A DNA stretch of 64,000 bases from the NCBI RefSeq assembly GCF_030656875.1, contig NZ_CP130943.1, positions 1,736,001 to 1,800,000 of the forward strand, read 5' to 3'. The stretch is from Prescottella sp. R16 (lineage in GTDB: Bacteria > Actinomycetota > Actinomycetes > Mycobacteriales > Mycobacteriaceae). Below the pieces are notes generated by a model. That model saw nothing but the letters and a program-made list of their open reading frames with translations. It made no database searches and was not told the DNA's origin. Position numbers and translations under genes: made by a program. This document shows positions 1-64,000 of the stretch, piece by piece. Numbering within the stretch: position 1 is the first letter of the stretch; each line of letters begins with the position of its first letter.

Positions 1-114
1 CGCCTGCGATGTCTCCCCACGGTTTCAGGCTCTCACAGCCCGGCGTGAGGTGGCCGGACCTCGCCGGGGAAGGCGTTGGAGAGGTGAGCACACAGACTGT
101 CGGGTGGCGCGGTC

Positions 115-120
115 TACGCT
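115..120 (+). promoter_or_regulatory. -10 box of map, probable leaderless promoter
   Basis: TACGCT fits the actinobacterial -10 pattern TANNNT and ends 6 nt before the ATG of map. Transcription would therefore start at or next to the start codon, and no ribosome binding site is visible. The 114 bases before it hold no gene I can support. Confidence 0.5.
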
Positions 121-126
121 GGACGC

Positions 127-984
127 ATGTCTGTGCGCACAGCCCTCGTCCCCGGAACCGTCTCGCCCACGCTCGCCGTGCCGAAGAGCATCGAGCGCCC
201 CGAGTACGTGTGGAAGGCGACGGCCCGCGAGGGCAACGAGCCGTGGGTGCAGACGCCGGAGACCATCGAGAAGATGCGCGTGGCGAGCAGGATCGCCGCA
301 CAGGCGCTCCAGGAGGCCGGCAAGGCCGTCGCCCCGGGGGTCACCACCGACGAGCTGGACCGCATCGCCCACGAATACATGTGCGACCACGGCGCCTACC
401 CGTCCACGCTCGGCTACCGGGGCTTCCCGAAGTCGTGCTGCACGTCCCTCAACGAGGTCATCTGCCACGGCATCCCCGACTCGACCGTCGTCCAGGACGG
501 CGACATCGTCAACATCGACGTCACCGCGTACATCGACGGCGTCCACGGCGACACCAACGCCACGTTCCTGGCCGGCGACGTCTCCGAGGAGAACCGGCTG
601 CTGGTCGAGCGCACCCGTGAGGCCACGATGCGCGCGATCAAGGCCGTCAAGCCGGGCCGCGAACTCAACGTCATCGGCCGCGTCATCGAGTCGTACGCGA
701 ACCGGTTCGGCTACAACGTGGTCCGTGACTTCACCGGTCACGGCATCGGCGAAACCTTCCACAACGGCCTGGTGATCCTGCACTACGACCAGCCGAACGT
801 CGACACGATCATCGAACCGGGCATGGTGTTCACGATCGAGCCGATGATCAACCTCGGCACCATCGACTACGACATCTGGGACGACGGCTGGACCGTCGTC
901 ACCAAGGACCGCACCTGGACCGCCCAGTTCGAGCACACCCTCGTGGTCACCGACGACGGCGCCGAGATCCTCACCCTGCCGTGA
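127..984 (+). CDS. map: Methionine aminopeptidase, type I (MapB-like)
   Basis: Removes the initiator methionine from nascent proteins in the cytosol with a dinuclear metal centre. The 285-residue product has every expected ligand: His114 (CHGIP), Asp131, Asp142 (HGDTNA), His205 (GHGIG), Glu238 (TIEPM) and Glu269 (FEHT). About 40 residues precede the pita-bread catalytic core, as in the longer actinobacterial MapB form. The ATG lies 6 nt after a TACGCT -10 box, which suggests a leaderless transcript. The stop codon overlaps the GTG of cobQ by 4 nt (GTGA), so the two are translationally coupled. Family assignment is secure; the MapB subtype rests on the N-terminal extension. Confidence 0.96.
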
Positions 985-2513
985 CCGCAGCGCTGACCGG
1001 CGCCCTGCTGGTCGCCGGCACCACGTCCGACGCCGGCAAGAGTGTCCTCACCGCCGGCCTGTGCCGGATGCTGGCCCGCCGCGGGGTGCGGGTGGCGCCG
1101 TTCAAGGCGCAGAACATGTCGAACAATTCCGTCGTCACCCTCGACGGCGGGGAGATCGGCCGGGCACAGGCCCTGCAGGCCCGGGCGTGCGGGCTCGAGC
1201 CGAGCGTCCGGTTCAACCCGGTCCTCCTCAAACCGGGCGGTGACCGCACGTCGCAGCTCGTGGTCCGCGGCAAGGCCGTCACCACCGTCGGTGCCCGCGA
1301 CTACATCACCCATCGGCAGTGGCTGCGCGATGTGGTCGCCGACGAACTCGCTTCGCTGCGTGACGAATTCGACGTGGTGATCTGCGAGGGGGCCGGGTCG
1401 CCCGCCGAGATCAACCTGCGGGCCACCGATCTCGCGAACATGGGGTTGGCCCGCGCCGCGCACCTGCCGGTGATCGTGGTCGGCGACATCGATCGCGGGG
1501 GAGTGCTCGCGCACCTGTTCGGCACCGTCGCCGTCCTCGAACCCGAGGACCAGGTGCTGATCGCCGGATTCGTGATCAACAAGTTCCGCGGCGACGTGAG
1601 CCTGCTCGAACCCGGACTGGAGCAGCTCGCGCAGCTCACCGGACGCCCCACCCTCGGTGTGCTGCCGTTCGCCGAGGACCTGTGGCTCGACGCCGAGGAC
1701 TCGCTCGGGGTTGTCGGTGACGCCCCCGTCGGACGGCCCGGTCCGCCGGTCGGCGACGAGTGGCTGCGGGTCGCTGCGATCCGCCTGCCGCGGATCTCCA
1801 ACTCCACCGACGTCGAGGCCTTGGCATGCGAGCCGGGCGTGGCGGTGCACTGGGTGAGCGAACCGTCCCGGTTGGCCGACGCCGACCTCGTCGTGCTGCC
1901 CGGCAGCAAGTCCACCGTCACCGACCTGGAGTGGTTGCGGCGCAGCGGAATCGCCGACGCCCTCACCGCCCGGGCCGCGAACGGCGGGGCGATCCTGGGC
2001 ATCTGCGGCGGCTACCAGATGCTCGGCTCCGTGATCGACGACGGCGTCGAATCCGGCGCCGGCAGCGTGCCCGGACTGGGCCTGCTGGATCTCGAGATCG
2101 AGTTCGCCCCCGACAAGGTCCTCGCCCAGGTCGCCGGTGACGTGAACGGAATCCCGGTGCGCGGCTACGAGATCCATCATGGACGCGTCCGACGCACCGG
2201 TGATGCGCCGCTGCTGACCGCGTCCGACGGGGCGAAGGAGGGCAGCGTCCGCGGCAGTGTCCGCGGCACTCACTGGCACGGCCTCCTCGAGAACGACGCC
2301 TATCGGCGCGCCCTGCTCACCGAGGTCGCGCAGCGGTCCGGCCGCACCGGTTTCGTCGTCGCCCCCGACACCGATGTCGCGGCTGTCCGCGAGGCACAAC
2401 TGGACCTGCTCGCCGACCTCGTCGAGCAGCATCTGGACGTGGACGCGATCGATGCTCTGCTCGGCGGCAGGACACCGATCGCTCGGCCGACGATCAGATC
2501 GTCGACCTCCTGA
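981..2513 (+). CDS. cobQ: Cobyric acid synthase CobQ
   Basis: ATP-dependent amidase that uses glutamine to amidate adenosyl-cobyrinic acid a,c-diamide at positions b, d, e and g, giving adenosylcobyric acid. The 510-residue protein has an N-terminal dethiobiotin-synthetase-like nucleotide fold (GTTSDAGKS, residues 13-21) and a C-terminal class I glutamine amidotransferase domain with nucleophile Cys342 (GICGGYQ) and catalytic His433 (HWHG). The GTG start overlaps the map stop. It is separate from the other cobalamin genes at 17-23 kb. Its last 20 bases overlap tail-to-tail with the permease gene on the other strand. Confidence 0.96.
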
Positions 2514-3255
2514 GCACACCCCATGCGGCGGTGAACACGGCCAGTGTCACCACTGCCGGGAGACCGACGAGGACAACGACCCGCGGAGTGTCGACGAACC
2601 ACGATGTCACCGCCGGCCACCACCGGGCCCATGTCACCACGATCGCGGCGCCACCGATCACGATGATCGACGCGATCCCCGTGATCGTCAGGCCGAGTGC
2701 CCGCCACCGCTGGAAGACTGCGCCGGCCGCTGTCGCGATCGCGGTGGTCAGCAGCAGGGTCGCGAAGTATCCGAGGAACTGCAGCAACGATGAATCCGTC
2801 AGCCAGCGGAGCACCCCGAACATCCGTAGTCGCACACCCCAGCCGTCGGTGGCGGCCTCGACGACCGACAGCAGTTGGACCAGTCCGGCGAACAGGGCGG
2901 ACTGTGCGACCGCGACGAGTCCGGTGGCCAGGAAGAACTCCCGCCTGGTCACCGACAGCCCGAGGTAGAACGGGAACGTCTGCGTCACCGCCTGCACGTA
3001 GAACGCGACGACGAACCCGTACAGGGCGAGAATTGCGCCGGTGCCCTGCGTGGATCCGTCGGTGTCGATCAGTGCCTGGATCGTGTAGTTGATCGCGAAC
3101 GTGACCGCGACGATCGCAACGGGGACCGCGATCAGCAGGGGCCACGCCACGACGTGGATACGAGCGACGTCCAGGATGCGTCGTACCCCGGTCCGTCCGG
3201 GTGGGTGGGTCGTGGGGGGCGTCGTCACAGACGAGGATGCCGTCGTCTGGATCAT
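2494..3255 (-). CDS. ABC transporter permease (ABC-2-like)
   Basis: A 253-residue membrane protein with about six hydrophobic segments after a Pro/Thr-rich N-terminus (for example [17 protein letters not shown] and [16 protein letters not shown]). It is the likely channel partner of the ATPase encoded immediately upstream; substrate unknown. The chosen ATG is preceded by GGAGACG at good spacing and overlaps the ATPase stop codon (ATGA), so it belongs to the GntR-ATPase-permease operon. YtrA-type GntR regulators are commonly encoded next to such exporters and tend to respond to cell-envelope stress in Firmicutes; extending that role here is inference. Confidence 0.82.
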
Positions 3256-4166
3256 CGGTTCGTCTCCTTCGTGGGAGTGGCGTCGGCGGTGTCGCGAATG
3301 GTGATCTGCTGCAACGACACGGGGGACAGATCGACGCCGAGCCGGGTCGCCTCGGCGCGGGTGGTGTCGGTGACCTCGCCGCGCAGGGTCGCCCGCGCGA
3401 ACGGTCCGGACGCCTCCCGGTGCAGGACCGTCCATCCGTCGGCGAATGCGTCGACGGCGTCGGTGCGGCCGGTGGCCAGGACGTGCTGCTTCCGGAGTTC
3501 GTCGGTGTCACAGTCGATCACCACCCGGCCGCGGTCCATCACGACGACGTGCTCGAGGAGGTCGGCGACCTCGTCTATGAGGTGGGTGGACAGCAGGATC
3601 GTGCGCGGATGCTCGGAGTAGTCGGCGAGGAGTCGGTCGTAGAACAGGTGTCGGGCCGCCGCGTCGAGGCCCAGGTACGGCTCGTCGAAGATGGTCAGCG
3701 GTGCGCGGGACGCGAGGCCGACGACGATGCCCAGCGCCGACGTCATACCGCGGGAGAGCTTCTTGACCCGGCGACATCGGGGAAGGGCGAAGTCGTCCAG
3801 AAGGCGTTCGGCGAACTCGGAATCCCACTGGGGGAGCAGTAGTTCCGCGGCCCTGACGACATGCTCGACGCGGAGGTCGTCCGGGTACCGTTGCGCCTCC
3901 TTCACGAAGCATACGTTCCGCAGGACGTCGACATTCTCGAACGGCGCGCCGCCGAACACCGAGACGTCCCCGTCCGTCGGGAAGTCCTGCCCCGTCAGGA
4001 TCTTCATGAGGGTGGATTTCCCGGCCCCGTTGCGGCCGAGCAGTCCGTAGATCTTTCCCGGCGCGAGGTCCAGCGAGACGTCGTCGAGCGCGGTGACGTT
4101 GCCGTACCGGCGGCGGACGCCGCACATCGAGACGATCGGTGCAATGGCCGTGCCGTGTCCGGTCAT
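3252..4166 (-). CDS. ABC transporter ATP-binding protein
   Basis: A 304-residue cytosolic ATPase subunit. Walker A is GRNGAGKST at residues 44-52, Walker B is LTIFDEP and an H-loop follows (LLSTHLIDE). The signature motif reads LSRGM instead of LSGGQ, a form I associate with ATPases paired with YtrA-like GntR regulators. The start MTGHGTAIAP overlaps the stop of the GntR gene (ATGA), and its own stop overlaps the permease ATG. The roughly 100 C-terminal residues after the nucleotide-binding domain resemble the accessory domain of ABC-2 exporters. Substrate is unknown. Confidence 0.9.
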   Translation of the reverse strand: MTGHGTAIAPIVSMCGVRRRYGNVTALDDVSLDLAPGKIYGLLGRNGAGKSTLMKILTGQDFPTDGDVSVFGGAPFENVDVLRNVCFVKEAQRYPDDLRVEHVVRAAELLLPQWDSEFAERLLDDFALPRCRRVKKLSRGMTSALGIVVGLASRAPLTIFDEPYLGLDAAARHLFYDRLLADYSEHPRTILLSTHLIDEVADLLEHVVVMDRGRVVIDCDTDELRKQHVLATGRTDAVDAFADGWTVLHREASGPFARATLRGEVTDTTRAEATRLGVDLSPVSLQQITIRDTADATPTKETNR

Positions 4167-4528
4167 GTTCGGTCCTCCCAGGTGTCCAGCATGGATTTGA
4201 GTTCGGCGATGCTCATCCCGAGCTTGTCGGCCTCCCGGACGAGCGGTGCCAGATACTGCGCGGCGAACTGGTCGCGCCGACGAGCACGGAGCGTGTCGCG
4301 TGCTCCGACGGTGACGAACATGCCGATGCCCCTTCGCTTGTAGAGGATCCCGTCGGAGACGAGTTGGTTGAGTCCCTTCGCCGCGGTGGCGGGGTTGATC
4401 CGGTGGAAGCTTGCGAGTTCGTTGGTGGACGGCGCCTGCGTGTCCTCCGCGAGCGAACCGTCGACGATCGCGTTCTCGACGAGTTCGGCGACCTGCTGGA
4501 AGAGCGGTTTCCCGTCCTCGTTCAGCAT
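4163..4528 (-). CDS. GntR-family regulator, YtrA subfamily
   Basis: A 121-residue DNA-binding protein: an N-terminal winged helix (PLFQQVAELVENAIVDG, then the recognition region PSTNELASFHRINPATAAKGL) followed by a short helical tail of about 50 residues. This is the compact architecture of the YtrA group, not the FadR or HutC type. It is first in an operon with an ABC ATPase and permease, each joined by 4-nt overlaps. A perfect inverted repeat lies 28 nt upstream of its ATG and is the obvious candidate autoregulatory operator. A G-rich tract (GGGGGGG) just upstream acts as ribosome binding site. Confidence 0.9.
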   Translation of the reverse strand: MLNEDGKPLFQQVAELVENAIVDGSLAEDTQAPSTNELASFHRINPATAAKGLNQLVSDGILYKRRGIGMFVTVGARDTLRARRRDQFAAQYLAPLVREADKLGMSIAELKSMLDTWEDRT

Positions 4529-4555
4529 CGCGGTACCACCCCCCCAGGGCTGATT

Positions 4556-4579
4556 GGTTCATTACTCATGTAATGAACC
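4556..4579. promoter_or_regulatory. Inverted-repeat operator candidate for the GntR regulator
   Basis: Arms GGTTCATTAC and GTAATGAACC are a perfect 10-bp inverted repeat separated by 4 nt. The site lies in the intergenic region between the reverse-strand GntR operon and the forward serine hydrolase gene. It is AT-rich relative to its surroundings. Position and symmetry fit a dimeric GntR repressor binding its own promoter. Confidence 0.6.
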
Positions 4580-4659
4580 ATAGGAGTTGCGGTGGATGCG
4601 GTCAACAGCGTCTGCGATCGGGTTCGTTCGTTCCCGGTTCGTGGGTCTGCCCGGCCGCA

Positions 4660-4665
4660 TAGGCT
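4660..4665 (+). promoter_or_regulatory. Possible -10 box of the serine hydrolase gene
   Basis: TAGGCT matches TANNNT and would give a leader of about 34 nt before the GTG at 4706. No convincing -35 is visible. Confidence 0.25.
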
Positions 4666-4705
4666 GCGGAACGACGTTCGACGTACGACCACGAGGAGAT
4701 ACGAC

Positions 4706-5977
4706 GTGCGCACAGCCTCGAGAAGAGTCCCGATCGTCCGGCTCGTCGGGGGTGCCGCGGTCGCGGCCCTCGTCCTCGCGGGCTGTTCGTCGAACGAGTC
4801 GACCGGGCCGTCCACGGAGTCGTCGGCCGAGAACGCCACGGCCACGTCGACGAGTACCGCAGCCGTGACGACCGTCGCGTTGAACGAGATCGACGCGACC
4901 GCTCTCAACGGCGTCGTCGCGCGGGTCGCGAAGGATCTGCAGGTTCCCGGGGCGGTTGCGATCCTCAAGACCCCCGACAGCAATCTGACGGTCACGTACG
5001 GCACCGGCACGATCGGGCAGAGCGCCCCGGTGGACACGGCGGAGCACGTCCGGATCGGGTCGAACACCAAGACCATGACCGGCACCGTGATCCTGCAACT
5101 GGTGCAGGAGGGCAAGCTCGCGCTCGCCGACCCGATCTCGAAGTATCGGCCGGACGTGCCGAACGGGGAGAACATCACGATCGAGCAGCTGCTGAACATG
5201 CGCAGCGGGCTGTTCAACTACAGCGAGACACCGCAACTCAACCAGACACTCGACGACGACCCGGGCAAACAGTGGACGCCCGACGAACTGCTGGCGCTCG
5301 CGTTCGCGAATCCGCCGTACTTCCCGCCCGGTGAGGGCTACCACTACTCCAACACCAACACGGTGCTGCTCGGCCTGGTCGCCGAGGACCTCGACGGCAA
5401 GCCGTTGCAGAAGATCTTCCAGGCGCGCCTGTTCGGCCCGGCGGGGCTGACCGGGACGTCGTTCCCCGACGCCGCCGACAGTTCGATCCCGGCGAGGTAT
5501 CCGCAGGGCTACGTGTTCGGCACCAATATGGACACGCTCACCGATCCGGCGCTGCCCGAGGACATGCAGGCAGCGGCGAAGGACGGCACCCTGCAGCCCG
5601 CGGACGTCACCGACGTCAACCCGTCGTGGGCGTGGGCGGCCGGTGCCGGGATCTCCACCGCCGACGATCTCGTCACGTGGGTGCAGGCGCTCGCCGGTGG
5701 GCAACTGCTGAACAAGGACATGCAGGCGCAGCGTCTCGCGAGCCTGCAGCCCACCGGCCCCGAACCGGGGTCCGCCGAATACGGTTGGGGCATAGCGAAA
5801 ATGGGCCCGATGCTCGGGCACACCGGCGAGATGCCCGGCTTCAACTCGTTCATGGGGCACGACCCCGACGCCAAGGTGACGCTCGTGGTGTGGACCAACC
5901 TGGCGCCCGCCGCGAACGGTCAGGATCCGGCGACCACGATGGCCAAGGAGATCATCGGCAAGCTCTATCCCGCATAG
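4706..5977 (+). CDS. Lipoprotein serine hydrolase (beta-lactamase / DD-peptidase family)
   Basis: A 423-residue class C beta-lactamase/penicillin-binding-protein fold. The three catalytic motifs are present: SNTK (residues 119-122, SxxK nucleophile), YSN (214-216) and HTG (372-374). The protein starts with a positively charged segment, a hydrophobic core and lipobox LAGC (Cys27), so it should be anchored outside the membrane. It most resembles D-alanyl-D-alanine carboxypeptidases such as Streptomyces R61; esterase activity is possible. The GTG start at 4706 has GAGGAGAT at 6-7 nt spacing; an upstream in-frame ATG at 4592 would spoil the signal peptide. Confidence 0.88.
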   Translation: MRTASRRVPIVRLVGGAAVAALVLAGCSSNESTGPSTESSAENATATSTSTAAVTTVALNEIDATALNGVVARVAKDLQVPGAVAILKTPDSNLTVTYGTGTIGQSAPVDTAEHVRIGSNTKTMTGTVILQLVQEGKLALADPISKYRPDVPNGENITIEQLLNMRSGLFNYSETPQLNQTLDDDPGKQWTPDELLALAFANPPYFPPGEGYHYSNTNTVLLGLVAEDLDGKPLQKIFQARLFGPAGLTGTSFPDAADSSIPARYPQGYVFGTNMDTLTDPALPEDMQAAAKDGTLQPADVTDVNPSWAWAAGAGISTADDLVTWVQALAGGQLLNKDMQAQRLASLQPTGPEPGSAEYGWGIAKMGPMLGHTGEMPGFNSFMGHDPDAKVTLVVWTNLAPAANGQDPATTMAKEIIGKLYPA

Positions 5978-6018
5978 GCATCCGGATTCGTGACGTGCAT
6001 CGCGTACCGTTTCCGGTC

Positions 6019-6585
6019 ATGGAGTCGACGAGTGTTGCCGTGGGAACCGAGGCCGTGACCGTGCGAATCGCGGGACCCGAGAGTCGGCACACCGTGTTAC
6101 TCCTGCCCGATGCCGGCGACCCCGCCGACGTGTTCGACGCCGTCTGCGCGCGCCTGCACGACTCCGATCTGCGGACCGTCGTCCCCGAAACCGTCGACGG
6201 CCTCGACGTACCGTCGGTGATCGCGCTGCTCGACACCCTGAAACTGCCGTGGGTCAACCTCGTCGGTGCCGGGGCGGGTGCGGAACTCGCGTGGCAACTC
6301 GCGGCGCGCACGTTCGGCCGGTTTGCGAGCCTGATCGTCGCCGACCGCGGCCATCCCGCGGTGCCGAGCGTCGACGGCACCGTCCTGGACGCGGTGTGCC
6401 CGGCCGTCGAACTGCCCACCACGCTCGTCGTGGGCAGCTCCCTGGGGCGGGCGTGCGCCGACGTCACCGGCCGCTACGTGTACTCCGACTTCCGGGTCGT
6501 CCAGCTCGACGGTGTCGACAACGTGCCCGCGAAGGCCGCGGCCGAACTGGCCACCGAGATCGTGCTGCGCACCGGATCCTGGTAG
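6019..6585 (+). CDS. Alpha/beta-hydrolase-like protein lacking the nucleophile
   Basis: A 188-residue protein with an alpha/beta-hydrolase-like pattern: a central strand HTVLLLPDAG, then WVNLVGAGAGAELAW where the nucleophile elbow is expected. The elbow reads G-A-G-A-G (residues 83-87), so glycine replaces the catalytic Ser of GxSxG. A later strand TTLVVGSS also fits the fold. It is probably non-catalytic; function unknown. The ATG follows TACCGT by 8 nt and has no obvious ribosome binding site. It lies between the serine hydrolase and the SulP gene, all on one strand. Confidence 0.65.
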   Translation: MESTSVAVGTEAVTVRIAGPESRHTVLLLPDAGDPADVFDAVCARLHDSDLRTVVPETVDGLDVPSVIALLDTLKLPWVNLVGAGAGAELAWQLAARTFGRFASLIVADRGHPAVPSVDGTVLDAVCPAVELPTTLVVGSSLGRACADVTGRYVYSDFRVVQLDGVDNVPAKAAAELATEIVLRTGSW

Positions 6586-6608
6586 GGCGACGCCGAGCGT
6601 CCGCCGAC

Positions 6609-6614
6609 TAGGCT
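6609..6614 (+). promoter_or_regulatory. -10 box of sulP, probable leaderless promoter
   Basis: TAGGCT lies exactly 6 nt before the GTG start at 6621, the same geometry as at map and the O-methyltransferase gene. Confidence 0.5.
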
Positions 6615-6620
6615 CTGCCG

Positions 6621-8114
6621 GTGCTCGACACTCCCTCCCACACCTCCGTCACCAGTGTCGGCGCGGCCCTGCGTTCGCCGCGCCGACTCACCACCGAGGT
6701 GCTCGCCGGTCTCGTGACGTCCCTCGCACTCATCCCCGAGGTGGTGTCGTTCGCGGTCATCGCGGGCGTCGATCCGAAGGTCGCGCTGTACACGTCGTGC
6801 ATCATGGCGATGACGATCGCGTTCGTCGGCGGACGCCCGGCGATGGTGTCGGCCGCGGCGGGTGCGACGGCGCTGGTGATCGCACCGCTCGTCGCGGCGC
6901 ACGGCATCGACCATCTGATCGCCGCGGTGTGGCTGGCGGGTGCCCTGCAGATCCTGTTCGCGGCTGTGGGACTGGCACGGCTGGTCCGGTTCGTGCCGCG
7001 GTCGGTGATGATCGGGTTCGTCAACGCGCTCGCGATCCTCATCTTCACCGCGCAGCTCCGGCACCTGGTCGACGTTCCGTGGCTGGTGTATCCGCTCGTC
7101 GCCGCCGGGATCGGTCTGATCGTCCTGGTACCGAAGATGACGAGATCCGTACCCGCACCGCTGATCGCGATCGTCGTGCTCACGAGCGTGGTCGCGGCGT
7201 TGCGTCTCGACGTCCCCGACGTCGGCGATCAGGGCGAGCTGCCGTCGGGCCTGCCCACCTGGATGATCCCGGACGTGCCGTTGACGTGGGAGACGCTGAC
7301 GACCATCGCTCCGTTCGCGCTTGGTCTCGCGCTCGTCGGTCTGCTCGAGTCCCTGCTCACCGCCAAGCTCGTCGACGACATCACCGACACCCCGTCGGAC
7401 AAGACCCGAGAATCGTGGGGGCAGGGCGTCGCGAACATGGCCGGTGCGGCCTTCGGCGGCATGGGCGGCTGCGCGATGATCGGCCAGACCATGATCAACG
7501 TGAAGGAGGGGCGGGCCCGTACCCGTATCTCCACGTTCCTCGCGGGCGCGTTCCTGCTGTTGCTGTGCATCACCGTCGGCGACGTCGTCGGCGCGATTCC
7601 CATGGCGGCCCTCGTCGCGGTGATGATCGTCATCGCGGCCACCACCTTCGACTGGCACAGCATCGCCCCGGCCACGCTCCGGCTGATGCCGCGCAGCGAG
7701 ACGCTCGTCATGGTGGTGACCGTCGTCGGCACACTCGCCACCGACAACCTCGCGGTCGGTGTCGTTCTCGGTGTGCTCACCGCGATGGTCGCGTTCGCCC
7801 GCCGTGTCGCGCACATGACCCGGCTCGACGTCACCGACACCGTCGTCGACGGAGTCCCGGCCCGGACGTACCGGGTGTCCGGGGAACTGTTCTGGGCGTC
7901 GAGCAACGATCTGGTGCACCGGTTCGACTACGCCGCCGATCCGCCGTCCGTGACGATCGACCTGTCGGCCGCCCACGTGTGGGACGCGTCCACCGTCGCG
8001 ACCCTCGACGCGGTGCAGCGCAAGTACGCGGCACGGGGTACGACGGTGCGGATCGAAGGCGTCGACGCCGAGAGCCGATCCCGCCTCGACAGGTTGTCCG
8101 GACGCCTCGGGTGA
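6621..8114 (+). CDS. SulP-family anion transporter with STAS domain
   Basis: A 497-residue inner-membrane protein of the SLC26/SulP family, which moves sulfate, bicarbonate or dicarboxylates. It has about 10-12 hydrophobic segments, the family region VDPKVALYTSCIMAMTIAF, and a C-terminal cytosolic STAS domain from about residue 400 (VTIDLSAAHVWDASTVATLD). The substrate cannot be read from sequence. No carbonic anhydrase or sulfate assimilation gene is adjacent, but a sulfur-compound uptake operon follows it, so sulfate is possible. The GTG start lies 6 nt after a TAGGCT -10 box. Confidence 0.9.
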   Translation: MLDTPSHTSVTSVGAALRSPRRLTTEVLAGLVTSLALIPEVVSFAVIAGVDPKVALYTSCIMAMTIAFVGGRPAMVSAAAGATALVIAPLVAAHGIDHLIAAVWLAGALQILFAAVGLARLVRFVPRSVMIGFVNALAILIFTAQLRHLVDVPWLVYPLVAAGIGLIVLVPKMTRSVPAPLIAIVVLTSVVAALRLDVPDVGDQGELPSGLPTWMIPDVPLTWETLTTIAPFALGLALVGLLESLLTAKLVDDITDTPSDKTRESWGQGVANMAGAAFGGMGGCAMIGQTMINVKEGRARTRISTFLAGAFLLLLCITVGDVVGAIPMAALVAVMIVIAATTFDWHSIAPATLRLMPRSETLVMVVTVVGTLATDNLAVGVVLGVLTAMVAFARRVAHMTRLDVTDTVVDGVPARTYRVSGELFWASSNDLVHRFDYAADPPSVTIDLSAAHVWDASTVATLDAVQRKYAARGTTVRIEGVDAESRSRLDRLSGRLG

Positions 8115-8159
8115 CGGGTCCGGGACCGTTCGTCGCACATTCGTCGCCGCTCGTCGTCG

Positions 8160-8171
8160 TGCGTATACGCA
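8160..8171. promoter_or_regulatory. Perfect 12-bp palindrome, possible operator
   Basis: TGCGTATACGCA is fully self-complementary. It sits directly upstream of the -35 element of the oxygenase-metQNI promoter and 45 nt after sulP, a typical position for an activator or repressor site. The regulator is unknown. Confidence 0.35.
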
Positions 8172-8175
8172 AGAT

Positions 8176-8205
8176 TTGAGTTCGGAACCTGTCAAGCGTT
8201 AGTCT
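8176..8205 (+). promoter_or_regulatory. Promoter of the oxygenase-metQNI operon
   Basis: TTGAGT (8176-8181) and TAGTCT (8200-8205) are separated by 18 nt and fit the housekeeping sigma consensus. Transcription would start near 8212, giving a leader of about 250 nt before the oxygenase ATG. Confidence 0.5.
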
Positions 8206-8267
8206 TCCCGCGGCGGTACATCCGGTTCTCGGGTACCGATTCACGATCTCGTCCGGGAAGGGCACTG

Positions 8268-8339
8268 ATGCGCGGCTTCGCAGCAACCATCGCCATGACG
8301 CGAATGCGTGGCGGTTGCTGTTGTATGCGCCGGCGCTGA
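8268..8339 (+). CDS. Polycysteine leader peptide (attenuator small ORF)
   Basis: A 23-codon ORF begins at ATG 8268, 5 nt after the purine-rich site GGGAAGGG, and ends at TGA 8337-8339. Its C-terminal part reads MTRMRGGCCCMRRR, with three consecutive Cys codons (TGC TGT TGT, 8316-8324). In-frame ATGs at 8295 and 8304 are alternative starts. Polycysteine small ORFs are established cysteine-responsive attenuators in mycobacteria, where they precede sulfur metabolism genes. Here the ORF precedes an oxygenase and a MetQNI importer. A bulged hairpin at 8281-8320 covers the codons before the Cys run and the first of it. Confidence 0.7.
   Translation: MRGFAATIAMTRMRGGCCCMRRR
8281..8320 (+). promoter_or_regulatory. 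Bulged hairpin overlapping the leader-peptide Cys codons
   Basis: CAGCAACC (8281-8288) pairs with GGTTGCTG (8313-8320). GCCA (8292-8295) pairs with TGGC (8309-8312), and CGC (8299-8301) with GCG (8306-8308) around a GAAT loop. The two 3-nt bulges are on the 5' side. A ribosome reading or stalled at the Cys codons would melt this stem. Confidence 0.5.
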
Positions 8340-8354
8340 GACGAGACGACGCGC

Positions 8355-8391
8355 GGTGGTCCATCCGGACCGCCTCGCATCCGAAGTGCGA
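8355..8391 (+). promoter_or_regulatory. Two consecutive leader hairpins
   Basis: GGTGGTCC (8355-8362) pairs with GGACCGCC (8367-8374) around a 4-nt loop with one G-T wobble. TCGCA (8375-8379) pairs with TGCGA (8387-8391). They separate the small ORF from the RBS-sequestering stem. Confidence 0.4.
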
Positions 8392-8455
8392 ATCCTTCCC
8401 ATCGGGCACCCACGTCGCAGCGCGAGAACATCACCGGTGCCCGTGGGGAAAGGAT
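8392..8455 (+). promoter_or_regulatory. Stem sequestering the oxygenase ribosome binding site
   Basis: ATCCTTCCC (8392-8400) plus CGGGCACC (8403-8410) fold back on GGTGCCCG (8436-8443) plus GGGGAAAGGAT (8445-8455). The inner 8 bp are perfect and the outer part has small bulges. The 3' strand contains GGGGAAAGGA, the ribosome binding site of the oxygenase ATG at 8464, so the folded form should block translation. Confidence 0.55.
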
Positions 8456-8463
8456 CTGCCACC

Positions 8464-9477
8464 ATGTCCGCCCACGCCCTCCCGATCATCGATCTGAACG
8501 ACCTCGATCTCGAGGCCCTGCGTACGGTCACCCACGAGATCGGCTTCTTCTACCTCACCGGTCACGGCATCGACCAGCAGCTCACCGACGACCTGATCGC
8601 CGCGGCCCGCGAATTCTTCGCACTGCCCGAAGCCGAGAAGCTCCCGATCGAGAACAGCAACTCGCCGCACTTCCGCGGCTACACCCGTGTCGGCGGCGAG
8701 CGCACCCAGGGCTACATCGACTGGCGTGAGCAGCTCGACATCGGTCCCGAGCGCCGCGCCGTCGACCCGATCGACCCGGCCCGCCCGTGGGACGTGCTGC
8801 ACGGCCCCAACCTGTGGCCCGCCGCCGTCCCGCGGCTGCGCGAGCTCGCGCTCGAATGGTCGGGCCAGGCGCAGGACGCCGGGCTGCGCCTGATCCGTGG
8901 CTGGGCCCGGTCGCTCGGGGCGCCCGCCGATTTCTTCGACGCCGCGTTCGCCGATCCGGACCCACTGCTCAAGATCGCCCGCTATCCCGGCCACGACGGC
9001 TCCGTCACCGGCCAGGGCGTCGGCAGCCACAAGGACGTCGGCGCACTGACCCTGCTGTACCCGGAACCCACCAGCACCGGTTTCCAGGTGGAAACATCGA
9101 TCCGGGGAGGCGGGACTGCGTGGCTGGACGTCGCCCCGCTGCCCGGGCACCTGCTCGTCAACATCGGCGAACTCCTCGAGGTCGCCACCGGCGGCTATCT
9201 CAAGGCCACCGTGCACCGCGTGCTGCCGCCCCCGGCCGGTACCGACCGGGTGTCGCTGCCGTTTTTCCTCAACCCCGGCTACGACGAGGCGCTGCCCGTG
9301 ATCCCGCTGTCGCCCGAGCTCGCCGCGGACGCGGCCGGTGTCGGACCCGACCAGCACGGCGGCACCTTGCACGCCCGCTACGGCCTCAACGCCCTCAAAT
9401 CGCGCCTGCGCGCCCACCCCAACGTCACCGAGCGGTACCACCGCGACCTGCTCGACCTGCCCGCCCTGCGCGGCTGA
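8464..9477 (+). CDS. 2-oxoglutarate/Fe(II)-type oxygenase (isopenicillin-N-synthase family)
   Basis: A 337-residue non-heme iron oxygenase. The iron ligands are His189 and Asp191 (SHKDVG) and His251 (TVHRVL); Arg262-x-Ser264 (RVS) is the usual 2-oxoglutarate carboxylate site. An N-terminal DIOX_N-like part (LPIIDLNDLDLEAL, then IGFFYLTGHGI) matches the family. It is first in an operon with metQ, metN and metI, so its substrate may be a sulfur compound or modified methionine imported by that transporter; this is inference. The ATG at 8464 has GGGGAAAGGA 9 nt upstream, buried in a leader stem. Confidence 0.88.
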   Translation: MSAHALPIIDLNDLDLEALRTVTHEIGFFYLTGHGIDQQLTDDLIAAAREFFALPEAEKLPIENSNSPHFRGYTRVGGERTQGYIDWREQLDIGPERRAVDPIDPARPWDVLHGPNLWPAAVPRLRELALEWSGQAQDAGLRLIRGWARSLGAPADFFDAAFADPDPLLKIARYPGHDGSVTGQGVGSHKDVGALTLLYPEPTSTGFQVETSIRGGGTAWLDVAPLPGHLLVNIGELLEVATGGYLKATVHRVLPPPAGTDRVSLPFFLNPGYDEALPVIPLSPELAADAAGVGPDQHGGTLHARYGLNALKSRLRAHPNVTERYHRDLLDLPALRG

Positions 9478-9507
9478 CCCACTCTTCGACCGGAAAGAAT
9501 TTTTCGA

Positions 9508-10341
9508 ATGTTCTTGCGCCGCAACGCAATCCTGTCCGCTGCCGCCCTGCTCACCGCGGGTCTCGCTGCCTGCTCCTCGGGTAACGAGGGGGAGAAGCTG
9601 GTGATCTCCGCGTCCAGCACCCCGCACGTGGAGATCCTCGAGCACATCGCCGACTCCGGCGCCCTCGGCGACATCACCCTCGACATCAAGCCGGTCACCG
9701 GCGAGATCGACCCCAACGAACTGCTCGTCGCCGGCGACGTCCAGGCCAACTACTTCCAGCACGCCCCGTATCTGGCGGACTGGCAGAAGCAGAAGGGCGT
9801 GAACGACCTCGTCTCCGTCGCCGACGTCCACCTCGAGCCGATGGGTCTGTACTCGGAGAAGATCACCGCCGTCGACCAGCTCGCCGACGGCTCCACCATC
9901 GCGCTGCCCAAGGACACCACCAACTTCGCGCGCGGCCTCTACCTGCTCGAGTCTGCCGGACTGATCGAGATGGACGTCCCGTTCGCCGACGCGAACCTGT
10001 CCGTCGTCACCCAGGCCAACGTCAACGCCAACCCCAAGAACCTGAAGTTCGTCGAGATCGAGCGCTCGCAGATCGCCCGCAACCTCGGTGACCCGCAGAT
10101 CACCGCCGCGGTCATCAACTCCAACTACGCGCTCGAGGCCGGACTGAACCCGACGGAGGACACGCTCCTCGCGGAGAAGGCCGAGGGCAACCCGTTCGCG
10201 AACCTGCTCGTCGTCCGTGCCGCCGACGAGAACGATCCCGGCGTCCAGGCCCTCGCGAAGGCGCTCGTGTCCCCGGAGACCGCCACCTGGATCCAGGAGA
10301 ACTACTCCGGCGCCGTCGTCCCGGTGCACGCGGCCGGCTGA
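9508..10341 (+). CDS. metQ: MetQ, substrate-binding lipoprotein of a methionine-type ABC importer
   Basis: A 277-residue NLPA-family lipoprotein that captures substrate outside the membrane for MetN-MetI. The signal peptide ends in lipobox LAAC (Cys22). Family features include STPHVEILEH near the mature N-terminus and the NYFQHAPYL segment. Substrates of the family include L- and D-methionine and related compounds. It starts 30 nt after the oxygenase stop and its own stop overlaps the metN start by 1 nt (TGATG), so all four genes form one operon. Confidence 0.92.
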   Translation: MFLRRNAILSAAALLTAGLAACSSGNEGEKLVISASSTPHVEILEHIADSGALGDITLDIKPVTGEIDPNELLVAGDVQANYFQHAPYLADWQKQKGVNDLVSVADVHLEPMGLYSEKITAVDQLADGSTIALPKDTTNFARGLYLLESAGLIEMDVPFADANLSVVTQANVNANPKNLKFVEIERSQIARNLGDPQITAAVINSNYALEAGLNPTEDTLLAEKAEGNPFANLLVVRAADENDPGVQALAKALVSPETATWIQENYSGAVVPVHAAG

Positions 10342-11375
10342 TGATCACCGTCGAGAATCTGGTCAAGACCTTCCCCGCCGCCGGTGGCGCGGCCCCGGTC
10401 GCGGCCCTGCGCGGCATCGACCTCGAGATCGCCGAGGGCGAGATCTTCGGCATCGTCGGCCCCTCGGGTGCGGGCAAGTCGACGCTGCTGCGGTGCCTGA
10501 ACCTGCTCGAGCAGCCCACCAGTGGCCGCATTCTGCTCCGCGGCACGCCGGTCTCCCAGTTCACCGGTTTCGGGCTGCGGGCCGCACGACGCCGCATCGG
10601 CACCGTGTTCCAGCAGTTCAACCTGCTGCACTCGCGGACCGTGCGCGCCAACGTCGAGTTCCCGCTCGAACTCGCCGGAATGGACCGCAAGCAGCGCCGC
10701 GCCCGCGCCGACGAGCTGATCGCCCTCGTCGGCCTGGCCGGCAAGGAGAAGTCGTTCCCGTCGCAGCTGTCCGGCGGACAGCAGCAGCGGGTCGGCATCG
10801 CCCGCGCCCTCGCGTCGAACCCCGACGTGCTGCTGTGCGACGAGGCCACCAGCGCGCTGGATCCCGACACCACCGACCAGGTCCTCGACCTGCTCGCCGA
10901 ACTCAACCGCTCGATCGGCGTCACCGTCGTTCTCATCACCCACGAGCTGGGGGTGCTGCGCCGCATCTGCACGTCCGCGGCCCGGCTCGAGGACGGCCGC
11001 ATCGCCGAGACCGGACGGATCCTCGACCTGGTCGGCACACCCGGCTCGGTGCTGGGGGCGGCGATCGTCCCGGTCGGTGACGACCCGTCCCAGGGAGACG
11101 GCGCCGACACCGCGCTCGTCACCACGATCGGCGACGAGGCGCACGGGCCGTGGCTCGCGCAGCTCGTCCGCAAGCTCGACGTCGACATCTCCGTGGTCGG
11201 CGGCAGCGTCGAACAGGTCGCCGGCGTCACCGTCGGACGACTGCGGCTACGGTTCGGTCCCGACGTGAACCGGGCCGACGTCGACGCATTCGTGGCCGCC
11301 CAGCCCGGCACCACCCTCTCCTGGGGTGCCGGGCAGGAAGAGACCCGCGCACTGGTGCAGGGAGTAACCGCATGA
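10341..11375 (+). CDS. metN: MetN, ATPase of a methionine-type ABC importer
   Basis: A 344-residue ATP-binding subunit. Walker A is GPSGAGKS (40-47), signature LSGGQQQR (143-150), Walker B VLLCDE (163-168) and the switch His is at 201. From about residue 250 there is a NIL-type ACT-like domain (LVRKLDVDISVVGGSVEQVAGVTVG region), which in E. coli MetN binds methionine and shuts the transporter down. It overlaps metQ by 1 nt and metI by 4 nt. Confidence 0.94.
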   Translation: MITVENLVKTFPAAGGAAPVAALRGIDLEIAEGEIFGIVGPSGAGKSTLLRCLNLLEQPTSGRILLRGTPVSQFTGFGLRAARRRIGTVFQQFNLLHSRTVRANVEFPLELAGMDRKQRRARADELIALVGLAGKEKSFPSQLSGGQQQRVGIARALASNPDVLLCDEATSALDPDTTDQVLDLLAELNRSIGVTVVLITHELGVLRRICTSAARLEDGRIAETGRILDLVGTPGSVLGAAIVPVGDDPSQGDGADTALVTTIGDEAHGPWLAQLVRKLDVDISVVGGSVEQVAGVTVGRLRLRFGPDVNRADVDAFVAAQPGTTLSWGAGQEETRALVQGVTA

Positions 11376-12040
11376 ACAAGTTGTCCTGGCAGGACTCGCT
11401 CCCCGAGGTGTGGGAGGCGACGCAGGAGACCCTCTACATGGTGTCGATCTCGTTCCTGCTCACCGTGATCGGCGGAGTGCTGCTCGGCGTGATCCTGCAC
11501 GTGACCTCGCCGAGCGGATTGTGGCCCCAGCGTGCCGTCAACGCGGTGCTCGGCGCCGTCGTCAACGTGTTCCGGTCGCTGCCGTTCCTCATCCTGATGA
11601 TCGCGCTGATCGGCACGACCCGGCTGATCGTCGGCACCGCGATCGGCCCGACGGCCGCGATCGTCCCGCTGACGATCGGTGCGATCCCGTTCTACGCACG
11701 CGTCGTCGAGTCGGCGCTGCGCGAGGTACCCGTCGGCCGGATCGAGGCGGCGCAGGCGATGGGTGCGAGCAACAGCCAGATCGTGCGCAAGGTGCTCCTG
11801 CCGGAATCGGTGTCGGCCCTGATCGCCGGTGCGACGCTCACCGTCGTGCTGCTGATCGGATACTCGGCGATGGCCGGCGTCATCGGCGGCGGCGGGCTGG
11901 GTGACTTCGCGATCGTCTACGGCTACCAGCGGTTCAACACGCCGGTACTGCTCGTCGCGGTCGTGGTGCTCGTCGTCCTCGTGCAGATCCTGCAGTCCAT
12001 CGGTGACGGCGTCGTCCGGGCGCTGAAGCACCGCAAGTAG
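11372..12040 (+). CDS. metI: MetI, permease of a methionine-type ABC importer
   Basis: A 222-residue inner-membrane permease with five predicted transmembrane segments. The EAA loop that contacts MetN is clear (IEAAQAMGASNSQIVRKVLL). The ATG overlaps the metN stop (ATGA). It closes the oxygenase-metQNI operon; only a weak hairpin follows. Confidence 0.93.
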   Translation: MNKLSWQDSLPEVWEATQETLYMVSISFLLTVIGGVLLGVILHVTSPSGLWPQRAVNAVLGAVVNVFRSLPFLILMIALIGTTRLIVGTAIGPTAAIVPLTIGAIPFYARVVESALREVPVGRIEAAQAMGASNSQIVRKVLLPESVSALIAGATLTVVLLIGYSAMAGVIGGGGLGDFAIVYGYQRFNTPVLLVAVVVLVVLVQILQSIGDGVVRALKHRK

Positions 12041-12068
12041 GCGCGCACTCCGATCCTGAAGCGTTCCT

Positions 12069-12094
12069 CCCGCCCTGTTCGTGGCGTCGGCGGG
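12069..12094. terminator. Weak hairpin after metI
   Basis: CCCGCC (12069-12074) and GGCGGG (12089-12094) can form a 6-bp stem with a 14-nt loop between the convergent metI and MOSC genes. There is no T-tract, so this is only a candidate. Confidence 0.25.
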
Positions 12095-12133
12095 TCGGTA
12101 CGGTCCGGCTCCCGGTAGGCGAGGGGAAGTCCT

Positions 12134-13039
12134 TCACCGCTCGGCGAGGTCGGCGGTCGTTATCGTCTCGACGACGTCACCGACCCGGATCTGCCCGGCT
12201 GTCACCACGTCGGCATAGATGCCGATACTGGGGAGGTCCGCGGTGCCGTACGGTCCCGGAACCCGATGTGCCGCAGCGATGTTTCGCAGGGTCTGTTTCT
12301 CTGCGGGGAGGTCCTGATGCGCCAGGTTGACCATCACGCAGCGACCGGTCGGCATCCGGCCGGTGATCTCGGTCGCGCCTACCCGCACCCGCTCGCCGAC
12401 CCACGCGTCCTCGACCCAGCCCGCATCCCAGTGGTCCTCACCGACCACGATGTTGGGGCGGAAGCGGCGCGTGACACGGCCCGCGGATCCTGGTTGCAGT
12501 GCGTTCACACTCGATGTGGTGAGCACGTGTAGCGGCGCCAGATCGTAGAAACGTTCGGAAGCGCCCCCGGTCGGGACGGCCCCGACCGGGACATCCGAGC
12601 CCGCGTCCTGTCCGGTGCGGCTCGCGGACGCCGACACCGCCGCATCCATCCCGATCCGGGACTCGGCCACCCACTCCATCTCCATCACCTTCGCGGCCTC
12701 GCCCGGAGTCCGCAGCGACACGGCACGCCCCACGAGCGCGGACAGCCGCGAGACGGTGTTCGGATCGTCACCGCGCAGGACCGTGCCGTCGGGCAGCGTG
12801 ATCTCCAGTGCGCCGGGATCGGTGACGGACGCGTCGTCCAGTAGCCGTGCCCGGCACCCGAGCAGTGGGCTCCACAACCGGGTCCGCTTCGCGCTGGCCA
12901 CATGGCCGGTCTCGCTGTCGACCAGAGCCCACACGTGGTCGCCGCGGATGCCGTCGGATCCGATCACCGCGGAGTCGAGGCGTTCACCACCGAACGACTT
13001 GACCGGGTAGCGCCAGATCTCCGAGACCGTGTGCCGCAT
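12134..13039 (-). CDS. MOSC-domain protein (mARC/YcbX-like)
   Basis: A 301-residue protein with an N-terminal MOSC beta-barrel (IWRYPVKSFGGERLDSA) and a C-terminal MOSC domain (RFRPNIVVGE, and GRMPTGRCVMVN with the conserved Cys). Such proteins bind molybdenum cofactor and some reduce N-hydroxylated compounds with a redox partner; no ferredoxin domain is fused here. The ATG at 13039 has GAAGGCGG upstream. The gene is convergent with metI and lies 155 nt downstream of mtr on the same strand. Confidence 0.85.
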   Translation of the reverse strand: MRHTVSEIWRYPVKSFGGERLDSAVIGSDGIRGDHVWALVDSETGHVASAKRTRLWSPLLGCRARLLDDASVTDPGALEITLPDGTVLRGDDPNTVSRLSALVGRAVSLRTPGEAAKVMEMEWVAESRIGMDAAVSASASRTGQDAGSDVPVGAVPTGGASERFYDLAPLHVLTTSSVNALQPGSAGRVTRRFRPNIVVGEDHWDAGWVEDAWVGERVRVGATEITGRMPTGRCVMVNLAHQDLPAEKQTLRNIAAAHRVPGPYGTADLPSIGIYADVVTAGQIRVGDVVETITTADLAER

Positions 13040-13194
13040 GTGTCCGCCTTCGATACCGAGTCGTTGTACATGCGAACGATAGTGGGTGATCGGGTGGATC
13101 TGTCGGGAATGCGCGGATCTCCAGCCCGACGCCGATCGGCTGCACACCGGTCGACGCGGTACCCGGGGCCGGCGGGCACGAGTCCGGTCGGGGC

Positions 13195-14583
13195 TCAGAT
13201 CTCCAGGCCGAGGAGCGCGTTCTCGACCACCTCGGGCAGCGCCGGATGAATCCAGTACTGGCCGGTGGCCATGTCGCGGGCCGACAGCCCGAAGCTCATC
13301 GCCTGGATCAGCGGCTGGATCACCGTCGACGCCTGCGCCCCGATCACGTGTGCCCCGATCAGGCGTCCGGTGCCGCGTTCGGCGATCACCTTGCAGAAGC
13401 CCTCGTCGTCCTCCATCGCCCACCCGTACGCGACGTCGCCGTAGTTCTGCACCTTGACGGTGATGTCGAGGCCGGCCTCGCGGGCCTGCTCCTCGGTCAT
13501 CCCGACGTCCGCGATCTGCGGGTCGGTGAACACCGCTGCCGGCACGAACCGGTGATCGGTGCGGCGCAGGGCGTCCGTGTTCGACCAGGCGTCGTGCAGC
13601 AGGTTGTGCTGCACGATCCGCATCTCGTGGTTGGCGACGTGCTTGAGCTGGTACGGCGACGACACGTCCCCGAGCGCGAACACCCCCTCGGCGGTGGTGC
13701 GCTGGTACTCGTCGACGATGACCCGGCCCGACTCGTCGACCGCGACGCCGCCGTGTCCGGCGTTCAACCGGTCCCCGTTCGGGGTGCGGCCGACCGCGAC
13801 GAGCAGTTCGTCACCGGCGACGACGGTGCCGTCCGCCAGTTCGAGTTCCACGCCCGCCGACTCCGCGCCGCCGGACTGCCGGGCCGCGACCACCGGATTG
13901 CCCAGGTGCACATCCCATTTGCGCTGCGCGAGCTCGGTGAACCACTCCGACACGTCCCGGTCGAGGTGCCGCAGCAGCCGCTCGCTGCGGCCGACGATCG
14001 ACACCCGCACCCCCAGCGCCGAGAAGACGTGCGCGAACTCTGCTGCGACGAAACCGGATCCGAGGATCACCAGACGTTCGGGCAGCGATTCGAGGCGCAT
14101 GATGTCGTCGTTGGTGTGATAGCGAACGCCGCTCGCCGCGATCTCGTCGGGGATCACCGGCCGTGCCCCGGCCGCGATCACCACCTGGTCGGCGGTGATC
14201 ACCTCACCGGTGCCGGTGTCGAGGGTGCGCGGACCCACGAAACTCGCGTGCCCGCGGAACACCGTCACGTTCGCGCAGTCCTCGGTGCGGTAGCGTTCGC
14301 CGCCCGCCGAGATCGGGTCGATCCGCCCGAACACCCGCTTGACGATGTCCGGCCAGCGGACGTCGTCGAGGCTCGCATCCACTCCGAGCTTCGACGACTC
14401 GGTGACGGTGCGCGCCACATCGGCCGCGTAGACGAACATCTTCGTCGGGATACAACCCACGTTGAGGCACGTGCCGCCGAACGTGCTCTCCTCGAGGATC
14501 GCGATCTTCTTGCCGTCGAAGCGTTCGTCGAGGATCGAATTACCCGATCCGGTGCCGATGATCGCGATGTCGAAATGGGTCAC
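13195..14583 (-). CDS. mtr: Mycothione reductase
   Basis: NADPH-dependent flavoprotein that reduces mycothiol disulfide, keeping the actinobacterial redox buffer mycothiol reduced. The 462-residue protein has the FAD-binding motif GTGSGN (residues 10-15), the redox-active disulfide GGTCLNVGC (Cys39/Cys44), an NAD(P)H motif [10 protein letters not shown] and the C-terminal His-Glu pair in HPALPEVVE. The GTG start at 14583 overlaps the stop of the upstream hydrolase (GTGA). Linkage to that hydrolase matches the arrangement I recall in M. tuberculosis (Rv2854/Rv2855). Confidence 0.94.
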
Positions 14584-15620
14584 GCAGTTGCCCCTGTCTC
14601 CTCGGTGGCTGTTTCTCGGGTGTCGGTCAGATGGTGTGCGTCGAGCCAGCCCAGCCACAGATCCACCTCGCGGAAGGCTTCCGCGAGGGGACCGGCCGTG
14701 GACAGGAACACGTCGTGGCGGGCCCCGTCGATCGGGACGATCGTGGTCCGGTTGCCGAGGCAGCCCGCCCACCGGGCGATCTGGTCGACGTCGAGGACGG
14801 CGTCGGCCGTGTCGACCGACGGGTTGTAGCGGGACGCGACCACCGATCGTGTCGACCGCAGGATCAGCGACGGCACGCCGACGTCGAGGCCGCGGTGCAA
14901 CCGGGCGTGACCGCGACGGACGGCCCGTAGCCAGCCGAACCGGACCGGGAACCCGGTCAGCGGCTTCCACTCCAGGTCGTAGTCCCACTCGCCGTTGGCG
15001 CCGATGTGCAGGCTCGACCCGTACGTGTCGAGCTTCAGTCCCGGAATCTCCGTCCGGCCCGATGCCCGGCCCAGCGCGTCGATCGCGGCGGACGTGCCCG
15101 CAGTGCGCAACAGCGCCGGCCCCTGCAGGTCGAACCACGGGCTGTTGAGGATGAGACCCGCGACACCCGCACCCGCCGAGCCGCCCGGTTTGCGCTCGAG
15201 CCGGTCGAGCCACAGCGGCAGGATCAGACCGCCCGTCGAGTGGGCCGTGAGCAGGACGGGTCCGCCGACCTCGTCGCGCACCAACTGCAGTGCCTCGTTC
15301 AGTTCGGCGTCGTACAGCGCCAGATCCGACACGTAGTGCGGGGTCTGCCCCGGGCGCAGGGAACGGCCGCATTTACGCAGGTCCAGGGCGTAGAAGGCGT
15401 ATCCGCGGGCCGTGAAGTGCTCGGCCACGTGCCGTTGGAAGAAGTAGTCGGTGAATCCGTGCACGTACAGCACCGCGCGGGACGGGGCGGGCTCCTCCGG
15501 GCGATGACGGACCAGTGTGGCCTCGACGTGACCTTCGCCGTCCGGGTCGGCCCCCAGGGGGATCGTCAGCTGCTGATATCCGTCACCGAGGATGTCCGGA
15601 GCCCAAGTAGTCACGATCAC
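14580..15620 (-). CDS. Alpha/beta hydrolase (lysophospholipase-like)
   Basis: A 346-residue serine hydrolase. The oxyanion region is YVHGFTDYF, the nucleophile Ser128 lies in AHSTGG, and a C-terminal GARHDVF supplies the catalytic His. An N-terminal lid of about 45 residues precedes the fold. It resembles monoacylglycerol lipase/lysophospholipase proteins; the true substrate is unknown. It is co-transcribed with mtr through a 4-nt overlap. The start is GTG at 15620, with a second in-frame GTG at 15614. It is divergent from mqo. Confidence 0.88.
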
Positions 15621-15758
15621 ACTCTATTGGGCGAACGAAGTCGTTTGCGAGGGGCACAATTGGGGAAGGTGACGCACAGGTAACCTAAGCGCCACAGGCG
15701 CGCGAAATGCGGTCTGTGCACGTGAACAGTCCGAGCGGATGATGCGTGCGAAGGTCGC

Positions 15759-15797
15759 GTGTGAACAGACCGTGCGAACAGGTCGTGCGAACAGACA
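15759..15797 (+). repeat. Three imperfect 13-nt tandem repeats in the mqo leader
   Basis: GTGTGAACAGACC, GTGCGAACAGGTC and GTGCGAACAGACA follow each other without gaps. A related GTGAACAGTCC lies further upstream at 15722-15732. They lie just upstream of the mqo ribosome binding site and may be protein-binding iterons or a replication-slippage product. Confidence 0.6.
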
Positions 15798-15814
15798 AGG
15801 AAGTCGATTCTCCA

Positions 15815-17350
15815 GTGTCAGACCAGAACGTAGTGGCGAAGACCGATGTAGTGCTCGTGGGTGCGGGCATCATGAGCGCAACGCTCGGCGCGATCCTGCG
15901 TCAGCTGCAGCCCGACTGGTCGATCACCACCTTCGAACGCCTCGACGCCGCTGCCGCCGAGAGCAGCGACCCGTGGAACAACGCGGGCACCGGCCACTCG
16001 GCGCTGTGCGAGCTCAACTACACCCCCGCGTCCGGGTCGGGTGTCGACATCACCAAGGCCGTCAACGTCAACGAGCAGTTCCAGGTGTCCCGCCAGTTCT
16101 GGTCGTATGCCGTCGACAATGGGATCCTCACCGACCCGTCCGAGTTCATCAACCCGATTCCGCACGTGAGCTTCGTGCACGGCGCCGACAACGTGAAGTA
16201 CCTGCGCGCCCGCTACGACGCCCTCGCCGGCCACACCTTGTTCCCGGGTATGGAGTACTCCGAGTCCGAGGACTTCTTCACCGACCGGCTGCCGCTCATG
16301 GCCAAGGGCCGCGACTTCAGCGACCCGGTCGCCCTCAACTGGACCGAGACCGGCACCGACGTCGACTTCGGCGCCCTCACCAAGCAGCTGCTCGCACACG
16401 TCGGCGCGTCCGGCGGCCAGGTGTACTTCGGACACGAGGTCCGCAACCTCACCAAGCAGTCCGACGGCAGCTGGATCGTCACGGCCCGGAACCTGCGCAC
16501 CGGCGTCACCAAGACCGTCAACGCCAAGTTCGTGTTCGTCGGCGCCGGCGGCGGTGCGCTGCACCTGCTGCAGAAGTCCGGCATCAAGGAGGCCAAGGGC
16601 TTCGGCGGTTTCCCGGTCAGCGGCCAGTTCCTGCGCTGCACCAACCCCGAACTCATCGCGCAGCACCGCGCCAAGGTGTACGGCAAGGCCGCCGTCGGCG
16701 CGCCCCCGATGTCGGTGCCGCACCTCGACACCCGCGTCATCAACGGCCGGCAGGGCCTGCTGTTCGGCCCGTACGCAGGCTGGTCGCCCAAGTTCCTCAA
16801 GAACGGCAAGGTCACCGACCTGCCCGGCTCGGTCAAGCCGAACAACCTCATGTCGATGCTCGGTGTCGGCGTCACCGAACTGGGCCTGACCAAATACCTC
16901 ATCGGTGAGCTCATGCAGGGCCCGGCCGACCGTATCCGCACGCTGCGCGAGTTCGTGCCGCGCGCCACCGGCGGCGACTGGGAGCTCATCACCGCCGGCC
17001 AGCGCGTCCAGGTCATCCGCAAGAAGGGCAACGGCGGCGTCCTCGAATTCGGCACCGCCGTCGTCAACGCCGAGGACGGCACCGTCGCCGGCCTGCTCGG
17101 CGCGTCCCCGGGCGCATCCACCGCGGTGCCCGCGATGCTCGACGTCCTGAAGCGCTGCTTCCCGCGCGAGTTCGAGGCGTGGACCCCGAAGCTGCAGCAG
17201 ATGGTGCCGTCGCTGGGCGTCAAGCTCGCCGACAACCCGGCCCTGTTCCAGGAAGTGTGGGACTGGAGCACCCGGTCCCTGCAGCTCGACGAGGCACCCG
17301 CGTCCACCCCGGCCCACGCGGCCCCCGTCGCGGCGACCGCGTCGGTCTGA
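15815..17350 (+). CDS. mqo: Malate:quinone oxidoreductase
   Basis: FAD-dependent, membrane-associated enzyme that oxidises malate to oxaloacetate and passes electrons to the quinone pool, replacing or supplementing malate dehydrogenase in the TCA cycle. The 511-residue product begins with the dinucleotide-binding motif [16 protein letters not shown] and contains the family segments [14 protein letters not shown] and [13 protein letters not shown]. The GTG at 15815 follows AAGGAAG at about 10 nt; upstream in-frame starts run through the tandem repeats and are less likely. A perfect terminator hairpin follows. Confidence 0.95.
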
Positions 17351-17372
17351 CCGGACACCACGTTTCACCCCG

Positions 17373-17404
17373 CTGCCGCGGCCCGGAATCCCGGGCCGCG
17401 GCAG
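17373..17404 (+). terminator. Intrinsic terminator-like hairpin after mqo
   Basis: CTGCCGCGGCCCGG and CCGGGCCGCGGCAG form a perfect 14-bp stem around an AATC loop, 22 nt after the mqo stop and just before the cobalamin riboswitch. There is no T-run, as is common in actinobacteria. Confidence 0.75.
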
Positions 17405-17414
17405 TGTGCTGTCG

Positions 17415-17535
17415 TGAGCACGGTAAGGTGCTGCAACCGAAGAAACATCTGCGGGGAAGCCTGTGAGAACCAGGCGCGGTCCCGCCACTGTGAGGGCGTC
17501 GAATCGGATTCGCCCGAAGCCAGAATGCCGCGATG
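17415..17535 (+). ncRNA. Cobalamin riboswitch
   Basis: The leader contains the conserved blocks of the adenosylcobalamin riboswitch: GGGGAAGCCTGTGAGAA, then GCGCGGTCCCGCCACTGTGA (the B12 box), then a variable hairpin CGAATCGGATTCG and the closing block CGAAGCCAGAATGCC. It precedes the chelatase-cobO-cobB-cobA cluster, so high adenosylcobalamin should repress this operon. The ligand class is secure; whether the switch acts on translation or termination is not shown. Confidence 0.93.
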
Positions 17536-17589
17536 TTTCGTACCGCCAAGCTCTCGGCGCGGAGACCGAGGAGTGAAGGGATTCGATCG

Positions 17590-19503
17590 TTGCGTGACGT
17601 CCACGAGCCTGCAGGGTTCCCGTTCAGTGCCATCGTCGGTCAGGATCGGTTGCGGCTCGCGCTGACCCTGTGCGCCGTCCACCCCGGAATCGGGGGAGTG
17701 CTGGTGCGCGGCGAGAAGGGCACCGCCAAGTCCACCGTCGTGCGTGCGCTCACCGCGCTGCTCCCCGAGATCGAGAACGGCCGCCGCGCCCGCCTCGTGG
17801 AGCTGCCCGTCGGCGCCACCGAGGACCGGGTCGTCGGCTCCATCGACCTCGAGAAGGTGCTCCGCGACGGCGAACGCGCCTTCCAGCCCGGCCTCCTCGC
17901 CGACGCCCACCAGGGTGTGCTGTACGTCGACGAGGTCAACCTCCTGCACGACCACCTCGTGGACGTCCTCCTCGACGCCGCCGCGATGGGCCGCGTCCAC
18001 GTCGAACGCGACGGCGTCTCGCACTCGCATCCGGCGAGGTTCGTGCTCGTCGGCACCATGAACCCCGAGGAAGGGGAGCTGCGCCCGCAGCTGCTCGACC
18101 GGTTCGGTCTCGCCGTCGACGTCGCCGCGTCCCGCGACGTGGACGTGCGCGTGGAGGTGGTGCGCCGCCGCCTCGACTACGAACGCGACCCCGACGCCTT
18201 CGCGGCCCGCTACGCCGACCGGGACGCCGACCTGGCCCGGCGCATCGCTGCCGCCCGAGCCGCCGTCGACGCCGTCGAACTCTCCGACACCGAACTGCGG
18301 CGGATCGCGTCGGTGTGCGCGTCGTTCGACGTCGAGGGCATGCGCGCCGACCTGGTGCTGGCCCGCACCGCCACCGCGCACGCCGCATGGCGCGGCGCGG
18401 ACGCCGTCACCGAGGAGGACGTGCGGATCGCCGCGGAACTGACACTGCCGCACCGCCGCCGCCGCGACCCGTTCGACGAGCCCGGACTCGATCCGCAGCA
18501 GCTCGACGATGCGATGGACAAGGCCGACGAGGACGCCCGCACCCACTCCGACGACGAACCCGAACCGGATCCCGACCCGGACGGCCCGGGCGGTGGAGCG
18601 CCCGAGGACGACTCCGATGCCCCCGCTCCCGAACCGAAAAGTGGTGAGGATCAGCAGGATTCGCAGTCGCAGGGTTCGGGATCGGCGCCGCAGCAGCCGG
18701 CCGGTGCTCCCGGCCCGCAGTTCACGGCGCGGCTGCTCGAGATCCCCGGCGTCGGCGACGGAGCCCCCGGACGCCGCTCCCGGTCCCGGTCGACACGCGG
18801 TCGCACCGTCCGCGCCACCACCGAGCCCGGCACCGGTCTGCACCTGGTGGGCACCCTGTTCGCGGCCGCCGAACACCAGCGCGACCGTGGGCGCGTCACG
18901 GGTCCGATGCGCTTGGCGGGCACAGACATCCGTGGAGCGATCCGAGAGGGCCGCGAGGGCAACCTGGTGCTGTTCGTGGTCGACGCGTCCGGGTCGATGG
19001 CGGCCCGCGACCGGCTCACCGCCGTCACCGGCGCCGTCGTCTCGCTGCTGCGCGACGCCTACCAGCGCCGCGACAAGGTCGCCGTGGTCACGGTGCGCGG
19101 CACCACCGCCGAACTGGTGCTGCCGCCGACGTCGTCGGTGGACGTCGCAGTGCGGCGACTGCGGTCGATGACGACCGGGGGGAAGACCCCGCTCGCCGAG
19201 GGCTTCCTGCGGGCCCGTGAGGTGGTGCTGCGGGAGCGGATCCGTGACCCGAAGCGTCGCCCGCTGGTCGTGACCCTCACCGACGGCCGCGCCACCGGCG
19301 GCTCCGACGCTCTCCCGCGGGCCCGCCGGGCCGCGGCGATGCTCGCCGGGACCGGCGCCGCATCGATCGTCGTGGACTGCGAGACCGGCATGATCCGGCT
19401 CGGCCTGGCTGCCGAGTTGGCGCGCGACCTGCGCGGCGGGTGCGTGCGCCTGGCCGAACTGTCCGCGCAGCAGGTCGCCGGCGTCGTCCGCGCTGCCGCC
19501 TGA
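17590..19503 (+). CDS. Chelatase ATPase, ChlI-ChlD fusion (VWA domain)
   Basis: A 637-residue AAA+ protein that probably drives cobalt insertion during cobalamin synthesis, or magnesium-chelatase-like metal insertion. The AAA+ half has Walker A GEKGTAKS (41-48) and Walker B VLYVDEVN (110-117). An acidic Pro/Asp/Glu linker spans about 312-366, and a C-terminal von Willebrand A domain carries the MIDAS motif DASGSM (465-470). The TTG at 17590 follows AAGGGA by 8 nt and gives a start close to the conserved FPFSAIVG; the ATG at 17533 lies at the riboswitch edge. No CobN-type large subunit is in the window. Confidence 0.86.
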
Positions 19504-19531
19504 AACCTCCAGTACGAGACAAGGATTCGAC

Positions 19532-20146
19532 ATGCCTCAGGGTGTCCCCGAAAACGTGCCTGCCGACGGTCTGACCACCCGGCAGCGCCGCAACCAGCCG
19601 GTCCTGGCCGTGCACACCGGTCCCGGCAAGGGCAAGTCCACGGCCGCGTTCGGGATGGCGTTGCGCGCCTGGAACCAGGGCTTCGACATCGGTGTCTTCC
19701 AGTTCGTCAAGAGCGCCAAGTGGAAGGTCGGTGAGGAGGCCACGTTCCGCACGCTCGGCGAACTCCACGAGACCAGCGGTGTCGGTGGCGCCGTCAGCTG
19801 GCACAAGATGGGGGAGGGCTGGTCCTGGAGCCGCAAGGCCGGCACCGAGGAGGACCACGCCGCCGCCGCGCTCGAGGGCTGGCGGGAGATCACGCGCCGG
19901 CTCGAGGCGGAGACCCACCGCTTCTACGTGCTCGACGAGTTCACGTACCCGCTCAAGTGGGGCTGGGTGGACACCGACGAGGTCGTCGAGGTGCTCCGTA
20001 ACCGTCCCGGCAACCAGCACGTCGTCGTCACCGGCCGCGACGCCCCGCAGGCCCTGATCGACGCCGCCGACCTGGTCACCGAGATGACGAAGATCAAGCA
20101 TCCGATGGACGCGGGCCGCAAGGGCCAGCGCGGCATCGAATGGTGA
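19532..20146 (+). CDS. cobO: Cob(I)yrinic acid a,c-diamide adenosyltransferase
   Basis: Transfers the adenosyl group of ATP to cob(I)yrinic acid a,c-diamide and related corrinoids. The 204-residue protein has the P-loop GPGKGKST (30-37) and the family segments FQFVKSAKW, WSWSRKAG and VLDEFTYPLKWGW. It overlaps cobB by 7 nt if cobB starts at ATG 20140. It belongs to the riboswitch-controlled operon. Confidence 0.96.
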   Translation: MPQGVPENVPADGLTTRQRRNQPVLAVHTGPGKGKSTAAFGMALRAWNQGFDIGVFQFVKSAKWKVGEEATFRTLGELHETSGVGGAVSWHKMGEGWSWSRKAGTEEDHAAAALEGWREITRRLEAETHRFYVLDEFTYPLKWGWVDTDEVVEVLRNRPGNQHVVVTGRDAPQALIDAADLVTEMTKIKHPMDAGRKGQRGIEW

Positions 20147-21522
20147 GTGCTCCCGCCGTCGTCGTCGCCGCCCCCGCATCGGGCAGCGGCAAGACGACGA
20201 TCGCCACGGGCCTCGTCGGCGCGTTGCGCGGGTCCGGCGACCGGGTGGCCCCGTTCAAGGTGGGCCCCGACTACATCGATCCCGGCTACCACGGGCTCGC
20301 CGCCGGCCGGCCCGGCCGCAACCTCGACACCGTCCTCGTCGGTGCCGAGCGGATCGGGCCGCTGTTCCGGCACGGCAGCGACGACGCCGACATCGCCGTC
20401 GTAGAGGGCGTCATGGGCCTGTTCGACGGCAAGATCGATCCGGAGTCGACGGCACCGTCCGCGGAGGGGTCGACGGCGTCGGTCGCAGCGGCGCTCGGCG
20501 CACCCGTGGTCCTGGTGATCGACGCGCGCGGCCACAGCCAGTCCCTGGCCGCCGTGCTGCACGGATTCTCGACGTACGACCCGGCGGTGCGGATCGGCGG
20601 CGTGATCCTCAACCGGGTCGGCAGCCCCCGGCACGAGGCCGTGCTGCGGCAGGCGTGCGAGCGGGTGGGGCTGCCCGTCCTCGGATCGGTGCCACGGATG
20701 GCGGAACTCGAGGTGCCGTCCCGGCATCTGGGGCTCGTGCCCGCCGTCGAACACGGCCGCGCCGCCGTCGCCGCCGTCGACGCGATGACGCAACTCGCTG
20801 CGGCGCACCTGGATCTGGACGCGATCCGGGCCCTCGCGTGTTCGTCCGTCGACGCCGACGCGTGGGATCCGGCGGCCGAGGTGGGTCCGACCCCGTCCGG
20901 TCCCCGGCCGGTGATCGCGCTCGCCGGGGGTGTCGCGTTCACGTTCGGGTACGCCGAACACCGGGAACTGCTCGAGGCCGCCGGCGCCGACGTCGTCACG
21001 TTCGACCCCCTGCACGACGAACTGCCGTCCGGCACCGCCGGTCTGGTACTGCCCGGCGGCTTCCCCGAGGAACACGCGGTGGCGTTGGCGTCGAACACCG
21101 GCCTGCGGAAACAGGTCCGCGACCTCGCGGCCGACGGCGCCCCGATCCACGCCGAGTGCGCGGGCCTGCTGTATCTGGCCCGCAGCCTCGACGGACACCC
21201 GATGGCCGGGGTCCTCGACGTCGACGCCCGCTTCGGGGCACGGCTCACCCTCGGCTACCGGGAGGCCGTCGCCGTCACCGACTCGGCCCTGTTCGACGCC
21301 GGAACCCGCGTCGCCGGACACGAATTCCACCGCACCGCACTGGACGTCGGCACCGCCGACGGGTTCGGGGCCGCGTGGGGCTGGCGGGCGTGGGATGCCG
21401 GCGCCACCCGCGAGGGTTTCGTCGGCGGACCCGCCGGCTCGGTGCACGCGTCGTACCTGCACACGCATCCGGCCGGGACCCCCGACGCGATCCGGCGATT
21501 CGTCGAGGCCGCCCGTGGCTGA
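20140..21522 (+). CDS. cobB: Cobyrinic acid a,c-diamide synthase
   Basis: Glutamine-dependent amidation of the a and c carboxylates of (hydrogeno)cobyrinic acid. The 460-residue protein has an N-terminal P-loop (APASGSGKTT, 11-20), the segment VGPDYIDPGYH, and a C-terminal glutamine amidotransferase domain with nucleophile Cys340 (HAECAGLLY) and a His-rich end (SYLHTHPAG). ATG 20140 and GTG 20143 are both possible starts; either overlaps the end of cobO. The stop overlaps the start of the next reading frame. Confidence 0.95.
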   Translation: MVSAPAVVVAAPASGSGKTTIATGLVGALRGSGDRVAPFKVGPDYIDPGYHGLAAGRPGRNLDTVLVGAERIGPLFRHGSDDADIAVVEGVMGLFDGKIDPESTAPSAEGSTASVAAALGAPVVLVIDARGHSQSLAAVLHGFSTYDPAVRIGGVILNRVGSPRHEAVLRQACERVGLPVLGSVPRMAELEVPSRHLGLVPAVEHGRAAVAAVDAMTQLAAAHLDLDAIRALACSSVDADAWDPAAEVGPTPSGPRPVIALAGGVAFTFGYAEHRELLEAAGADVVTFDPLHDELPSGTAGLVLPGGFPEEHAVALASNTGLRKQVRDLAADGAPIHAECAGLLYLARSLDGHPMAGVLDVDARFGARLTLGYREAVAVTDSALFDAGTRVAGHEFHRTALDVGTADGFGAAWGWRAWDAGATREGFVGGPAGSVHASYLHTHPAGTPDAIRRFVEAARG

Positions 21523-23149
21523 CCGGTGCGTCGGCGTCGGGGCGGGCTCCGCAGCGACCGCCGCCGACATCGTCACCGCCGTCCGGGCCGTGTGCGGCGG
21601 CACCGCCCCGGCGGTCCTGGCCACCCTGGACCGCAAGGCTGCACTCCCGGCGTTCACCGCCGCGGCCGCGGAACTCGGCGCGACTCTTCTCGGCTATCCG
21701 GCCGAACAGTTGGCCGCCGTCCCCGTCCCGCACCCGTCCGCGCACACCGCCGACACCGTCGGCACCCCCAGCGTCGCCGAGGCCGCCGCCGTCCTCGCCG
21801 CCGGCGGGGGCCCGCTGACCGCGTCGAAGCAGGTGGTGAACGGCGTGACCGTCGCGGTCAGTAGAGTTTCAGGGCCTGCCCGTCGGGTGGTCCGATCGAT
21901 CGAGAAGAACGGGGAGACGAGAGTGTCTGCTTCCGCCGGTACCGAATCCAGCTACCTGGTCGGGCTCGACCTCAGAGGCCGTCGTGTCGTGGTCGTCGGC
22001 GGCGGCAGCGTCGCCCAGCGCAGGCTCGGCCTGCTGGTCGCGTCCGGCGCGGCCGTGCACGTCGTCGGCCGCGAGATCACCCCCGCGATCGAGGGCATGG
22101 TGACGGCCGGGCAGATCACCGCCGACCTGCGCAACTACCGTGACGGCGACCTCGACGGCGCCTGGTACGCGATCGCGTGCACCGACGAACCGGCCACCAA
22201 CGCCGCCGTCGTCGCCGAGGCCGACCGCCACCGCATCTTCTGCGTCCGCGCCGACAGCGCCCGCGACGGCAGCGCCGTCACCCCGGCCACCGGTACGTTC
22301 GACGGCCTCGACATCGGGGTCCTCGCCCGCGGCGCGCACCGCCGGTCGGCGGCCGTCCGCACCGCCCTGATCGAGGCCCTGCAGGCCGGCACCGTCACCG
22401 ACACCGACGAGGCCCCGGCCGCCGGGGTCGCGCTCGTCGGCGGCGGCCCCGGCGACCCCGACCTCATCACCGTGCGCGGCCGGCGGCTCCTCGCCCGCGC
22501 CGACGTCGTCGTCGTCGACCGGCTCGCCCCGCCGGAACTGCTCGCCGAACTCGGCCCGCACGTCGAGGTGGTCGACGCCGCCAAGATCCCGTACGGCCGC
22601 GCGATGGCGCAGGAGGCGATCAACGCGGCCCTGGTCGACGGGGCGAAGGCCGGCAAGTTCGTCGTCCGGCTCAAGGGCGGCGACCCGTACGTGTTCGGCC
22701 GCGGCTTCGAGGAACTCGAGGCCTGCGCAGAGGCCGGTATCCCCGTCACCGTGGTCCCCGGCATCACGAGCGCCATCTCGGTTCCGTCCGCGGCCGGGAT
22801 CCCCGTCACGCACCGCGGCGTCACCCACGAATTCGTCGTCGTCTCCGGGCACGTCGCGCCCGGACATCCGTCGTCGCTCACCGACTGGGCGGCGCTCGCC
22901 CGGCTGCGCGGCACGATCGTCGTGCTCATGGGAGTCGAGCGGATCGAACAGATCGCCGCGGCCCTCCTCGACGGCGGCCGCCCCGCCGACACCCCGGTCA
23001 CCGTGATCCAGGAGGGCACGCTGCGCACCCAGCGGGTGCTGCGCGCCGACCTGGCGACCGTCGCCGCCCGCCTCCGGGAGGCGGAGATCCGGCCGCCCGC
23101 GATCATCGTGATCGGCACAGTGGCCGGGTTTTCCCCGAACGGTCGGTAA
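21515..23149 (+). CDS. cobA: CobE/CbiG-C domain continuous with uroporphyrinogen-III C-methyltransferase (CobA/CysG)
   Basis: A 544-residue frame with no internal stop. Residues 1-125 match the small CobE/CbiG C-terminal family (GVGAGSAATAADIVTAV, TLDRKAALPAF, GTPSVAEAAA). Residues about 147-295 are a CysG-N-like precorrin-2 dehydrogenase/ferrochelatase domain (VVVVGGGSVAQRR). Residues about 302-530 are the SAM-dependent methyltransferase making precorrin-2 (LVGGGPGDPDLITVRG, VRLKGGDPYVFGRG). GTG 21515 has GAGG at 6 nt and overlaps the cobB stop. An internal GTG at 21923 with a strong ribosome binding site would yield only the 408-residue CobA part, the usual mycobacterial form. Confidence 0.85.
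   Translation: MADRCVGVGAGSAATAADIVTAVRAVCGGTAPAVLATLDRKAALPAFTAAAAELGATLLGYPAEQLAAVPVPHPSAHTADTVGTPSVAEAAAVLAAGGGPLTASKQVVNGVTVAVSRVSGPARRVVRSIEKNGETRVSASAGTESSYLVGLDLRGRRVVVVGGGSVAQRRLGLLVASGAAVHVVGREITPAIEGMVTAGQITADLRNYRDGDLDGAWYAIACTDEPATNAAVVAEADRHRIFCVRADSARDGSAVTPATGTFDGLDIGVLARGAHRRSAAVRTALIEALQAGTVTDTDEAPAAGVALVGGGPGDPDLITVRGRRLLARADVVVVDRLAPPELLAELGPHVEVVDAAKIPYGRAMAQEAINAALVDGAKAGKFVVRLKGGDPYVFGRGFEELEACAEAGIPVTVVPGITSAISVPSAAGIPVTHRGVTHEFVVVSGHVAPGHPSSLTDWAALARLRGTIVVLMGVERIEQIAAALLDGGRPADTPVTVIQEGTLRTQRVLRADLATVAARLREAEIRPPAIIVIGTVAGFSPNGR
21911..21925 (+). promoter_or_regulatory. Internal ribosome binding site and start for CobA
   Basis: GGGGAG (21911-21916) lies 6 nt before an in-frame GTG (21923-21925) that opens the CysG-like domains. 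A TAGAGT hexamer at 21872-21877 could serve as a -10 box for a separate transcript. Together they allow a second, shorter product from the same frame. Confidence 0.5.
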
Positions 23150-23160
23150 CGTGAAGTCTC

Positions 23161-24642
23161 GTGTCTGACTCCACCGTCGTGAAGTACCCCGTGACCACGA
23201 GGGCGTTCGGCCTCGCCATCATCGTCCTGAGCGGTATGCAACTGATGATGGTGCTCGACGGCACCGTCGCGTCCCTCGCCCTCGCGAAGATCCAGGAAGA
23301 TCTCGGGCTGAGCGACGCCGGACGCAACTGGGTGATCACGTCGTACGCGCTCACCTTCGGTGGCCTCATGCTGCTCGGCGGCCGGCTCGGCGATGCATTC
23401 GGTCGCAAACGTGTGTTCGTCGGCGGTGTCGCCCTGTTCACGATCGCGTCGCTGCTGTGCGGGATCGCCGCGAACGAGGGCACCCTCGTCGCGGCCCGCG
23501 CACTGCAGGGCGTCGGCGCGGCCATCGCATCACCCACCGCGCTGGCCCTGGTCGCCACGACGTTCGCGCCCGGCCCGGTCCGCAACCAGGCCATCGCGAT
23601 CTTCGCGGCCATGACCGGTATCGGCTCGGTCACCGGGCTCATCATCGGCGGCGCCCTCACCGAGGTGTCGTGGCGGTGGATCTTCCTCATCAACGTGCCC
23701 ATCGGACTGGTGATCCTGGTGCTGGCGTTCCGGGCGCTCGCCGAGACCGGCACCGAACGGCTCACCCTCGACGTGCCCGGCGCGGTCCTCGCGACCCTCG
23801 GCTGCACCGCCGTCGTGTTCGGATTCACCGAGGGCCCCGAGATGGGCTGGACCAGCCCGCTGGTCCTCGCCGGACTGATCGGCGGTCTCGCGTTGCTCGC
23901 CGCGTTCCTCGTCGTCGAGCGGCGTGCCGCCAACCCGCTGCTGCCGTTCTCGCTGTTCCGGAACCGCAGCCGCGTCGCCACGTTCGTCTCCCTCGCCCTC
24001 GTCGGCATGGTGATGTTCTCGCTCGCCCCGTTCGTGGCCCTGTTCGTCCAGGACGTCCTCGGCTACACGCCGCTGCGTGCCGGGCTGGCGTTCGTGCCGT
24101 TCGCGTTCGGGCTCGGCGCCGCCGCGTTCGTCGCCTCCAAACTGGCCGTCAAGGTGCAGGCCCGCTGGCTCGTCGTCGCCGGCACCGTCCTCACCACGAT
24201 CGGCCTGTTGTACGGGTCGACGCTCGACATGTCCGCCACCTATGTCGGCAACCTGTTCGTGCTCGTCGTCGGGGTCGGCTTCGGTGTCGGCCTCGCCGTC
24301 GTGCCGCTGCCGCTGTGCGCCATCGCCGGCGTCGGCCCCCACGAGATCGGCCCCCTCACCGCCATCGCACAGGTCGCGCAGGTCCTGTTCGGGCCCGTCG
24401 GACTCGCGATCGTCGGCGCCATGGCCACCTCGAAGACCCTGTCGGAAGGCGGCGTGTCCGGGGTGTCCGTCACCCACATGACACCCGAACAACTGTCCGC
24501 CCTCAGTGAGGGCTACACCTTCGCCCTCCTCGGCTGTGCGATCCTCGCGGCCCTCGCCGCCGTGGCCGCCCTGTTCGTGCGCTTCACCCCCGCCCAGGTC
24601 GCGCAGGCGCAGGAAGCGGAGAAGGCCGCACAGGCGGCCTGA
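23161..24642 (+). CDS. efpA: MFS efflux pump, EfpA-like (DHA2 family)
   Basis: A 493-residue, 14-helix major facilitator of the drug:H+ antiporter-2 family. Recognisable segments are SDAGRNWVITSYALTFGG, motif A GGRLGDAFGRKR, and GSVTGLIIGGALTEVSWRW, which closely resemble mycobacterial EfpA as I recall it. It exports small hydrophobic compounds; the physiological substrate is unknown. The gene follows cobA by 11 nt, as in M. tuberculosis. A TAACGT hexamer containing the cobA stop lies 8 nt before the GTG start and may give a leaderless transcript. Confidence 0.9.
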   Translation: MSDSTVVKYPVTTRAFGLAIIVLSGMQLMMVLDGTVASLALAKIQEDLGLSDAGRNWVITSYALTFGGLMLLGGRLGDAFGRKRVFVGGVALFTIASLLCGIAANEGTLVAARALQGVGAAIASPTALALVATTFAPGPVRNQAIAIFAAMTGIGSVTGLIIGGALTEVSWRWIFLINVPIGLVILVLAFRALAETGTERLTLDVPGAVLATLGCTAVVFGFTEGPEMGWTSPLVLAGLIGGLALLAAFLVVERRAANPLLPFSLFRNRSRVATFVSLALVGMVMFSLAPFVALFVQDVLGYTPLRAGLAFVPFAFGLGAAAFVASKLAVKVQARWLVVAGTVLTTIGLLYGSTLDMSATYVGNLFVLVVGVGFGVGLAVVPLPLCAIAGVGPHEIGPLTAIAQVAQVLFGPVGLAIVGAMATSKTLSEGGVSGVSVTHMTPEQLSALSEGYTFALLGCAILAALAAVAALFVRFTPAQVAQAQEAEKAAQAA

Positions 24643-24717
24643 GCCCGAAGTGTCGTGATTCGCGGCGGATCGTCCTGATGCGGACCGGGAAGTCCGGGAA
24701 GATCACCGTCGCGCGGC

Positions 24718-24734
24718 GGCCGGGGACGCCGGCC
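24718..24734. terminator. Small hairpin between convergent efpA and yaaA
   Basis: GGCCGG and CCGGCC pair around a 5-nt loop in the 123-nt gap between the two stop codons. It is a modest candidate for bidirectional termination. Confidence 0.3.
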
Positions 24735-24765
24735 AGGGTGTGCGACGGGCGCCACCGGCGGTCCC

Positions 24766-25518
24766 TCAGGTCAGGATGATCAACTCCGAGTCCGACGCGA
24801 TCTCCACCCGCAGGCCCGCCTTCGCCGCCACGCGGGCGACGGCCTTGATGTCGGACGGTTCGGCGCGGGTGACGGTGAGGGCGCGGGCGAGCAGGCCCTT
24901 GTGGTGCTTGTTGAAATGGCTGACGACCTTGCGGGAGCCGTCGGGCTGTTCGGTGAGGACCGTGGCGATCATTGCGCCGGGCACCGGGCCGAGCTGCTGG
25001 TAGGTGCCCGAGCGCAGATCGACGACGAGTCCGCCGTCCGCCTCGGTGAGCAGTGCAGCGGTGAGTTCCGGCTTCCACAGGGCCTGCAGGGTGCCGAATC
25101 CGGGGAGTTTCGATCCGCCGGAGAGGCGGTAGGCGGGGATCGGGTCACCTGACCGCACCGCGCCGAACAGTGCCGACCCCATCGCCAGCCGCCGGTACGC
25201 CTTCTCCCGCTGCACCTTCGTGAACGACGGCGCATCGAGGGCGTCGAAAAGCACACCCGTGTACCGCTCGAGCGCCGGCCGGGTGGGGGACACCCACAGC
25301 TTCGCGTTGCGTTCGATCTCGTCGGCCTGCTTCGGGCCGAGCCCCAGCGCCAGATTCGACGCCTCGGTGTCGGCGGCGAGCTCGACGAGCGCCGTCGCGA
25401 GCATCTCGCGGGTCTCCGTCAACTGCGGCATCGACAACTCGCCCAGATCGAGCGGCGCACCCGCACCGCCGTCGGATTTGGTCTCGGAAGGGGGAAGCAG
25501 CACCAGCACGGTCGCCAA
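24766..25518 (-). CDS. yaaA: Peroxide stress protein YaaA (DUF328)
   Basis: A 250-residue member of the YaaA family, which in E. coli limits intracellular iron during hydrogen peroxide stress. The N-terminal signature is [10 protein letters not shown]; further segments are [17 protein letters not shown] and [15 protein letters not shown]. Start choice is uncertain: TTG at 25518 or GTG at 25509, the latter placing the start close to the conserved LVLLPPSE as in relatives. It is divergent from proS with only 50 nt between them. Confidence 0.92.
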
Positions 25519-25554
25519 CCGTACCGGGACTGCCGCTGCGGACGCCGCGCCGAC

Positions 25555-25560
25555 TATCCT
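25555..25560 (+). promoter_or_regulatory. -10 box of proS, probable leaderless promoter
   Basis: TATCCT ends 8 nt before the GTG start of proS, and no ribosome binding site is seen in between. Confidence 0.45.
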
Positions 25561-25568
25561 GGTCCCTC

Positions 25569-27314
25569 GTGATCACCCGCATGTCGCACCTGTTCCTCCG
25601 TACGCTCCGCGACGACCCGGCCGACGCCGAGGTCGCCAGCCACAAGTTGCTGGTTCGCGCCGGCTACGTGCGGCGCATCGCGCCGGGCATCTACTCGTGG
25701 CTGCCACTGGGGCTGAAGGTGCTGCGTGAGGTCGAGCGGGTGGTCCGTGAGGAGATGAACGCGATCGGCGCGCAGGAGATCCACCTGCCGGCGCTGCTGC
25801 CGCGCGACCCGTACGAGACGTCGAACCGGTGGACCGAATACGGCCCCAACCTGTTCCGGCTGCAGGACCGCAAGGGCAACGACATGATGCTCGGTCCGAC
25901 CCACGAGGAGATGTTCGCGCTCACCGTCAAGGGCGAATACAACTCGTACAAGGACTTCCCGGTCACCCTGTACCAGGTGCAGACCAAGTACCGCGACGAG
26001 GAGCGCCCCCGCGCCGGCATCCTGCGCGGCCGCGAGTTCGTCATGAAGGACTCGTACAGCTTCGACCTCACCGACGAGGGCCTCGCCGAGTCCTACAAGG
26101 CACACCGCGACGCCTACGAGCGGATCTTCGCGCGTCTCGGCGTCACGTACGTGATCGTGTCCGCGACGTCGGGTGCGATGGGTGGCAGCGCCTCGGAGGA
26201 GTTCCTGGCCGAGTCCGAGATCGGTGAGGACACCTACGTCCGCTGCGTCGAGTCCGGCTACGCCGCCAACGTCGAGGCCGTGAAGACACTCGCACCGGCG
26301 CCGATCCCGTTCGACGGGCTGCCGGCCGCCGAGGTGCGCGACACTCCCGGCACCGAGACCATCGACACCCTCGTCGAGTGGGCCAACGGCGCCGACCTGG
26401 GCAGGACCGTCACCGCCGCGGACACGCTGAAGAACATCATGGTGAAGACCCGGGTGCCCGGCGGCGAGTGGGAACTGCTCGCGATCGGTGTCCCCGGCGA
26501 CCGTGAGGTGGACGAGAAGCGCCTCGAGGCCGCGCTCGAGCCGGCCGAGTACGTGCTCGTCACCGAGACCGATTTCAAGAACAATCCGTTCCTCGTCAAG
26601 GGCTACATCGGTCCGAAGGCGCTGCAGGAGAACGGTGTCCGCTACCTCGTCGACCCGCGCGTGGTGGACGGCACCAGCTGGATCACCGGCGCCGACGAGG
26701 AAGGCAAGCACTACGTGGGTCTGGTCGCGGGCCGCGACTTCACCCCGGACGGCACCATCGAGGCCGCCGAGGTGCGCGACGGCGACCCGTCGCCCGACGG
26801 CGCCGGCCCGCTCGTGGCGGCGCGTGGCATCGAGATCGGTCACGTGTTCCAGTTGGGCCGCAAGTACACCGACGCGTTCGAGGTGAACGTGCTCGGCGAG
26901 AACGGCAAGCCGGTGCGTCCCACGATGGGCTCGTACGGTGTCGGCGTATCGCGGCTGGTCGCGGTCATCGCCGAGCAGCACCACGACGACAAGGGCCTGC
27001 GCTGGCCCGCCGAGGTCGCCCCGTTCGCGGTGCACCTGGTGATCGCCAACAAGGACGACGCCGCCCGCGAGGGCGCCGAGGCACTGGCCGCGGAACTCGA
27101 CAAGGCCGGCATCGAGGTCCTGTTCGACGACCGCAAGGCGTCGCCCGGCGTGAAGTTCAAGGACTCCGAACTGATCGGGGTCCCGCTCGTCGTGGTCGTC
27201 GGCCGCGGCTACGCCGACGGCAAGGTGGAGCTGCGCGACCGCTTCACCGGCGAGTCCCGCGAGATTCCCGCCGACGGTGCGCTCGCCGAGATCGTGGCGG
27301 CCGTCCGCGGCTGA
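25569..27314 (+). CDS. proS: Prolyl-tRNA synthetase
   Basis: Charges tRNA-Pro. The 581-residue protein is the bacterial ProS type: a class II catalytic core (motif 2 region [29 protein letters not shown]), an inserted YbaK-like editing domain at about residues 220-400 that deacylates Ala-tRNA-Pro, motif 3 ([11 protein letters not shown]) and a C-terminal anticodon-binding domain. The GTG at 25569 is 8 nt from a TATCCT box; an internal ATG four codons later (MSHLFLRTL) is an alternative. Confidence 0.96.
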
Positions 27315-27342
27315 GCCTGTCGAGGGGTGTGGGGAGTCGTCG

Positions 27343-27348
27343 TAGGCT
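27343..27348 (+). promoter_or_regulatory. -10 box of the O-methyltransferase gene, probable leaderless promoter
   Basis: TAGGCT lies 6 nt before ATG 27355, as at map and sulP. Confidence 0.5.
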
Positions 27349-27354
27349 CGGGGC

Positions 27355-28032
27355 ATGGCTGACACCGAACGCGGGCTCTGGGCCGACGTCGACAACTATC
27401 TCGCCGACACCCTCATCGGGGACGACCCGGCAGCTGCGGCGGCACTCGCCGCGAATGCTGCCGCCGCGCTGCCGCCGATCGACGTGGCCCCGGTGCAGGG
27501 CAAGTTCCTGCATCTGCTGGCCCGGATGATCGGGGCGACGCGGGTACTCGAGATCGGCACCCTCGGCGGCTACAGCACCTTGTGGTTGGCCCGCGCCGTC
27601 GGCGACACCGGCCGGGTCGTGACCCTCGAATACGAGCCTGCCCACGCGGGTGTCGCCCGCACCAATCTCGACCGCGCCGGCGTCGGCGACCGGGTCGACA
27701 TCCGGGTCGGTGCGGCCCTCGACACCCTGCCCGGCGTCGAGGCCGACGGGGTCGGCCCGTTCGACCTGGTGTTCGTCGACGCCGACAAGGTCAACAACTC
27801 CGAGTACGTGCGGTGGGCGCTGCGGCTGTCCCGCCCGGGCACCGTCGTCGTGATCGACAACGTCGTCCGCGGTGGTGGAGTGTCGAACCCGGACCTGGAC
27901 GACGAGACCGTCCGAGCGAGTCGCGCGGTGCTCGGGCTGCTCGCCGCCGAACCCCGGATCGATGCGACCGCATTGCAGACCGTCGGCGCCAAGGGCTGGG
28001 ACGGGTTCGCGCTCGCTCTCGTCACCGAGTGA
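27355..28032 (+). CDS. Class I SAM-dependent O-methyltransferase (catechol-OMT-like)
   Basis: A 225-residue enzyme of the O-methyltransferase family 3. The SAM-binding motif is VLEIGTLGGYSTLW (residues 64-77). The acidic motif FVDADK and the segment VIDNVVRGGGV supply the metal and catalytic residues typical of caffeoyl-CoA/catechol O-methyltransferases. The methyl acceptor is unknown. It follows proS by 40 nt and has its own -10-like box, so independent transcription is likely. Confidence 0.9.
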   Translation: MADTERGLWADVDNYLADTLIGDDPAAAAALAANAAAALPPIDVAPVQGKFLHLLARMIGATRVLEIGTLGGYSTLWLARAVGDTGRVVTLEYEPAHAGVARTNLDRAGVGDRVDIRVGAALDTLPGVEADGVGPFDLVFVDADKVNNSEYVRWALRLSRPGTVVVIDNVVRGGGVSNPDLDDETVRASRAVLGLLAAEPRIDATALQTVGAKGWDGFALALVTE

Positions 28033-28052
28033 GCCCGGGGGCCGGGCGGCGG

Positions 28053-28791
28053 GTGCTGATCGACGCCGGGACCGCACGGCGTCGACGGTCTCGGGGACAG
28101 TGGACAGCCGAGACCGGTCGGTTCACATCCGGACCCGGAAACGGCTGTCGCGCAGATTCTTCGGTGGTCCCGGCAGTGTCCGGGCGGCATCGATCTGTTG
28201 TGCCTGGGTCCGCTGACGAACGTCGCGGCGGCCCTCGGCCGTGACCCCGGCCTGCTCACCCGGTTCCGGTCCGTAACCGTGATGGGTGGGATGGGCGCGG
28301 CCGACCGGCGTGTACAGGTCGCCGTCGAGCAGCCGTCGTTCCTGGCCAAGGGCGACACGAACACCGCGCACGATCCGGCGGCGACGGCGCGGGTTGCCGC
28401 GGCACCCGGCCCGGTGACCTGGGTGGGCATGGACGTCACCGCCCGCCTGCAGATCCCGTGGGCCGACCTCGAGGAGCGGGCCGCAGAGTCGGTGACCGCC
28501 CGGTTCGTGCGGGCGATCACCGCGAACTACCAGGTGCACTGCACTCGTACGTACGGTGCGGAGCGGCCGATGTTCACCAGCCACGACAGTGTCGCGGCCG
28601 CGGTGCTGCTCGAACCGGCGATCGTACGGGGGAGCAGCACAGTGGTCGGCCGCGTCGACCACGACGAGATGGGGTGGGCGAGCCTGTGGGGGCACCGGCC
28701 GGGTTCCGAGATCCCCCGGCACCGCGTCGTCACCGACCTCGACTACGCCGTCGTCCGGGAATTCGTCGAACGAGCCCTGGTGGCGTCGTAG
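28053..28791 (+). pseudogene. Broken nucleoside hydrolase (IunH family)
   Basis: A remnant N-terminus RVLIDAGTA (from GTG 28053) is followed in another frame, from about 28069, by HGVDGLGD, ETAVAQILRW, LLCLGPLTNVAAAL, SVTVMGGM and SHDSVAAAVLLEP, in the order found in inosine-uridine nucleoside hydrolases. About 60-70 residues between these parts are missing, including the Asp-rich calcium and ribose site (DxDxxxDD), and the frames are offset by one base. A TTG at 28198 could still start a 197-residue fragment, but it would lack the active site. Confidence 0.75.
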
Positions 28792-28794
28792 CAT
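28789..28794 (+). promoter_or_regulatory. -10 box of the receiver-like gene, probable leaderless promoter
   Basis: TAGCAT ends 7 nt before ATG 28802. Its TAG is also the stop codon of the broken nucleoside hydrolase. Confidence 0.4.
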
Positions 28795-28801
28795 CGGGGA
28801 C

Positions 28802-29191
28802 ATGACCGATCCGACCGTGCGCGTGCTGGTCTACAGCAGTGACGCTGCGACGCGGGCCGCGGTGACGGGTGCCCTCGGCCCGCGCCCGCATCCGGACGCA
28901 CCCGTTCTCGAGTTCGTCGAGGTCGCGACGGAGCCGATGGTGATCCGCACGATGGATGCCGGGGGGATCGGACTGGCGATCCTCGACGGGGAGGCGGCAC
29001 CGGCCGGCGGTATGGGTATCGCGAAACAGTTACGGGACGAACTGGACGTCTGTCCGCCGATCGTGGTGCTGACCGGACGCGCCGACGACCGTTGGCTCGC
29101 GGACTGGTCACGGGCCGACGCCGTGGTGCAGCATCCGATATCGCCGTTTCTGCTGGCTGAGGCCGTCGTCGGGCTGCTGTGCCGTTCCTGA
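28802..29191 (+). CDS. Stand-alone receiver-domain-like protein upstream of nuo (Rv3143-like)
   Basis: A 129-residue protein with a response-regulator receiver fold and no output domain. Strand 1 is VRVLVYSSD, the presumed phospho-acceptor is Asp62 (AILDGE), and VVLTGR holds the conserved Thr. The usual Lys before Pro in the last loop is replaced by His (VVQHPISP), so signalling chemistry may be altered. It closely resembles, from memory, M. tuberculosis Rv3143, which likewise lies just upstream of nuoA. A link to complex I expression or activity is inference. Confidence 0.8.
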   Translation: MTDPTVRVLVYSSDAATRAAVTGALGPRPHPDAPVLEFVEVATEPMVIRTMDAGGIGLAILDGEAAPAGGMGIAKQLRDELDVCPPIVVLTGRADDRWLADWSRADAVVQHPISPFLLAEAVVGLLCRS

Positions 29192-29305
29192 CCGGCCGTT
29201 CCTGAGTACCCGACACGCGAAAGACTCGCCCGCAGAACCGAACCCATATGCCGCACGTCTCCCGTACGGTGAGTTCTAGATCACATTCCGCTGGACGGAG
29301 GTGCC

Positions 29306-29677
29306 GTGAACGCGTACGTACCGATTCTCGTGCTCGGCGGCATCGCCGTGGCCTTCGCGGTGTTCTCGGTGGCCGTGGCGTCGCTGGTGGGTCCGCAGCG
29401 TCCGGGGCGCGCGAAACTCGAGGCGTACGAGTGCGGAATCGAACCGCTCCCGTCGTCGCCGACCGGCCGGGCCGGGGGCCGCCGCATCCCGATCAAGTAC
29501 TACCTGACGGCGATGCTGTTCATCGTTTTCGACATCGAGATCGTCTTCCTCTACCCGTGGGCCGTGCATTTCGACGCGCTCGGGGCGTTCGGACTGGCCG
29601 TGATGGCGGTGTTCGTGTTCAACGTGGCGGTCGCCTACGTGTACGAGTGGCGGCGCGGGGGATTGAGCTGGGACTAG
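29306..29677 (+). CDS. nuoA: NADH-quinone oxidoreductase subunit A
   Basis: Membrane subunit at the junction of the peripheral and membrane arms of complex I. The 123-residue protein has three transmembrane helices and the conserved loop AYECGIEP, followed by KYYLTAMLFIVFDIEIVFLYPWA. The GTG at 29306 has GGAGG at 5 nt. It opens a 13-gene operon. The 114 nt before it hold no clear promoter consensus. Confidence 0.95.
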   Translation: MNAYVPILVLGGIAVAFAVFSVAVASLVGPQRPGRAKLEAYECGIEPLPSSPTGRAGGRRIPIKYYLTAMLFIVFDIEIVFLYPWAVHFDALGAFGLAVMAVFVFNVAVAYVYEWRRGGLSWD

Positions 29678-29710
29678 GCAGTTTTCGCGCGAGCAGGAGG
29701 TGGTGTCGAC

Positions 29711-30286
29711 ATGGGTCTCGAGGAGAAGGTTCCGGGCGGTTTCCTGCTGAGCACCGTGGAGACCGTCGCCGGGTACGCCCGTAAGGGGTCGTTGTGGCCG
29801 GCGACGTTCGGTCTCGCGTGCTGTGCGATCGAGATGATGGCGACCACGTCCGGGCGGTTCGATCTGGCCCGGTTCGGGATGGAGGCGTTCCGGGCGTCGC
29901 CGCGGCAGGCCGATCTGATGATCGTCGCGGGCCGGGTCAGTCAGAAGATGGCGCCGGTCCTGCGCCAGGTGTACGACCAGATGGTCGAGCCGAAATGGGT
30001 GCTGGCGATGGGGGTGTGCGCGTCGTCGGGCGGCATGTTCGGCAACTACGCGGTGGTGCAGGGCGTCGACCACGTCGTCCCCGTCGACATCTACCTGCCG
30101 GGCTGTCCGCCGCGGCCGGAGATGCTGCTGTACTCGATCCTGAAGCTGCACGAGAAGATCGCGGCCATGCCGCTCGGCGTCAACCGTGAGGAGGCGGTGC
30201 GGGCCGCGGAGGCTGCCGCGCTCGCCGCCCGGCCGACGACGTCCTCCGTCGATCTCGGGATGCCCGGAGGGACAGTGCTGCGATGA
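29711..30286 (+). CDS. nuoB: NADH-quinone oxidoreductase subunit B
   Basis: Peripheral-arm subunit (191 residues) that holds the terminal [4Fe-4S] cluster N2, the electron donor to quinone. Its ligands are Cys37 and Cys38 (ACCAIEMM), Cys103 (GVCASSG) and Cys132 (PGCPPRPE). The stop overlaps the nuoC start (ATGA). Confidence 0.97.
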
Positions 30287-31029
30287 CCGACGAGCACACC
30301 GGTGCGGGACCGGACCCGGAGGCGACGGCCGGACCGGAGGGCACGGTGCCGCCCGTCCCGGTGGCGGGCGGCGGCGAGATGATCGGCCTGCGGCAGGGCA
30401 TGTTCGGGGTCGTCGGCACCGGCGACACGTCCGGGTACGGGCGGTTGGTGCGGCCGGTGACGCTGCCCGGGGTGACACCCCGTCCGTACGGGGGCTGGTT
30501 CGACGAGGCCGTGGACGCGCTCGCGGACGTGCTCGGTGGGCCGGCGGCGTTCGACGAGGCCGTCGAGGCCGTCGTCGTGTTCCGCGGCGAACTGACGTTG
30601 TATGTGCGCCGCGACCACCTGCCGGCCGTGGCGCGGGCCCTGCGCGACGGCGCGGGCCTGCAGTTCACGCTGTGCCTCGGGGTGAGCGGCGTGCACTACC
30701 CGCACGACCACGGCCGGGAACTGCACGCGGTGTACCCGCTGATGTCGATGACGTCCGGCCGGAGGCTGCGGCTCGAGGTGGCCGTCCCCGACGCGGACCC
30801 GCACGTGCCGACGCTGTTCCGGGTGTATCCGACGACCGACTGGCACGAGCGGGAGACGTACGACTTCTTCGGCCTCGTGTTCGACGGCCATCCGTCGCTC
30901 ACCCGGATCGAGATGCCCGACGACTGGGAAGGGCACCCGCAGCGCAAGGACTACCCGCTCGGCGGGGTGCCCGTCCAGTACAAGGGGGCGACGGTACCGC
31001 CACCGGACGAGAGGAGGGGCTACCAGTGA
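30283..31029 (+). CDS. nuoC: NADH-quinone oxidoreductase subunit C
   Basis: A 248-residue peripheral-arm subunit without cofactors that packs against NuoD. The signature is [18 protein letters not shown], followed by RKDYPLGG. The first 45 residues are a Gly/Pro-rich, probably disordered extension, a feature of the actinobacterial form. It is separate from nuoD (not fused as in E. coli) and overlaps it by 4 nt. Confidence 0.95.
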
Positions 31030-32333
31030 CCGAGACGCCGGCGACCGAGTACACCGTCACCGGGCAGGACTGGGACGACCTCGTCGACGCCGCGGGCGCC
31101 GCGCACGAGGCCGGTGCCGAACGCATCGTCGTCAACATGGGACCGCAGCATCCGTCGACGCACGGGGTGCTGCGGCTGATCCTCGAGATCGAGGGCGAGA
31201 CGGTGACCGAGGCGCGGTGCGGAGTCGGCTACCTGCACACCGGGATCGAGAAGAACCTCGAGTACCGCAACTGGACGCAGGGCGTCACGTTCGTCACCCG
31301 GATGGACTATCTGTCGCCGTTCTTCAACGAGGTCGGCTACTGCCTGGCCGTCGAGAAGCTCCTCGACATCACCGACCGGGTGCCCGAGCGGGCGACGGTG
31401 GTGCGGGTGCTGCTCATGGAACTCAACCGGATCGCATCGCACCTGGTGGCCCTGGCCACCGGCGGTATGGAGCTCGGGGCGATCACCCCGATGCTGTTCG
31501 GGTTCCGGGACCGCGAGCCGATCCTCGACGTGTTCGAGACGATCACCGGGCTGCGGATGAACCACGCGTACATCCGCCCCGGCGGGCTCGTCGCCGACCT
31601 GCCCGACGGGGCCGTCGAGCAGGTGCGGGCGCTGCTGGACCTGCTGCCGGGCCGGATCCGGGACATCGAGGACCTGCTCACCGAGAATCCGATCTGGAAG
31701 GCCCGCACTCAGGACGTGGGGTATCTCGACGTCGCCGGCTGCACGGCGCTGGGGGTGACGGGGCCGATCCTGCGTGCCACCGGGACACCGCTGGACGTGC
31801 GCCGCTCCGACCCGTACTGCGGATACGAGGACTACGACTTCGACGTGGTGACCGCCACCGGATCCGACTGCTACGCCCGCTATCTCGTGCGGGTGCGGGA
31901 GATGGCGGAGTCGCTGCGGATCGTCCGGCAGTGCGTCGACCGGTTGCGGCCGGGCCCGGTGATGGTGGCGGACGAGAAGATCGCGTGGCCCGCACAGCTG
32001 GCGCTCGGACCGGACGGGCTCGGGAACTCGCTCGACCACATCCGGCACATCATGGGCACGTCGATGGAAGCCCTGATCCACCACTTCAAGATCGTCACCG
32101 AGGGTTTCCGGGTGCCGCCCGGCCAGGTGTACGTGCCGGTGGAATCGCCGCGCGGCGAACTGGGGGTGCACGTGGTCAGCGACGGCGGCACCCGCCCCTA
32201 CCGGGTGCACTACCGGGACCCGTCGTTCACGAACCTGCAGGCCGTCGCCGCAATGTGCGAGGGCGGGATGGTGGCCGACGTGATCGCGTCCGTCGCGAGT
32301 ATCGACCCGGTGATGGGAGGAGTGGACCGATGA
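31026..32333 (+). CDS. nuoD: NADH-quinone oxidoreductase subunit D
   Basis: A 435-residue subunit that forms the quinone-binding pocket with Nuo[14 protein letters not shown] contains the conserved His of the quinone site, and the protein ends in GGVDR, matching the family's invariant terminal Arg. The GTG start at 31026 overlaps nuoC; the stop overlaps the ATG of nuoEF (ATGA). Confidence 0.96.
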
Positions 32334-34360
32334 GCGAATCATCCACCGCCGGACCGGTGTTCGTCGACCTCGGACCGCGGCCGCACGAGCGTCCGGTGTA
32401 CCCGCCGGACGTGGCGGCACGACTGTCGGCCGACGCCGACGCGATCGTCGCCCGCTACCGGACGGACCGGCCGGGGGCGCAGCGCTCGGCGCTGCTGCCG
32501 CTGCTGCACCTCGTGCAGGCGGAGGAGGGGTACGTCTCGCCGACCGGAATCGAGTTCTGTGCAACGAGGTTGGGGCTCACGGTCGCCGACGTGACCGCGG
32601 TCGCCACGTTCTACACGATGTACCGGCGCGAGCCCACCGGCACACACCACGTGGGGGTGTGCACCAACAGCCTGTGCGCGGTGTTGGGCGGCGACGCGAT
32701 CCACGCCGCGCTGTGCGCGCACCTGGGTGTGCAGGACGGCGGCACCACCGGGGACGGGTCGGTGACGCTCGAGCACATCGAGTGCAACGCGGCCTGTGAT
32801 TTCGCGCCGGTGCTGACGGTGGACTGGGAGTTCTTCGACGACCAGACCCCCGAGTCGGCGATCGCGGTGGTCGACGCGCTGCGGGAGGGGCGGCCCGTGA
32901 CCCCGAGCCGGGGTGCGCAGCTGCGCACGTTCCGGGACACGGCCCGGCTGCTCGCGGGATTCGACGACCCCCGGCCGGACGCGGTCGATGCGGGTGGCGG
33001 CGGCGGGGAACCGACCGTCGCCGGGCTGCGGACCGGCTCGCCCGAACTGGCCCCGGTGCTGAGCCGGTACTGGGACGAGCCGGAGTCGTGGACGCTGGAC
33101 ACCTACCACCGGCACGACGGCTATGCGGGCCTGCGGGCCGCGCTGCGGACGAACCCGGACGAGGTGATCGCGACGGTGAAGGAGGCGGGGCTGCGCGGCC
33201 GCGGCGGCGCCGGGTTCCCGACCGGCATGAAGTGGTCGTACATTCCGCAGGATCCGGCGAACGACACGGCCGCGAAACCGCACTATCTCGTCGTCAACGC
33301 CGACGAGTCGGAGCCGGGCACGTGCAAGGACATTCCGCTGATGTACGCGACCCCGCACGCGCTGGTCGAGGGCGTGGTCATCGCTGCCTACGCGATCCGG
33401 GCGTCGCGCGCGTACATCTACGTGCGCGGTGAGGTGGTCCCGGTGCTGCGTCGGCTGCGGGCCGCGGTCGCCGAGGCGTACGACGCCGGCTACGTGGGCC
33501 GGGACATCCTCGGCTCCGGGTTCGACCTCGACATCGTCGTGCACGCGGGGGCCGGCGCCTACATCTGCGGCGAGGAGACGGCCCTGCTCGACTCGCTCGA
33601 GGGCCGGCGCGGGCAGCCCCGGTTGCGGCCGCCGTTCCCGGCGGTCGCGGGCCTGTACGCGTGCCCGACGGTGGTCAACAACGTCGAGTCCATCGCCAGC
33701 GTGCCACCGATCATCGCCCGCGGCGCCGAATGGTTCCGCAGCATGGGCAGCGAGGCGTCGCCCGGGTTCACGCTGTACTCGCTGTCCGGGCACGTGCGCC
33801 GGCCGGGTCAGTACGAGGCGCCGATGGGAATCACGTTGCGGCAGTTGCTCGACCTCGCGGGCGGGGTACGCCCCGGGCACACCCTCAAGTTCTGGACACC
33901 GGGCGGGTCGTCGACGCCGATCCTCACCCCCGAGCACCTCGACGTGCCCCTCGACTACGAAAACGTGGCCGGAGCAGGGTCCATGCTGGGCACCAAGGCG
34001 CTGCAGATCTTCGACGACACGACGTGCGTCGTGCGGGTGGTGTCGCGGTGGACGCGGTTCTACGCGCACGAGTCGTGTGGCAAGTGCACGCCGTGCCGGG
34101 AGGGCACCTACTGGCTGCAGCAGATCTACGAGCGGCTCGAACGCGGCGCCGGAACCCGCGCCGACCTCGACAAGCTCCTCGACATCTCCGACTCGATCCT
34201 CGGGCGCGCGTTCTGCGCCCTGGGTGACGGTGCGACGAGCCCGATCACGTCGTCCCTGAAGTACTTCCGCGACGAGTACGTCGCGCACCTCGACGGCGGC
34301 GGATGTCCGTTCGATCCGGACGAGTCGCGGCGGGACACAGTGGACGGAGGCTCACGATGA
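32330..34360 (+). CDS. nuoEF: NuoE-NuoF fusion, NADH dehydrogenase module of complex I
   Basis: A single 676-residue frame. Residues 1-235 are NuoE with its [2Fe-2S] ligands Cys111, Cys116, Cys152 and Cys156. From about residue 243 it is NuoF: FMN site [10 protein letters not shown] (290-299), NADH site ESEPGTCKD and [14 protein letters not shown], and [4Fe-4S] ligands Cys583, Cys586, Cys589 (ESCGKCTPC) and Cys629. A Gly-rich stretch (DAGGGGGEP) links the halves. No stop separates them; the only nearby in-frame start, GTG 33056, has no ribosome binding site. These subunits are normally separate proteins in mycobacteria. Confidence 0.9.
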
Positions 34361-36780
34361 CCGTGCACGCGGGGGTCGACGCGTCCGGACAGCCGGTCCC
34401 GACGGACCGGGTGACGCTCACGATCGACGGCATCGAGGTGACGGTGCCCAAGGGGACACTGGTGATCCGCGCCGCCGAGGGCATCGGCATCCAGATCCCG
34501 CGATTCTGCGACCACCCGCTGCTCGACCCGGTCGGTGCCTGCCGGCAGTGCCTCGTCGACGTCGAGGGGCAGCGCAAACCGCTGGCGTCGTGCACGGCCG
34601 TCGCGACCGACGGCATGGTGGTCCGCACCCAGGTGACCTCCGCTGTCGCCGAACGGGCCCAGCGCGGCAACATGGAACTGCTGCTGATCAACCATCCGCT
34701 CGACTGCCCGATGTGCGACAAGGGCGGCGAGTGCCCGCTGCAGAACCAGGCGATGTCGAGCGGGCAGGGCGAGACCCGGTTCGAAGACGTCAAACGCACG
34801 TTCCCCAAACCGATTCCACTGTCCACCGAGGTGCTGCTCGACCGGGAACGGTGCATCCTGTGCGCCCGCTGCACCCGCTTCACGAAACAGATCGCGGGCG
34901 ACGAACTGATCGACTTCCTCGAACGCGGCGCCGGGCAACAGGTGGGGATCGGGGCGGGAGAGCCGTTCGACTCGTACTTCTCCGGCAACACCGTGCAGAT
35001 CTGCCCCGTCGGCGCGTTGACCGGCACCGCCTACCGGTTCCGGGCCCGCCCGTTCGACCTCGTGTCCAGCCCGAGTGTCTGCGAACACTGCGCCGGCGGC
35101 TGCGCGCAACGCACCGACCACCGCCGCGGCACCGTCCTGCGCCGACTCGCCGGCGACGACCCGCAGGTCAACGAGGAATGGAACTGCGACAAGGGCCGCT
35201 GGGCGTTCACATACGCCACCGCACCGGACCGGCTCACCACCCCGCTCGTGCGGAACGACACCGGCGAACTGGTGCCGACGTCGTGGCCGCACGCGCTCGC
35301 GGTCGCGGCCCGCGGACTCGCGTCCGCCGGTGGCTGCGGGGTGCTCACCGGAGGCCGGCTCACCGTCGAGGACGCGTACACGTACGCCAAGTTCGCGCGA
35401 ACCGTGCTCGGCACCAACGACATCGACTTCCGCTCCCGCGCACACTCGACCGAGGAGGCGGCGTTCCTCGCAGCGCGGGTGGCGGGACGGATCCTCGGCG
35501 CGGTACCGGACCCGGTCACCTACGACGACCTCGAGCACGCCCCCGCGGTGCTGCTGGTGGCGTGCGAACCCGAGGACGAGTCGCCGATGGTGCTGCTGCG
35601 GCTCCGCAAGGCCGTCTGCGACCGGGGCACCGTCGTCCTGTCGGTCGCCCCGTTCGCGTCCCGCGGACTCGCCAAGATCGACGGGCGTCTACTGCAGGCG
35701 GTGCCCGGCGGCGAACCGGCCGTTCTCGACGACCTCGCCACCTCCGACTTCCTCCGCGCCCCCGGTTCGGTGATCGTGGTCGGGGAACGCGCGGCCGACA
35801 GCCCCGGCACCCTGTCCGCGGTCACGCGGCTCGCCGACGCGTCCGGCGCCCGCATCGCCTGGATACCGCGCCGGGCCGGGGACCGCGGCGCACTCGAGGT
35901 GGGTGCGGTACCGATGCTGCTGCCCGGCGGGCGCCCCGCCGCCGACCCGACCGCACGCCGCGAGGTCGAAACCCTGTGGGGCACCGCGCTGCCGACGGCT
36001 GCGGGCCGGGACACCGCAGGCATCCTCGATGCGGTCCGCAACGGCGAGATCGGCGGCCTCCTCGTCGGCGGCGTCGACGTCGACGACCTGCCCGACCCGG
36101 CGGCCGCGGACGCGGCCCTCGACGCGGCCCGGTTCGTGGTGAGCCTCGAGATACGGCGCAGCAGTGTCACCGATCGCGCCGACGTCGTGCTGCCGGTGGC
36201 CGCGGTCGCCGAGAAGTCGGGCGCCTACCTGGACTGGGAGGGCCGGGTCCGGCCGTTCGAGACCGCCCTGCGCGACACCGGAACACTGTCCGACGGGCAG
36301 GTACTCGATGCCCTCGCGGCCGCGGCCGGCACCCCGCTGGGTCTGCCGGACCCGGACGCCGCCCGCGCCGAGATCGGCCGGCTCGGCACGTGGGCCGGGG
36401 AGCGGCCACCGGGCCCGGACACGGCGGCGGCCCCGGTGACCGATCCGGGGCCGGGGGAAGCGGTGCTCGCGTCGTGGCGGCTGCTGCTCGACGCCGGACG
36501 CATGCAGGACGACGAACCCCACCTGGCGGGGACCGCGCGGACGCCGGTGGTGCGACTGTCCGCCGACCGGGCCGCGGAACTCGCTGTCCGCGACGGCGAC
36601 CCGGTGACGGTCGAGACCGGTCGCGGTACGGTCACGCTGCCGGTGGCGGTGACGGATCTGCCGTACCGCGTGGTGTGGCTGCCGCGGAACTCGCCCGGCT
36701 CGGCCGTGCACCGGACGCTCGCCGCCCGGCCGGGGGACGTCGTGCGGGTGCGCCGCGCAACGGGGGAGGTACCGCGATGA
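34357..36780 (+). CDS. nuoG: NADH-quinone oxidoreductase subunit G
   Basis: The large iron-sulfur subunit (807 residues). Cluster ligands are visible in order: [2Fe-2S] Cys51, Cys62, Cys65, Cys79; a His-ligated cluster with His113, Cys117, Cys120, Cys126; a [4Fe-4S] cluster with Cys166, Cys169, Cys172, Cys216; and the extra N7-type set Cys242, Cys245, Cys249, Cys277. The rest is a molybdopterin-oxidoreductase-like fold without its cofactor. ATG 34357 overlaps the nuoEF stop and has GGAGG upstream. Its stop overlaps nuoH. Confidence 0.96.
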
Positions 36781-37958
36781 CCGCCGTATCCACCGTTGTG
36801 TTCGCCGCCGCCGACCTGTCGATGTTCGGCCGCGACCCGTGGTGGCTGGTGATCGTGAAGGCACTCGCGATCTTCGTGTTCCTCGTGCTCACGGTGCTGC
36901 TCGCGATCTATGCGGAACGAAAGATCCTGGCGTTCATGCAGATGCGGATCGGCCCGGACCGGGTCGGGCCGCGCGGCCTGCTGCAGACCCTCGCCGACGG
37001 CATCAAACTGGCCCTCAAGGAGGGCATCGTCCCGTCCGGGGTGGAGAAGCCGATCTACCTGCTGGCGCCGATCATCGCGACCGTTCCCGCGTTCATGGCG
37101 TTCGCGGTGATCCCGTTCGGCCCGCAGGTGTCGGTGTTCGGCACCCGGACGCCGCTGCAGCTGACGGATCTGCCGGTCGCGGTGCTCTACCTCCTCGCGA
37201 TCTCGTCGGTGGGCGTGTACGGCATCGTGCTCGCCGGCTGGTCCTCGGGCTCGACGTATCCGCTGCTCGGCGGTATCCGGTCGACTGCGCAGGTGATCTC
37301 GTACGAGATCGCGATGGGACTGACGTTCGCGGCCGTCTTCCTCTACGCCGGCACGATGTCCACGTCGGGAATCGTTGCCGCACAGGACAGCACGTGGTAC
37401 GTGTTCCTGCTGCTGCCGTCGTTCCTGATCTACCTGACCGCGATGGTCGGCGAAACCAACCGGGCCCCGTTCGACCTGCCCGAGGCCGAAGGCGAACTGG
37501 TCGGCGGCTTCCACACCGAGTACTCGTCGCTGCGGTTCGCGATGTTCATGCTCGCCGAGTACGTGAACATGACGACGGTCTCCGCGCTCGCGGCCACGAT
37601 GTTCCTCGGCGGCTGGCACGCCCCGTGGCCGCTGAGCCTGTGGTCCGGCGCGAACAGTGGATGGTGGCCACTGCTGTGGTTCGTCGTGAAGGTGTGGCTG
37701 CTGCTGTTCGTGTTCATCTGGTTGCGCGCCACCCTGCCGCGGCTGCGGTACGACCAGTTCATGAACCTCGGCTGGAAGGTCCTCATCCCCGCCGCCGTCG
37801 CATGGGTGCTGGTGGTCGCCGCCGCCCGCGTCCTGCACGACGACGGCCGCCCCGTGCCCGCCGCGATCCTGCACATCGCCGGGATGCTCGCCGTGCTGGT
37901 GGTGCTCGTACGGGCACCACGCCTCTCTCGTCAGCAGAAGGAGGAAGCCGATGTCTGA
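36777..37958 (+). CDS. nuoH: NADH-quinone oxidoreductase subunit H
   Basis: A 393-residue membrane subunit with about eight helices, which carries the quinone entry channel at the interface with the peripheral arm. Conserved segments are [21 protein letters not shown] and [20 protein letters not shown]. The ATG overlaps the nuoG stop by 4 nt, and the gene overlaps nuoI by 8 nt. Confidence 0.96.
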
Positions 37959-38454
37959 TTTCCTCGATTCGGTCGCCGGATTCGGTGTGACCTTCCGGTC
38001 GATGTTCCGGGAGCCGGTCACCGAGTTCTACCCCGAACAGAAGACACCGACCGCGCCGCGCTACCACGGCCGGCACCAACTCAACCGGCACCCGGACGGT
38101 CTCGAGAAGTGCATCGGCTGCGAACTGTGCGCGTGGGCGTGCCCCGCGGACGCGATCTACGTCGAGGGCGCCGACAACACCGAGGAGGAGCGCTATTCGC
38201 CGGGCGAACGGTACGGGCGGGTCTACCAGATCAACTACCTGCGGTGCATCGGCTGCGGACTGTGCATCGAGGCCTGCCCGACGCGGGCGTTGACGATGAC
38301 GAACGAGTACGAGATGGCCGACGACAACCGCACCGACCTCATCTACGAGAAGGACCGGCTCCTCGCCCCACTCGAACCGGGTATGGAGCCGCCGCCGCAC
38401 CCGATGGCGCCGGGCGCCACCGAGCAGGACTACTACCGTGGGCAGGTGACGTAG
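37951..38454 (+). CDS. nuoI: NADH-quinone oxidoreductase subunit I
   Basis: A 167-residue ferredoxin-like subunit with two [4Fe-4S] clusters (N6a, N6b). Ligands are Cys54, Cys57, Cys60, Cys64 and Cys99, Cys102, Cys105, Cys109, in two CxxCxxCxxxCP motifs. It passes electrons from NuoG to NuoB. It overlaps nuoH by 8 nt and abuts nuoJ directly. Confidence 0.96.
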
Positions 38455-39270
38455 ATGATCGAGCCGCACACGGCACTGCTCGCCGCCGACGTCCTCACCC
38501 GCACGTCCACCGGTGAAGCCGTGCAGTTCTGGATCCTCGGGACGGTCGCCGTCCTCGGCGCCCTCGGGGTGGTGTGCGCGCCGAAGGCCGTCTACTCCGC
38601 GATCTTCCTGGCCACCACCATGATCGTGCTCGCGGTGCTGTACATCGCGCAGGGGGCACTGTTCCTCGGCGTCGTGCAGGTCGTCGTCTACACCGGCGCG
38701 GTGATGATGCTGTTCCTGTTCGTGCTCATGCTCGTCGGCGTCGACTCGTCCGACTCGCTGGTGGAAACCCTGCGCGGACAACGCATCGCCGCCGCCGTCA
38801 CCGGTGTCGGCTTCGGGCTGCTCCTCGTCGGCGCCCTCGGCAACGCGACTCTCGGCGTGATCCGCGACGGCACCGTCGGTTTCGTCGGCCTCGACGCCGC
38901 GAACGAGGGCGGCAACGTCGAGGGCCTCGCCGAGATCGTGTTCGTCCGCTACGTGTGGGTGTTCGAGCTGACCGGTGCGCTGCTCGTCACCGCCACGATC
39001 GGCGCGATGATCCTCGCGCACCGGGAACGGTTCGAGCCGCGCCGCACCCAGCGAGAACTCTCGCAGCAACGCTTCCGGGACTGGGCGTCCGGCGACGTCG
39101 ACCGGGTCACCCCGCTCCCGAGCCCCGGCGTGTACGCGCGCAGCAACGCCGTCGACATGCCCGCCCGCCGCGCCGACGGCACCCTCGCCCGCGACTCGGT
39201 CGCCGCGATCCTCGAACCGCGGGACGTGCCCCCGCCCGGGGGCCTTCCGGATCGGGGGGAGGAGCGGTGA
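38455..39270 (+). CDS. nuoJ: NADH-quinone oxidoreductase subunit J
   Basis: A 271-residue membrane subunit with five helices in the first 180 residues ([23 protein letters not shown] is typical). A polar C-terminal tail of about 85 residues, longer than in E. coli, is an actinobacterial trait. The ATG directly follows the nuoI stop; its stop overlaps the nuoK GTG. Confidence 0.94.
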
Positions 39271-39566
39271 ACCCCGCGAACTACCTGTACCTGTCGGTGC
39301 TCCTGTTCACGATCGGTGCCGCCGGAGTGCTGTTGCGACGCAACGCGATCGTCGTGTTCATGTGCATCGAGCTGATGCTCAACGCCGCCAATCTGGCGTT
39401 CGTCACGTTCGCTCGCATGCACGGCCGGCTCGACGGCCAGGTGTTCGCGTTCTTCACGATGGTCGTCGCCGCGGCCGAGGTCGTCGTCGGTCTCGCGATC
39501 ATCATGACCATCTTCCGCACCCGCCGGTCGGCCTCGGTCGACGACGCGAATCTGCTCGAGTACTGA
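39267..39566 (+). CDS. nuoK: NADH-quinone oxidoreductase subunit K
   Basis: A 99-residue, three-helix proton-channel subunit related to MrpC. It has the conserved Glu in [16 protein letters not shown] and a second in [11 protein letters not shown]. The GTG start overlaps nuoJ (GTGA), with GGGGAGGAG as ribosome binding site. Confidence 0.95.
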
Positions 39567-39582
39567 CGGGACGGGGGACACG

Positions 39583-41478
39583 ATGCGTGAGACGATCTGG
39601 CTCCTGCCGGCACTGCCGCTCGCCGGCGCGGTGTTCCTCCTGCTCGCCGGACGCCGCAGCGACCGGTGGGGGCATCTCCTCGGGTGCGCCGCCGCGCTCG
39701 CGTCGTTCGCGGTCGCGGTAGGTCTGCTGATCGACTTCCTCGGCGCCGACGCCGCCGACCGCGTCGCGACGCAGACCCTGTTCTCGTACCTGCCGGTCGC
39801 GGGACTGCAGGTCGACGCGGCCCTGCGACTCGATCCGCTGTCGCTGTGCTTCGCGCTGCTCGTCACCGGGGTCGGGTCGCTCATCCACATCTACTCGGTC
39901 GGCTACATGCGAGAAGACACCGGCCGCCGCCGATTTTTCGCCTACCTCAACCTGTTCCTCGCCGCGATGTTGCTCCTCGTCCTCGCCGGCAACTTCGTGG
40001 TCCTCTACGTCGGCTGGGAAGGCGTCGGGCTCGCGTCGTACCTGCTGATCGGGTTCTGGCAGCACAAGCCGACCGCCGCGACCGCCGCGAAGAAGGCGTT
40101 CGTCGTCAACCGGGTCGGCGACATGGGCCTGATCGTCGCCATCATGATCATGTTCGCGACGTTCGGGTCGGTGTCGTTCACGGACGTGTTCACCGCGGCC
40201 CCGCAGGCGGGGGAGGCCACGCTGACCTGGATGGGGCTGGCGCTGCTGCTCGCGGCGTGCGCCAAGTCGGCGCAGGTGCCGCTGCAGTCGTGGCTCGGTG
40301 ACGCGATGGAGGGCCCCACCCCGGTGTCCGCACTCATCCACGCCGCGACGATGGTCACCGCAGGCGTGTACCTGATCGTGCGCTCCGGCCCGATCTTCGA
40401 GGCCGCGCCGGGCGCGCAGGCCGCGGTCGTGACGGTCGGCGCGGTGACCCTGCTGTTCGGCGCGATCATCGGCTGCGCGAAGGACGACATCAAGAAGGCG
40501 CTCGCAGCATCGACGATGAGCCAGATCGGCTACATGGTGCTCGCCGCCGGACTCGGCCCCGCCGGATACACGTTCGCGATCATGCTGCTGCTCGCGCACG
40601 GCTTCTTCAAGGCCGGCCTGTTCCTCGGCGCCGGCGCGGTGATGCACGCGACCGGCGAGGAAACCGACATGCGACGCTACGGCGGACTGCGCACCCTCAT
40701 GCCGATCACGTTCGCCACGTTCGGATTCGGCTATCTCGCGATCATCGGGATCCCCCCGTTCTCGGGGTTCTTCGCGAAGGACAAGGTGATCGAGGCCGCA
40801 TTCGGCTCCGGTGGTGTCGGCGCCGTGGTGCTCGGCAGCGTCGCACTGCTCGGCGCGGGAATCACCGCGTTCTACATGACACGGGTGATGGTGCTGACGT
40901 TCCTCGGCGAGCCCCGCTTCGATCCGGCCACCGAACCGCACGAGGCGCCCCCGGTGATGACGATTCCCATGATCCTGCTCGCCCTCGGTTCGGTCGCCGC
41001 CGGTGGCCTGCTCGCCCTCGGCGGCGCACTCGACCGCTGGCTCGCCCCGGTGTGGACCGAATTCGGTTCCGGCACCGAGCATCACGACCTGCCGGTCCCG
41101 GCGTGGACGGTCAGCGTCGCCACCCTCGCCGTCGTGATCGTCGGCATCGGTGTCGCGTGGCGGACCTACGGCACCCGGCCCGTCCCGGCCTCGGCGCCGC
41201 AGGACGTCTCGGGACTCACCGTCGCCGCCCGCCACGACCTGTACGGTGACGCATTCGACGAGGCCGTGCTCATGCGGCCCGGACAGCAGCTGGTCGCGGG
41301 CCTGACGGTGGTCGACGACCGCGGCATCGACGGCGTGGTCCGGGCCGTCCCCGCTCTGATCGGGGCAGCGTCGACGGCACTGCGACGCCTGCAGACCGGA
41401 TTCGTGCGCTCGTACGCGCTGTACATGTTCGCCGGCGCCGCCTGCGTCGTCGCGGCCCTGCTGGTGGGGAGGATGTGA
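39583..41478 (+). CDS. nuoL: NADH-quinone oxidoreductase subunit L
   Basis: A 631-residue antiporter-like proton-pumping subunit at the far end of the membrane arm. Conserved segments include [48 protein letters not shown] and [22 protein letters not shown]. The C-terminus extends past the 14-helix core into the lateral helix and ends with a last hydrophobic segment. The stop overlaps nuoM by 1-4 nt, depending on the nuoM start. Confidence 0.96.
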
Positions 41479-43055
41479 TGACCGGTTTCCCCTGGTTGAC
41501 GACGCTGTGGCTGCTCCCGGCGGTCGGCGCGGTCCTCGTCATGCTGCTCCCCGCCCACGAACGGCAGGCCGCCCGGATCGTCGCCCTCGTCGCCGCAGCC
41601 GGCACGTTCGCGGTGTCCGTGGGGCTCGCGATCGGCTTCGACCCCGGCGGCGAGCACTACCAGTTCGTCGAATCCCGTTCCTGGATAACGGCGTTCGGCA
41701 CCCGCTACGAACTCGGGCTCGACGGGATCGGTCTCGCCCTGGTTCTGCTCACCACCGTCCTGGTACCGCTGCTGCTGCTGGCCGGTTGGCGGGACGTGGC
41801 GTCCGACGATCCTCGCCCCCGCGCCGTCCACATGTACGCCGCCCTGATCCTCGTCGTCGAGTCGCTGGTGCTGATGTCGTTCCTGTCGCTCGACATCCTG
41901 CTGTTCTACATCGTCTTCGAAGCCATGCTGATCCCGATGTACTTCCTGCTCGGCGGCTTCGGGGAACCCGGCCCGCAGCGGGCACGGGCCGCCGTGAAGT
42001 TCCTGCTGTACAACCTGTTCGGTGGACTGATCATGCTCGCGGCCGTGATCGGCCTGTACGCCGTGACCGCGGGCGCCGACAGCCCCTTCTCGGCGGGAAC
42101 GTTCGACCTGCGGGCGATCGTGACGGCCGTGTCCTCCGGCGATCTGGTGATGTCCGCGCCGGTCACGAACGCGCTGTTCCTCGGATTCATGTTCGCGTTC
42201 GCGGTCAAGGCGCCGCTGTGGCCGCTGCACAGCTGGCTGCCCGACGCCGCCGCCCGCACCACCCCCGTGAGCGCGGTCCTCATGATGGCCGTCGTCGACA
42301 AGGTCGGCACGTTCGCGATGCTCCGCTACACCCTGACCCTGTTCCCCGACGCCGCCCGCACATTCGCGCCCCTGCTCGTCACACTCGCGGTGATCAGCGT
42401 CGTATACGGCGCACTGCTCGCGATCGGACAGACCGACGTCATGCGGCTCATCGCGTACACGTCGATCTCGCACTTCGGGTTCATCGTGCTGGGCCTGTTC
42501 GCGATGACCAGCCAGGGACAGAGCGGTGGGGTGCTCTACATGGTCGCCCACGGAATCTCCACTGCCGCACTGATGCTCGTCGCCGGATTCCTCGTCACCC
42601 GGCGCGGCAGCCGGGTCATCGCCGACTACGGCGGTGTCCAGACGGTCGCCCCGCTGCTGGCCGGGACGTTCCTCGTCGCGGGCATGGCCACCCTGTCGCT
42701 GCCGGGCCTGGCACCGTTCGTCAGCGAATTCCTCGTCCTCGTCGGCACGTTCACCCGCTACCCGGCCGCCGCGGTGATCGCGACCGTCGCGATCGTCCTC
42801 GCCGCCCTCTACATCCTGTGGCTCTACCAGCGGATGATGGGCGGACCCGTCACCGCCGGCACCGAACGCGTCCACGACCTGCGCCGGCGCGAACTACTCG
42901 TCGTCGCACCGCTGCTCGCACTGCTGATCGGCATCGGCGTCTACCCCAAACCGCTTCTCGACATCGTCACCCCCGCCGTCACGACGACCCTCACCACGAT
43001 CGGTGCGGTCGACCCGGCACCCACGACCACCGACGCGGACGGAGGCGCGCGATGA
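41478..43055 (+). CDS. nuoM: NADH-quinone oxidoreductase subunit M
   Basis: A 525-residue antiporter-like subunit. FEAMLIPMYFLLG contains the conserved Glu of helix 5; WPLHSWLPDAAARTTPVSAVLMMAVVDKVGTF holds the channel Lys and family signature. ATG 41478 is preferred because GGGGAGG lies at proper distance; an in-frame GTG at 41475 is directly before it. The stop overlaps nuoN (ATGA). Confidence 0.96.
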   Translation: MTGFPWLTTLWLLPAVGAVLVMLLPAHERQAARIVALVAAAGTFAVSVGLAIGFDPGGEHYQFVESRSWITAFGTRYELGLDGIGLALVLLTTVLVPLLLLAGWRDVASDDPRPRAVHMYAALILVVESLVLMSFLSLDILLFYIVFEAMLIPMYFLLGGFGEPGPQRARAAVKFLLYNLFGGLIMLAAVIGLYAVTAGADSPFSAGTFDLRAIVTAVSSGDLVMSAPVTNALFLGFMFAFAVKAPLWPLHSWLPDAAARTTPVSAVLMMAVVDKVGTFAMLRYTLTLFPDAARTFAPLLVTLAVISVVYGALLAIGQTDVMRLIAYTSISHFGFIVLGLFAMTSQGQSGGVLYMVAHGISTAALMLVAGFLVTRRGSRVIADYGGVQTVAPLLAGTFLVAGMATLSLPGLAPFVSEFLVLVGTFTRYPAAAVIATVAIVLAALYILWLYQRMMGGPVTAGTERVHDLRRRELLVVAPLLALLIGIGVYPKPLLDIVTPAVTTTLTTIGAVDPAPTTTDADGGAR

Positions 43056-44602
43056 CCCCCAGTATCGAATACGGCCGGCTCGCACCGATGCTCATCGTGT
43101 TCGCGGTCGCCGTCGCCGGTGTCCTCGTCGAGGCGTTCGCCCCCGCTCGGTCCCGGTACCGGATCCAGGTGGCCCTCGCGTACGGCGGACTCGCCGCCGC
43201 CCTCGTCGCCGTCGGCGCCCTGTGGGGTGTTCGGCAGGTCGTCGCCGTCGGATCCGTCGCAATCGACGGCCCCACCCTGTTCCTGCAGGCCACGATCCTG
43301 CTGGTCTCCGTCCTGTCGATCGCGCTGTGCGCGGACCGCGGCCTGGACCGGGCGGACGCCGGCGCCGTCACCGTCCCGGCAGACGCATTCGCGGCCCGCG
43401 CGTCCACGACCCCCGGTGGCGTCGCCGAAAGAGAGGCCACCGCCACCGGCGTGACCCAGACCGAGGTGTACCCGCTCGTGCTGTTCGCGGTCGGCGGCAT
43501 GCTGCTGTTCCCGGCCGCGAACGACATGCTCACCATGTTCGTCGCGCTCGAAGTGCTGTCGCTGCCGCTGTACCTGCTGTGCGGGCTGGCCCGCCGACGC
43601 CGGCTGCTGTCCCAGGAGGCGGCACTCAAATACTTTCTGCTGGGCGCCTTCTCGTCGGCGTTCTTCCTGTTCGGCATCGCCATGCTGTACGGCTACGCGG
43701 GCACCGTCTCGATCCCCGGCATCCGGGCAGCGATCGAGGACGGCAGCGGAGACATCCTGCTCGCCCAACTCGGCCTGGCACTGGTTGCCGTGGGCCTGCT
43801 CTTCAAAGTCGGTGCGGTGCCTTTCCATTCGTGGATCCCCGACGTCTACCAGGGCGCCCCCACGCCGATCACCGCGTTCATGGCGTCCGCCACCAAGATC
43901 GCCGCATTCGGTGCGGCACTGCGGATCTTCACCGTCGCCGTCCCCGGACTGCGCGACGACTGGCGACCCGTGCTGTGGACGGTCGCGATCCTCACGATGG
44001 TTCTCGCATCGGTCCTCGCGATCACCCAGTCCGACGTCAAACGCATGCTCGCCTACTCGTCGGTGGCGCACGCCGGCTTCATCCTCACCGGGGTGATCGC
44101 CGGCACCGACGCCGGCGTCGCAGCCACCCTGTTCTATCTGCTCGCCTACGGCATCAGCAGCGTCGGCGCCTTCGCCGTCCTCACCCTCGTCCGCGACGCC
44201 GACGGCACCGAAGTCGGCGCCCTCGACCGATGGGCCGGACTCGGCCGCACCTCCCCGTTCGTCGCCACCGTGTTCGGCCTGCTGCTGCTGTCGTTCGCCG
44301 GTATCCCGCTCACCAGCGGATTCGTCGGCAAGTTCGCGGTCTTCCAGGCCGCCGCCTCCGGTGGGGCAGTGCCACTCGTGATCGTCGGCGTCGTCGCCAG
44401 CGCCATCGCCGCGATCTTCTACATCCGCGTCATCGTGCTCATGTTCTTCGCCGTCCCCCCGACGACGTCCCCGCCCGTCGTCGTCCTCAGCGCCCCCACC
44501 GTCGCCGTCGTCGGCATCAGCGCCGTCGTCACCGTCGCCCTCGGTGTCGCCCCGCAACCCGTCCTCGACCTCGCGAACCGGGCCGCCGACTTCCTGCTGT
44601 GA
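43052..44602 (+). CDS. nuoN: NADH-quinone oxidoreductase subunit N
   Basis: A 516-residue antiporter-like subunit and last gene of the operon. Recognisable parts are FVALEVLSLPLYLLCGLARR, GAVPFHSWIPDVYQGAPTP and SDVKRMLAYSSVAHAGFIL. Between helices 3 and 4 there is an extended polar loop (about residues 100-140), as in other actinobacteria. A strong hairpin follows its stop. Confidence 0.96.
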   Translation: MTPSIEYGRLAPMLIVFAVAVAGVLVEAFAPARSRYRIQVALAYGGLAAALVAVGALWGVRQVVAVGSVAIDGPTLFLQATILLVSVLSIALCADRGLDRADAGAVTVPADAFAARASTTPGGVAEREATATGVTQTEVYPLVLFAVGGMLLFPAANDMLTMFVALEVLSLPLYLLCGLARRRRLLSQEAALKYFLLGAFSSAFFLFGIAMLYGYAGTVSIPGIRAAIEDGSGDILLAQLGLALVAVGLLFKVGAVPFHSWIPDVYQGAPTPITAFMASATKIAAFGAALRIFTVAVPGLRDDWRPVLWTVAILTMVLASVLAITQSDVKRMLAYSSVAHAGFILTGVIAGTDAGVAATLFYLLAYGISSVGAFAVLTLVRDADGTEVGALDRWAGLGRTSPFVATVFGLLLLSFAGIPLTSGFVGKFAVFQAAASGGAVPLVIVGVVASAIAAIFYIRVIVLMFFAVPPTTSPPVVVLSAPTVAVVGISAVVTVALGVAPQPVLDLANRAADFLL

Positions 44603-44607
44603 ACGCC

Positions 44608-44662
44608 GAACGGGCGGTCGTCCGACGGCGCTCCCGGCCGTTCCTCGGACAACCGCCCGTTC
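44608..44662. terminator. Bidirectional hairpin terminator after nuoN
   Basis: The arms 44608-44625 and 44645-44662 form an 18-bp stem with one mismatch. The outer 10 bp (GAACGGGCGG / CCGCCCGTTC) are perfect, around a 19-nt loop. It lies 6 nt after nuoN and serves the convergent SnoaL gene as well. Confidence 0.8.
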
Positions 44663-44714
44663 GTGAGGGCTCAGCCCTCGGTGACGATGTGAGGGCTCAG
44701 CCCTCGGTGACGAC
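44663..44714. repeat. 26-bp tandem duplication spanning the end of the SnoaL-like gene
   Basis: Two adjacent copies of a 26-bp unit differ only at the last base. Each contains GAGGGCT-C-AGCCCTC, a 7-bp hairpin. On the reverse strand the copy proximal to the gene encodes the final residues VTEG and the stop; the distal copy repeats them after the stop. It extends the terminator zone after nuoN. Confidence 0.8.
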
Positions 44715-45185
44715 GGTGCCCTCGCCCAGCGGACGCGTCATCGACCACAACGTGTGCGATGCACACGCCGACATCTTCCACTCACCGTTCTCCACCACGT
44801 ACTCGTCGGCGTACTCGATGGAACGAACGGTCTCGGTGCCCTCGACCAGATTGACCTGACGGAACGCGAGCGTCCACTTACCCGATGCGGACTCGTCACC
44901 GTGCAGCGTGATCTCCGGATGGAACGCGTGATGCATGTCCAGGATCACGTGCCGGCCGTCCACCTTCTGCAGCGCGATGCTGCGGAAGATCTCCGCGATC
45001 GGGTCGGCGTCGTCGAACTGCCCGAGCGGGCCGTAGTCGATCCGGGCACCCCGATCGACGAAGCACGCCCGGAACGTCTCCGGATCCTTCGCATCACACG
45101 CCCGCAGATAGCGGTGCTTCAGATTCTTGATCGCCTCGATCCGCTCGAGATCGGCGATGCGCTGTTCGATGGTGCGTTCCGTCAC
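44697..45185 (-). CDS. SnoaL-like / nuclear-transport-factor-2 fold protein
   Basis: A 162-residue cone-fold protein. The helical N-terminus IEQRIADLERIEAIKNLKHRYLRACD, then RACFVDRGARIDYG and HVILDMHHAFHPEITLHGDESASGKWTL, match the SnoaL_4 group, which contains hydratases, cyclases and isomerases as well as proteins of unknown role. The GTG at 45185 has GGAGAGGAG upstream; longer in-frame starts run into the palindromic region. A nested inverted repeat lies 22 nt upstream. Function cannot be assigned. Confidence 0.8.
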   Translation of the reverse strand: MTERTIEQRIADLERIEAIKNLKHRYLRACDAKDPETFRACFVDRGARIDYGPLGQFDDADPIAEIFRSIALQKVDGRHVILDMHHAFHPEITLHGDESASGKWTLAFRQVNLVEGTETVRSIEYADEYVVENGEWKMSACASHTLWSMTRPLGEGTVVTEG

Positions 45186-45206
45186 GAAAGCTCCTCTCCG
45201 GGTGCT

Positions 45207-45246
45207 GTGCACCTTTTTGGTAGTAACCACTACCAGAGAGGTGCAC
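45207..45246. promoter_or_regulatory. Nested inverted repeat upstream of the SnoaL-like gene
   Basis: Outer arms GTGCACCT and AGGTGCAC enclose inner arms GGTAGT and ACTACC, all perfect and concentric with 4-nt spacers, over 40 bp. The inner part GGTAGT-N4-ACTACC has the size of a TetR- or MarR-type operator. No regulator is encoded next to it. Confidence 0.55.
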
Positions 45247-45259
45247 CGGAACGCAGCGT

Positions 45260-45706
45260 CTACGGCTGACCCGGGAACGCGGTCGTGGCCGGCTGGTCGC
45301 CGAGTACTACGTGCCAGTTCGCGGCGCGCACAGCGGATTCGGTGAGTGCCACGATGCCGGTGTCACGGACGGCGTCGGACTGGGCACGTTCGATCACCGA
45401 CCGCCACGCGGTCGCGGTGTCGGTTTCCACCTGCGCGGCCAGGCGGGCCGCCGAGATCGGATCGGTGACCGGGAACGGTAGTGCGTAACCGGGTTCCGGT
45501 TGCGGCACGTCGACGCCGGCGGCGGTCAGGGTGTCGATCGTGGCGTCCCGGCGCGCCCGGTGTGCGGCGGTGTCCGCGGCGACCTGGCCGGTGCGCGCCG
45601 GATTGGAGAACGCCGCGACGACGCCGTACGCGAACACGGCGGCGTACTCGGCGGTCAGGGCGTCGACGAGCGCCCGCTGTTCGGGTCCGAGGCTCTGATT
45701 GCTCAC
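45260..45706 (-). CDS. DUF4439 ferritin-like protein
   Basis: A 148-residue, mostly helical protein of the DUF4439 family (ferritin-like four-helix fold): QRALVDALTAEYAAVFAYGVVAAF, then AADTAAHRARRDATIDTL and a C-terminal helix ending in ANWHVVLGDQPATTAFPG. It has no signal peptide. Metal-binding residues are not clearly complete, so ferroxidase activity is doubtful. The GTG overlaps the stop of the upstream lipoprotein gene (GTGA), so the two are coupled. Confidence 0.78.
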   Translation of the reverse strand: MSNQSLGPEQRALVDALTAEYAAVFAYGVVAAFSNPARTGQVAADTAAHRARRDATIDTLTAAGVDVPQPEPGYALPFPVTDPISAARLAAQVETDTATAWRSVIERAQSDAVRDTGIVALTESAVRAANWHVVLGDQPATTAFPGQP

Positions 45707-46209
45707 GGCAGCAACACCGCCTGCTGTACGGCGCACGCCGCACTGATCGATCCGAGCAGACCGGCGCGGTAACCGGACTGGGTGCGGGCGAGGGACGCCG
45801 ACTCCTTCTGAGACTCGGCCAGATCGGTTCGCAACAGGTCGACGGACGGCGGTACCGGTACCACTGCCGAGGTCGCCGCGGTATCCGAGGTCACCGACGA
45901 CATCGACCCACCCGCCCGGGCGATCTCGGCGTCGAGCGCGTCCGCATGCGCGGTCCGCTCGGCGGCGATCACGGTGAGTGCGGCAGCCCGGTCCGGGGCG
46001 GCGGCGATCGCGGCAGACGCATTCGCCGCGTCCCGGCGTGCCCGCTCGGCCTGGGCCGTCAGCGCTTCCACCTCCGCGGAAGTATCCGAGGATCCGGAAT
46101 CCGAGCAGCCGGTGGCCGCGACGAGAACCGACGCGCCGAGGACGACGCCACCCGCGGCGCGCAGTGCCGCGCGGCGGGACAGCTGAGGGGAACGGGGGAG
46201 CGTGCGCAC
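45703..46209 (-). CDS. Tat-exported lipoprotein of unknown function
   Basis: A 168-residue protein. The N-terminus has a twin-arginine motif ([11 protein letters not shown], Arg12-Arg13), a hydrophobic core and lipobox AATGC (Cys35), so it is probably folded before export and anchored outside. The mature part is Ala-rich and helical ([20 protein letters not shown]), resembling an extracytoplasmic coiled helix bundle. It is coupled to the DUF4439 gene. GTG 46209 has no usual ribosome binding site because an inverted repeat occupies that space, so the mRNA may be leaderless or the start may lie elsewhere. Confidence 0.72.
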
Positions 46210-46210
46210 C

Positions 46211-46236
46211 CGATCATGGTGCCAGGACCATGATCG
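46211..46236. promoter_or_regulatory. Perfect inverted repeat between the lipoprotein and rimP genes
   Basis: CGATCATGGT and ACCATGATCG form a perfect 10-bp inverted repeat with a 6-nt spacer, 1 nt upstream of the lipoprotein GTG. The rest of the 240-nt divergent region before rimP shows GATACCCTGATACC near 46325 as a possible -10 area and nothing else definite. Confidence 0.45.
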
Positions 46237-46450
46237 TTCTCCGGCACCGAGCAGGTCACCACGGGGTGCCGCCCGGTCGGTGGGCACGGTCACGGGCGCG
46301 ATGGTCACCCGCACTCCGAAACCGCGATACCCTGATACCTCCACAGTCCACCCCGTGGTGCGTCGAGTGCTGCGCGGATCAGCGTGCTGCGCCGGCGACG
46401 TGTCGCCGTTCGGCGGCCGCGACCACACCTTCACGCGAGGAGCGTCCCAG

Positions 46451-47026
46451 ATGCCGGTGCCGTCGAAGGAACGGGTGATCGAGCTTCTCGCCGATCCCGT
46501 CGAGCGCGAGGGCTACGACCTCGAGGACGTGGTCGTCACGGCCGCGGGCAAGCACAGCCTCGTCCGCGTCATGCTCGACAGCGACGCCGGGCTCGAACTC
46601 GACGAGGTCGCGCGGCTCAGCCACGTGATCGCCGAAATCTTCGATGCGACGAACGACTTCGGTGAGACGCCGTACACGCTCGAGGTGACCTCACCCGGCA
46701 TCGACCGTCCGCTCACCGCCGAACGGCACTGGCGTCGCGCGCAGGGTCGCAAGGCCCTCGTCGACCTCGACGGCGAATCGGTGACCGCGCGGATCGGTCG
46801 GCTCGACGACGGCGTCGTCGACCTGGTGGTCAAGGACGGGCGCGAGTTCGCCGTCCGCCGGGTGGAACTGCAGGATGTCAAGAAAGCTGTTGTACAGGTG
46901 GAGTTCTCGCGTCCCGACGCGAGAGAGCTCGATCTCGCCGGGGGCGTCCCGGAGGGTCGGGTCGCGCCTGCCGACGCGGACGCGTCGGACGACGTGAACG
47001 AAGAAGTAGAGGGGTTCGACAAGTGA
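46451..47026 (+). CDS. rimP: Ribosome maturation factor RimP
   Basis: Assembly factor for the 30S subunit. The 191-residue protein has the N-terminal domain ([17 protein letters not shown], then TSPGIDRPL) and the C-terminal SH3-like domain ([17 protein letters not shown]). It ends in an acidic tail of about 40 residues. ATG 46451 follows AGGAG by 8 nt. The stop overlaps the GTG of nusA, the usual rimP-nusA coupling. Confidence 0.94.
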
Positions 47027-48024
47027 ATATCGACATCGCAGCGCTGCGCGCGATCGAGGCGGACAAGGGCATTTCCGCCGGCACGATCATCGAGGCCATC
47101 GAAACGGCCCTGCTCACCGCCTACCGACACACCGACGGTCACAGCTCGCACGCCCGGATCGACGTCGACACCAAGACCGGTGTCGTGCGGGTGATGGCGC
47201 ACGACGTCGACGCCGACGGCAACCGGGTCGGCGAGGAATGGGACGACACCCCCGAGGGATTCGGGCGTATCGCGGCGACCACCGCCCGTCAGGTCATCCT
47301 GCAACGACTGCGGGACGCCGAGAACGAGCGCAGCTTCGGTGAATTCGCCACCCACGAGGGTGAGATCGTCGGCGGCGTCATCCAGCGCGACACCCGCGCG
47401 AACGCGCGCGGCATGGTCGTCGTGCGGATCGGTAGCGAGGCGCACGGTGCCGAGGGTCTGATCCCGCCGGCCGAGCAGGTGCCCGGCGAAACCTACGAAC
47501 ACGGCGACCGCATCAAGTGCTACGTCGTCGGCGTCTCCCGCGGACCCCGGGGCCCGCAGATCACGCTGTCACGTACGCATCCGAACCTCGTCCGCAAACT
47601 GTTCGCACTCGAGGTGCCGGAGATCGCCGACGGCTCCGTCGACATCGTGGCCGTGGCCCGTGAGGCCGGTCACCGTTCGAAGATCGCCGTCGATTCGCGT
47701 GTGCAGGGACTCAACGCGAAGGGTGCGTGCATCGGGCCGATGGGGCAGCGGGTCCGCAACGTGATGAGTGAACTCGCCGGAGAGAAGATCGACATCATCG
47801 ACTTTGACGAGGATCCGGCGAAATTCGTCGGCAATGCACTGTCTCCGTCGAAAGTGGTGTCCGTCACTGTCGTCGATCCCGATGCGCGTGCCGCCCGGGT
47901 CGTCGTACCCGATTACCAGCTGTCGCTGGCGATCGGCAAGGAAGGTCAAAACGCGCGTCTGGCTGCACGGTTGACCGGCTGGCGGATCGACATCCGCAGT
48001 GACGCTGCCGTCGACGCGGAGTAG
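47023..48024 (+). CDS. nusA: Transcription termination/antitermination protein NusA
   Basis: RNA-polymerase-binding elongation factor. The 333-residue protein is the short actinobacterial form: N-terminal polymerase-binding domain, S1 domain ([25 protein letters not shown]), and two KH domains ([38 protein letters not shown]). It lacks the C-terminal acidic repeats of E. coli NusA. Confidence 0.96.
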
Positions 48025-48118
48025 TAGCGGGGTGGCTCGGAGTAACGGGTCGGCCGCGAAACGAGGGTGGTTGGGAGCAGAATGCGGAGATCACAGCAAT
48101 ACAGCGGTAGAGTGTTCG

Positions 48119-48475
48119 ATGGTTCAGCGTGAACTGTCGGTAGCGACGCGTGCCCGAGCTGGTGAACCGGTTCGAACATGCGTCGGATGCAGGCAGCGAG
48201 GGCTGGCCGCCGACCTCCTCAGGGTGGTGGCACGACAGACCGGATCCGACGGATTCGTGCTCGTGCCCGATCCCGCGCGACGCCTCCCCGGCCGCGGTGC
48301 CTGGTTGCACCACGACCTGAAGTGTCTGAACGAGGCAGGCCGGCGCCGAGCATTCGGTAGAGCCCTGCGGGTGTCCGGAAGTCTGGATTCCTCGGAACTC
48401 GACCGGTTCATCGAAGCGGCCGAGTCATCGGGAACGACGAGCAATACCTCAGAGAACAGGCACAAGCACTCATGA
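48119..48475 (+). CDS. ylxR: YlxR family RNA-binding protein (DUF448)
   Basis: A 118-residue protein of the YlxR family, usually encoded between nusA and infB. The signature PVRTCVGCRQRGLAADLLRV is followed by LPGRGAWLH. YlxR proteins bind nucleic acid and have been linked to RNase P and transcription in other bacteria. The ATG at 48119 is preceded by GGTAGAG, which also resembles a -10 box, so the start is less certain. Confidence 0.9.
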   Translation: MVQRELSVATRARAGEPVRTCVGCRQRGLAADLLRVVARQTGSDGFVLVPDPARRLPGRGAWLHHDLKCLNEAGRRRAFGRALRVSGSLDSSELDRFIEAAESSGTTSNTSENRHKHS

Positions 48476-48569
48476 GCACACCGTGAAGCACCAGCGATGA
48501 ACGTCCATCGGAGATAACCGAGGTCGTGCGGGCCCAGTCGCTCGCTCGACCTCTCAGTAGAGGAGAGCA

Positions 48570-51482
48570 GTGGCAGGCAAAGCCCGCGTGCACGAGTTGG
48601 CGAAAGAACTCGGTGTCACAAGTAAGGAACTTCTCGCACGGCTCAAGGAGCAGGGCGAGTTCGTCAAGTCGGCGTCGTCGACTGTGGAGGCGCCCGTCGC
48701 GCGCCGTGTGAGGGAATCGTTCGGTGCTGCGAAGCCGCAGGCCGCCGGCAAGCCCGAAGGTGCGGCAGGTGCCTCTTCGGACGCGCCGCGTACGACCGCC
48801 AAGCCCGGCCCCGCGCCCAAGCCGGGTGCTCCGCGCCCCGGTCCCAAGCCCGCACCGGCAGCTCCCGTGACCCCGGCTGCGGAAGCTCCGGCTGCGGAAG
48901 CCCCCGCGACCCCGGCGGCTCAGTCGGCTCCGGCCGCCCCGAGTCGTCCGGCCACTCCCGGCCCGCGTCCGGGCCCGGCCCCCAAGCCGGCCCCGCAGGC
49001 CCCGGCGGCGCAGGCTCCGGCCGCACCCGCCGCACCGGCCCCGAAGCCGGGCGGTCCGCGTCCCGGCCCGAAGCCGCCGCGTGTCGGCAACAACCCGTAT
49101 TCGTCGGCCCCGGCCGAGCATCCCGCGCCGCGTCCGGCGCCGGGTGCACCCCGTCCGGGCGCACCCCGTCCGGGCGCACCCCGTCCGGGTGCCCCGCGTC
49201 CGGGTGCCCCGCGTCCGGGCCCGCAGGGTGGCGCTCCGCGTCCGGGTGCTCCCGGCGCACCGCGTCCCGCAGCCGGTCCCGGCGGTCCCCGCCCGGCCCC
49301 CGGCCAGGGTGGACCGCGTCCGAGTCCCGGCTCGATGCCCCCGCGCCCGAACCCGGGTGCGATGCCGCAGCGTGCGGCACGTCCGGCACCCGGCGGAGCC
49401 CGTCCGGGCCGCCCCGGCGCACCGGGCGGTCGTCCCGGTGGTGGTGGCGGCGGTTACCGCGGTGGCGGTGCCCCCGGCGCCGGCGCTCCCGGAACCGGCG
49501 GCGCTCCCGGCGGCTTCCGTGGTCGTCCCGGTGGCGGCGGTGGCGGTGGACGTGGCCGCGGTGGCACCGCGGGCGCGTTCGGTCGTCCCGGTGGTGCACC
49601 GCGTCGCGGTCGCAAGTCGAAGCGGCAGAAGCGTCAAGAATACGATTCGATGCAGGCGCCCGCCGTCGGTGGCGTGCGGTTGCCGCGCGGCAACGGTGAG
49701 ACCATCCGTCTCGCCCGCGGCGCGTCCCTGTCCGACTTCGCGGAGAAGATCGACGCGAACCCGGCAGCACTGGTCCAGGCGCTGTTCAACCTCGGCGAAA
49801 TGGTCACGGCCACGCAGTCGGTGAACGACGAGACCCTCGAGCTGCTCGGCGGCGAGATGAACTACGTCATCCAGGTCGTCAGCCCGGAGGACGAGGACCG
49901 CGAGCTGCTCGAGTCGTTCGACCTCACCTACGGCGAGGACCTCGGCGGCGAAGAGGACCTCGCGTCGCGTCCGCCGGTGGTCACCGTCATGGGTCACGTC
50001 GACCACGGCAAGACCCGCCTGCTCGACACGATCCGCAAGGAGAACGTCCGCGAGGCGGAGGCCGGTGGCATCACCCAGCACATCGGCGCCTACCAGGTGC
50101 TGACCGAGCTGGACGGTGTCGAGCGTCTCGTCACCTTCATCGACACCCCGGGTCACGAGGCGTTCACCGCCATGCGTGCCCGCGGTGCCAAGGCGACGGA
50201 CATCGCGATCCTCGTGGTCGCGGCCGACGACGGTGTCATGCCGCAGACGGTCGAGGCGATCAACCACGCCCAGGCGGCCGACGTGCCGATCGTGGTCGCG
50301 GTCAACAAGATCGACAAGGAAGCCGCGGACCCGGCGAAGATCCGAGGCCAGCTGACCGAGTACGGACTGGTGGCCGAGGAGTACGGCGGCGACACCATGT
50401 TCGTCGACATCTCCGCCAAGCAGGGCACCAACATCGACCAGCTGCTCGAGGCTGTGCTGCTGACGGCGGATGCGTCGCTGGACCTGCGGGCCAACCCGGA
50501 CATGGACGCCCAGGGTGTCGCGATCGAGGCGCACCTCGACCGCGGCCGCGGCCCCGTGGCGACCGTGCTCATCCAGCGCGGCACGCTGCGGGTCGGCGAC
50601 TCCATCGTCGCCGGCGACGCCTACGGTCGTGTCCGTCGCATGGTCGACGAGCACGGCGACGACGTCCTCGAGGCGCTGCCGTCGCGTCCGGTCCAGGTGG
50701 TCGGCTTCACGTCGGTGCCCGGTGCAGGCGACAACCTGCTCGTCGTCGACGAGGACCGGATCGCCCGGCAGATCGCGGACCGGCGCAACGCCCGCAAGCG
50801 CAACGCGCTCGCAGCACGCAGCCGCAAGCGCATCAGCCTGGAAGATCTGGATGCCGCGCTCAAGGAACACAACGAGCTCAACCTCATCCTCAAGGGCGAC
50901 AACTCCGGCACCGTCGAGGCGCTGGAAGAGGCCCTCATGGGGATCGAGGTCGACGACGAGGTGCAGCTGCGTGTGATCGACCGCGGTGTCGGTGGCATCA
51001 CCGAGACCAACGTCAACCTGGCGTCCGCGTCCAACGCGATCATCATCGGCTTCAACGTCCGTGCCGAAGGCAAGGCGACGGAGCTGGCGAACCGCGAAGG
51101 TGTCGACATTCGCTACTACTCGATCATCTACCAGGCGATCGACGAGGTGGAGAAGGCACTCAAGGGCATGCTCAAGCCTGTCTACGAGGAAGTCACCCTC
51201 GGCCAGGCGGAGATCCGTGCGATGTTCCGTTCCTCGAAGGTCGGAAACATCGCAGGTTGCATGGTCACGTCGGGCATCGTCCGCCGCAACGCGAAGGCTC
51301 GCCTCATCCGCGACAATGCGGTGATCGCGGAGACCATGACGATCTCCTCGCTCAAGCGCGAGAAGGACGACGCGACCGAGGTCCGCGAGGGCTTCGAGTG
51401 TGGTCTGACGGTTACGTACAACGACATCAAGGTCGGTGACGTGATCGAGGCGTACGAGCTTCGCGAGAAGCCGCGCGACTAG
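48570..51482 (+). CDS. infB: Translation initiation factor IF-2
   Basis: GTPase that places initiator tRNA on the 30S subunit. The 970-residue protein has an IF2_N domain ([22 protein letters not shown]), a disordered Ala/Pro/Gly/Arg-rich stretch of about 310 residues with PRPGA repeats and Gly-rich patches, a second IF2_N domain, the G domain with G1 GHVDHGKT (475-482), DTPGH and NKID, and the C-terminal beta-barrels that bind fMet-tRNA. The GTG start follows AGAGGAGAGCA. A 22-bp terminator hairpin follows. Confidence 0.97.
49149..49223 (+). repeat. Five 15-bp tandem repeats inside infB
   Basis: Units such as CCCCGTCCGGGCGCA repeat five times with small changes and encode the PRPGA pentapeptide in the disordered part of IF-2. 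Copy number is probably variable between strains by slippage. Confidence 0.85.
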
Positions 51483-51495
51483 TCCGGACACGGCT

Positions 51496-51543
51496 CGGGT
51501 GATCCCTCCCCGGCGACTTCGGTCGCCGGGGAGGGATCACCCG
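51496..51543 (+). terminator. Strong terminator hairpin after infB
   Basis: The arms 51496-51517 and 51522-51543 form a perfect 22-bp stem closed by a TTCG tetraloop, 13 nt after the infB stop. No T-tract follows. It should insulate infB from the DUF503 and rbfA genes. Confidence 0.85.
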
Positions 51544-51585
51544 GCTGTACCGGTTTCGGCAGGGTTCGTGTCGGAGGGAGATTCG

Positions 51586-51876
51586 GTGTACGTCGGCGCA
51601 CTGGAGATGGACATCTTGTTCGGGGACGTCCGGTCCCTGAAAGAGAAGAGATCACTGGTGCGCCCCGTGTTGGCCGAACTGCGACGATACGGCGTCTCGG
51701 CGGCCGAGACCGGCGAACACGACCGCTACCGGCGGACCCTGCTCGGCGTCGCCGTCGCCAGCTCCACGGCCGGCCACGTCCACGAGGTGCTCGATCAGTG
51801 CGAGCGGCACGTCGCGGGGCGGCCGGAACTGCAACTACTCGCGGTGCGACGGCGAACCTTCGGTCCCGAGGACTGA
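51586..51876 (+). CDS. DUF503 family protein (YlxP-like)
   Basis: A 96-residue protein with a ferredoxin-like alpha/beta fold: [30 protein letters not shown], then [22 protein letters not shown]. It is commonly encoded between infB and rbfA and is thought to aid ribosome biogenesis, though its precise role is unknown. GTG 51586 has GGAGGGAG at 5 nt; earlier in-frame starts would fall close to or inside the terminator. Confidence 0.88.
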
Positions 51877-51887
51877 CCCGGGCCGAC

Positions 51888-51930
51888 ATCGGACATATTC
51901 ATCGGACATATTCTTTTGCTGCACATATTC
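51888..51930 (+). repeat. Three direct repeats upstream of rbfA
   Basis: ATCGGACATATTC occurs twice in tandem (51888-51900 and 51901-51913), and a third, diverged copy GCACATATTC lies at 51921-51930. The stretch is AT-rich. TATTCT at 51926-51931, with GGACAT 16 nt earlier, could form an rbfA promoter that uses the repeats. Confidence 0.6.
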
Positions 51931-51953
51931 TTCGGGAGAGGAGACTGATTGCC

Positions 51954-52412
51954 ATGGCAGATCCTGCACGCGCACGCAGACTCGCCAAGCGCATCAGCAC
52001 GATCGTCGCGACGGCGATCGACCACGAGATCAAGGATCCGCGTCTGGCGCACGTGACGATCACCGACGCCAAGGTGACCGCCGACCTGCACGACGCCACC
52101 GTCTACTACACGGTCATGGGCACCGACCTCGATTCGGAGCCGGACCTCGCCGGCGCCGCCGCAGGCCTCGAGAAGGCCAAGGGTGTGCTCCGCACCAAGG
52201 TGGGGGCCGGTACCGGTGTCCGCTTCACTCCGACGCTGACGTTCGTCGCGGACACGGTGCCCGACACCGCCCGGCACATGGAGGAACTCCTCGCCCGGGC
52301 ACGGGCCGCGGACGACGCGGTGGCACGGGCGCGGGAGAACGCCGAGCCGGCCGGTGACGCGGATCCGTACAAGGAACCGCGGTCGGCAGCCGACGACGGC
52401 GACGACGCCTGA
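51954..52412 (+). CDS. rbfA: 30S ribosome-binding factor RbfA
   Basis: Assembly factor that acts on the 5' end of 16S rRNA. The 152-residue protein has the KH-like fold ([30 protein letters not shown], then [22 protein letters not shown]) and an acidic disordered tail of about 30 residues. ATG 51954 follows GGGAGAGGAG. It has a likely promoter of its own because a terminator separates it from infB. Confidence 0.94.
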
Positions 52413-52432
52413 CCGGGACGACCGAGCCGATC

Positions 52433-53434
52433 ATGACCCACTGTCCCGACGTCGCCCCGCCGACGCCTACCTCCCGTGACCTGACCTTGCAGGCCGCGGT
52501 GGACGTGCTCGGCAGCGCGACGTCGGTGACGGTGCTGTGCCACGTCCAACCCGACGCCGACACCGTCGGCAGCGGCCTCGCGCTCGGAACTGCACTGCGC
52601 CGCAAGGGGATTCCCGTCCAGGTGGCGTTCGCGGCGCCCGCCGAACTGCCGGTGTCGATGCGGGACCTGCCGGGCACCGACCTGCTGGTCGCGGCCACCG
52701 AGGTGGCCACCGAGGTGGACCTGCTGGTCGCGGTCGACTGCGGCAGCGCCGGCCGGCTCGGCTCGCTCGCCTCGCGACTCGGCGGCGCCCGCCGGTCCCT
52801 GGTCATCGACCATCATCGATCGAACACCCGGTTCGGGACGTTCAATCTCGTCGACGACACCGCCGAATCGACCACCGCGGTTCTGACACAACTGTTCGAC
52901 GTGTGGGGGGTGCCGATCGACGCCGATCTGGCGCACTGTCTGTACGCGGGGCTCGTCACCGACACCGGATCGTTCCGGTGGGGGCAGGCCGGTACCCACA
53001 CGCTCGCCGAGCGACTGCTCGCCACCGGCATCGACGGCGGCGCGATCAGCCGCCGGCTCCTCGACACCCACCCGTTCGGCTGGCTGCCGATGCTCGGCTC
53101 GGTCCTGAGCACCGCCGTCCTCGTACCGGACGCCGCCGCCGGCCGTGGCCTCGTGCACGCGGTGATCCGTTGCACGGACTCCGCCGGGCTCGGGGCCGAG
53201 GAGATCGAGAGCGTCATCGATATCGTGCGGACCACCGCCGAAGCGGAGGTGGCCGCGGTGTTCAAGGAGACGGCACCGCAGTCGTGGTCGGTGTCGTTGC
53301 GGTCCAAGAACTCCGTCGACGTCGCCGCCGTCGCCACCACCCTCGGCGGGGGCGGACACCGGTTCGCGGCCGGCTACACCACAGCCGGCCCGGTCGAGGC
53401 CGTCGTCGCGCAACTGCGTGAGGCACTCGATTGA
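52433..53434 (+). CDS. nrnA: DHH/DHHA1 phosphoesterase, NrnA-like
   Basis: Mn2+-dependent phosphoesterase that degrades short oligoribonucleotides and, in relatives, pAp or c-di-AMP products. The 333-residue protein has Asp41 and Asp43 (QPDADTVGS), Asp102 (VDCG) and the DHH motif at 126-128 (IDHHRSN), plus a C-terminal DHHA1 domain ending in GGGGHRFAAGY. It lies 20 nt after rbfA, as in mycobacteria (Rv2837c). Confidence 0.93.
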   Translation: MTHCPDVAPPTPTSRDLTLQAAVDVLGSATSVTVLCHVQPDADTVGSGLALGTALRRKGIPVQVAFAAPAELPVSMRDLPGTDLLVAATEVATEVDLLVAVDCGSAGRLGSLASRLGGARRSLVIDHHRSNTRFGTFNLVDDTAESTTAVLTQLFDVWGVPIDADLAHCLYAGLVTDTGSFRWGQAGTHTLAERLLATGIDGGAISRRLLDTHPFGWLPMLGSVLSTAVLVPDAAAGRGLVHAVIRCTDSAGLGAEEIESVIDIVRTTAEAEVAAVFKETAPQSWSVSLRSKNSVDVAAVATTLGGGGHRFAAGYTTAGPVEAVVAQLREALD

Positions 53435-53435
53435 G

Positions 53436-54803
53436 GTGACGGACACCGCCACCCGGGAACCGGTCGGCTCCGACGACACCGCCGGTCCCCGCCGCATCCT
53501 CGGTCTCGCGCTGCCCGCGCTCGGCGTCCTCGCCGCCGAACCCCTCTATCTGCTCCTCGACATCGCGATCGTGGGGCATCTCGGTGCCCTCGCGCTCGCC
53601 GGTCTCGCGGTCGGCGGCCTGATCCTCGCTCAGGTCAGCACCCAGCTGACGTTCCTGTCGTACGGCACCACGGCGCGGGCGTCCCGCATGTTCGGTGCGG
53701 GCCGTGAGCGCGACGCCGTCGGGGAGGGCGTGCAGGCGACGTGGCTGGCGTTCGGGATCGGCGTCGTCCTCGTCGCGGCGGTGCAACTGCTCGCCGGCCC
53801 GATCACCACCGTCATCGCCGGCGGCGGGGACATCGCCACCGAGGCCGAGCGGTGGCTGCGGATCGCCGTGTTCGGGGCGCCCCTGATCCTCGTCGCGATG
53901 GCCGGCAACGGGTGGATGCGCGGCGTCCAGAACACGATGCGACCGCTGTGGTTCGTGCTCGTCGGCCAGGTCGTGTCCGCGGTGCTGTGCATCCTGCTCG
54001 TGCACGGAGTGGCCGGTGCACCGCGCTGGGAACTCGTCGGGTCGGCGGTCGCGAACGTCGCCGGGCAGGCGACGTCGGCGCTGCTGTTCGTCGCGGCCCT
54101 GGTGCGCACGGGGGTGCCGTTGCGTCCCCGCCCGGCCGTCGTACGCGCACAACTGGTCCTCGGCCGCGACCTGATCCTGCGCAGCCTCGCGTTCCAGGCG
54201 TGTTTCCTGTCGGCGGCCGCTGTCGCATCCCGCTTCGGGGCGGCGTCCGTCGCGGCCCACCAGGTGGTGCTGCAGTTGTGGAACTTCGTGGCGCTCACCC
54301 TCGACTCGCTCGCGATCGCCGCTCAGACCCTGGTCGGTGCCGCCCTCGGGCGGGGGCAGGTCCGCGGCGCGAACCGGTTGGCGTGGCGTCTGACGCGCTG
54401 GTCGGCGGTGTTCGCGACGGTGCTCGCGCTCGCGTTCGCGGCCGGGCACGCACTGGTGCCGGCCCTGTTCACCGGCGACGCCGTGGTGCTCGACCAGACG
54501 TCGATCGCGTGGTGGTTCTTCGTCGGGATCATGCCCGTCGCCGGGATCGTGTTCGCCCTCGACGGTGTCCTGCTCGGAGCGGGTGACGCGGCGTTCCTGC
54601 GGACCGCGACCCTGGGCTGTGCGCTGGTCGGATTCCTGCCGCTCGTGTGGTGCTCGCTGGCGTGGGACTGGGGGCTCGCCGGAATCTGGACGGGGCTTAC
54701 CGTGTTCATGGTGCTGAGGATGGTCGCAGTGCTGTGGCGCACGGCGTCCGGCCGGTGGGCGATCGCCGGCGCGGATCTGCAGACCGGCAACGAGAAGGGG
54801 TGA
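53436..54803 (+). CDS. dinF: MATE-family efflux protein (DinF-like)
   Basis: A 455-residue, 12-helix multidrug and toxin extrusion transporter. Typical segments are ILGLALPALGVLAAEPLYLLLDIAIVGHLG, AGNGWMRGVQNTMRPLWFV and SIAWWFFVGIMPVAGIVFALDG. It couples ion gradients to export of unknown substrates. GTG 53436 is the favoured start, just after the nrnA stop; GTG 53418 inside nrnA is an alternative. The next gene begins 4 nt after its stop. Confidence 0.9.
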   Translation: MTDTATREPVGSDDTAGPRRILGLALPALGVLAAEPLYLLLDIAIVGHLGALALAGLAVGGLILAQVSTQLTFLSYGTTARASRMFGAGRERDAVGEGVQATWLAFGIGVVLVAAVQLLAGPITTVIAGGGDIATEAERWLRIAVFGAPLILVAMAGNGWMRGVQNTMRPLWFVLVGQVVSAVLCILLVHGVAGAPRWELVGSAVANVAGQATSALLFVAALVRTGVPLRPRPAVVRAQLVLGRDLILRSLAFQACFLSAAAVASRFGAASVAAHQVVLQLWNFVALTLDSLAIAAQTLVGAALGRGQVRGANRLAWRLTRWSAVFATVLALAFAAGHALVPALFTGDAVVLDQTSIAWWFFVGIMPVAGIVFALDGVLLGAGDAAFLRTATLGCALVGFLPLVWCSLAWDWGLAGIWTGLTVFMVLRMVAVLWRTASGRWAIAGADLQTGNEKG

Positions 54804-54807
54804 GAGT

Positions 54808-55731
54808 GTGGCAGCCACGTTGTGGGCGGTCAGTGACACGCACGTCGGGCACCGGGGGAACCGGCCGATCGTCGAGGAGATCTTCCCGGAGTCACCCGAC
54901 GACTGGCTGATCGTCGCGGGCGACGTCTCGGAGAAGACCGACGACATCCGGTGGGCGCTCACCCTGTTGAAGAGCCGGTTCGCGCAGGTGATCTGGGTAC
55001 CCGGCAACCACGAACTGTGGACCACCGCGAAGGATCCCGTGCAGATGCACGGCCGGGCCCGCTACGACTATCTCGTCGCGATGTGCCGCGAGATCGGAGT
55101 CCTCACCCCGGAGGACCCGTATCCGGTGTGGGACGGTGACGGCGGGCCGGCCACGATCGTGCCGATGTTCCTGCTGTACGACTACTCGTTCCTGCCGGCC
55201 GGGGCGACCGGCAAGGAGGACGGCCTGCGGATCGCGCGGGAGCGCAACGTCGTCGCGACCGACGAGTTCCTGCTGTCACCGGAGCCGTACGCGACCCGCG
55301 ATGCATGGTGCCGGGCCCGGCTCGACTACACCCGTGCCAGGCTCGACGCACTGGACCTGTCGACCCCGACGATCCTGGTCAACCACTTCCCGCTCGTCCG
55401 GCAGCCCACCGAGGTGCTGTACTACCCGGAGTTCGCGCTGTGGTGCGGCACCACCGAGACCGCGGACTGGCACACCCGCTACAACGCGGCGTGCTGCGTG
55501 TACGGGCACCTGCACATTCCACGCACCACGTGGTACGACGAGGTCCGCTTCGAGGAGGTGTCGCTCGGCTACCCGCGGGAATGGCAGCGTCGCGGGCTGC
55601 CGGAGCGGCTGCTGCGGCAGATCCTGCCGACCCCGACGTACCCGCCGGGCACGCTCAACAGGTTCGGCGGGCACTTCACGGTCACCGCCGAGCAGGAAGC
55701 CGAATACGAGAAGATGCGCGCCGAGCGCTGA
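54808..55731 (+). CDS. Metallophosphoesterase
   Basis: A 307-residue calcineurin-like phosphoesterase. The five metal-binding blocks are present: SDTHVG (Asp10, His12), AGDVSE (Asp39), GNHE (66-69), VNHFP and YGHLHIP. The substrate is unknown. It lies directly upstream of pptT, an arrangement shared with M. tuberculosis (Rv2795c-Rv2794c), where the homologous protein has been reported to act against PptT as a phosphopantetheinyl hydrolase; I recall this and cannot check it here. The start is GTG 54808. Confidence 0.88.
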   Translation: MAATLWAVSDTHVGHRGNRPIVEEIFPESPDDWLIVAGDVSEKTDDIRWALTLLKSRFAQVIWVPGNHELWTTAKDPVQMHGRARYDYLVAMCREIGVLTPEDPYPVWDGDGGPATIVPMFLLYDYSFLPAGATGKEDGLRIARERNVVATDEFLLSPEPYATRDAWCRARLDYTRARLDALDLSTPTILVNHFPLVRQPTEVLYYPEFALWCGTTETADWHTRYNAACCVYGHLHIPRTTWYDEVRFEEVSLGYPREWQRRGLPERLLRQILPTPTYPPGTLNRFGGHFTVTAEQEAEYEKMRAER

Positions 55732-55743
55732 CGAGGAAGACGG

Positions 55744-56406
55744 ATGATCGAACGAATCCTTCCGGCCGGGGTCGTGTCCGCGGAACTGTTCGAGGACCCG
55801 CCGGGCCTCGAACCGCACCCGCAGGAGGCCGCGCTGATCGCCCGCGCCGTCGAGAAGCGGCGCCGCGAGTTCACCAGCGCCCGGCACTGCGCCCGGCAGG
55901 CGATGACACAGCTCGGAGTGGAACCCGGACCGATCCTGCGCGGCGAGAGCGGGTCTCCCGTCTGGCCGAAGGGGATCGTCGGCAGCCTCACCCACTGCGA
56001 CGGCTACCGCGGCGCAGTTCTCGGCTACGCGATGGCGGTGCGGTCGGTGGGGATCGACGCCGAACCCAACGGCCCGCTGCCCGACGGTGTCCTCGACGCG
56101 GTCAGCCTGCCGCAGGAGCGGGAATGGTTGGCGACGGCCGCGTCCGCGCCCGTGCACTGGGACCGGCTGCTGTTCTGCGCCAAGGAGGCCACCTACAAGG
56201 CGTGGTTCCCGCTCACCGGGCGGTGGCTCGGGTTCGAGGACGCGCACATCACGTTCACGGCCGATTCCGGGGGCACGACCGGGTCCTTCCGGTCGGACCT
56301 GCTCGTACCCGGCGGCACCTCCGACGGTGGCGCCCCGCTCACGGGTTTCGACGGCCGCTGGCTCGTCTCGGACGGGCTGATCGCGACGGCGATCTCGGTG
56401 CGCTGA
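55744..56406 (+). CDS. pptT: 4'-Phosphopantetheinyl transferase PptT
   Basis: Transfers the phosphopantetheine arm of CoA to carrier domains of polyketide synthases, NRPSs and type I FAS, and so is needed for mycolic acid and siderophore synthesis. The 220-residue Sfp/EntD-like protein has GIDAEP (103-108; Mg ligands Asp105 and Glu107), CAKEATYKAW (Glu148 in KEATYK) and RREFTSARHCARQAM. It lies 12 nt after the phosphoesterase and 25 nt before truB. Confidence 0.93.
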   Translation: MIERILPAGVVSAELFEDPPGLEPHPQEAALIARAVEKRRREFTSARHCARQAMTQLGVEPGPILRGESGSPVWPKGIVGSLTHCDGYRGAVLGYAMAVRSVGIDAEPNGPLPDGVLDAVSLPQEREWLATAASAPVHWDRLLFCAKEATYKAWFPLTGRWLGFEDAHITFTADSGGTTGSFRSDLLVPGGTSDGGAPLTGFDGRWLVSDGLIATAISVR

Positions 56407-56431
56407 CACGGGGCTGGCAGAATCGGACCAC

Positions 56432-57346
56432 GTGTCCAAGTCTCAAAAACCGTCCTCCGGCCTCGTCGGCGCCGGCCTGCTGATCGTCGACAAGGATGCG
56501 GGGATGACCAGCCACGACGTCGTCTCCCGGTGTCGGAAGCTGTTGAACACCCGCAAGGTGGGGCATGCCGGCACCCTCGATCCGATGGCGACGGGGGTGC
56601 TGATCCTCGGAGTGGAGCGAGCCACCAAACTGTTGGGCCTGCTGGCGCTGACCACCAAGTCGTACAGCGCCACGATCCGGCTCGGGCAGGCCACCACCAC
56701 CGACGACGCCGAGGGGGAGACCGTGTCCACGGCGGACGCGTCGGGCATCGACGACGCGGCGATCGCCGTCGAGATCGCGCGGCTCACCGGCGACATCGAC
56801 CAGGTGCCGACGCGGGTCAGTGCCATCAAGGTGGACGGGCAGCGCGCCCACAAGCTGGTCCGCGAGGGTGCCGACTTCGAGTTGGCCGCCCGCCCGGTCA
56901 CGGTGTCCCGCTTCGACGTGCTGGCCCGCCGCAACGTCGGGACGTTCGTGGACCTCGACGTGGAGGTGGACTGCTCGTCCGGCACCTACATCCGGGCCCT
57001 GGCCCGTGACCTCGGCGGCGCGCTCGGCGTCGGCGGGCATCTGACGGTGCTGCGCCGCACCGCCGTCGGCCCGTTCACACTCGAGCACGCCCGCACTCTC
57101 GCCCAGCTCGCCGACGAGCCCGCCGTGAGCCTCGACATCGATGCGGCCGCACAGACGGCGTTCCCGCACCGGCAGATCAGTGCCGCAGAGGCCGAATCAC
57201 TGAGCCAGGGCCGGTGGCTCGACCCGATCGGGGTGCCCGGCGTGTACGCGACGATCGACCCGGACGGCCGCACCATCGCCCTCGTCCAGGAACGAGGCAA
57301 GCGGGCGAGTTCGGTGATGGTGGTGCGGCCCGCGACGCTGCAATAG
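56432..57346 (+). CDS. truB: tRNA pseudouridine(55) synthase TruB
   Basis: Makes pseudouridine 55 in the T-loop of tRNAs. The 304-residue protein has the catalytic Asp50 in GHAGTLDPMATG, the TruB family segments KVDGQRAHKLVREG and SSGTYIRALARDLG, and a C-terminal PUA-like domain of about 60 residues. The start is GTG 56432. It is convergent with the secreted-protein gene, 6 nt away. Confidence 0.95.
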   Translation: MSKSQKPSSGLVGAGLLIVDKDAGMTSHDVVSRCRKLLNTRKVGHAGTLDPMATGVLILGVERATKLLGLLALTTKSYSATIRLGQATTTDDAEGETVSTADASGIDDAAIAVEIARLTGDIDQVPTRVSAIKVDGQRAHKLVREGADFELAARPVTVSRFDVLARRNVGTFVDLDVEVDCSSGTYIRALARDLGGALGVGGHLTVLRRTAVGPFTLEHARTLAQLADEPAVSLDIDAAAQTAFPHRQISAAEAESLSQGRWLDPIGVPGVYATIDPDGRTIALVQERGKRASSVMVVRPATLQ

Positions 57347-57352
57347 CCGGCG

Positions 57353-57757
57353 CTACCCGATACCGGGCACGAACCCCGGGTACACGAAGTGGCCGGGACC
57401 GCCGCCGGGCAGCCCCGCCCCGAGCGAGCCCGGGAAGTTCAGGGGCAGCTGGACGAGCTTGTGTGGATTGCCGTCCAGGTCGGCCTGCCAGCAGTCCAGC
57501 AGCACCCCGTGGAACGCGAAGCACGAGATGCGGGTGCTCGTCCCGTACGGCGACGTCAACCGGTCGCGGCTCACGAACGGATTCCAGTAGTCCGGATCGG
57601 CCGGGGTGAGGAAATTGCTGTAGTCGTACGGCCCGGTCGCGCTCGGCTCGGACGGCGGCGTCGGCCACTCGTCGGCGGACGCGACACCGGCTGCGGTGAC
57701 CGTCATCGTCGCGGCGGCGCAGGCCGCGGCGAGTCCGGCAGCGATGCGTCGGATCAC
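57353..57757 (-). CDS. Small secreted protein of unknown function
   Basis: A 134-residue protein with a clear Sec signal peptide (RRIAAGLAAACAAATMTV, cleavage near AGVASA-DEW). The mature part of about 105 residues is Pro/Gly/Tyr/Asp-rich, with two cysteines in SCFAFHGVLLDCW that may form a disulfide. It ends in PGGGPGHFVYPGFVPGIG. GTG 57757 has GAGGGAG upstream and overlaps the sirR stop (GTGA), so it is expressed with a metal-responsive regulator. I do not recognise a family. Confidence 0.75.
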   Translation of the reverse strand: MIRRIAAGLAAACAAATMTVTAAGVASADEWPTPPSEPSATGPYDYSNFLTPADPDYWNPFVSRDRLTSPYGTSTRISCFAFHGVLLDCWQADLDGNPHKLVQLPLNFPGSLGAGLPGGGPGHFVYPGFVPGIG

Positions 57758-58509
57758 GGCTCCCTCGTTTCGTCGGTGGGGGACTGCGTACCACGAGCCT
57801 GCACGAGCCAGATGGCGCGCGCCGCGGGATCGCCGAGATCGACGGCGGTGGAACCGGTTCCGAGACGGACCGACACGGTGCCGGCGTAGTCCCGTCGTTC
57901 GACGACCGCGATGTCGGTGTCGAGGGCGATACCGACCGAGTCGAAGTAGCGCAGCATCGCCGGATCGGCGTCGGAGATGCGGGCGACCCGGCCGGCCTCG
58001 CCGTCCTCGAAGTCGCTGAGCTGCCGGGCCGGCGGGGTGGGTACCGACCCGTCCGCGGCCGGGATCGGGTCGCCGTGCGGATCCCGTTCGGGATGGCCCA
58101 GTTTCGCGGCGATCCGGTCGATCATCAGATCCGAGACGGCATGCTCGAGGATCTCCGCCTCGTCGTGCACCTCGTCCCAGCCGTATCCGAGCTCCTCGAC
58201 GAGGAACGTCTCGATCAGCCGGTGCCGGCGCACCATCGACACGGCCGCGGCCCGGCCCGCATCGGTGAGGGCGATCGCGCCGTACCGGACATGATCGACC
58301 AGCCCCTGATCGGCCAGCTTGCGGATCGCCTCGGAGACGGTGGACGCCGACACCCCGATCCGTTCGGAGAGCAGTTTGGTCGACACCCGCTCCCCGGACC
58401 ATTCCTGCACCGTCCAGATCACCTTGAGGTAGTCCTGCGCCACCGCGGACAGGGCCTCCGGGTGCGGTGCGGCGCCGGGAGGATTCACGTCTGACTTCTG
58501 TGCGGCCAC
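57754..58509 (-). CDS. sirR: DtxR/MntR-family metalloregulator, SirR-like
   Basis: Metal-dependent repressor of the DtxR family, about 251 residues. It has an N-terminal winged helix (LSERIGVSASTVSEAIRKLADQGLVDH), a dimerisation/metal domain (RRHRLIETFLVEELGYGWDEVHDEAEILEHAVSD, with His and Glu ligands) and a C-terminal FeoA/SH3-like domain. It resembles M. tuberculosis SirR (Rv2788), located near ribF there too. GTG 58509 is chosen because TAAGCT ends 7 nt before it, which suggests a leaderless mRNA; an upstream TTG at 58527 would lie across the promoter. Confidence 0.9.
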   Translation of the reverse strand: MAAQKSDVNPPGAAPHPEALSAVAQDYLKVIWTVQEWSGERVSTKLLSERIGVSASTVSEAIRKLADQGLVDHVRYGAIALTDAGRAAAVSMVRRHRLIETFLVEELGYGWDEVHDEAEILEHAVSDLMIDRIAAKLGHPERDPHGDPIPAADGSVPTPPARQLSDFEDGEAGRVARISDADPAMLRYFDSVGIALDTDIAVVERRDYAGTVSVRLGTGSTAVDLGDPAARAIWLVQARGTQSPTDETREP

Positions 58510-58516
58510 GATGACG

Positions 58517-58522
58517 AGCTTA
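58517..58522 (-). promoter_or_regulatory. -10 box of sirR, probable leaderless promoter
   Basis: Read on the reverse strand, TAAGCT ends 7 nt before GTG 58509. The adjoining sequence TTGCCTAAGC may also be a half-site for a DtxR-type regulator. Confidence 0.4.
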
Positions 58523-58591
58523 GGCAACCGTCACCGGCGACACACATCAACTCCGCCGTCCCCGGAGGTGACCGGTCTCCGGATCGGCCGT

Positions 58592-58597
58592 TAGGCT
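58592..58597 (+). promoter_or_regulatory. -10 box of ribF, probable leaderless promoter
   Basis: TAGGCT ends 7 nt before the in-frame GTG at 58605; there is no ribosome binding site between. Confidence 0.45.
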
Positions 58598-58604
58598 GCC
58601 ACGT

Positions 58605-59594
58605 GTGCAGAGATGGCGAGGTCTGGACGATGTGCCGGCGGACTGGGGGCGTTGCGTCCTGACGATCGGGGTTTTCGACGGTGTACACCGAGGTCACGCG
58701 CAATTGATCACGCGTGCCGTCGATGCGGCACGCGAGCGTGGCATTCCCTGTGTCGTCATGACATTCGATCCGCATCCGGCGGAAGTGGTGCGTCCGGGCA
58801 CGCATCCGGCCCAGTTGACGACATTGCCGCGCCGGGCCGAGTTGGTCGAGGCGCTCGGCGTCGACGTCTTCTGCGTCATGCCGTTCACGCCCGAGTTCAT
58901 GAAGCTGTCGCCCGAGCGGTACGTCCACGAGATCCTCGTCGAACGGTTGCACGTCGCCGAGGTGGTGGTGGGGGAGAACTTCACGTTCGGCCGCAAGGCC
59001 GCCGGCAACGTCGACCTGCTCCGGGAGACGGGTGCCCGGTTCGGGTTCGCCGTCGACGGCGTCAACCTGCTCGCCGAGCACGCGGTGACGTTCTCGTCCA
59101 CCTACATCCGATCGTGTGTCGACGCCGGTGACGTCGCCGCGGCCGCAGAGGCGCTGGGCCGTCCGCACCGCGTCGAAGGCGTCGTCGTCCACGGGGACGG
59201 CCGTGGCCGCGGTCTCGGGTTCCCGACCGCGAACCTGTCGTCGCCGATGTACTCGGCGATCCCGGCGGACGGCGTGTACGCGGCGTGGTTCACCGTCCTC
59301 GGCCCCGACCCGGTCGAGGGCTCGCTCGAGCCGGGACACCGCTACAAGGCTGCGGTCTCGGTCGGCACCAATCCGACGTTCTCCGGTCGCACCCGCACCG
59401 TCGAGGCGTTCGTGCTCGACCACGACGCCGACCTGTACGGACAGCACGTCGCCGTCGACTTCGTCGACCGGGTGCGAGGCATGGAGAAGTTCGACTCGGT
59501 CGAGGCGCTCATCGAGGAGATGGGCCGCGACGCAGACAAGGCCCGCAAGATCCTGGACGAGGCGTCCGGGGAGTCCGGGACGCCCGCGAACTGA
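58605..59594 (+). CDS. ribF: Bifunctional riboflavin kinase / FAD synthetase RibF
   Basis: Makes FMN from riboflavin and FAD from FMN. The 329-residue protein has the N-terminal nucleotidyltransferase domain ([10 protein letters not shown] at 22-31, [15 protein letters not shown]) and a C-terminal riboflavin kinase domain ([32 protein letters not shown]). The start is GTG 58605. Linkage to rpsO and truB is common in bacteria. Confidence 0.96.
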
Positions 59595-59724
59595 CCGGGC
59601 CGTCACCTCTGGTAAGGTCGACCGTTGGCGTGTGCTGCGGTCCGCGGTGGCCGCGTCCGTCGGAGGCCGGTGTGAGTCGGCCCCCGATTCCTTTCGCGCG
59701 GACATCAGTTACAGGAGTGCACCA

Positions 59725-59994
59725 GTGGCATTGACCACCGAGCAGAAGAAGCAGATCCTCGGCGAGTACGGACTGCACGAGACCGACACCGGTTCGCCGG
59801 AGGCGCAGGTGGCCATGCTCACCAAGCGCATCGTCGATCTCACCGAGCACCTGAAGATGCACAAGCACGACCACCACTCCCGCCGCGGCCTGCTGCTGCT
59901 GGTCGGACGTCGTCGTCGTCTGCTCAAGTACATCCAGAAGGTCGACATCGCCCGTTACCGCTCGCTCATCGAGCGTCTCGGCCTGCGCCGATAA
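59725..59994 (+). CDS. rpsO: 30S ribosomal protein S15
   Basis: An 89-residue primary binding protein of the 16S rRNA central domain. The sequence is fully typical: [37 protein letters not shown], then [24 protein letters not shown] 59725 follows AGGAG. A TAAGGT hexamer near 59613 may be its -10 box. It is followed by a long intergenic hairpin and pnp. Confidence 0.97.
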
Positions 59995-60026
59995 GACGGG
60001 TACCCGGCGAGTTCGTCGCCGACCTC

Positions 60027-60086
60027 ACCGATAGCCAGCGAGGCCTGCTGAGTTACTGCTTAGACTGAGCCTCGTTGGCTATCGGT
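60027..60086 (+). promoter_or_regulatory. Long rpsO-pnp intergenic hairpin, likely RNase III site or attenuator
   Basis: Arms ACCGATAGCCAGCGAGGC (60027-60044) and GCCTCGTTGGCTATCGGT (60069-60086) form an 18-bp stem with one G-U wobble and a 24-nt AT-rich loop. In Streptomyces the rpsO-pnp intergenic hairpin is cut by RNase III and controls pnp, and this element has the same place. Other short stems follow at about 60100-60170. A purine-only tract (GAGAGGGAAGAGAAGAGAAG) just before the pnp ATG is its ribosome binding site. Confidence 0.7.
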
Positions 60087-60274
60087 GCTTGTGTACCACC
60101 CCGCCGACCGCGCCTGTAGGCGTGGCGTCGGTCTTCGGTAGTGGCCCGCCGGACGTGATCCGGCAGGCTTCGATCGACGGCCGCCTCCGCCCTGCGAGGA
60201 GCGCAGCCGCGACCAGGAGGGTCGCGGCGCCGATGCGGATTCGGCAAAAGACGAGAGGGAAGAGAAGAGAAGAA

Positions 60275-62551
60275 ATGACGAACAATTCCGCAGTAGAGGT
60301 CGAAGAGGGCGTGTTCGAAGCCACCGCCACGATCGACAACGGGTCCTACGGCACCCGCACCATCCGTTTCGAGACCGGTCGCCTCGCGCAGCAGGCCGCC
60401 GGCGCCGTCGTCGCCTACCTCGACGACGAGACCATGCTGCTGTCGGCCACCTCGGCCAGCAAGCAGCCCAAGGAGCACTTCGACTTCTTCCCCCTGACGG
60501 TGGACGTCGAGGAGCGCATGTACGCGGCGGGCCGCATCCCCGGCTCGTTCTTCCGTCGTGAGGGTCGCCCCTCCACCGACGCGATCCTGACCTGCCGTCT
60601 GATCGACCGGCCGCTGCGCCCGTCGTTCGTCGACGGCCTCCGCAACGAGATCCAGGTCGTCGTCACCGTCCTGAGCCTCGATCCCAAGGATCTGTACGAC
60701 GTCGTCGCGATCAACGCGGCGTCCGCGTCCACCCAGATCGCCGGCCTGCCGTTCTCCGGCCCCGTCGGTGGCGTGCGCGTCGCGCTCATCACCTCCGACG
60801 ACAACAAGGCCGGCCAGTGGGTCGCGTTCCCGACCGTCGAGCAGCTCGAGGGTGCCGTCTTCGACATGGTCGTCGCCGGCCGCATCGTCGCCGGCTCGGG
60901 TGACTCCGCCGACGTCGCGATCATGATGGTCGAGGCCGAGGCCACCGAGAACGTCATCAGCCTGATCGACGGCGGCGCGCAGGCGCCGACCGAGGCGATC
61001 GTCGCGCAGGGCCTCGAGGCGGCCAAGCCGTTCATCGCCCGCCTGTGCGAGGCACAGCAGGCCCTGGCCGAGAAGGCTGCCAAGCCGACCGGCGAGTACC
61101 CGCTGTTCCCGGCCTACCAGGACGACGTGTACGCCGCCGTGGAGAAGGCAGCGGCTGCTCCGCTCACCGCCGCGCTGTCCATCGCCGGCAAGCAGGAGCG
61201 CGACGACAAGACCGACGAGGTCAAGGTCGAGGTTCTCGAGCAGGTCGCCCCGCAGTTCGAGGGCCGCGAGAAGGAGATCGGCGCGGCGTTCCGCTCGCTG
61301 ACCAAGAAGCTGGTCCGCCAGCGCATCCTGCGCGACCAGTTCCGCATCGACGGCCGCGGCATCACCGACATCCGGTCGCTGTCCGCCGAGGTCGCGGTCA
61401 TCCCGCGCGCCCACGGCTCGGCGCTGTTCGAGCGTGGCGAGACCCAGATCATGGGCGTCACCACCCTCGACATGGTCAAGATGGCGCAGCAGATCGACTC
61501 GCTGGGCCCCGAGACCAGCAAGCGCTACATGCACCACTACAACTTCCCGCCGTACTCGACCGGTGAGACCGGCCGTGTCGGCTCGCCGAAGCGTCGCGAG
61601 ATCGGCCACGGTGCGCTCGCCGAGCGTGCGCTCGTGCCGGTGCTGCCGAGCCAGGAAGAGTTCCCGTACGCGATCCGTCAGGTCTCGGAGGCGCTCAGCT
61701 CCAACGGCTCCACCTCGATGGGTTCGGTCTGCGCCTCGACGCTGTCGCTGCTGAACGCCGGTGTCCCGCTGAAGGCCCCCGTCGCCGGTATCGCGATGGG
61801 CCTCGTCTCCGACGAGGTCGACGGCGAGACCCGCTACGTCGCGCTCACCGACATCCTCGGTGCCGAGGACGCCTTCGGCGACATGGACTTCAAGGTCGCC
61901 GGCACCAAGGACTTCGTCACGGCCCTGCAGCTCGACACCAAGCTCGACGGCATCCCGTCGCAGGTGCTGGCCGGCGCGCTGAGCCAGGCGCACGACGCCC
62001 GCTCGACCATCCTCGAGGTCATGGCCGAGGCCATCGACACCCCGGACGAGATGAGCCCGTACGCCCCGCGGATCACCACCATCAAGGTGCCCGTGGACAA
62101 GATCGGTGAGGTCATCGGCCCCAAGGGCAAGATGATCAACTCGATCACCGAAGAGACCGGCGCCAACATCTCCATCGAGGACGACGGCACGGTCTACGTC
62201 GGTGCCGCGGACGGCCCGTCCGCGCAGGCTGCGATCGACAAGATCAACGCCATCGCCAACCCGCAGCTGCCCAAGGTGGGCGAGCGTTTCCTGGGCACGG
62301 TCGTCAAGACCACCGCCTTCGGTGCGTTCGTCTCGCTGCTCCCGGGCCGCGACGGGCTGGTGCACATCTCGAAGCTGGGCAACGGCAAGCGGATCGCGAA
62401 GGTCGAGGACGTCGTGAACGTCGGCTCGAAGATCCGGGTCGAGATCGCCGACATCGACAACCGCGGCAAGATCTCCCTGATCCCCGTGGAAGATTCGGCA
62501 GAGAACGACACCGCCTCGGAGTCCGCAGCCTCGGAGTCGGCCGCCGAGTAA
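60275..62551 (+). CDS. pnp: Polyribonucleotide nucleotidyltransferase (PNPase)
   Basis: Phosphorolytic 3'-5' exoribonuclease and RNA-tailing enzyme, a trimer in the cytosol. The 758-residue protein has two RNase PH-like domains with an intervening helical domain, then a KH domain ([20 protein letters not shown], about residue 608) and an S1 domain ([26 protein letters not shown]). It corresponds to mycobacterial GpsI. ATG 60275 is chosen for the purine-rich tract; an in-frame ATG at 60233 has no well-placed site. Confidence 0.97.
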
Positions 62552-62571
62552 CACCGGCACAGCAGTACCGC

Positions 62572-62606
62572 TCCGGCCCCGCACGGCTCGTCCGTGCGGG
62601 GCCGGA
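62572..62606 (+). terminator. Terminator hairpin after pnp
   Basis: TCCGGCCCCGCACGG and CCGTGCGGGGCCGGA form a perfect 15-bp stem around a 5-nt loop, 20 nt after the pnp stop. Confidence 0.8.
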
Positions 62607-62664
62607 CGTGTGTCGCCGGTGTATCGTGGATCGACGCTCAACGCAAGGAAAAACGAACCGCCAC

Positions 62665-64000
62665 ATGGCTTCTTCTCTCCGCGGACGACCCGATCGGGGT
62701 TCCGCACTCGACAATCGTCCTCGGACCGGCGTCCGGCGCACCACGCTTCCCGGTGGCCTGCGGGTGGTGACCGAACACGTGCCGGGCGTCCGGTCGGCCT
62801 CGGTCGGTATCTGGGTGGGTGTCGGCTCGCGTGACGAGCAGCCCACGGTCGCCGGTGCCGCGCACTTCCTCGAGCACCTGCTGTTCAAATCCACCCCCAC
62901 CCGGACCGCGCTCGACATCGCACAGGTGATGGACGGGGTCGGCGGCGAGCTCAACGCGTTCACGTCGAAGGAGCACACGTGCTTCTACGCGCACGTCCTC
63001 GACGAGGATCTGCCGCTCGCGGTGGATCTGGTGTCGGACGTGGTGCTGCGCGGCCGCTGCCGGTCGTCCGACGTCGACGTCGAACGGCAGGTGGTGCTCG
63101 AGGAGATCGCGATGCGCGACGACGACCCCGAGGACCTGCTCGGTGACGCGTTCCTGACCGCACTGTTCGGTGATCATCCGGTGGGTCGGCCGGTGATCGG
63201 CAGCATCGACTCCATCGAGACGATGAGCCGCACCCAGCTGCACTCGTTCCACGTGCGGCGGTACACCCCGGACCGGATGGTCGTCGCGGTGGCCGGCAAC
63301 GTCGAGCACGAGCCCACCGTGGAACTGGTGCGCCGCGCGTTCGACGGGCATCTGGGCCGCGACCTCGATCCGGCACCGCGCCGCGAGGGGGCGATCCGGT
63401 TGCGGACCGCGCCGACACTGAGCCTGACGAACCGGGACAGCGAGCAGGCCCACCTGGCGCTGGGGGTGCGGGCGTTCGGCCGGCACGAGGGTCACCGGTG
63501 GCCGCTGTCGGTGCTCAACGCCGCCGTCGGCGGGGGACTGAGTTCGCGTCTGTTCCAAGAGATCCGAGAGGAACGCGGGCTCGCCTACTCCGTCTACTCG
63601 GGCGTCGACACGTTCGCCGACACCGGCGCGTTCTCGGTGTACGCGGGCTGCCAGCCCGAGAACCTCGGCGAGGTCACGACGCTGATCCGCGAGGTCCTCG
63701 CGAACGTCGCGTCCGACGGCATCACCGACGCCGAGTGCGCCCGATCGAAGGGGGCGCTGCGCGGTTCGCTCGTCCTCGGTCTCGAGGACACCGGTTCACG
63801 CATGACCCGGATCGGCCGCAGCGAACTGAACTACGGCAACCACCAGTCGGTCACCGAGACCCTCGCCCGGATCGACGAGGTCACCACCGACCAGGTCCGG
63901 GACGTCGCCCGACTCCTCCTGCAACGTCCGTTCGCGGCCGCCGTCGTCGGCCCGTACCGGCGGAAACGAGATCTTCCGGCATCGGTCCGGGGCATCGTGA
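62665..64000 (+). CDS. M16 family zinc peptidase, partial at window end
   Basis: Open from ATG 62665 to the last base without a stop, so at least 445 residues. The inverted zinc motif HFLEH (His67, Glu70, His71) is intact, with the downstream Glu region QVVLEEIAMRDDDPEDLL. The second M16 domain begins around LGVRAFGRHEGHRWPLSVLNAAVGGGLSSRLFQEIREERGLAYSV. It resembles processing-peptidase-like proteins such as M. tuberculosis PepR, also located after pnp. AAGGAAAAA upstream may be the ribosome binding site. The 3' end lies beyond the window. Confidence 0.92.
   Translation, partial: MASSLRGRPDRGSALDNRPRTGVRRTTLPGGLRVVTEHVPGVRSASVGIWVGVGSRDEQPTVAGAAHFLEHLLFKSTPTRTALDIAQVMDGVGGELNAFTSKEHTCFYAHVLDEDLPLAVDLVSDVVLRGRCRSSDVDVERQVVLEEIAMRDDDPEDLLGDAFLTALFGDHPVGRPVIGSIDSIETMSRTQLHSFHVRRYTPDRMVVAVAGNVEHEPTVELVRRAFDGHLGRDLDPAPRREGAIRLRTAPTLSLTNRDSEQAHLALGVRAFGRHEGHRWPLSVLNAAVGGGLSSRLFQEIREERGLAYSVYSGVDTFADTGAFSVYAGCQPENLGEVTTLIREVLANVASDGITDAECARSKGALRGSLVLGLEDTGSRMTRIGRSELNYGNHQSVTETLARIDEVTTDQVRDVARLLLQRPFAAAVVGPYRRKRDLPASVRGIV

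Follow-up and report, generated by a model that had tools for sequence, protein, structure and literature searches.

The leader and its operon

In the window, the 64,000 nucleotides of Prescottella sp. R16 analyzed here (contig NZ_CP130943.1, positions 1,736,001 to 1,800,000), a gene for an Fe(II)/2-oxoglutarate oxygenase is followed by genes for homologues of MetQ, MetN and MetI, and this operon is preceded by a leader with a short cysteine-rich open reading frame (ORF) (Table 1). The promoter, the Shine-Dalgarno (SD)-led ORF of 23 codons with its three consecutive Cys codons, the hairpin over these codons and the further hairpins named in the preliminary description were all found in the sequence. 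The Pfam matches of the operon proteins are clear; those to the NCBIfam Met models all lie below the cut-offs, and the profile search gave no NCBIfam match for the oxygenase, in whose sequence an HxD motif, a distal His and an RxS motif can be read, to which we presume the meaning familiar for such enzymes. Homologues of MetQ, MetN and MetI, identified by profile matches, would be the operon's tie to sulfur metabolism, and its role is probably sulfur acquisition. In R. qingshengii IGTS8 growing on dibenzothiophene, the sulfur-starved culture of the paper concerned, proteins named MetQ and MetN were raised (PMC8557817).

Table 1. Features of the leader and the operon, in positions of the window
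Feature	Position	Strand	Basis or remark
Palindrome CGTATACG, possible operator	8162..8169	.	just upstream of -35
Promoter TTGAGT -N18- TAGTCT	8176..8205	+	-35 at 8176-8181, 18-nt spacer, -10 at 8200-8205; conservation of pattern in relatives
Segment 1 (UCUCGUC), 5′ strand of H1	8247..8253	+	pairs with 8340-8346
Leader SD GGGAAGGG	8255..8262	+	sequence; alignment of relatives
Leader ORF MRGFAATIAMTRMRGGCCCMRRR, 23 codons plus TGA	8268..8339	+	22-24-codon orthologues in 16 genomes
Hairpin H2	8280..8321	+	8280-8288 with 8313-8321; Cys codons against leader codons 5-7
Cys codons TGC TGT TGT	8316..8324	+	last one 5 codons ahead of stop
Segment 2, stop-codon element GCGCUGAGACG, 5′ strand of H5	8333..8343	+	duplex search; alignment
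Hairpin H3	8351..8378	+	between leader stop and RBS hairpin
RBS hairpin H4	8398..8447	+	8398-8400 with 8445-8447; 8404-8410 with 8436-8442
Segment 3, H4 loop CGUCGCAGCGC, 3′ strand of H5	8413..8423	+	best duplex partner in 16/16
Oxygenase SD GAAAGGA	8448..8454	+	sequence; folding
Fe(II)/2-oxoglutarate oxygenase	8464..9477	+	Pfam DIOX_N plus 2OG-FeII_Oxy
MetQ/NlpA-family substrate-binding lipoprotein	9508..10341	+	Pfam; NCBIfam below cut-offs
MetN-like ATPase, C-terminal NIL domain	10341..11375	+	MetN model 282 bits, cut-off 499.7
MetI-like permease	11372..12040	+	MetI model 209 bits, cut-off 212

The leader ATG stands 62 nt behind the -10 and is SD-led, so that by promoter prediction the leader is not leaderless and has a 5′ untranslated region of about 55 nt; an untranslated gap of 124 nt separates the leader ORF from the oxygenase gene. 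In a chance control over the window and 21 loci, SD-led Cys-rich ORFs (beginning with ATG, 8-45 amino acids long, with at least 3 Cys in the last 12 residues) occurred in 33 of 3720 random 300-nt segments taken from both strands, and 29 of the 33 contained the leader itself, the other 4 representing two other ORFs.

As to the surroundings, a gene for a SulP-family permease (6621-8114) lies directly upstream of the leader region. At two related loci (L023 and L024) the oxygenase gene lies close behind a SulP gene; neither of the two genes has a Cys leader, and metQNI is missing. Elsewhere in the window, Rfam models match a cobalamin riboswitch at 17454-17567 (34.9 bits) and an Actino-pnp RNA at 60127-60185 (56.3 bits).

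Two leader types and their distribution

A DNA search of 101 genomes gave matches in all 14 same-genus genomes and at one chance place elsewhere; the latter, L015, a 27-nt DNA match in another genus, carries no such leader and was left out of all alignments. Two more copies occur in Rhodococcus tukisamuensis and Tomitella biformata. From these 16 copies (type A), a covariance model was built for the leader's 3′ two-thirds; run under Infernal's stricter filters, it reported 16 of 401 family genomes, with one place in each, and these were the same 16 places. Fourteen of the type A leaders stand ahead of an oxygenase-metQ pair, and two (L013 and L014), at loci that lack the oxygenase, directly ahead of metQ.

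The preliminary description had proposed a search for conserved Cys codons among relatives, and such codons are indeed present in all 16 type A leaders, which have 22-24 codons and 2-4 Cys codons each. The run reads CCC in 11/16, CCRC in 4/16 and CC in 1/16, and the distance from the last Cys codon to the stop is five codons in 15 leaders and six in L011. Altogether these leaders hold 49 Cys codons, 31 TGT and 18 TGC; in five genes of the window, all seven Cys codons are TGC and none is TGT. In L007 and L008 the -10 is followed after 11-12 nt by an extra in-frame ATG.

A Cys-rich leader of different sequence (type B) occupies the same place in all 14 MetQ-bearing genomes of a sister group of Rhodococcus (g27), behind the same type of promoter. 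In 11/14, 62-70 nt separate the -10 from its ATG and the SD reads GGAGG; in 3/14 (L142, L144 and L155) the separation is only 8 nt, a leaderless-like arrangement. Type B leaders were not reported by the type A covariance model; they have no consensus RBS hairpin, and it is the Cys-codon hairpin that stands out. In many of them the last Cys codon is near the stop, not five codons away, and openness of the SD barely depends on the simulated position of the ribosome. In one (L148) the leader is kept though the oxygenase gives no tblastn match, and what stands in its place looks, by eye, like a remnant of the gene.

Conservation across both types is also the ground for the promoter call, as a generic sigma-70 scan did not report the leader promoter: the pattern TTGNNN-N17/18-TANNNT is in place in 13 of the 16 type A rows and in all 14 type B leaders. 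Among the three type A misses, L002 lacks the TTG, and the rows of L013 and L014 end too early there. The GTATAC of the palindrome CGTATACG recurs in 11 of the 14 type A rows that extend that far, and the palindrome is a possible regulator site.

Presence of the leader follows that of the importer genes. Where metQ, metN and metI lie behind the oxygenase gene, a Cys leader is present at 17 of 17 loci, and where metQNI is missing, at 0 of 6 (L023, L024, L033, L035, L036 and L089, in the stretch scanned); these 23 named loci (L016-L036, L069 and L089), with oxygenases at least 67% identical, share common ancestry and are not 23 independent events. At one of them (L069) the matches to the oxygenase, MetQ, MetN and MetI come in pieces and in different frames of a single assembly, through sequencing error or decay.

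From the perspective of MetQ, 36 of 49 genomes were examined, comprising 16 with type A leaders, 14 of the sister group and 6 of a further genus (MetQ identity 49-53%), and in the last of these no Cys leader was found within 420 nt upstream of metQ. The scan for upstream Cys ORFs covered the best 80 of 90 oxygenase loci, most of which, beyond the relatives of Rhodococcus, have none; the same holds for five Corynebacterium loci with a MetQ relative beside the oxygenase (L041, L053, L060, L061 and L062).

Short Cys-rich ORFs of other kinds were seen farther afield. MNALFCCCCCR in a Microbacterium MAG (L056) and MNALLCCCCCR in an Actinomycetota MAG (L058) lie about 126 nt upstream of the oxygenase gene, and MARLLCRRCCCRSSL in Microcella alkalica (L042) about 212 nt upstream; in all three the ATG follows a TANNNT box at a distance of 9 nt, a leaderless-like layout, and the 11-kb locus gives no match to metQNI. 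In C. jejuni 414 and a Campylobacter MAG (L083 and L084), MKLMCEMCSI or MKKLMCQMCSI is encoded 185-214 nt upstream of a relative of the oxygenase, and this short ORF with Met and Cys codons is followed by a CCUUUGG...CCAAAGG hairpin; neither locus has an Rfam match at the gathering score. It is possibly a Met/Cys attenuator, and the corresponding ORF of L085, with one Cys codon only, speaks against a plain Cys sensor. We take Cj1199 and Cj1200 to be the genes of these three loci. Named an oxidoreductase and a MetQ-like lipoprotein, Campylobacter Cj1199 and Cj1200 were raised in a luxS mutant (PMC2772989).

Helices of the leader RNA

The region 8240-8470 has a minimum free energy of -104.5 kcal/mol (z -2.42), and 2 of 200 shuffles were equally stable. 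The RNAalifold consensus contains H3, H4, the Cys-codon hairpin and a stem between the 5′ segment and GAGACG at the leader stop, a shifted pairing that it favors over the H1 register of Table 1. H1 is paired in 95.5% of the alignment cells, with 0 pairs changed on both sides, and H2 in 90.6% (8 pairs counted). The compensatory changes that the preliminary description had suggested looking for exist in the middle hairpin, H3, where three pairs have changes on both sides; they are absent from the RBS stem H4 (0 pairs, 16 rows) and from H5, the pairing of segments 2 and 3 (0/10 pairs). H4 is near-invariant, its two parts being paired in 98.2% and 95.8% of cells, and covariation is uninformative for H4 and H5 because their pairs hardly vary.

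The right arm of H4 abuts the oxygenase SD. The claim that a stem closes this ribosome-binding site (RBS) stands for the window, in which the SD is unpaired with a probability of 0.23 and 3 of 60 shuffles are as closed, and does not extend to most relatives: across the 16 leaders, the number of shuffles, out of 60, that equal the leader in closure is at most 6 in six, 8 in one and at least 18 in nine. Where closure is no better than in shuffles, the conserved stem adjoins the SD and does not cover it. In these models, tight closure of the SD bases is not general among the homologues.

H5 was spotted by eye and is absent from the preliminary description; it is not nested with H4 and hence does not appear in the RNAalifold consensus. 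Among the downstream sequences with which the stop-codon element could pair, the H4 loop gives the best duplex in all 16 leaders. The ten pairs of H5 are formed in 96.9% of cells, compared with 14-52% when the strands are slid by 1-3 columns, and 125 of 500 shuffles reach the same pairing percentage. Within the H4 loop, mean identity is 0.96 in the ten columns that are partners in H5, 0.81 in the mismatch column and 0.53 in the other 19. Within 8414-8421 the loop varies in a single column, that of the mismatch facing the A of UGA; variation is also seen in the flanking columns (8413, 8422 and 8423), and the outer pair 8334-8422 is broken in 4/16 leaders and 8335-8421 in one. When duplex energy was compared with 300 shuffles, at most one was as good in 4 of the 16 leaders, 4-31 were as good in 8 (31 for the window) and 51-145 in the remaining 4 (L009, L010, L012 and L021).

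In models of nascent RNA, with the transcript ending before the right arm of H4, the probability of H5 is at least 0.80 in 12/16 leaders with a ribosome at the first Cys codon, at least 0.95 in 11/16 without a ribosome, and 0 in 16/16 with a ribosome at the stop, where the constraint imposes it. Because H5 is equally ready to form without a ribosome, any switching would depend solely on the ribosome at the stop. The nascent RNA of the window itself, with probabilities of 0.46 free and 0.26 stalled, counts against such a scheme. In knot-free models H4 beats H5 by a median of 4.8 kcal/mol, and with a stalled ribosome it is favored in 11/16 leaders and H5 in 5/16, one of these five being L022, in which an inserted C causes a register problem and weakens the forced H4. 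A ribosome stalled at Cys raises SD openness of the complete leader by more than 0.1 in only 2/16 (L006 and L007); in L014 the effect is of that size but in the opposite direction. These energies do not support a purely thermodynamic, knot-free switch; since H4 wins thermodynamically, H5 would have to fold first or form a pseudoknot with H4. The two could coexist as such a pseudoknot.

A candidate attenuator, its alternatives and its known relatives

As the preliminary description had proposed, a cysteine-responsive leader predicted to act on the oxygenase-metQNI operon is well supported, owing to the conservation of the leader and its association with metQNI, and we consider cysteine-responsive attenuation in general to be very probable. 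For the fuller statement that the leader, H5 and H4 included, is a cysteine-responsive translational attenuator of the operon, the balance tips moderately in favor. We infer that the leader ORF is translated, that cysteine is what it responds to, in which direction control runs and that H5 opposes H4; the detailed H5/H4 scheme is more tentative, and we are nearly evenly divided over it, leaning slightly toward doubt.

According to this scheme, when Cys-tRNA is plentiful, ribosomes would get past all three Cys codons and come to pause on the UGA, where they would cover segment 2; H5 could then not form, H4 would fold against the oxygenase SD and the operon would be poorly translated. When Cys-tRNA is short, a ribosome would be held at one of the Cys codons, its leading edge not quite reaching segment 2, which would pair with segment 3 as soon as the latter is transcribed and before the right arm of H4 exists. 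H4 would thereby be delayed or blocked, and the oxygenase, MetQ, MetN and MetI would be made. The leading edge of a ribosome lies at +15, and with the spacing of five codons between the last Cys codon and the stop, segment 2 would consequently be free in the stalled state and covered at the stop. A similar logic of stop-codon masking, acting on transcription, belongs to the proposed attenuator of M. tuberculosis ilvB1 (PMC13236596).

A more ambitious reading makes the stop codon itself a strand of the switch: the UGA element would pair into the loop of the RBS hairpin, SD-led and leaderless forms of the leader would be swapped between related lineages, the layout would be new and the oxygenase would be placed in cysteine supply. 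The terminating ribosome would then signal that cysteine is present, and a ribosome held five codons earlier would free an antisequestor or pseudoknot. We regard this combination as doubtful.

Premature termination in the 124-nt gap, probably dependent on Rho and set by translation of the leader, would instead leave the RBS hairpin incidental. The search of 8100-8480 found no intrinsic terminator (a G+C hairpin followed by a T run), as this explanation would have it; an involvement of Rho in mycobacterial cys leaders was proposed in 2005 (PMC1262725), and a paper on Rho and translated upstream ORFs in M. tuberculosis exists (D'Halluin 2023). Termination would leave unexplained, however, a near-invariant hairpin with a conserved loop that abuts the SD, and we think it unlikely. 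H4 and H5 might also jointly form an H-type pseudoknot at the RBS, either a ribosome-dependent lock that is opened at the stop or a knot that holds the SD open, perhaps with the opposite sign of control. By eye, both stems could be accommodated, with about 2-5 and 11-15 nt in the connecting loops; the part of the H4 loop that is conserved is that of the H5 columns, and H4 is itself near-invariant and thermodynamically favored; yet repression under cysteine shortage makes little sense for an importer operon, and the chance we give this arrangement is small. It is very improbable that the conserved ORF encodes a functional small protein, with control unrelated to stalling, for although residues outside the Cys run are conserved (MRG.AAT and CMR), the product is only 22-24 amino acids long, nucleotide conservation runs on past the leader stop, and the sister group's peptide at the same place is largely unlike it, with the Cys run in common. 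Equally remote is a riboswitch or protein-bound leader with incidental Cys codons, which could account for how strongly the non-coding sequence of H4 and of part of its loop is conserved, but Cys codons recur in unlike leaders, and Rfam gave no match in the leader at the gathering score and, relaxed to E values up to 10, nothing credible (one match of 12.9 bits, E 3, gathering 44).

In our preferred reading, Prescottella, Rhodococcus and Tomitella, and with them an oxygenase-importer operon, join the probable cases of cysteine-responsive control by a leader, and the leader implies that the product of this operon is probably cysteine or its sulfur. If the detailed scheme holds, a shift of the ribosome by a mere five codons would reverse the output, which would make for a compact switch.

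The kind of regulation is already known. At mycobacterial polycysteine ORFs, stalled ribosomes reportedly unmask the RBS of the next gene. The pairing of a polycysteine ORF with a hidden RBS, which the preliminary description had considered new, was anticipated by published work on cysteine-responsive translation attenuation by such ORFs in mycobacteria (Canestrari et al. 2020, Mol Microbiol 114:93), and conserved Cys-rich leaderless upstream ORFs ahead of cysA2, Rv0485 and nirA were described in 2015 (PLoS Genet; PMC4633059). Among the titles and abstract openings listed from open-licence PMC papers, none concerned the present leader. What looks new is its SD-led form, its operon, the existence of two leader types and the stop-codon/loop pairing, the last of which is both the most interesting and the least proven point; the complementarity suggests that H5 acts as an antisequestor or pseudoknot, which a ribosome at the stop would mask.

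With the mycobacterial polycysteine ORFs, as far as the available portions of those papers describe them, the leader shares a short ORF whose end is rich in clustered Cys codons, first place in the operon, an expected response to cysteine and, as proposed here, translational control. Unlike those leaderless ORFs, it is SD-led behind a predicted 5′ untranslated region, its oxygenase-metQNI operon is not among the named examples (PMC4633059), and a conserved stop-codon/loop pairing was not met in these portions. It also resembles the candidate cysteine leader peptides proposed in 2005 for Mycobacterium, Propionibacterium acnes and Bifidobacterium longum (PMC1262725), which are likewise short ORFs with Cys runs near the stop, for which no terminator was found; those leaders precede the cys operon and cbs, and the available part of that paper reports no conserved terminator hairpin and does not mention Rhodococcus. 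With attenuators of the trp/ilvB type, finally, it would share alternative helices chosen by ribosome position and, as in the accessible account of ilvB1, masking by a ribosome at the stop codon, whereas it lacks their intrinsic terminator and places the output hairpin at the RBS. If true, the stop-codon/loop architecture would represent a new layout for a translational attenuator.
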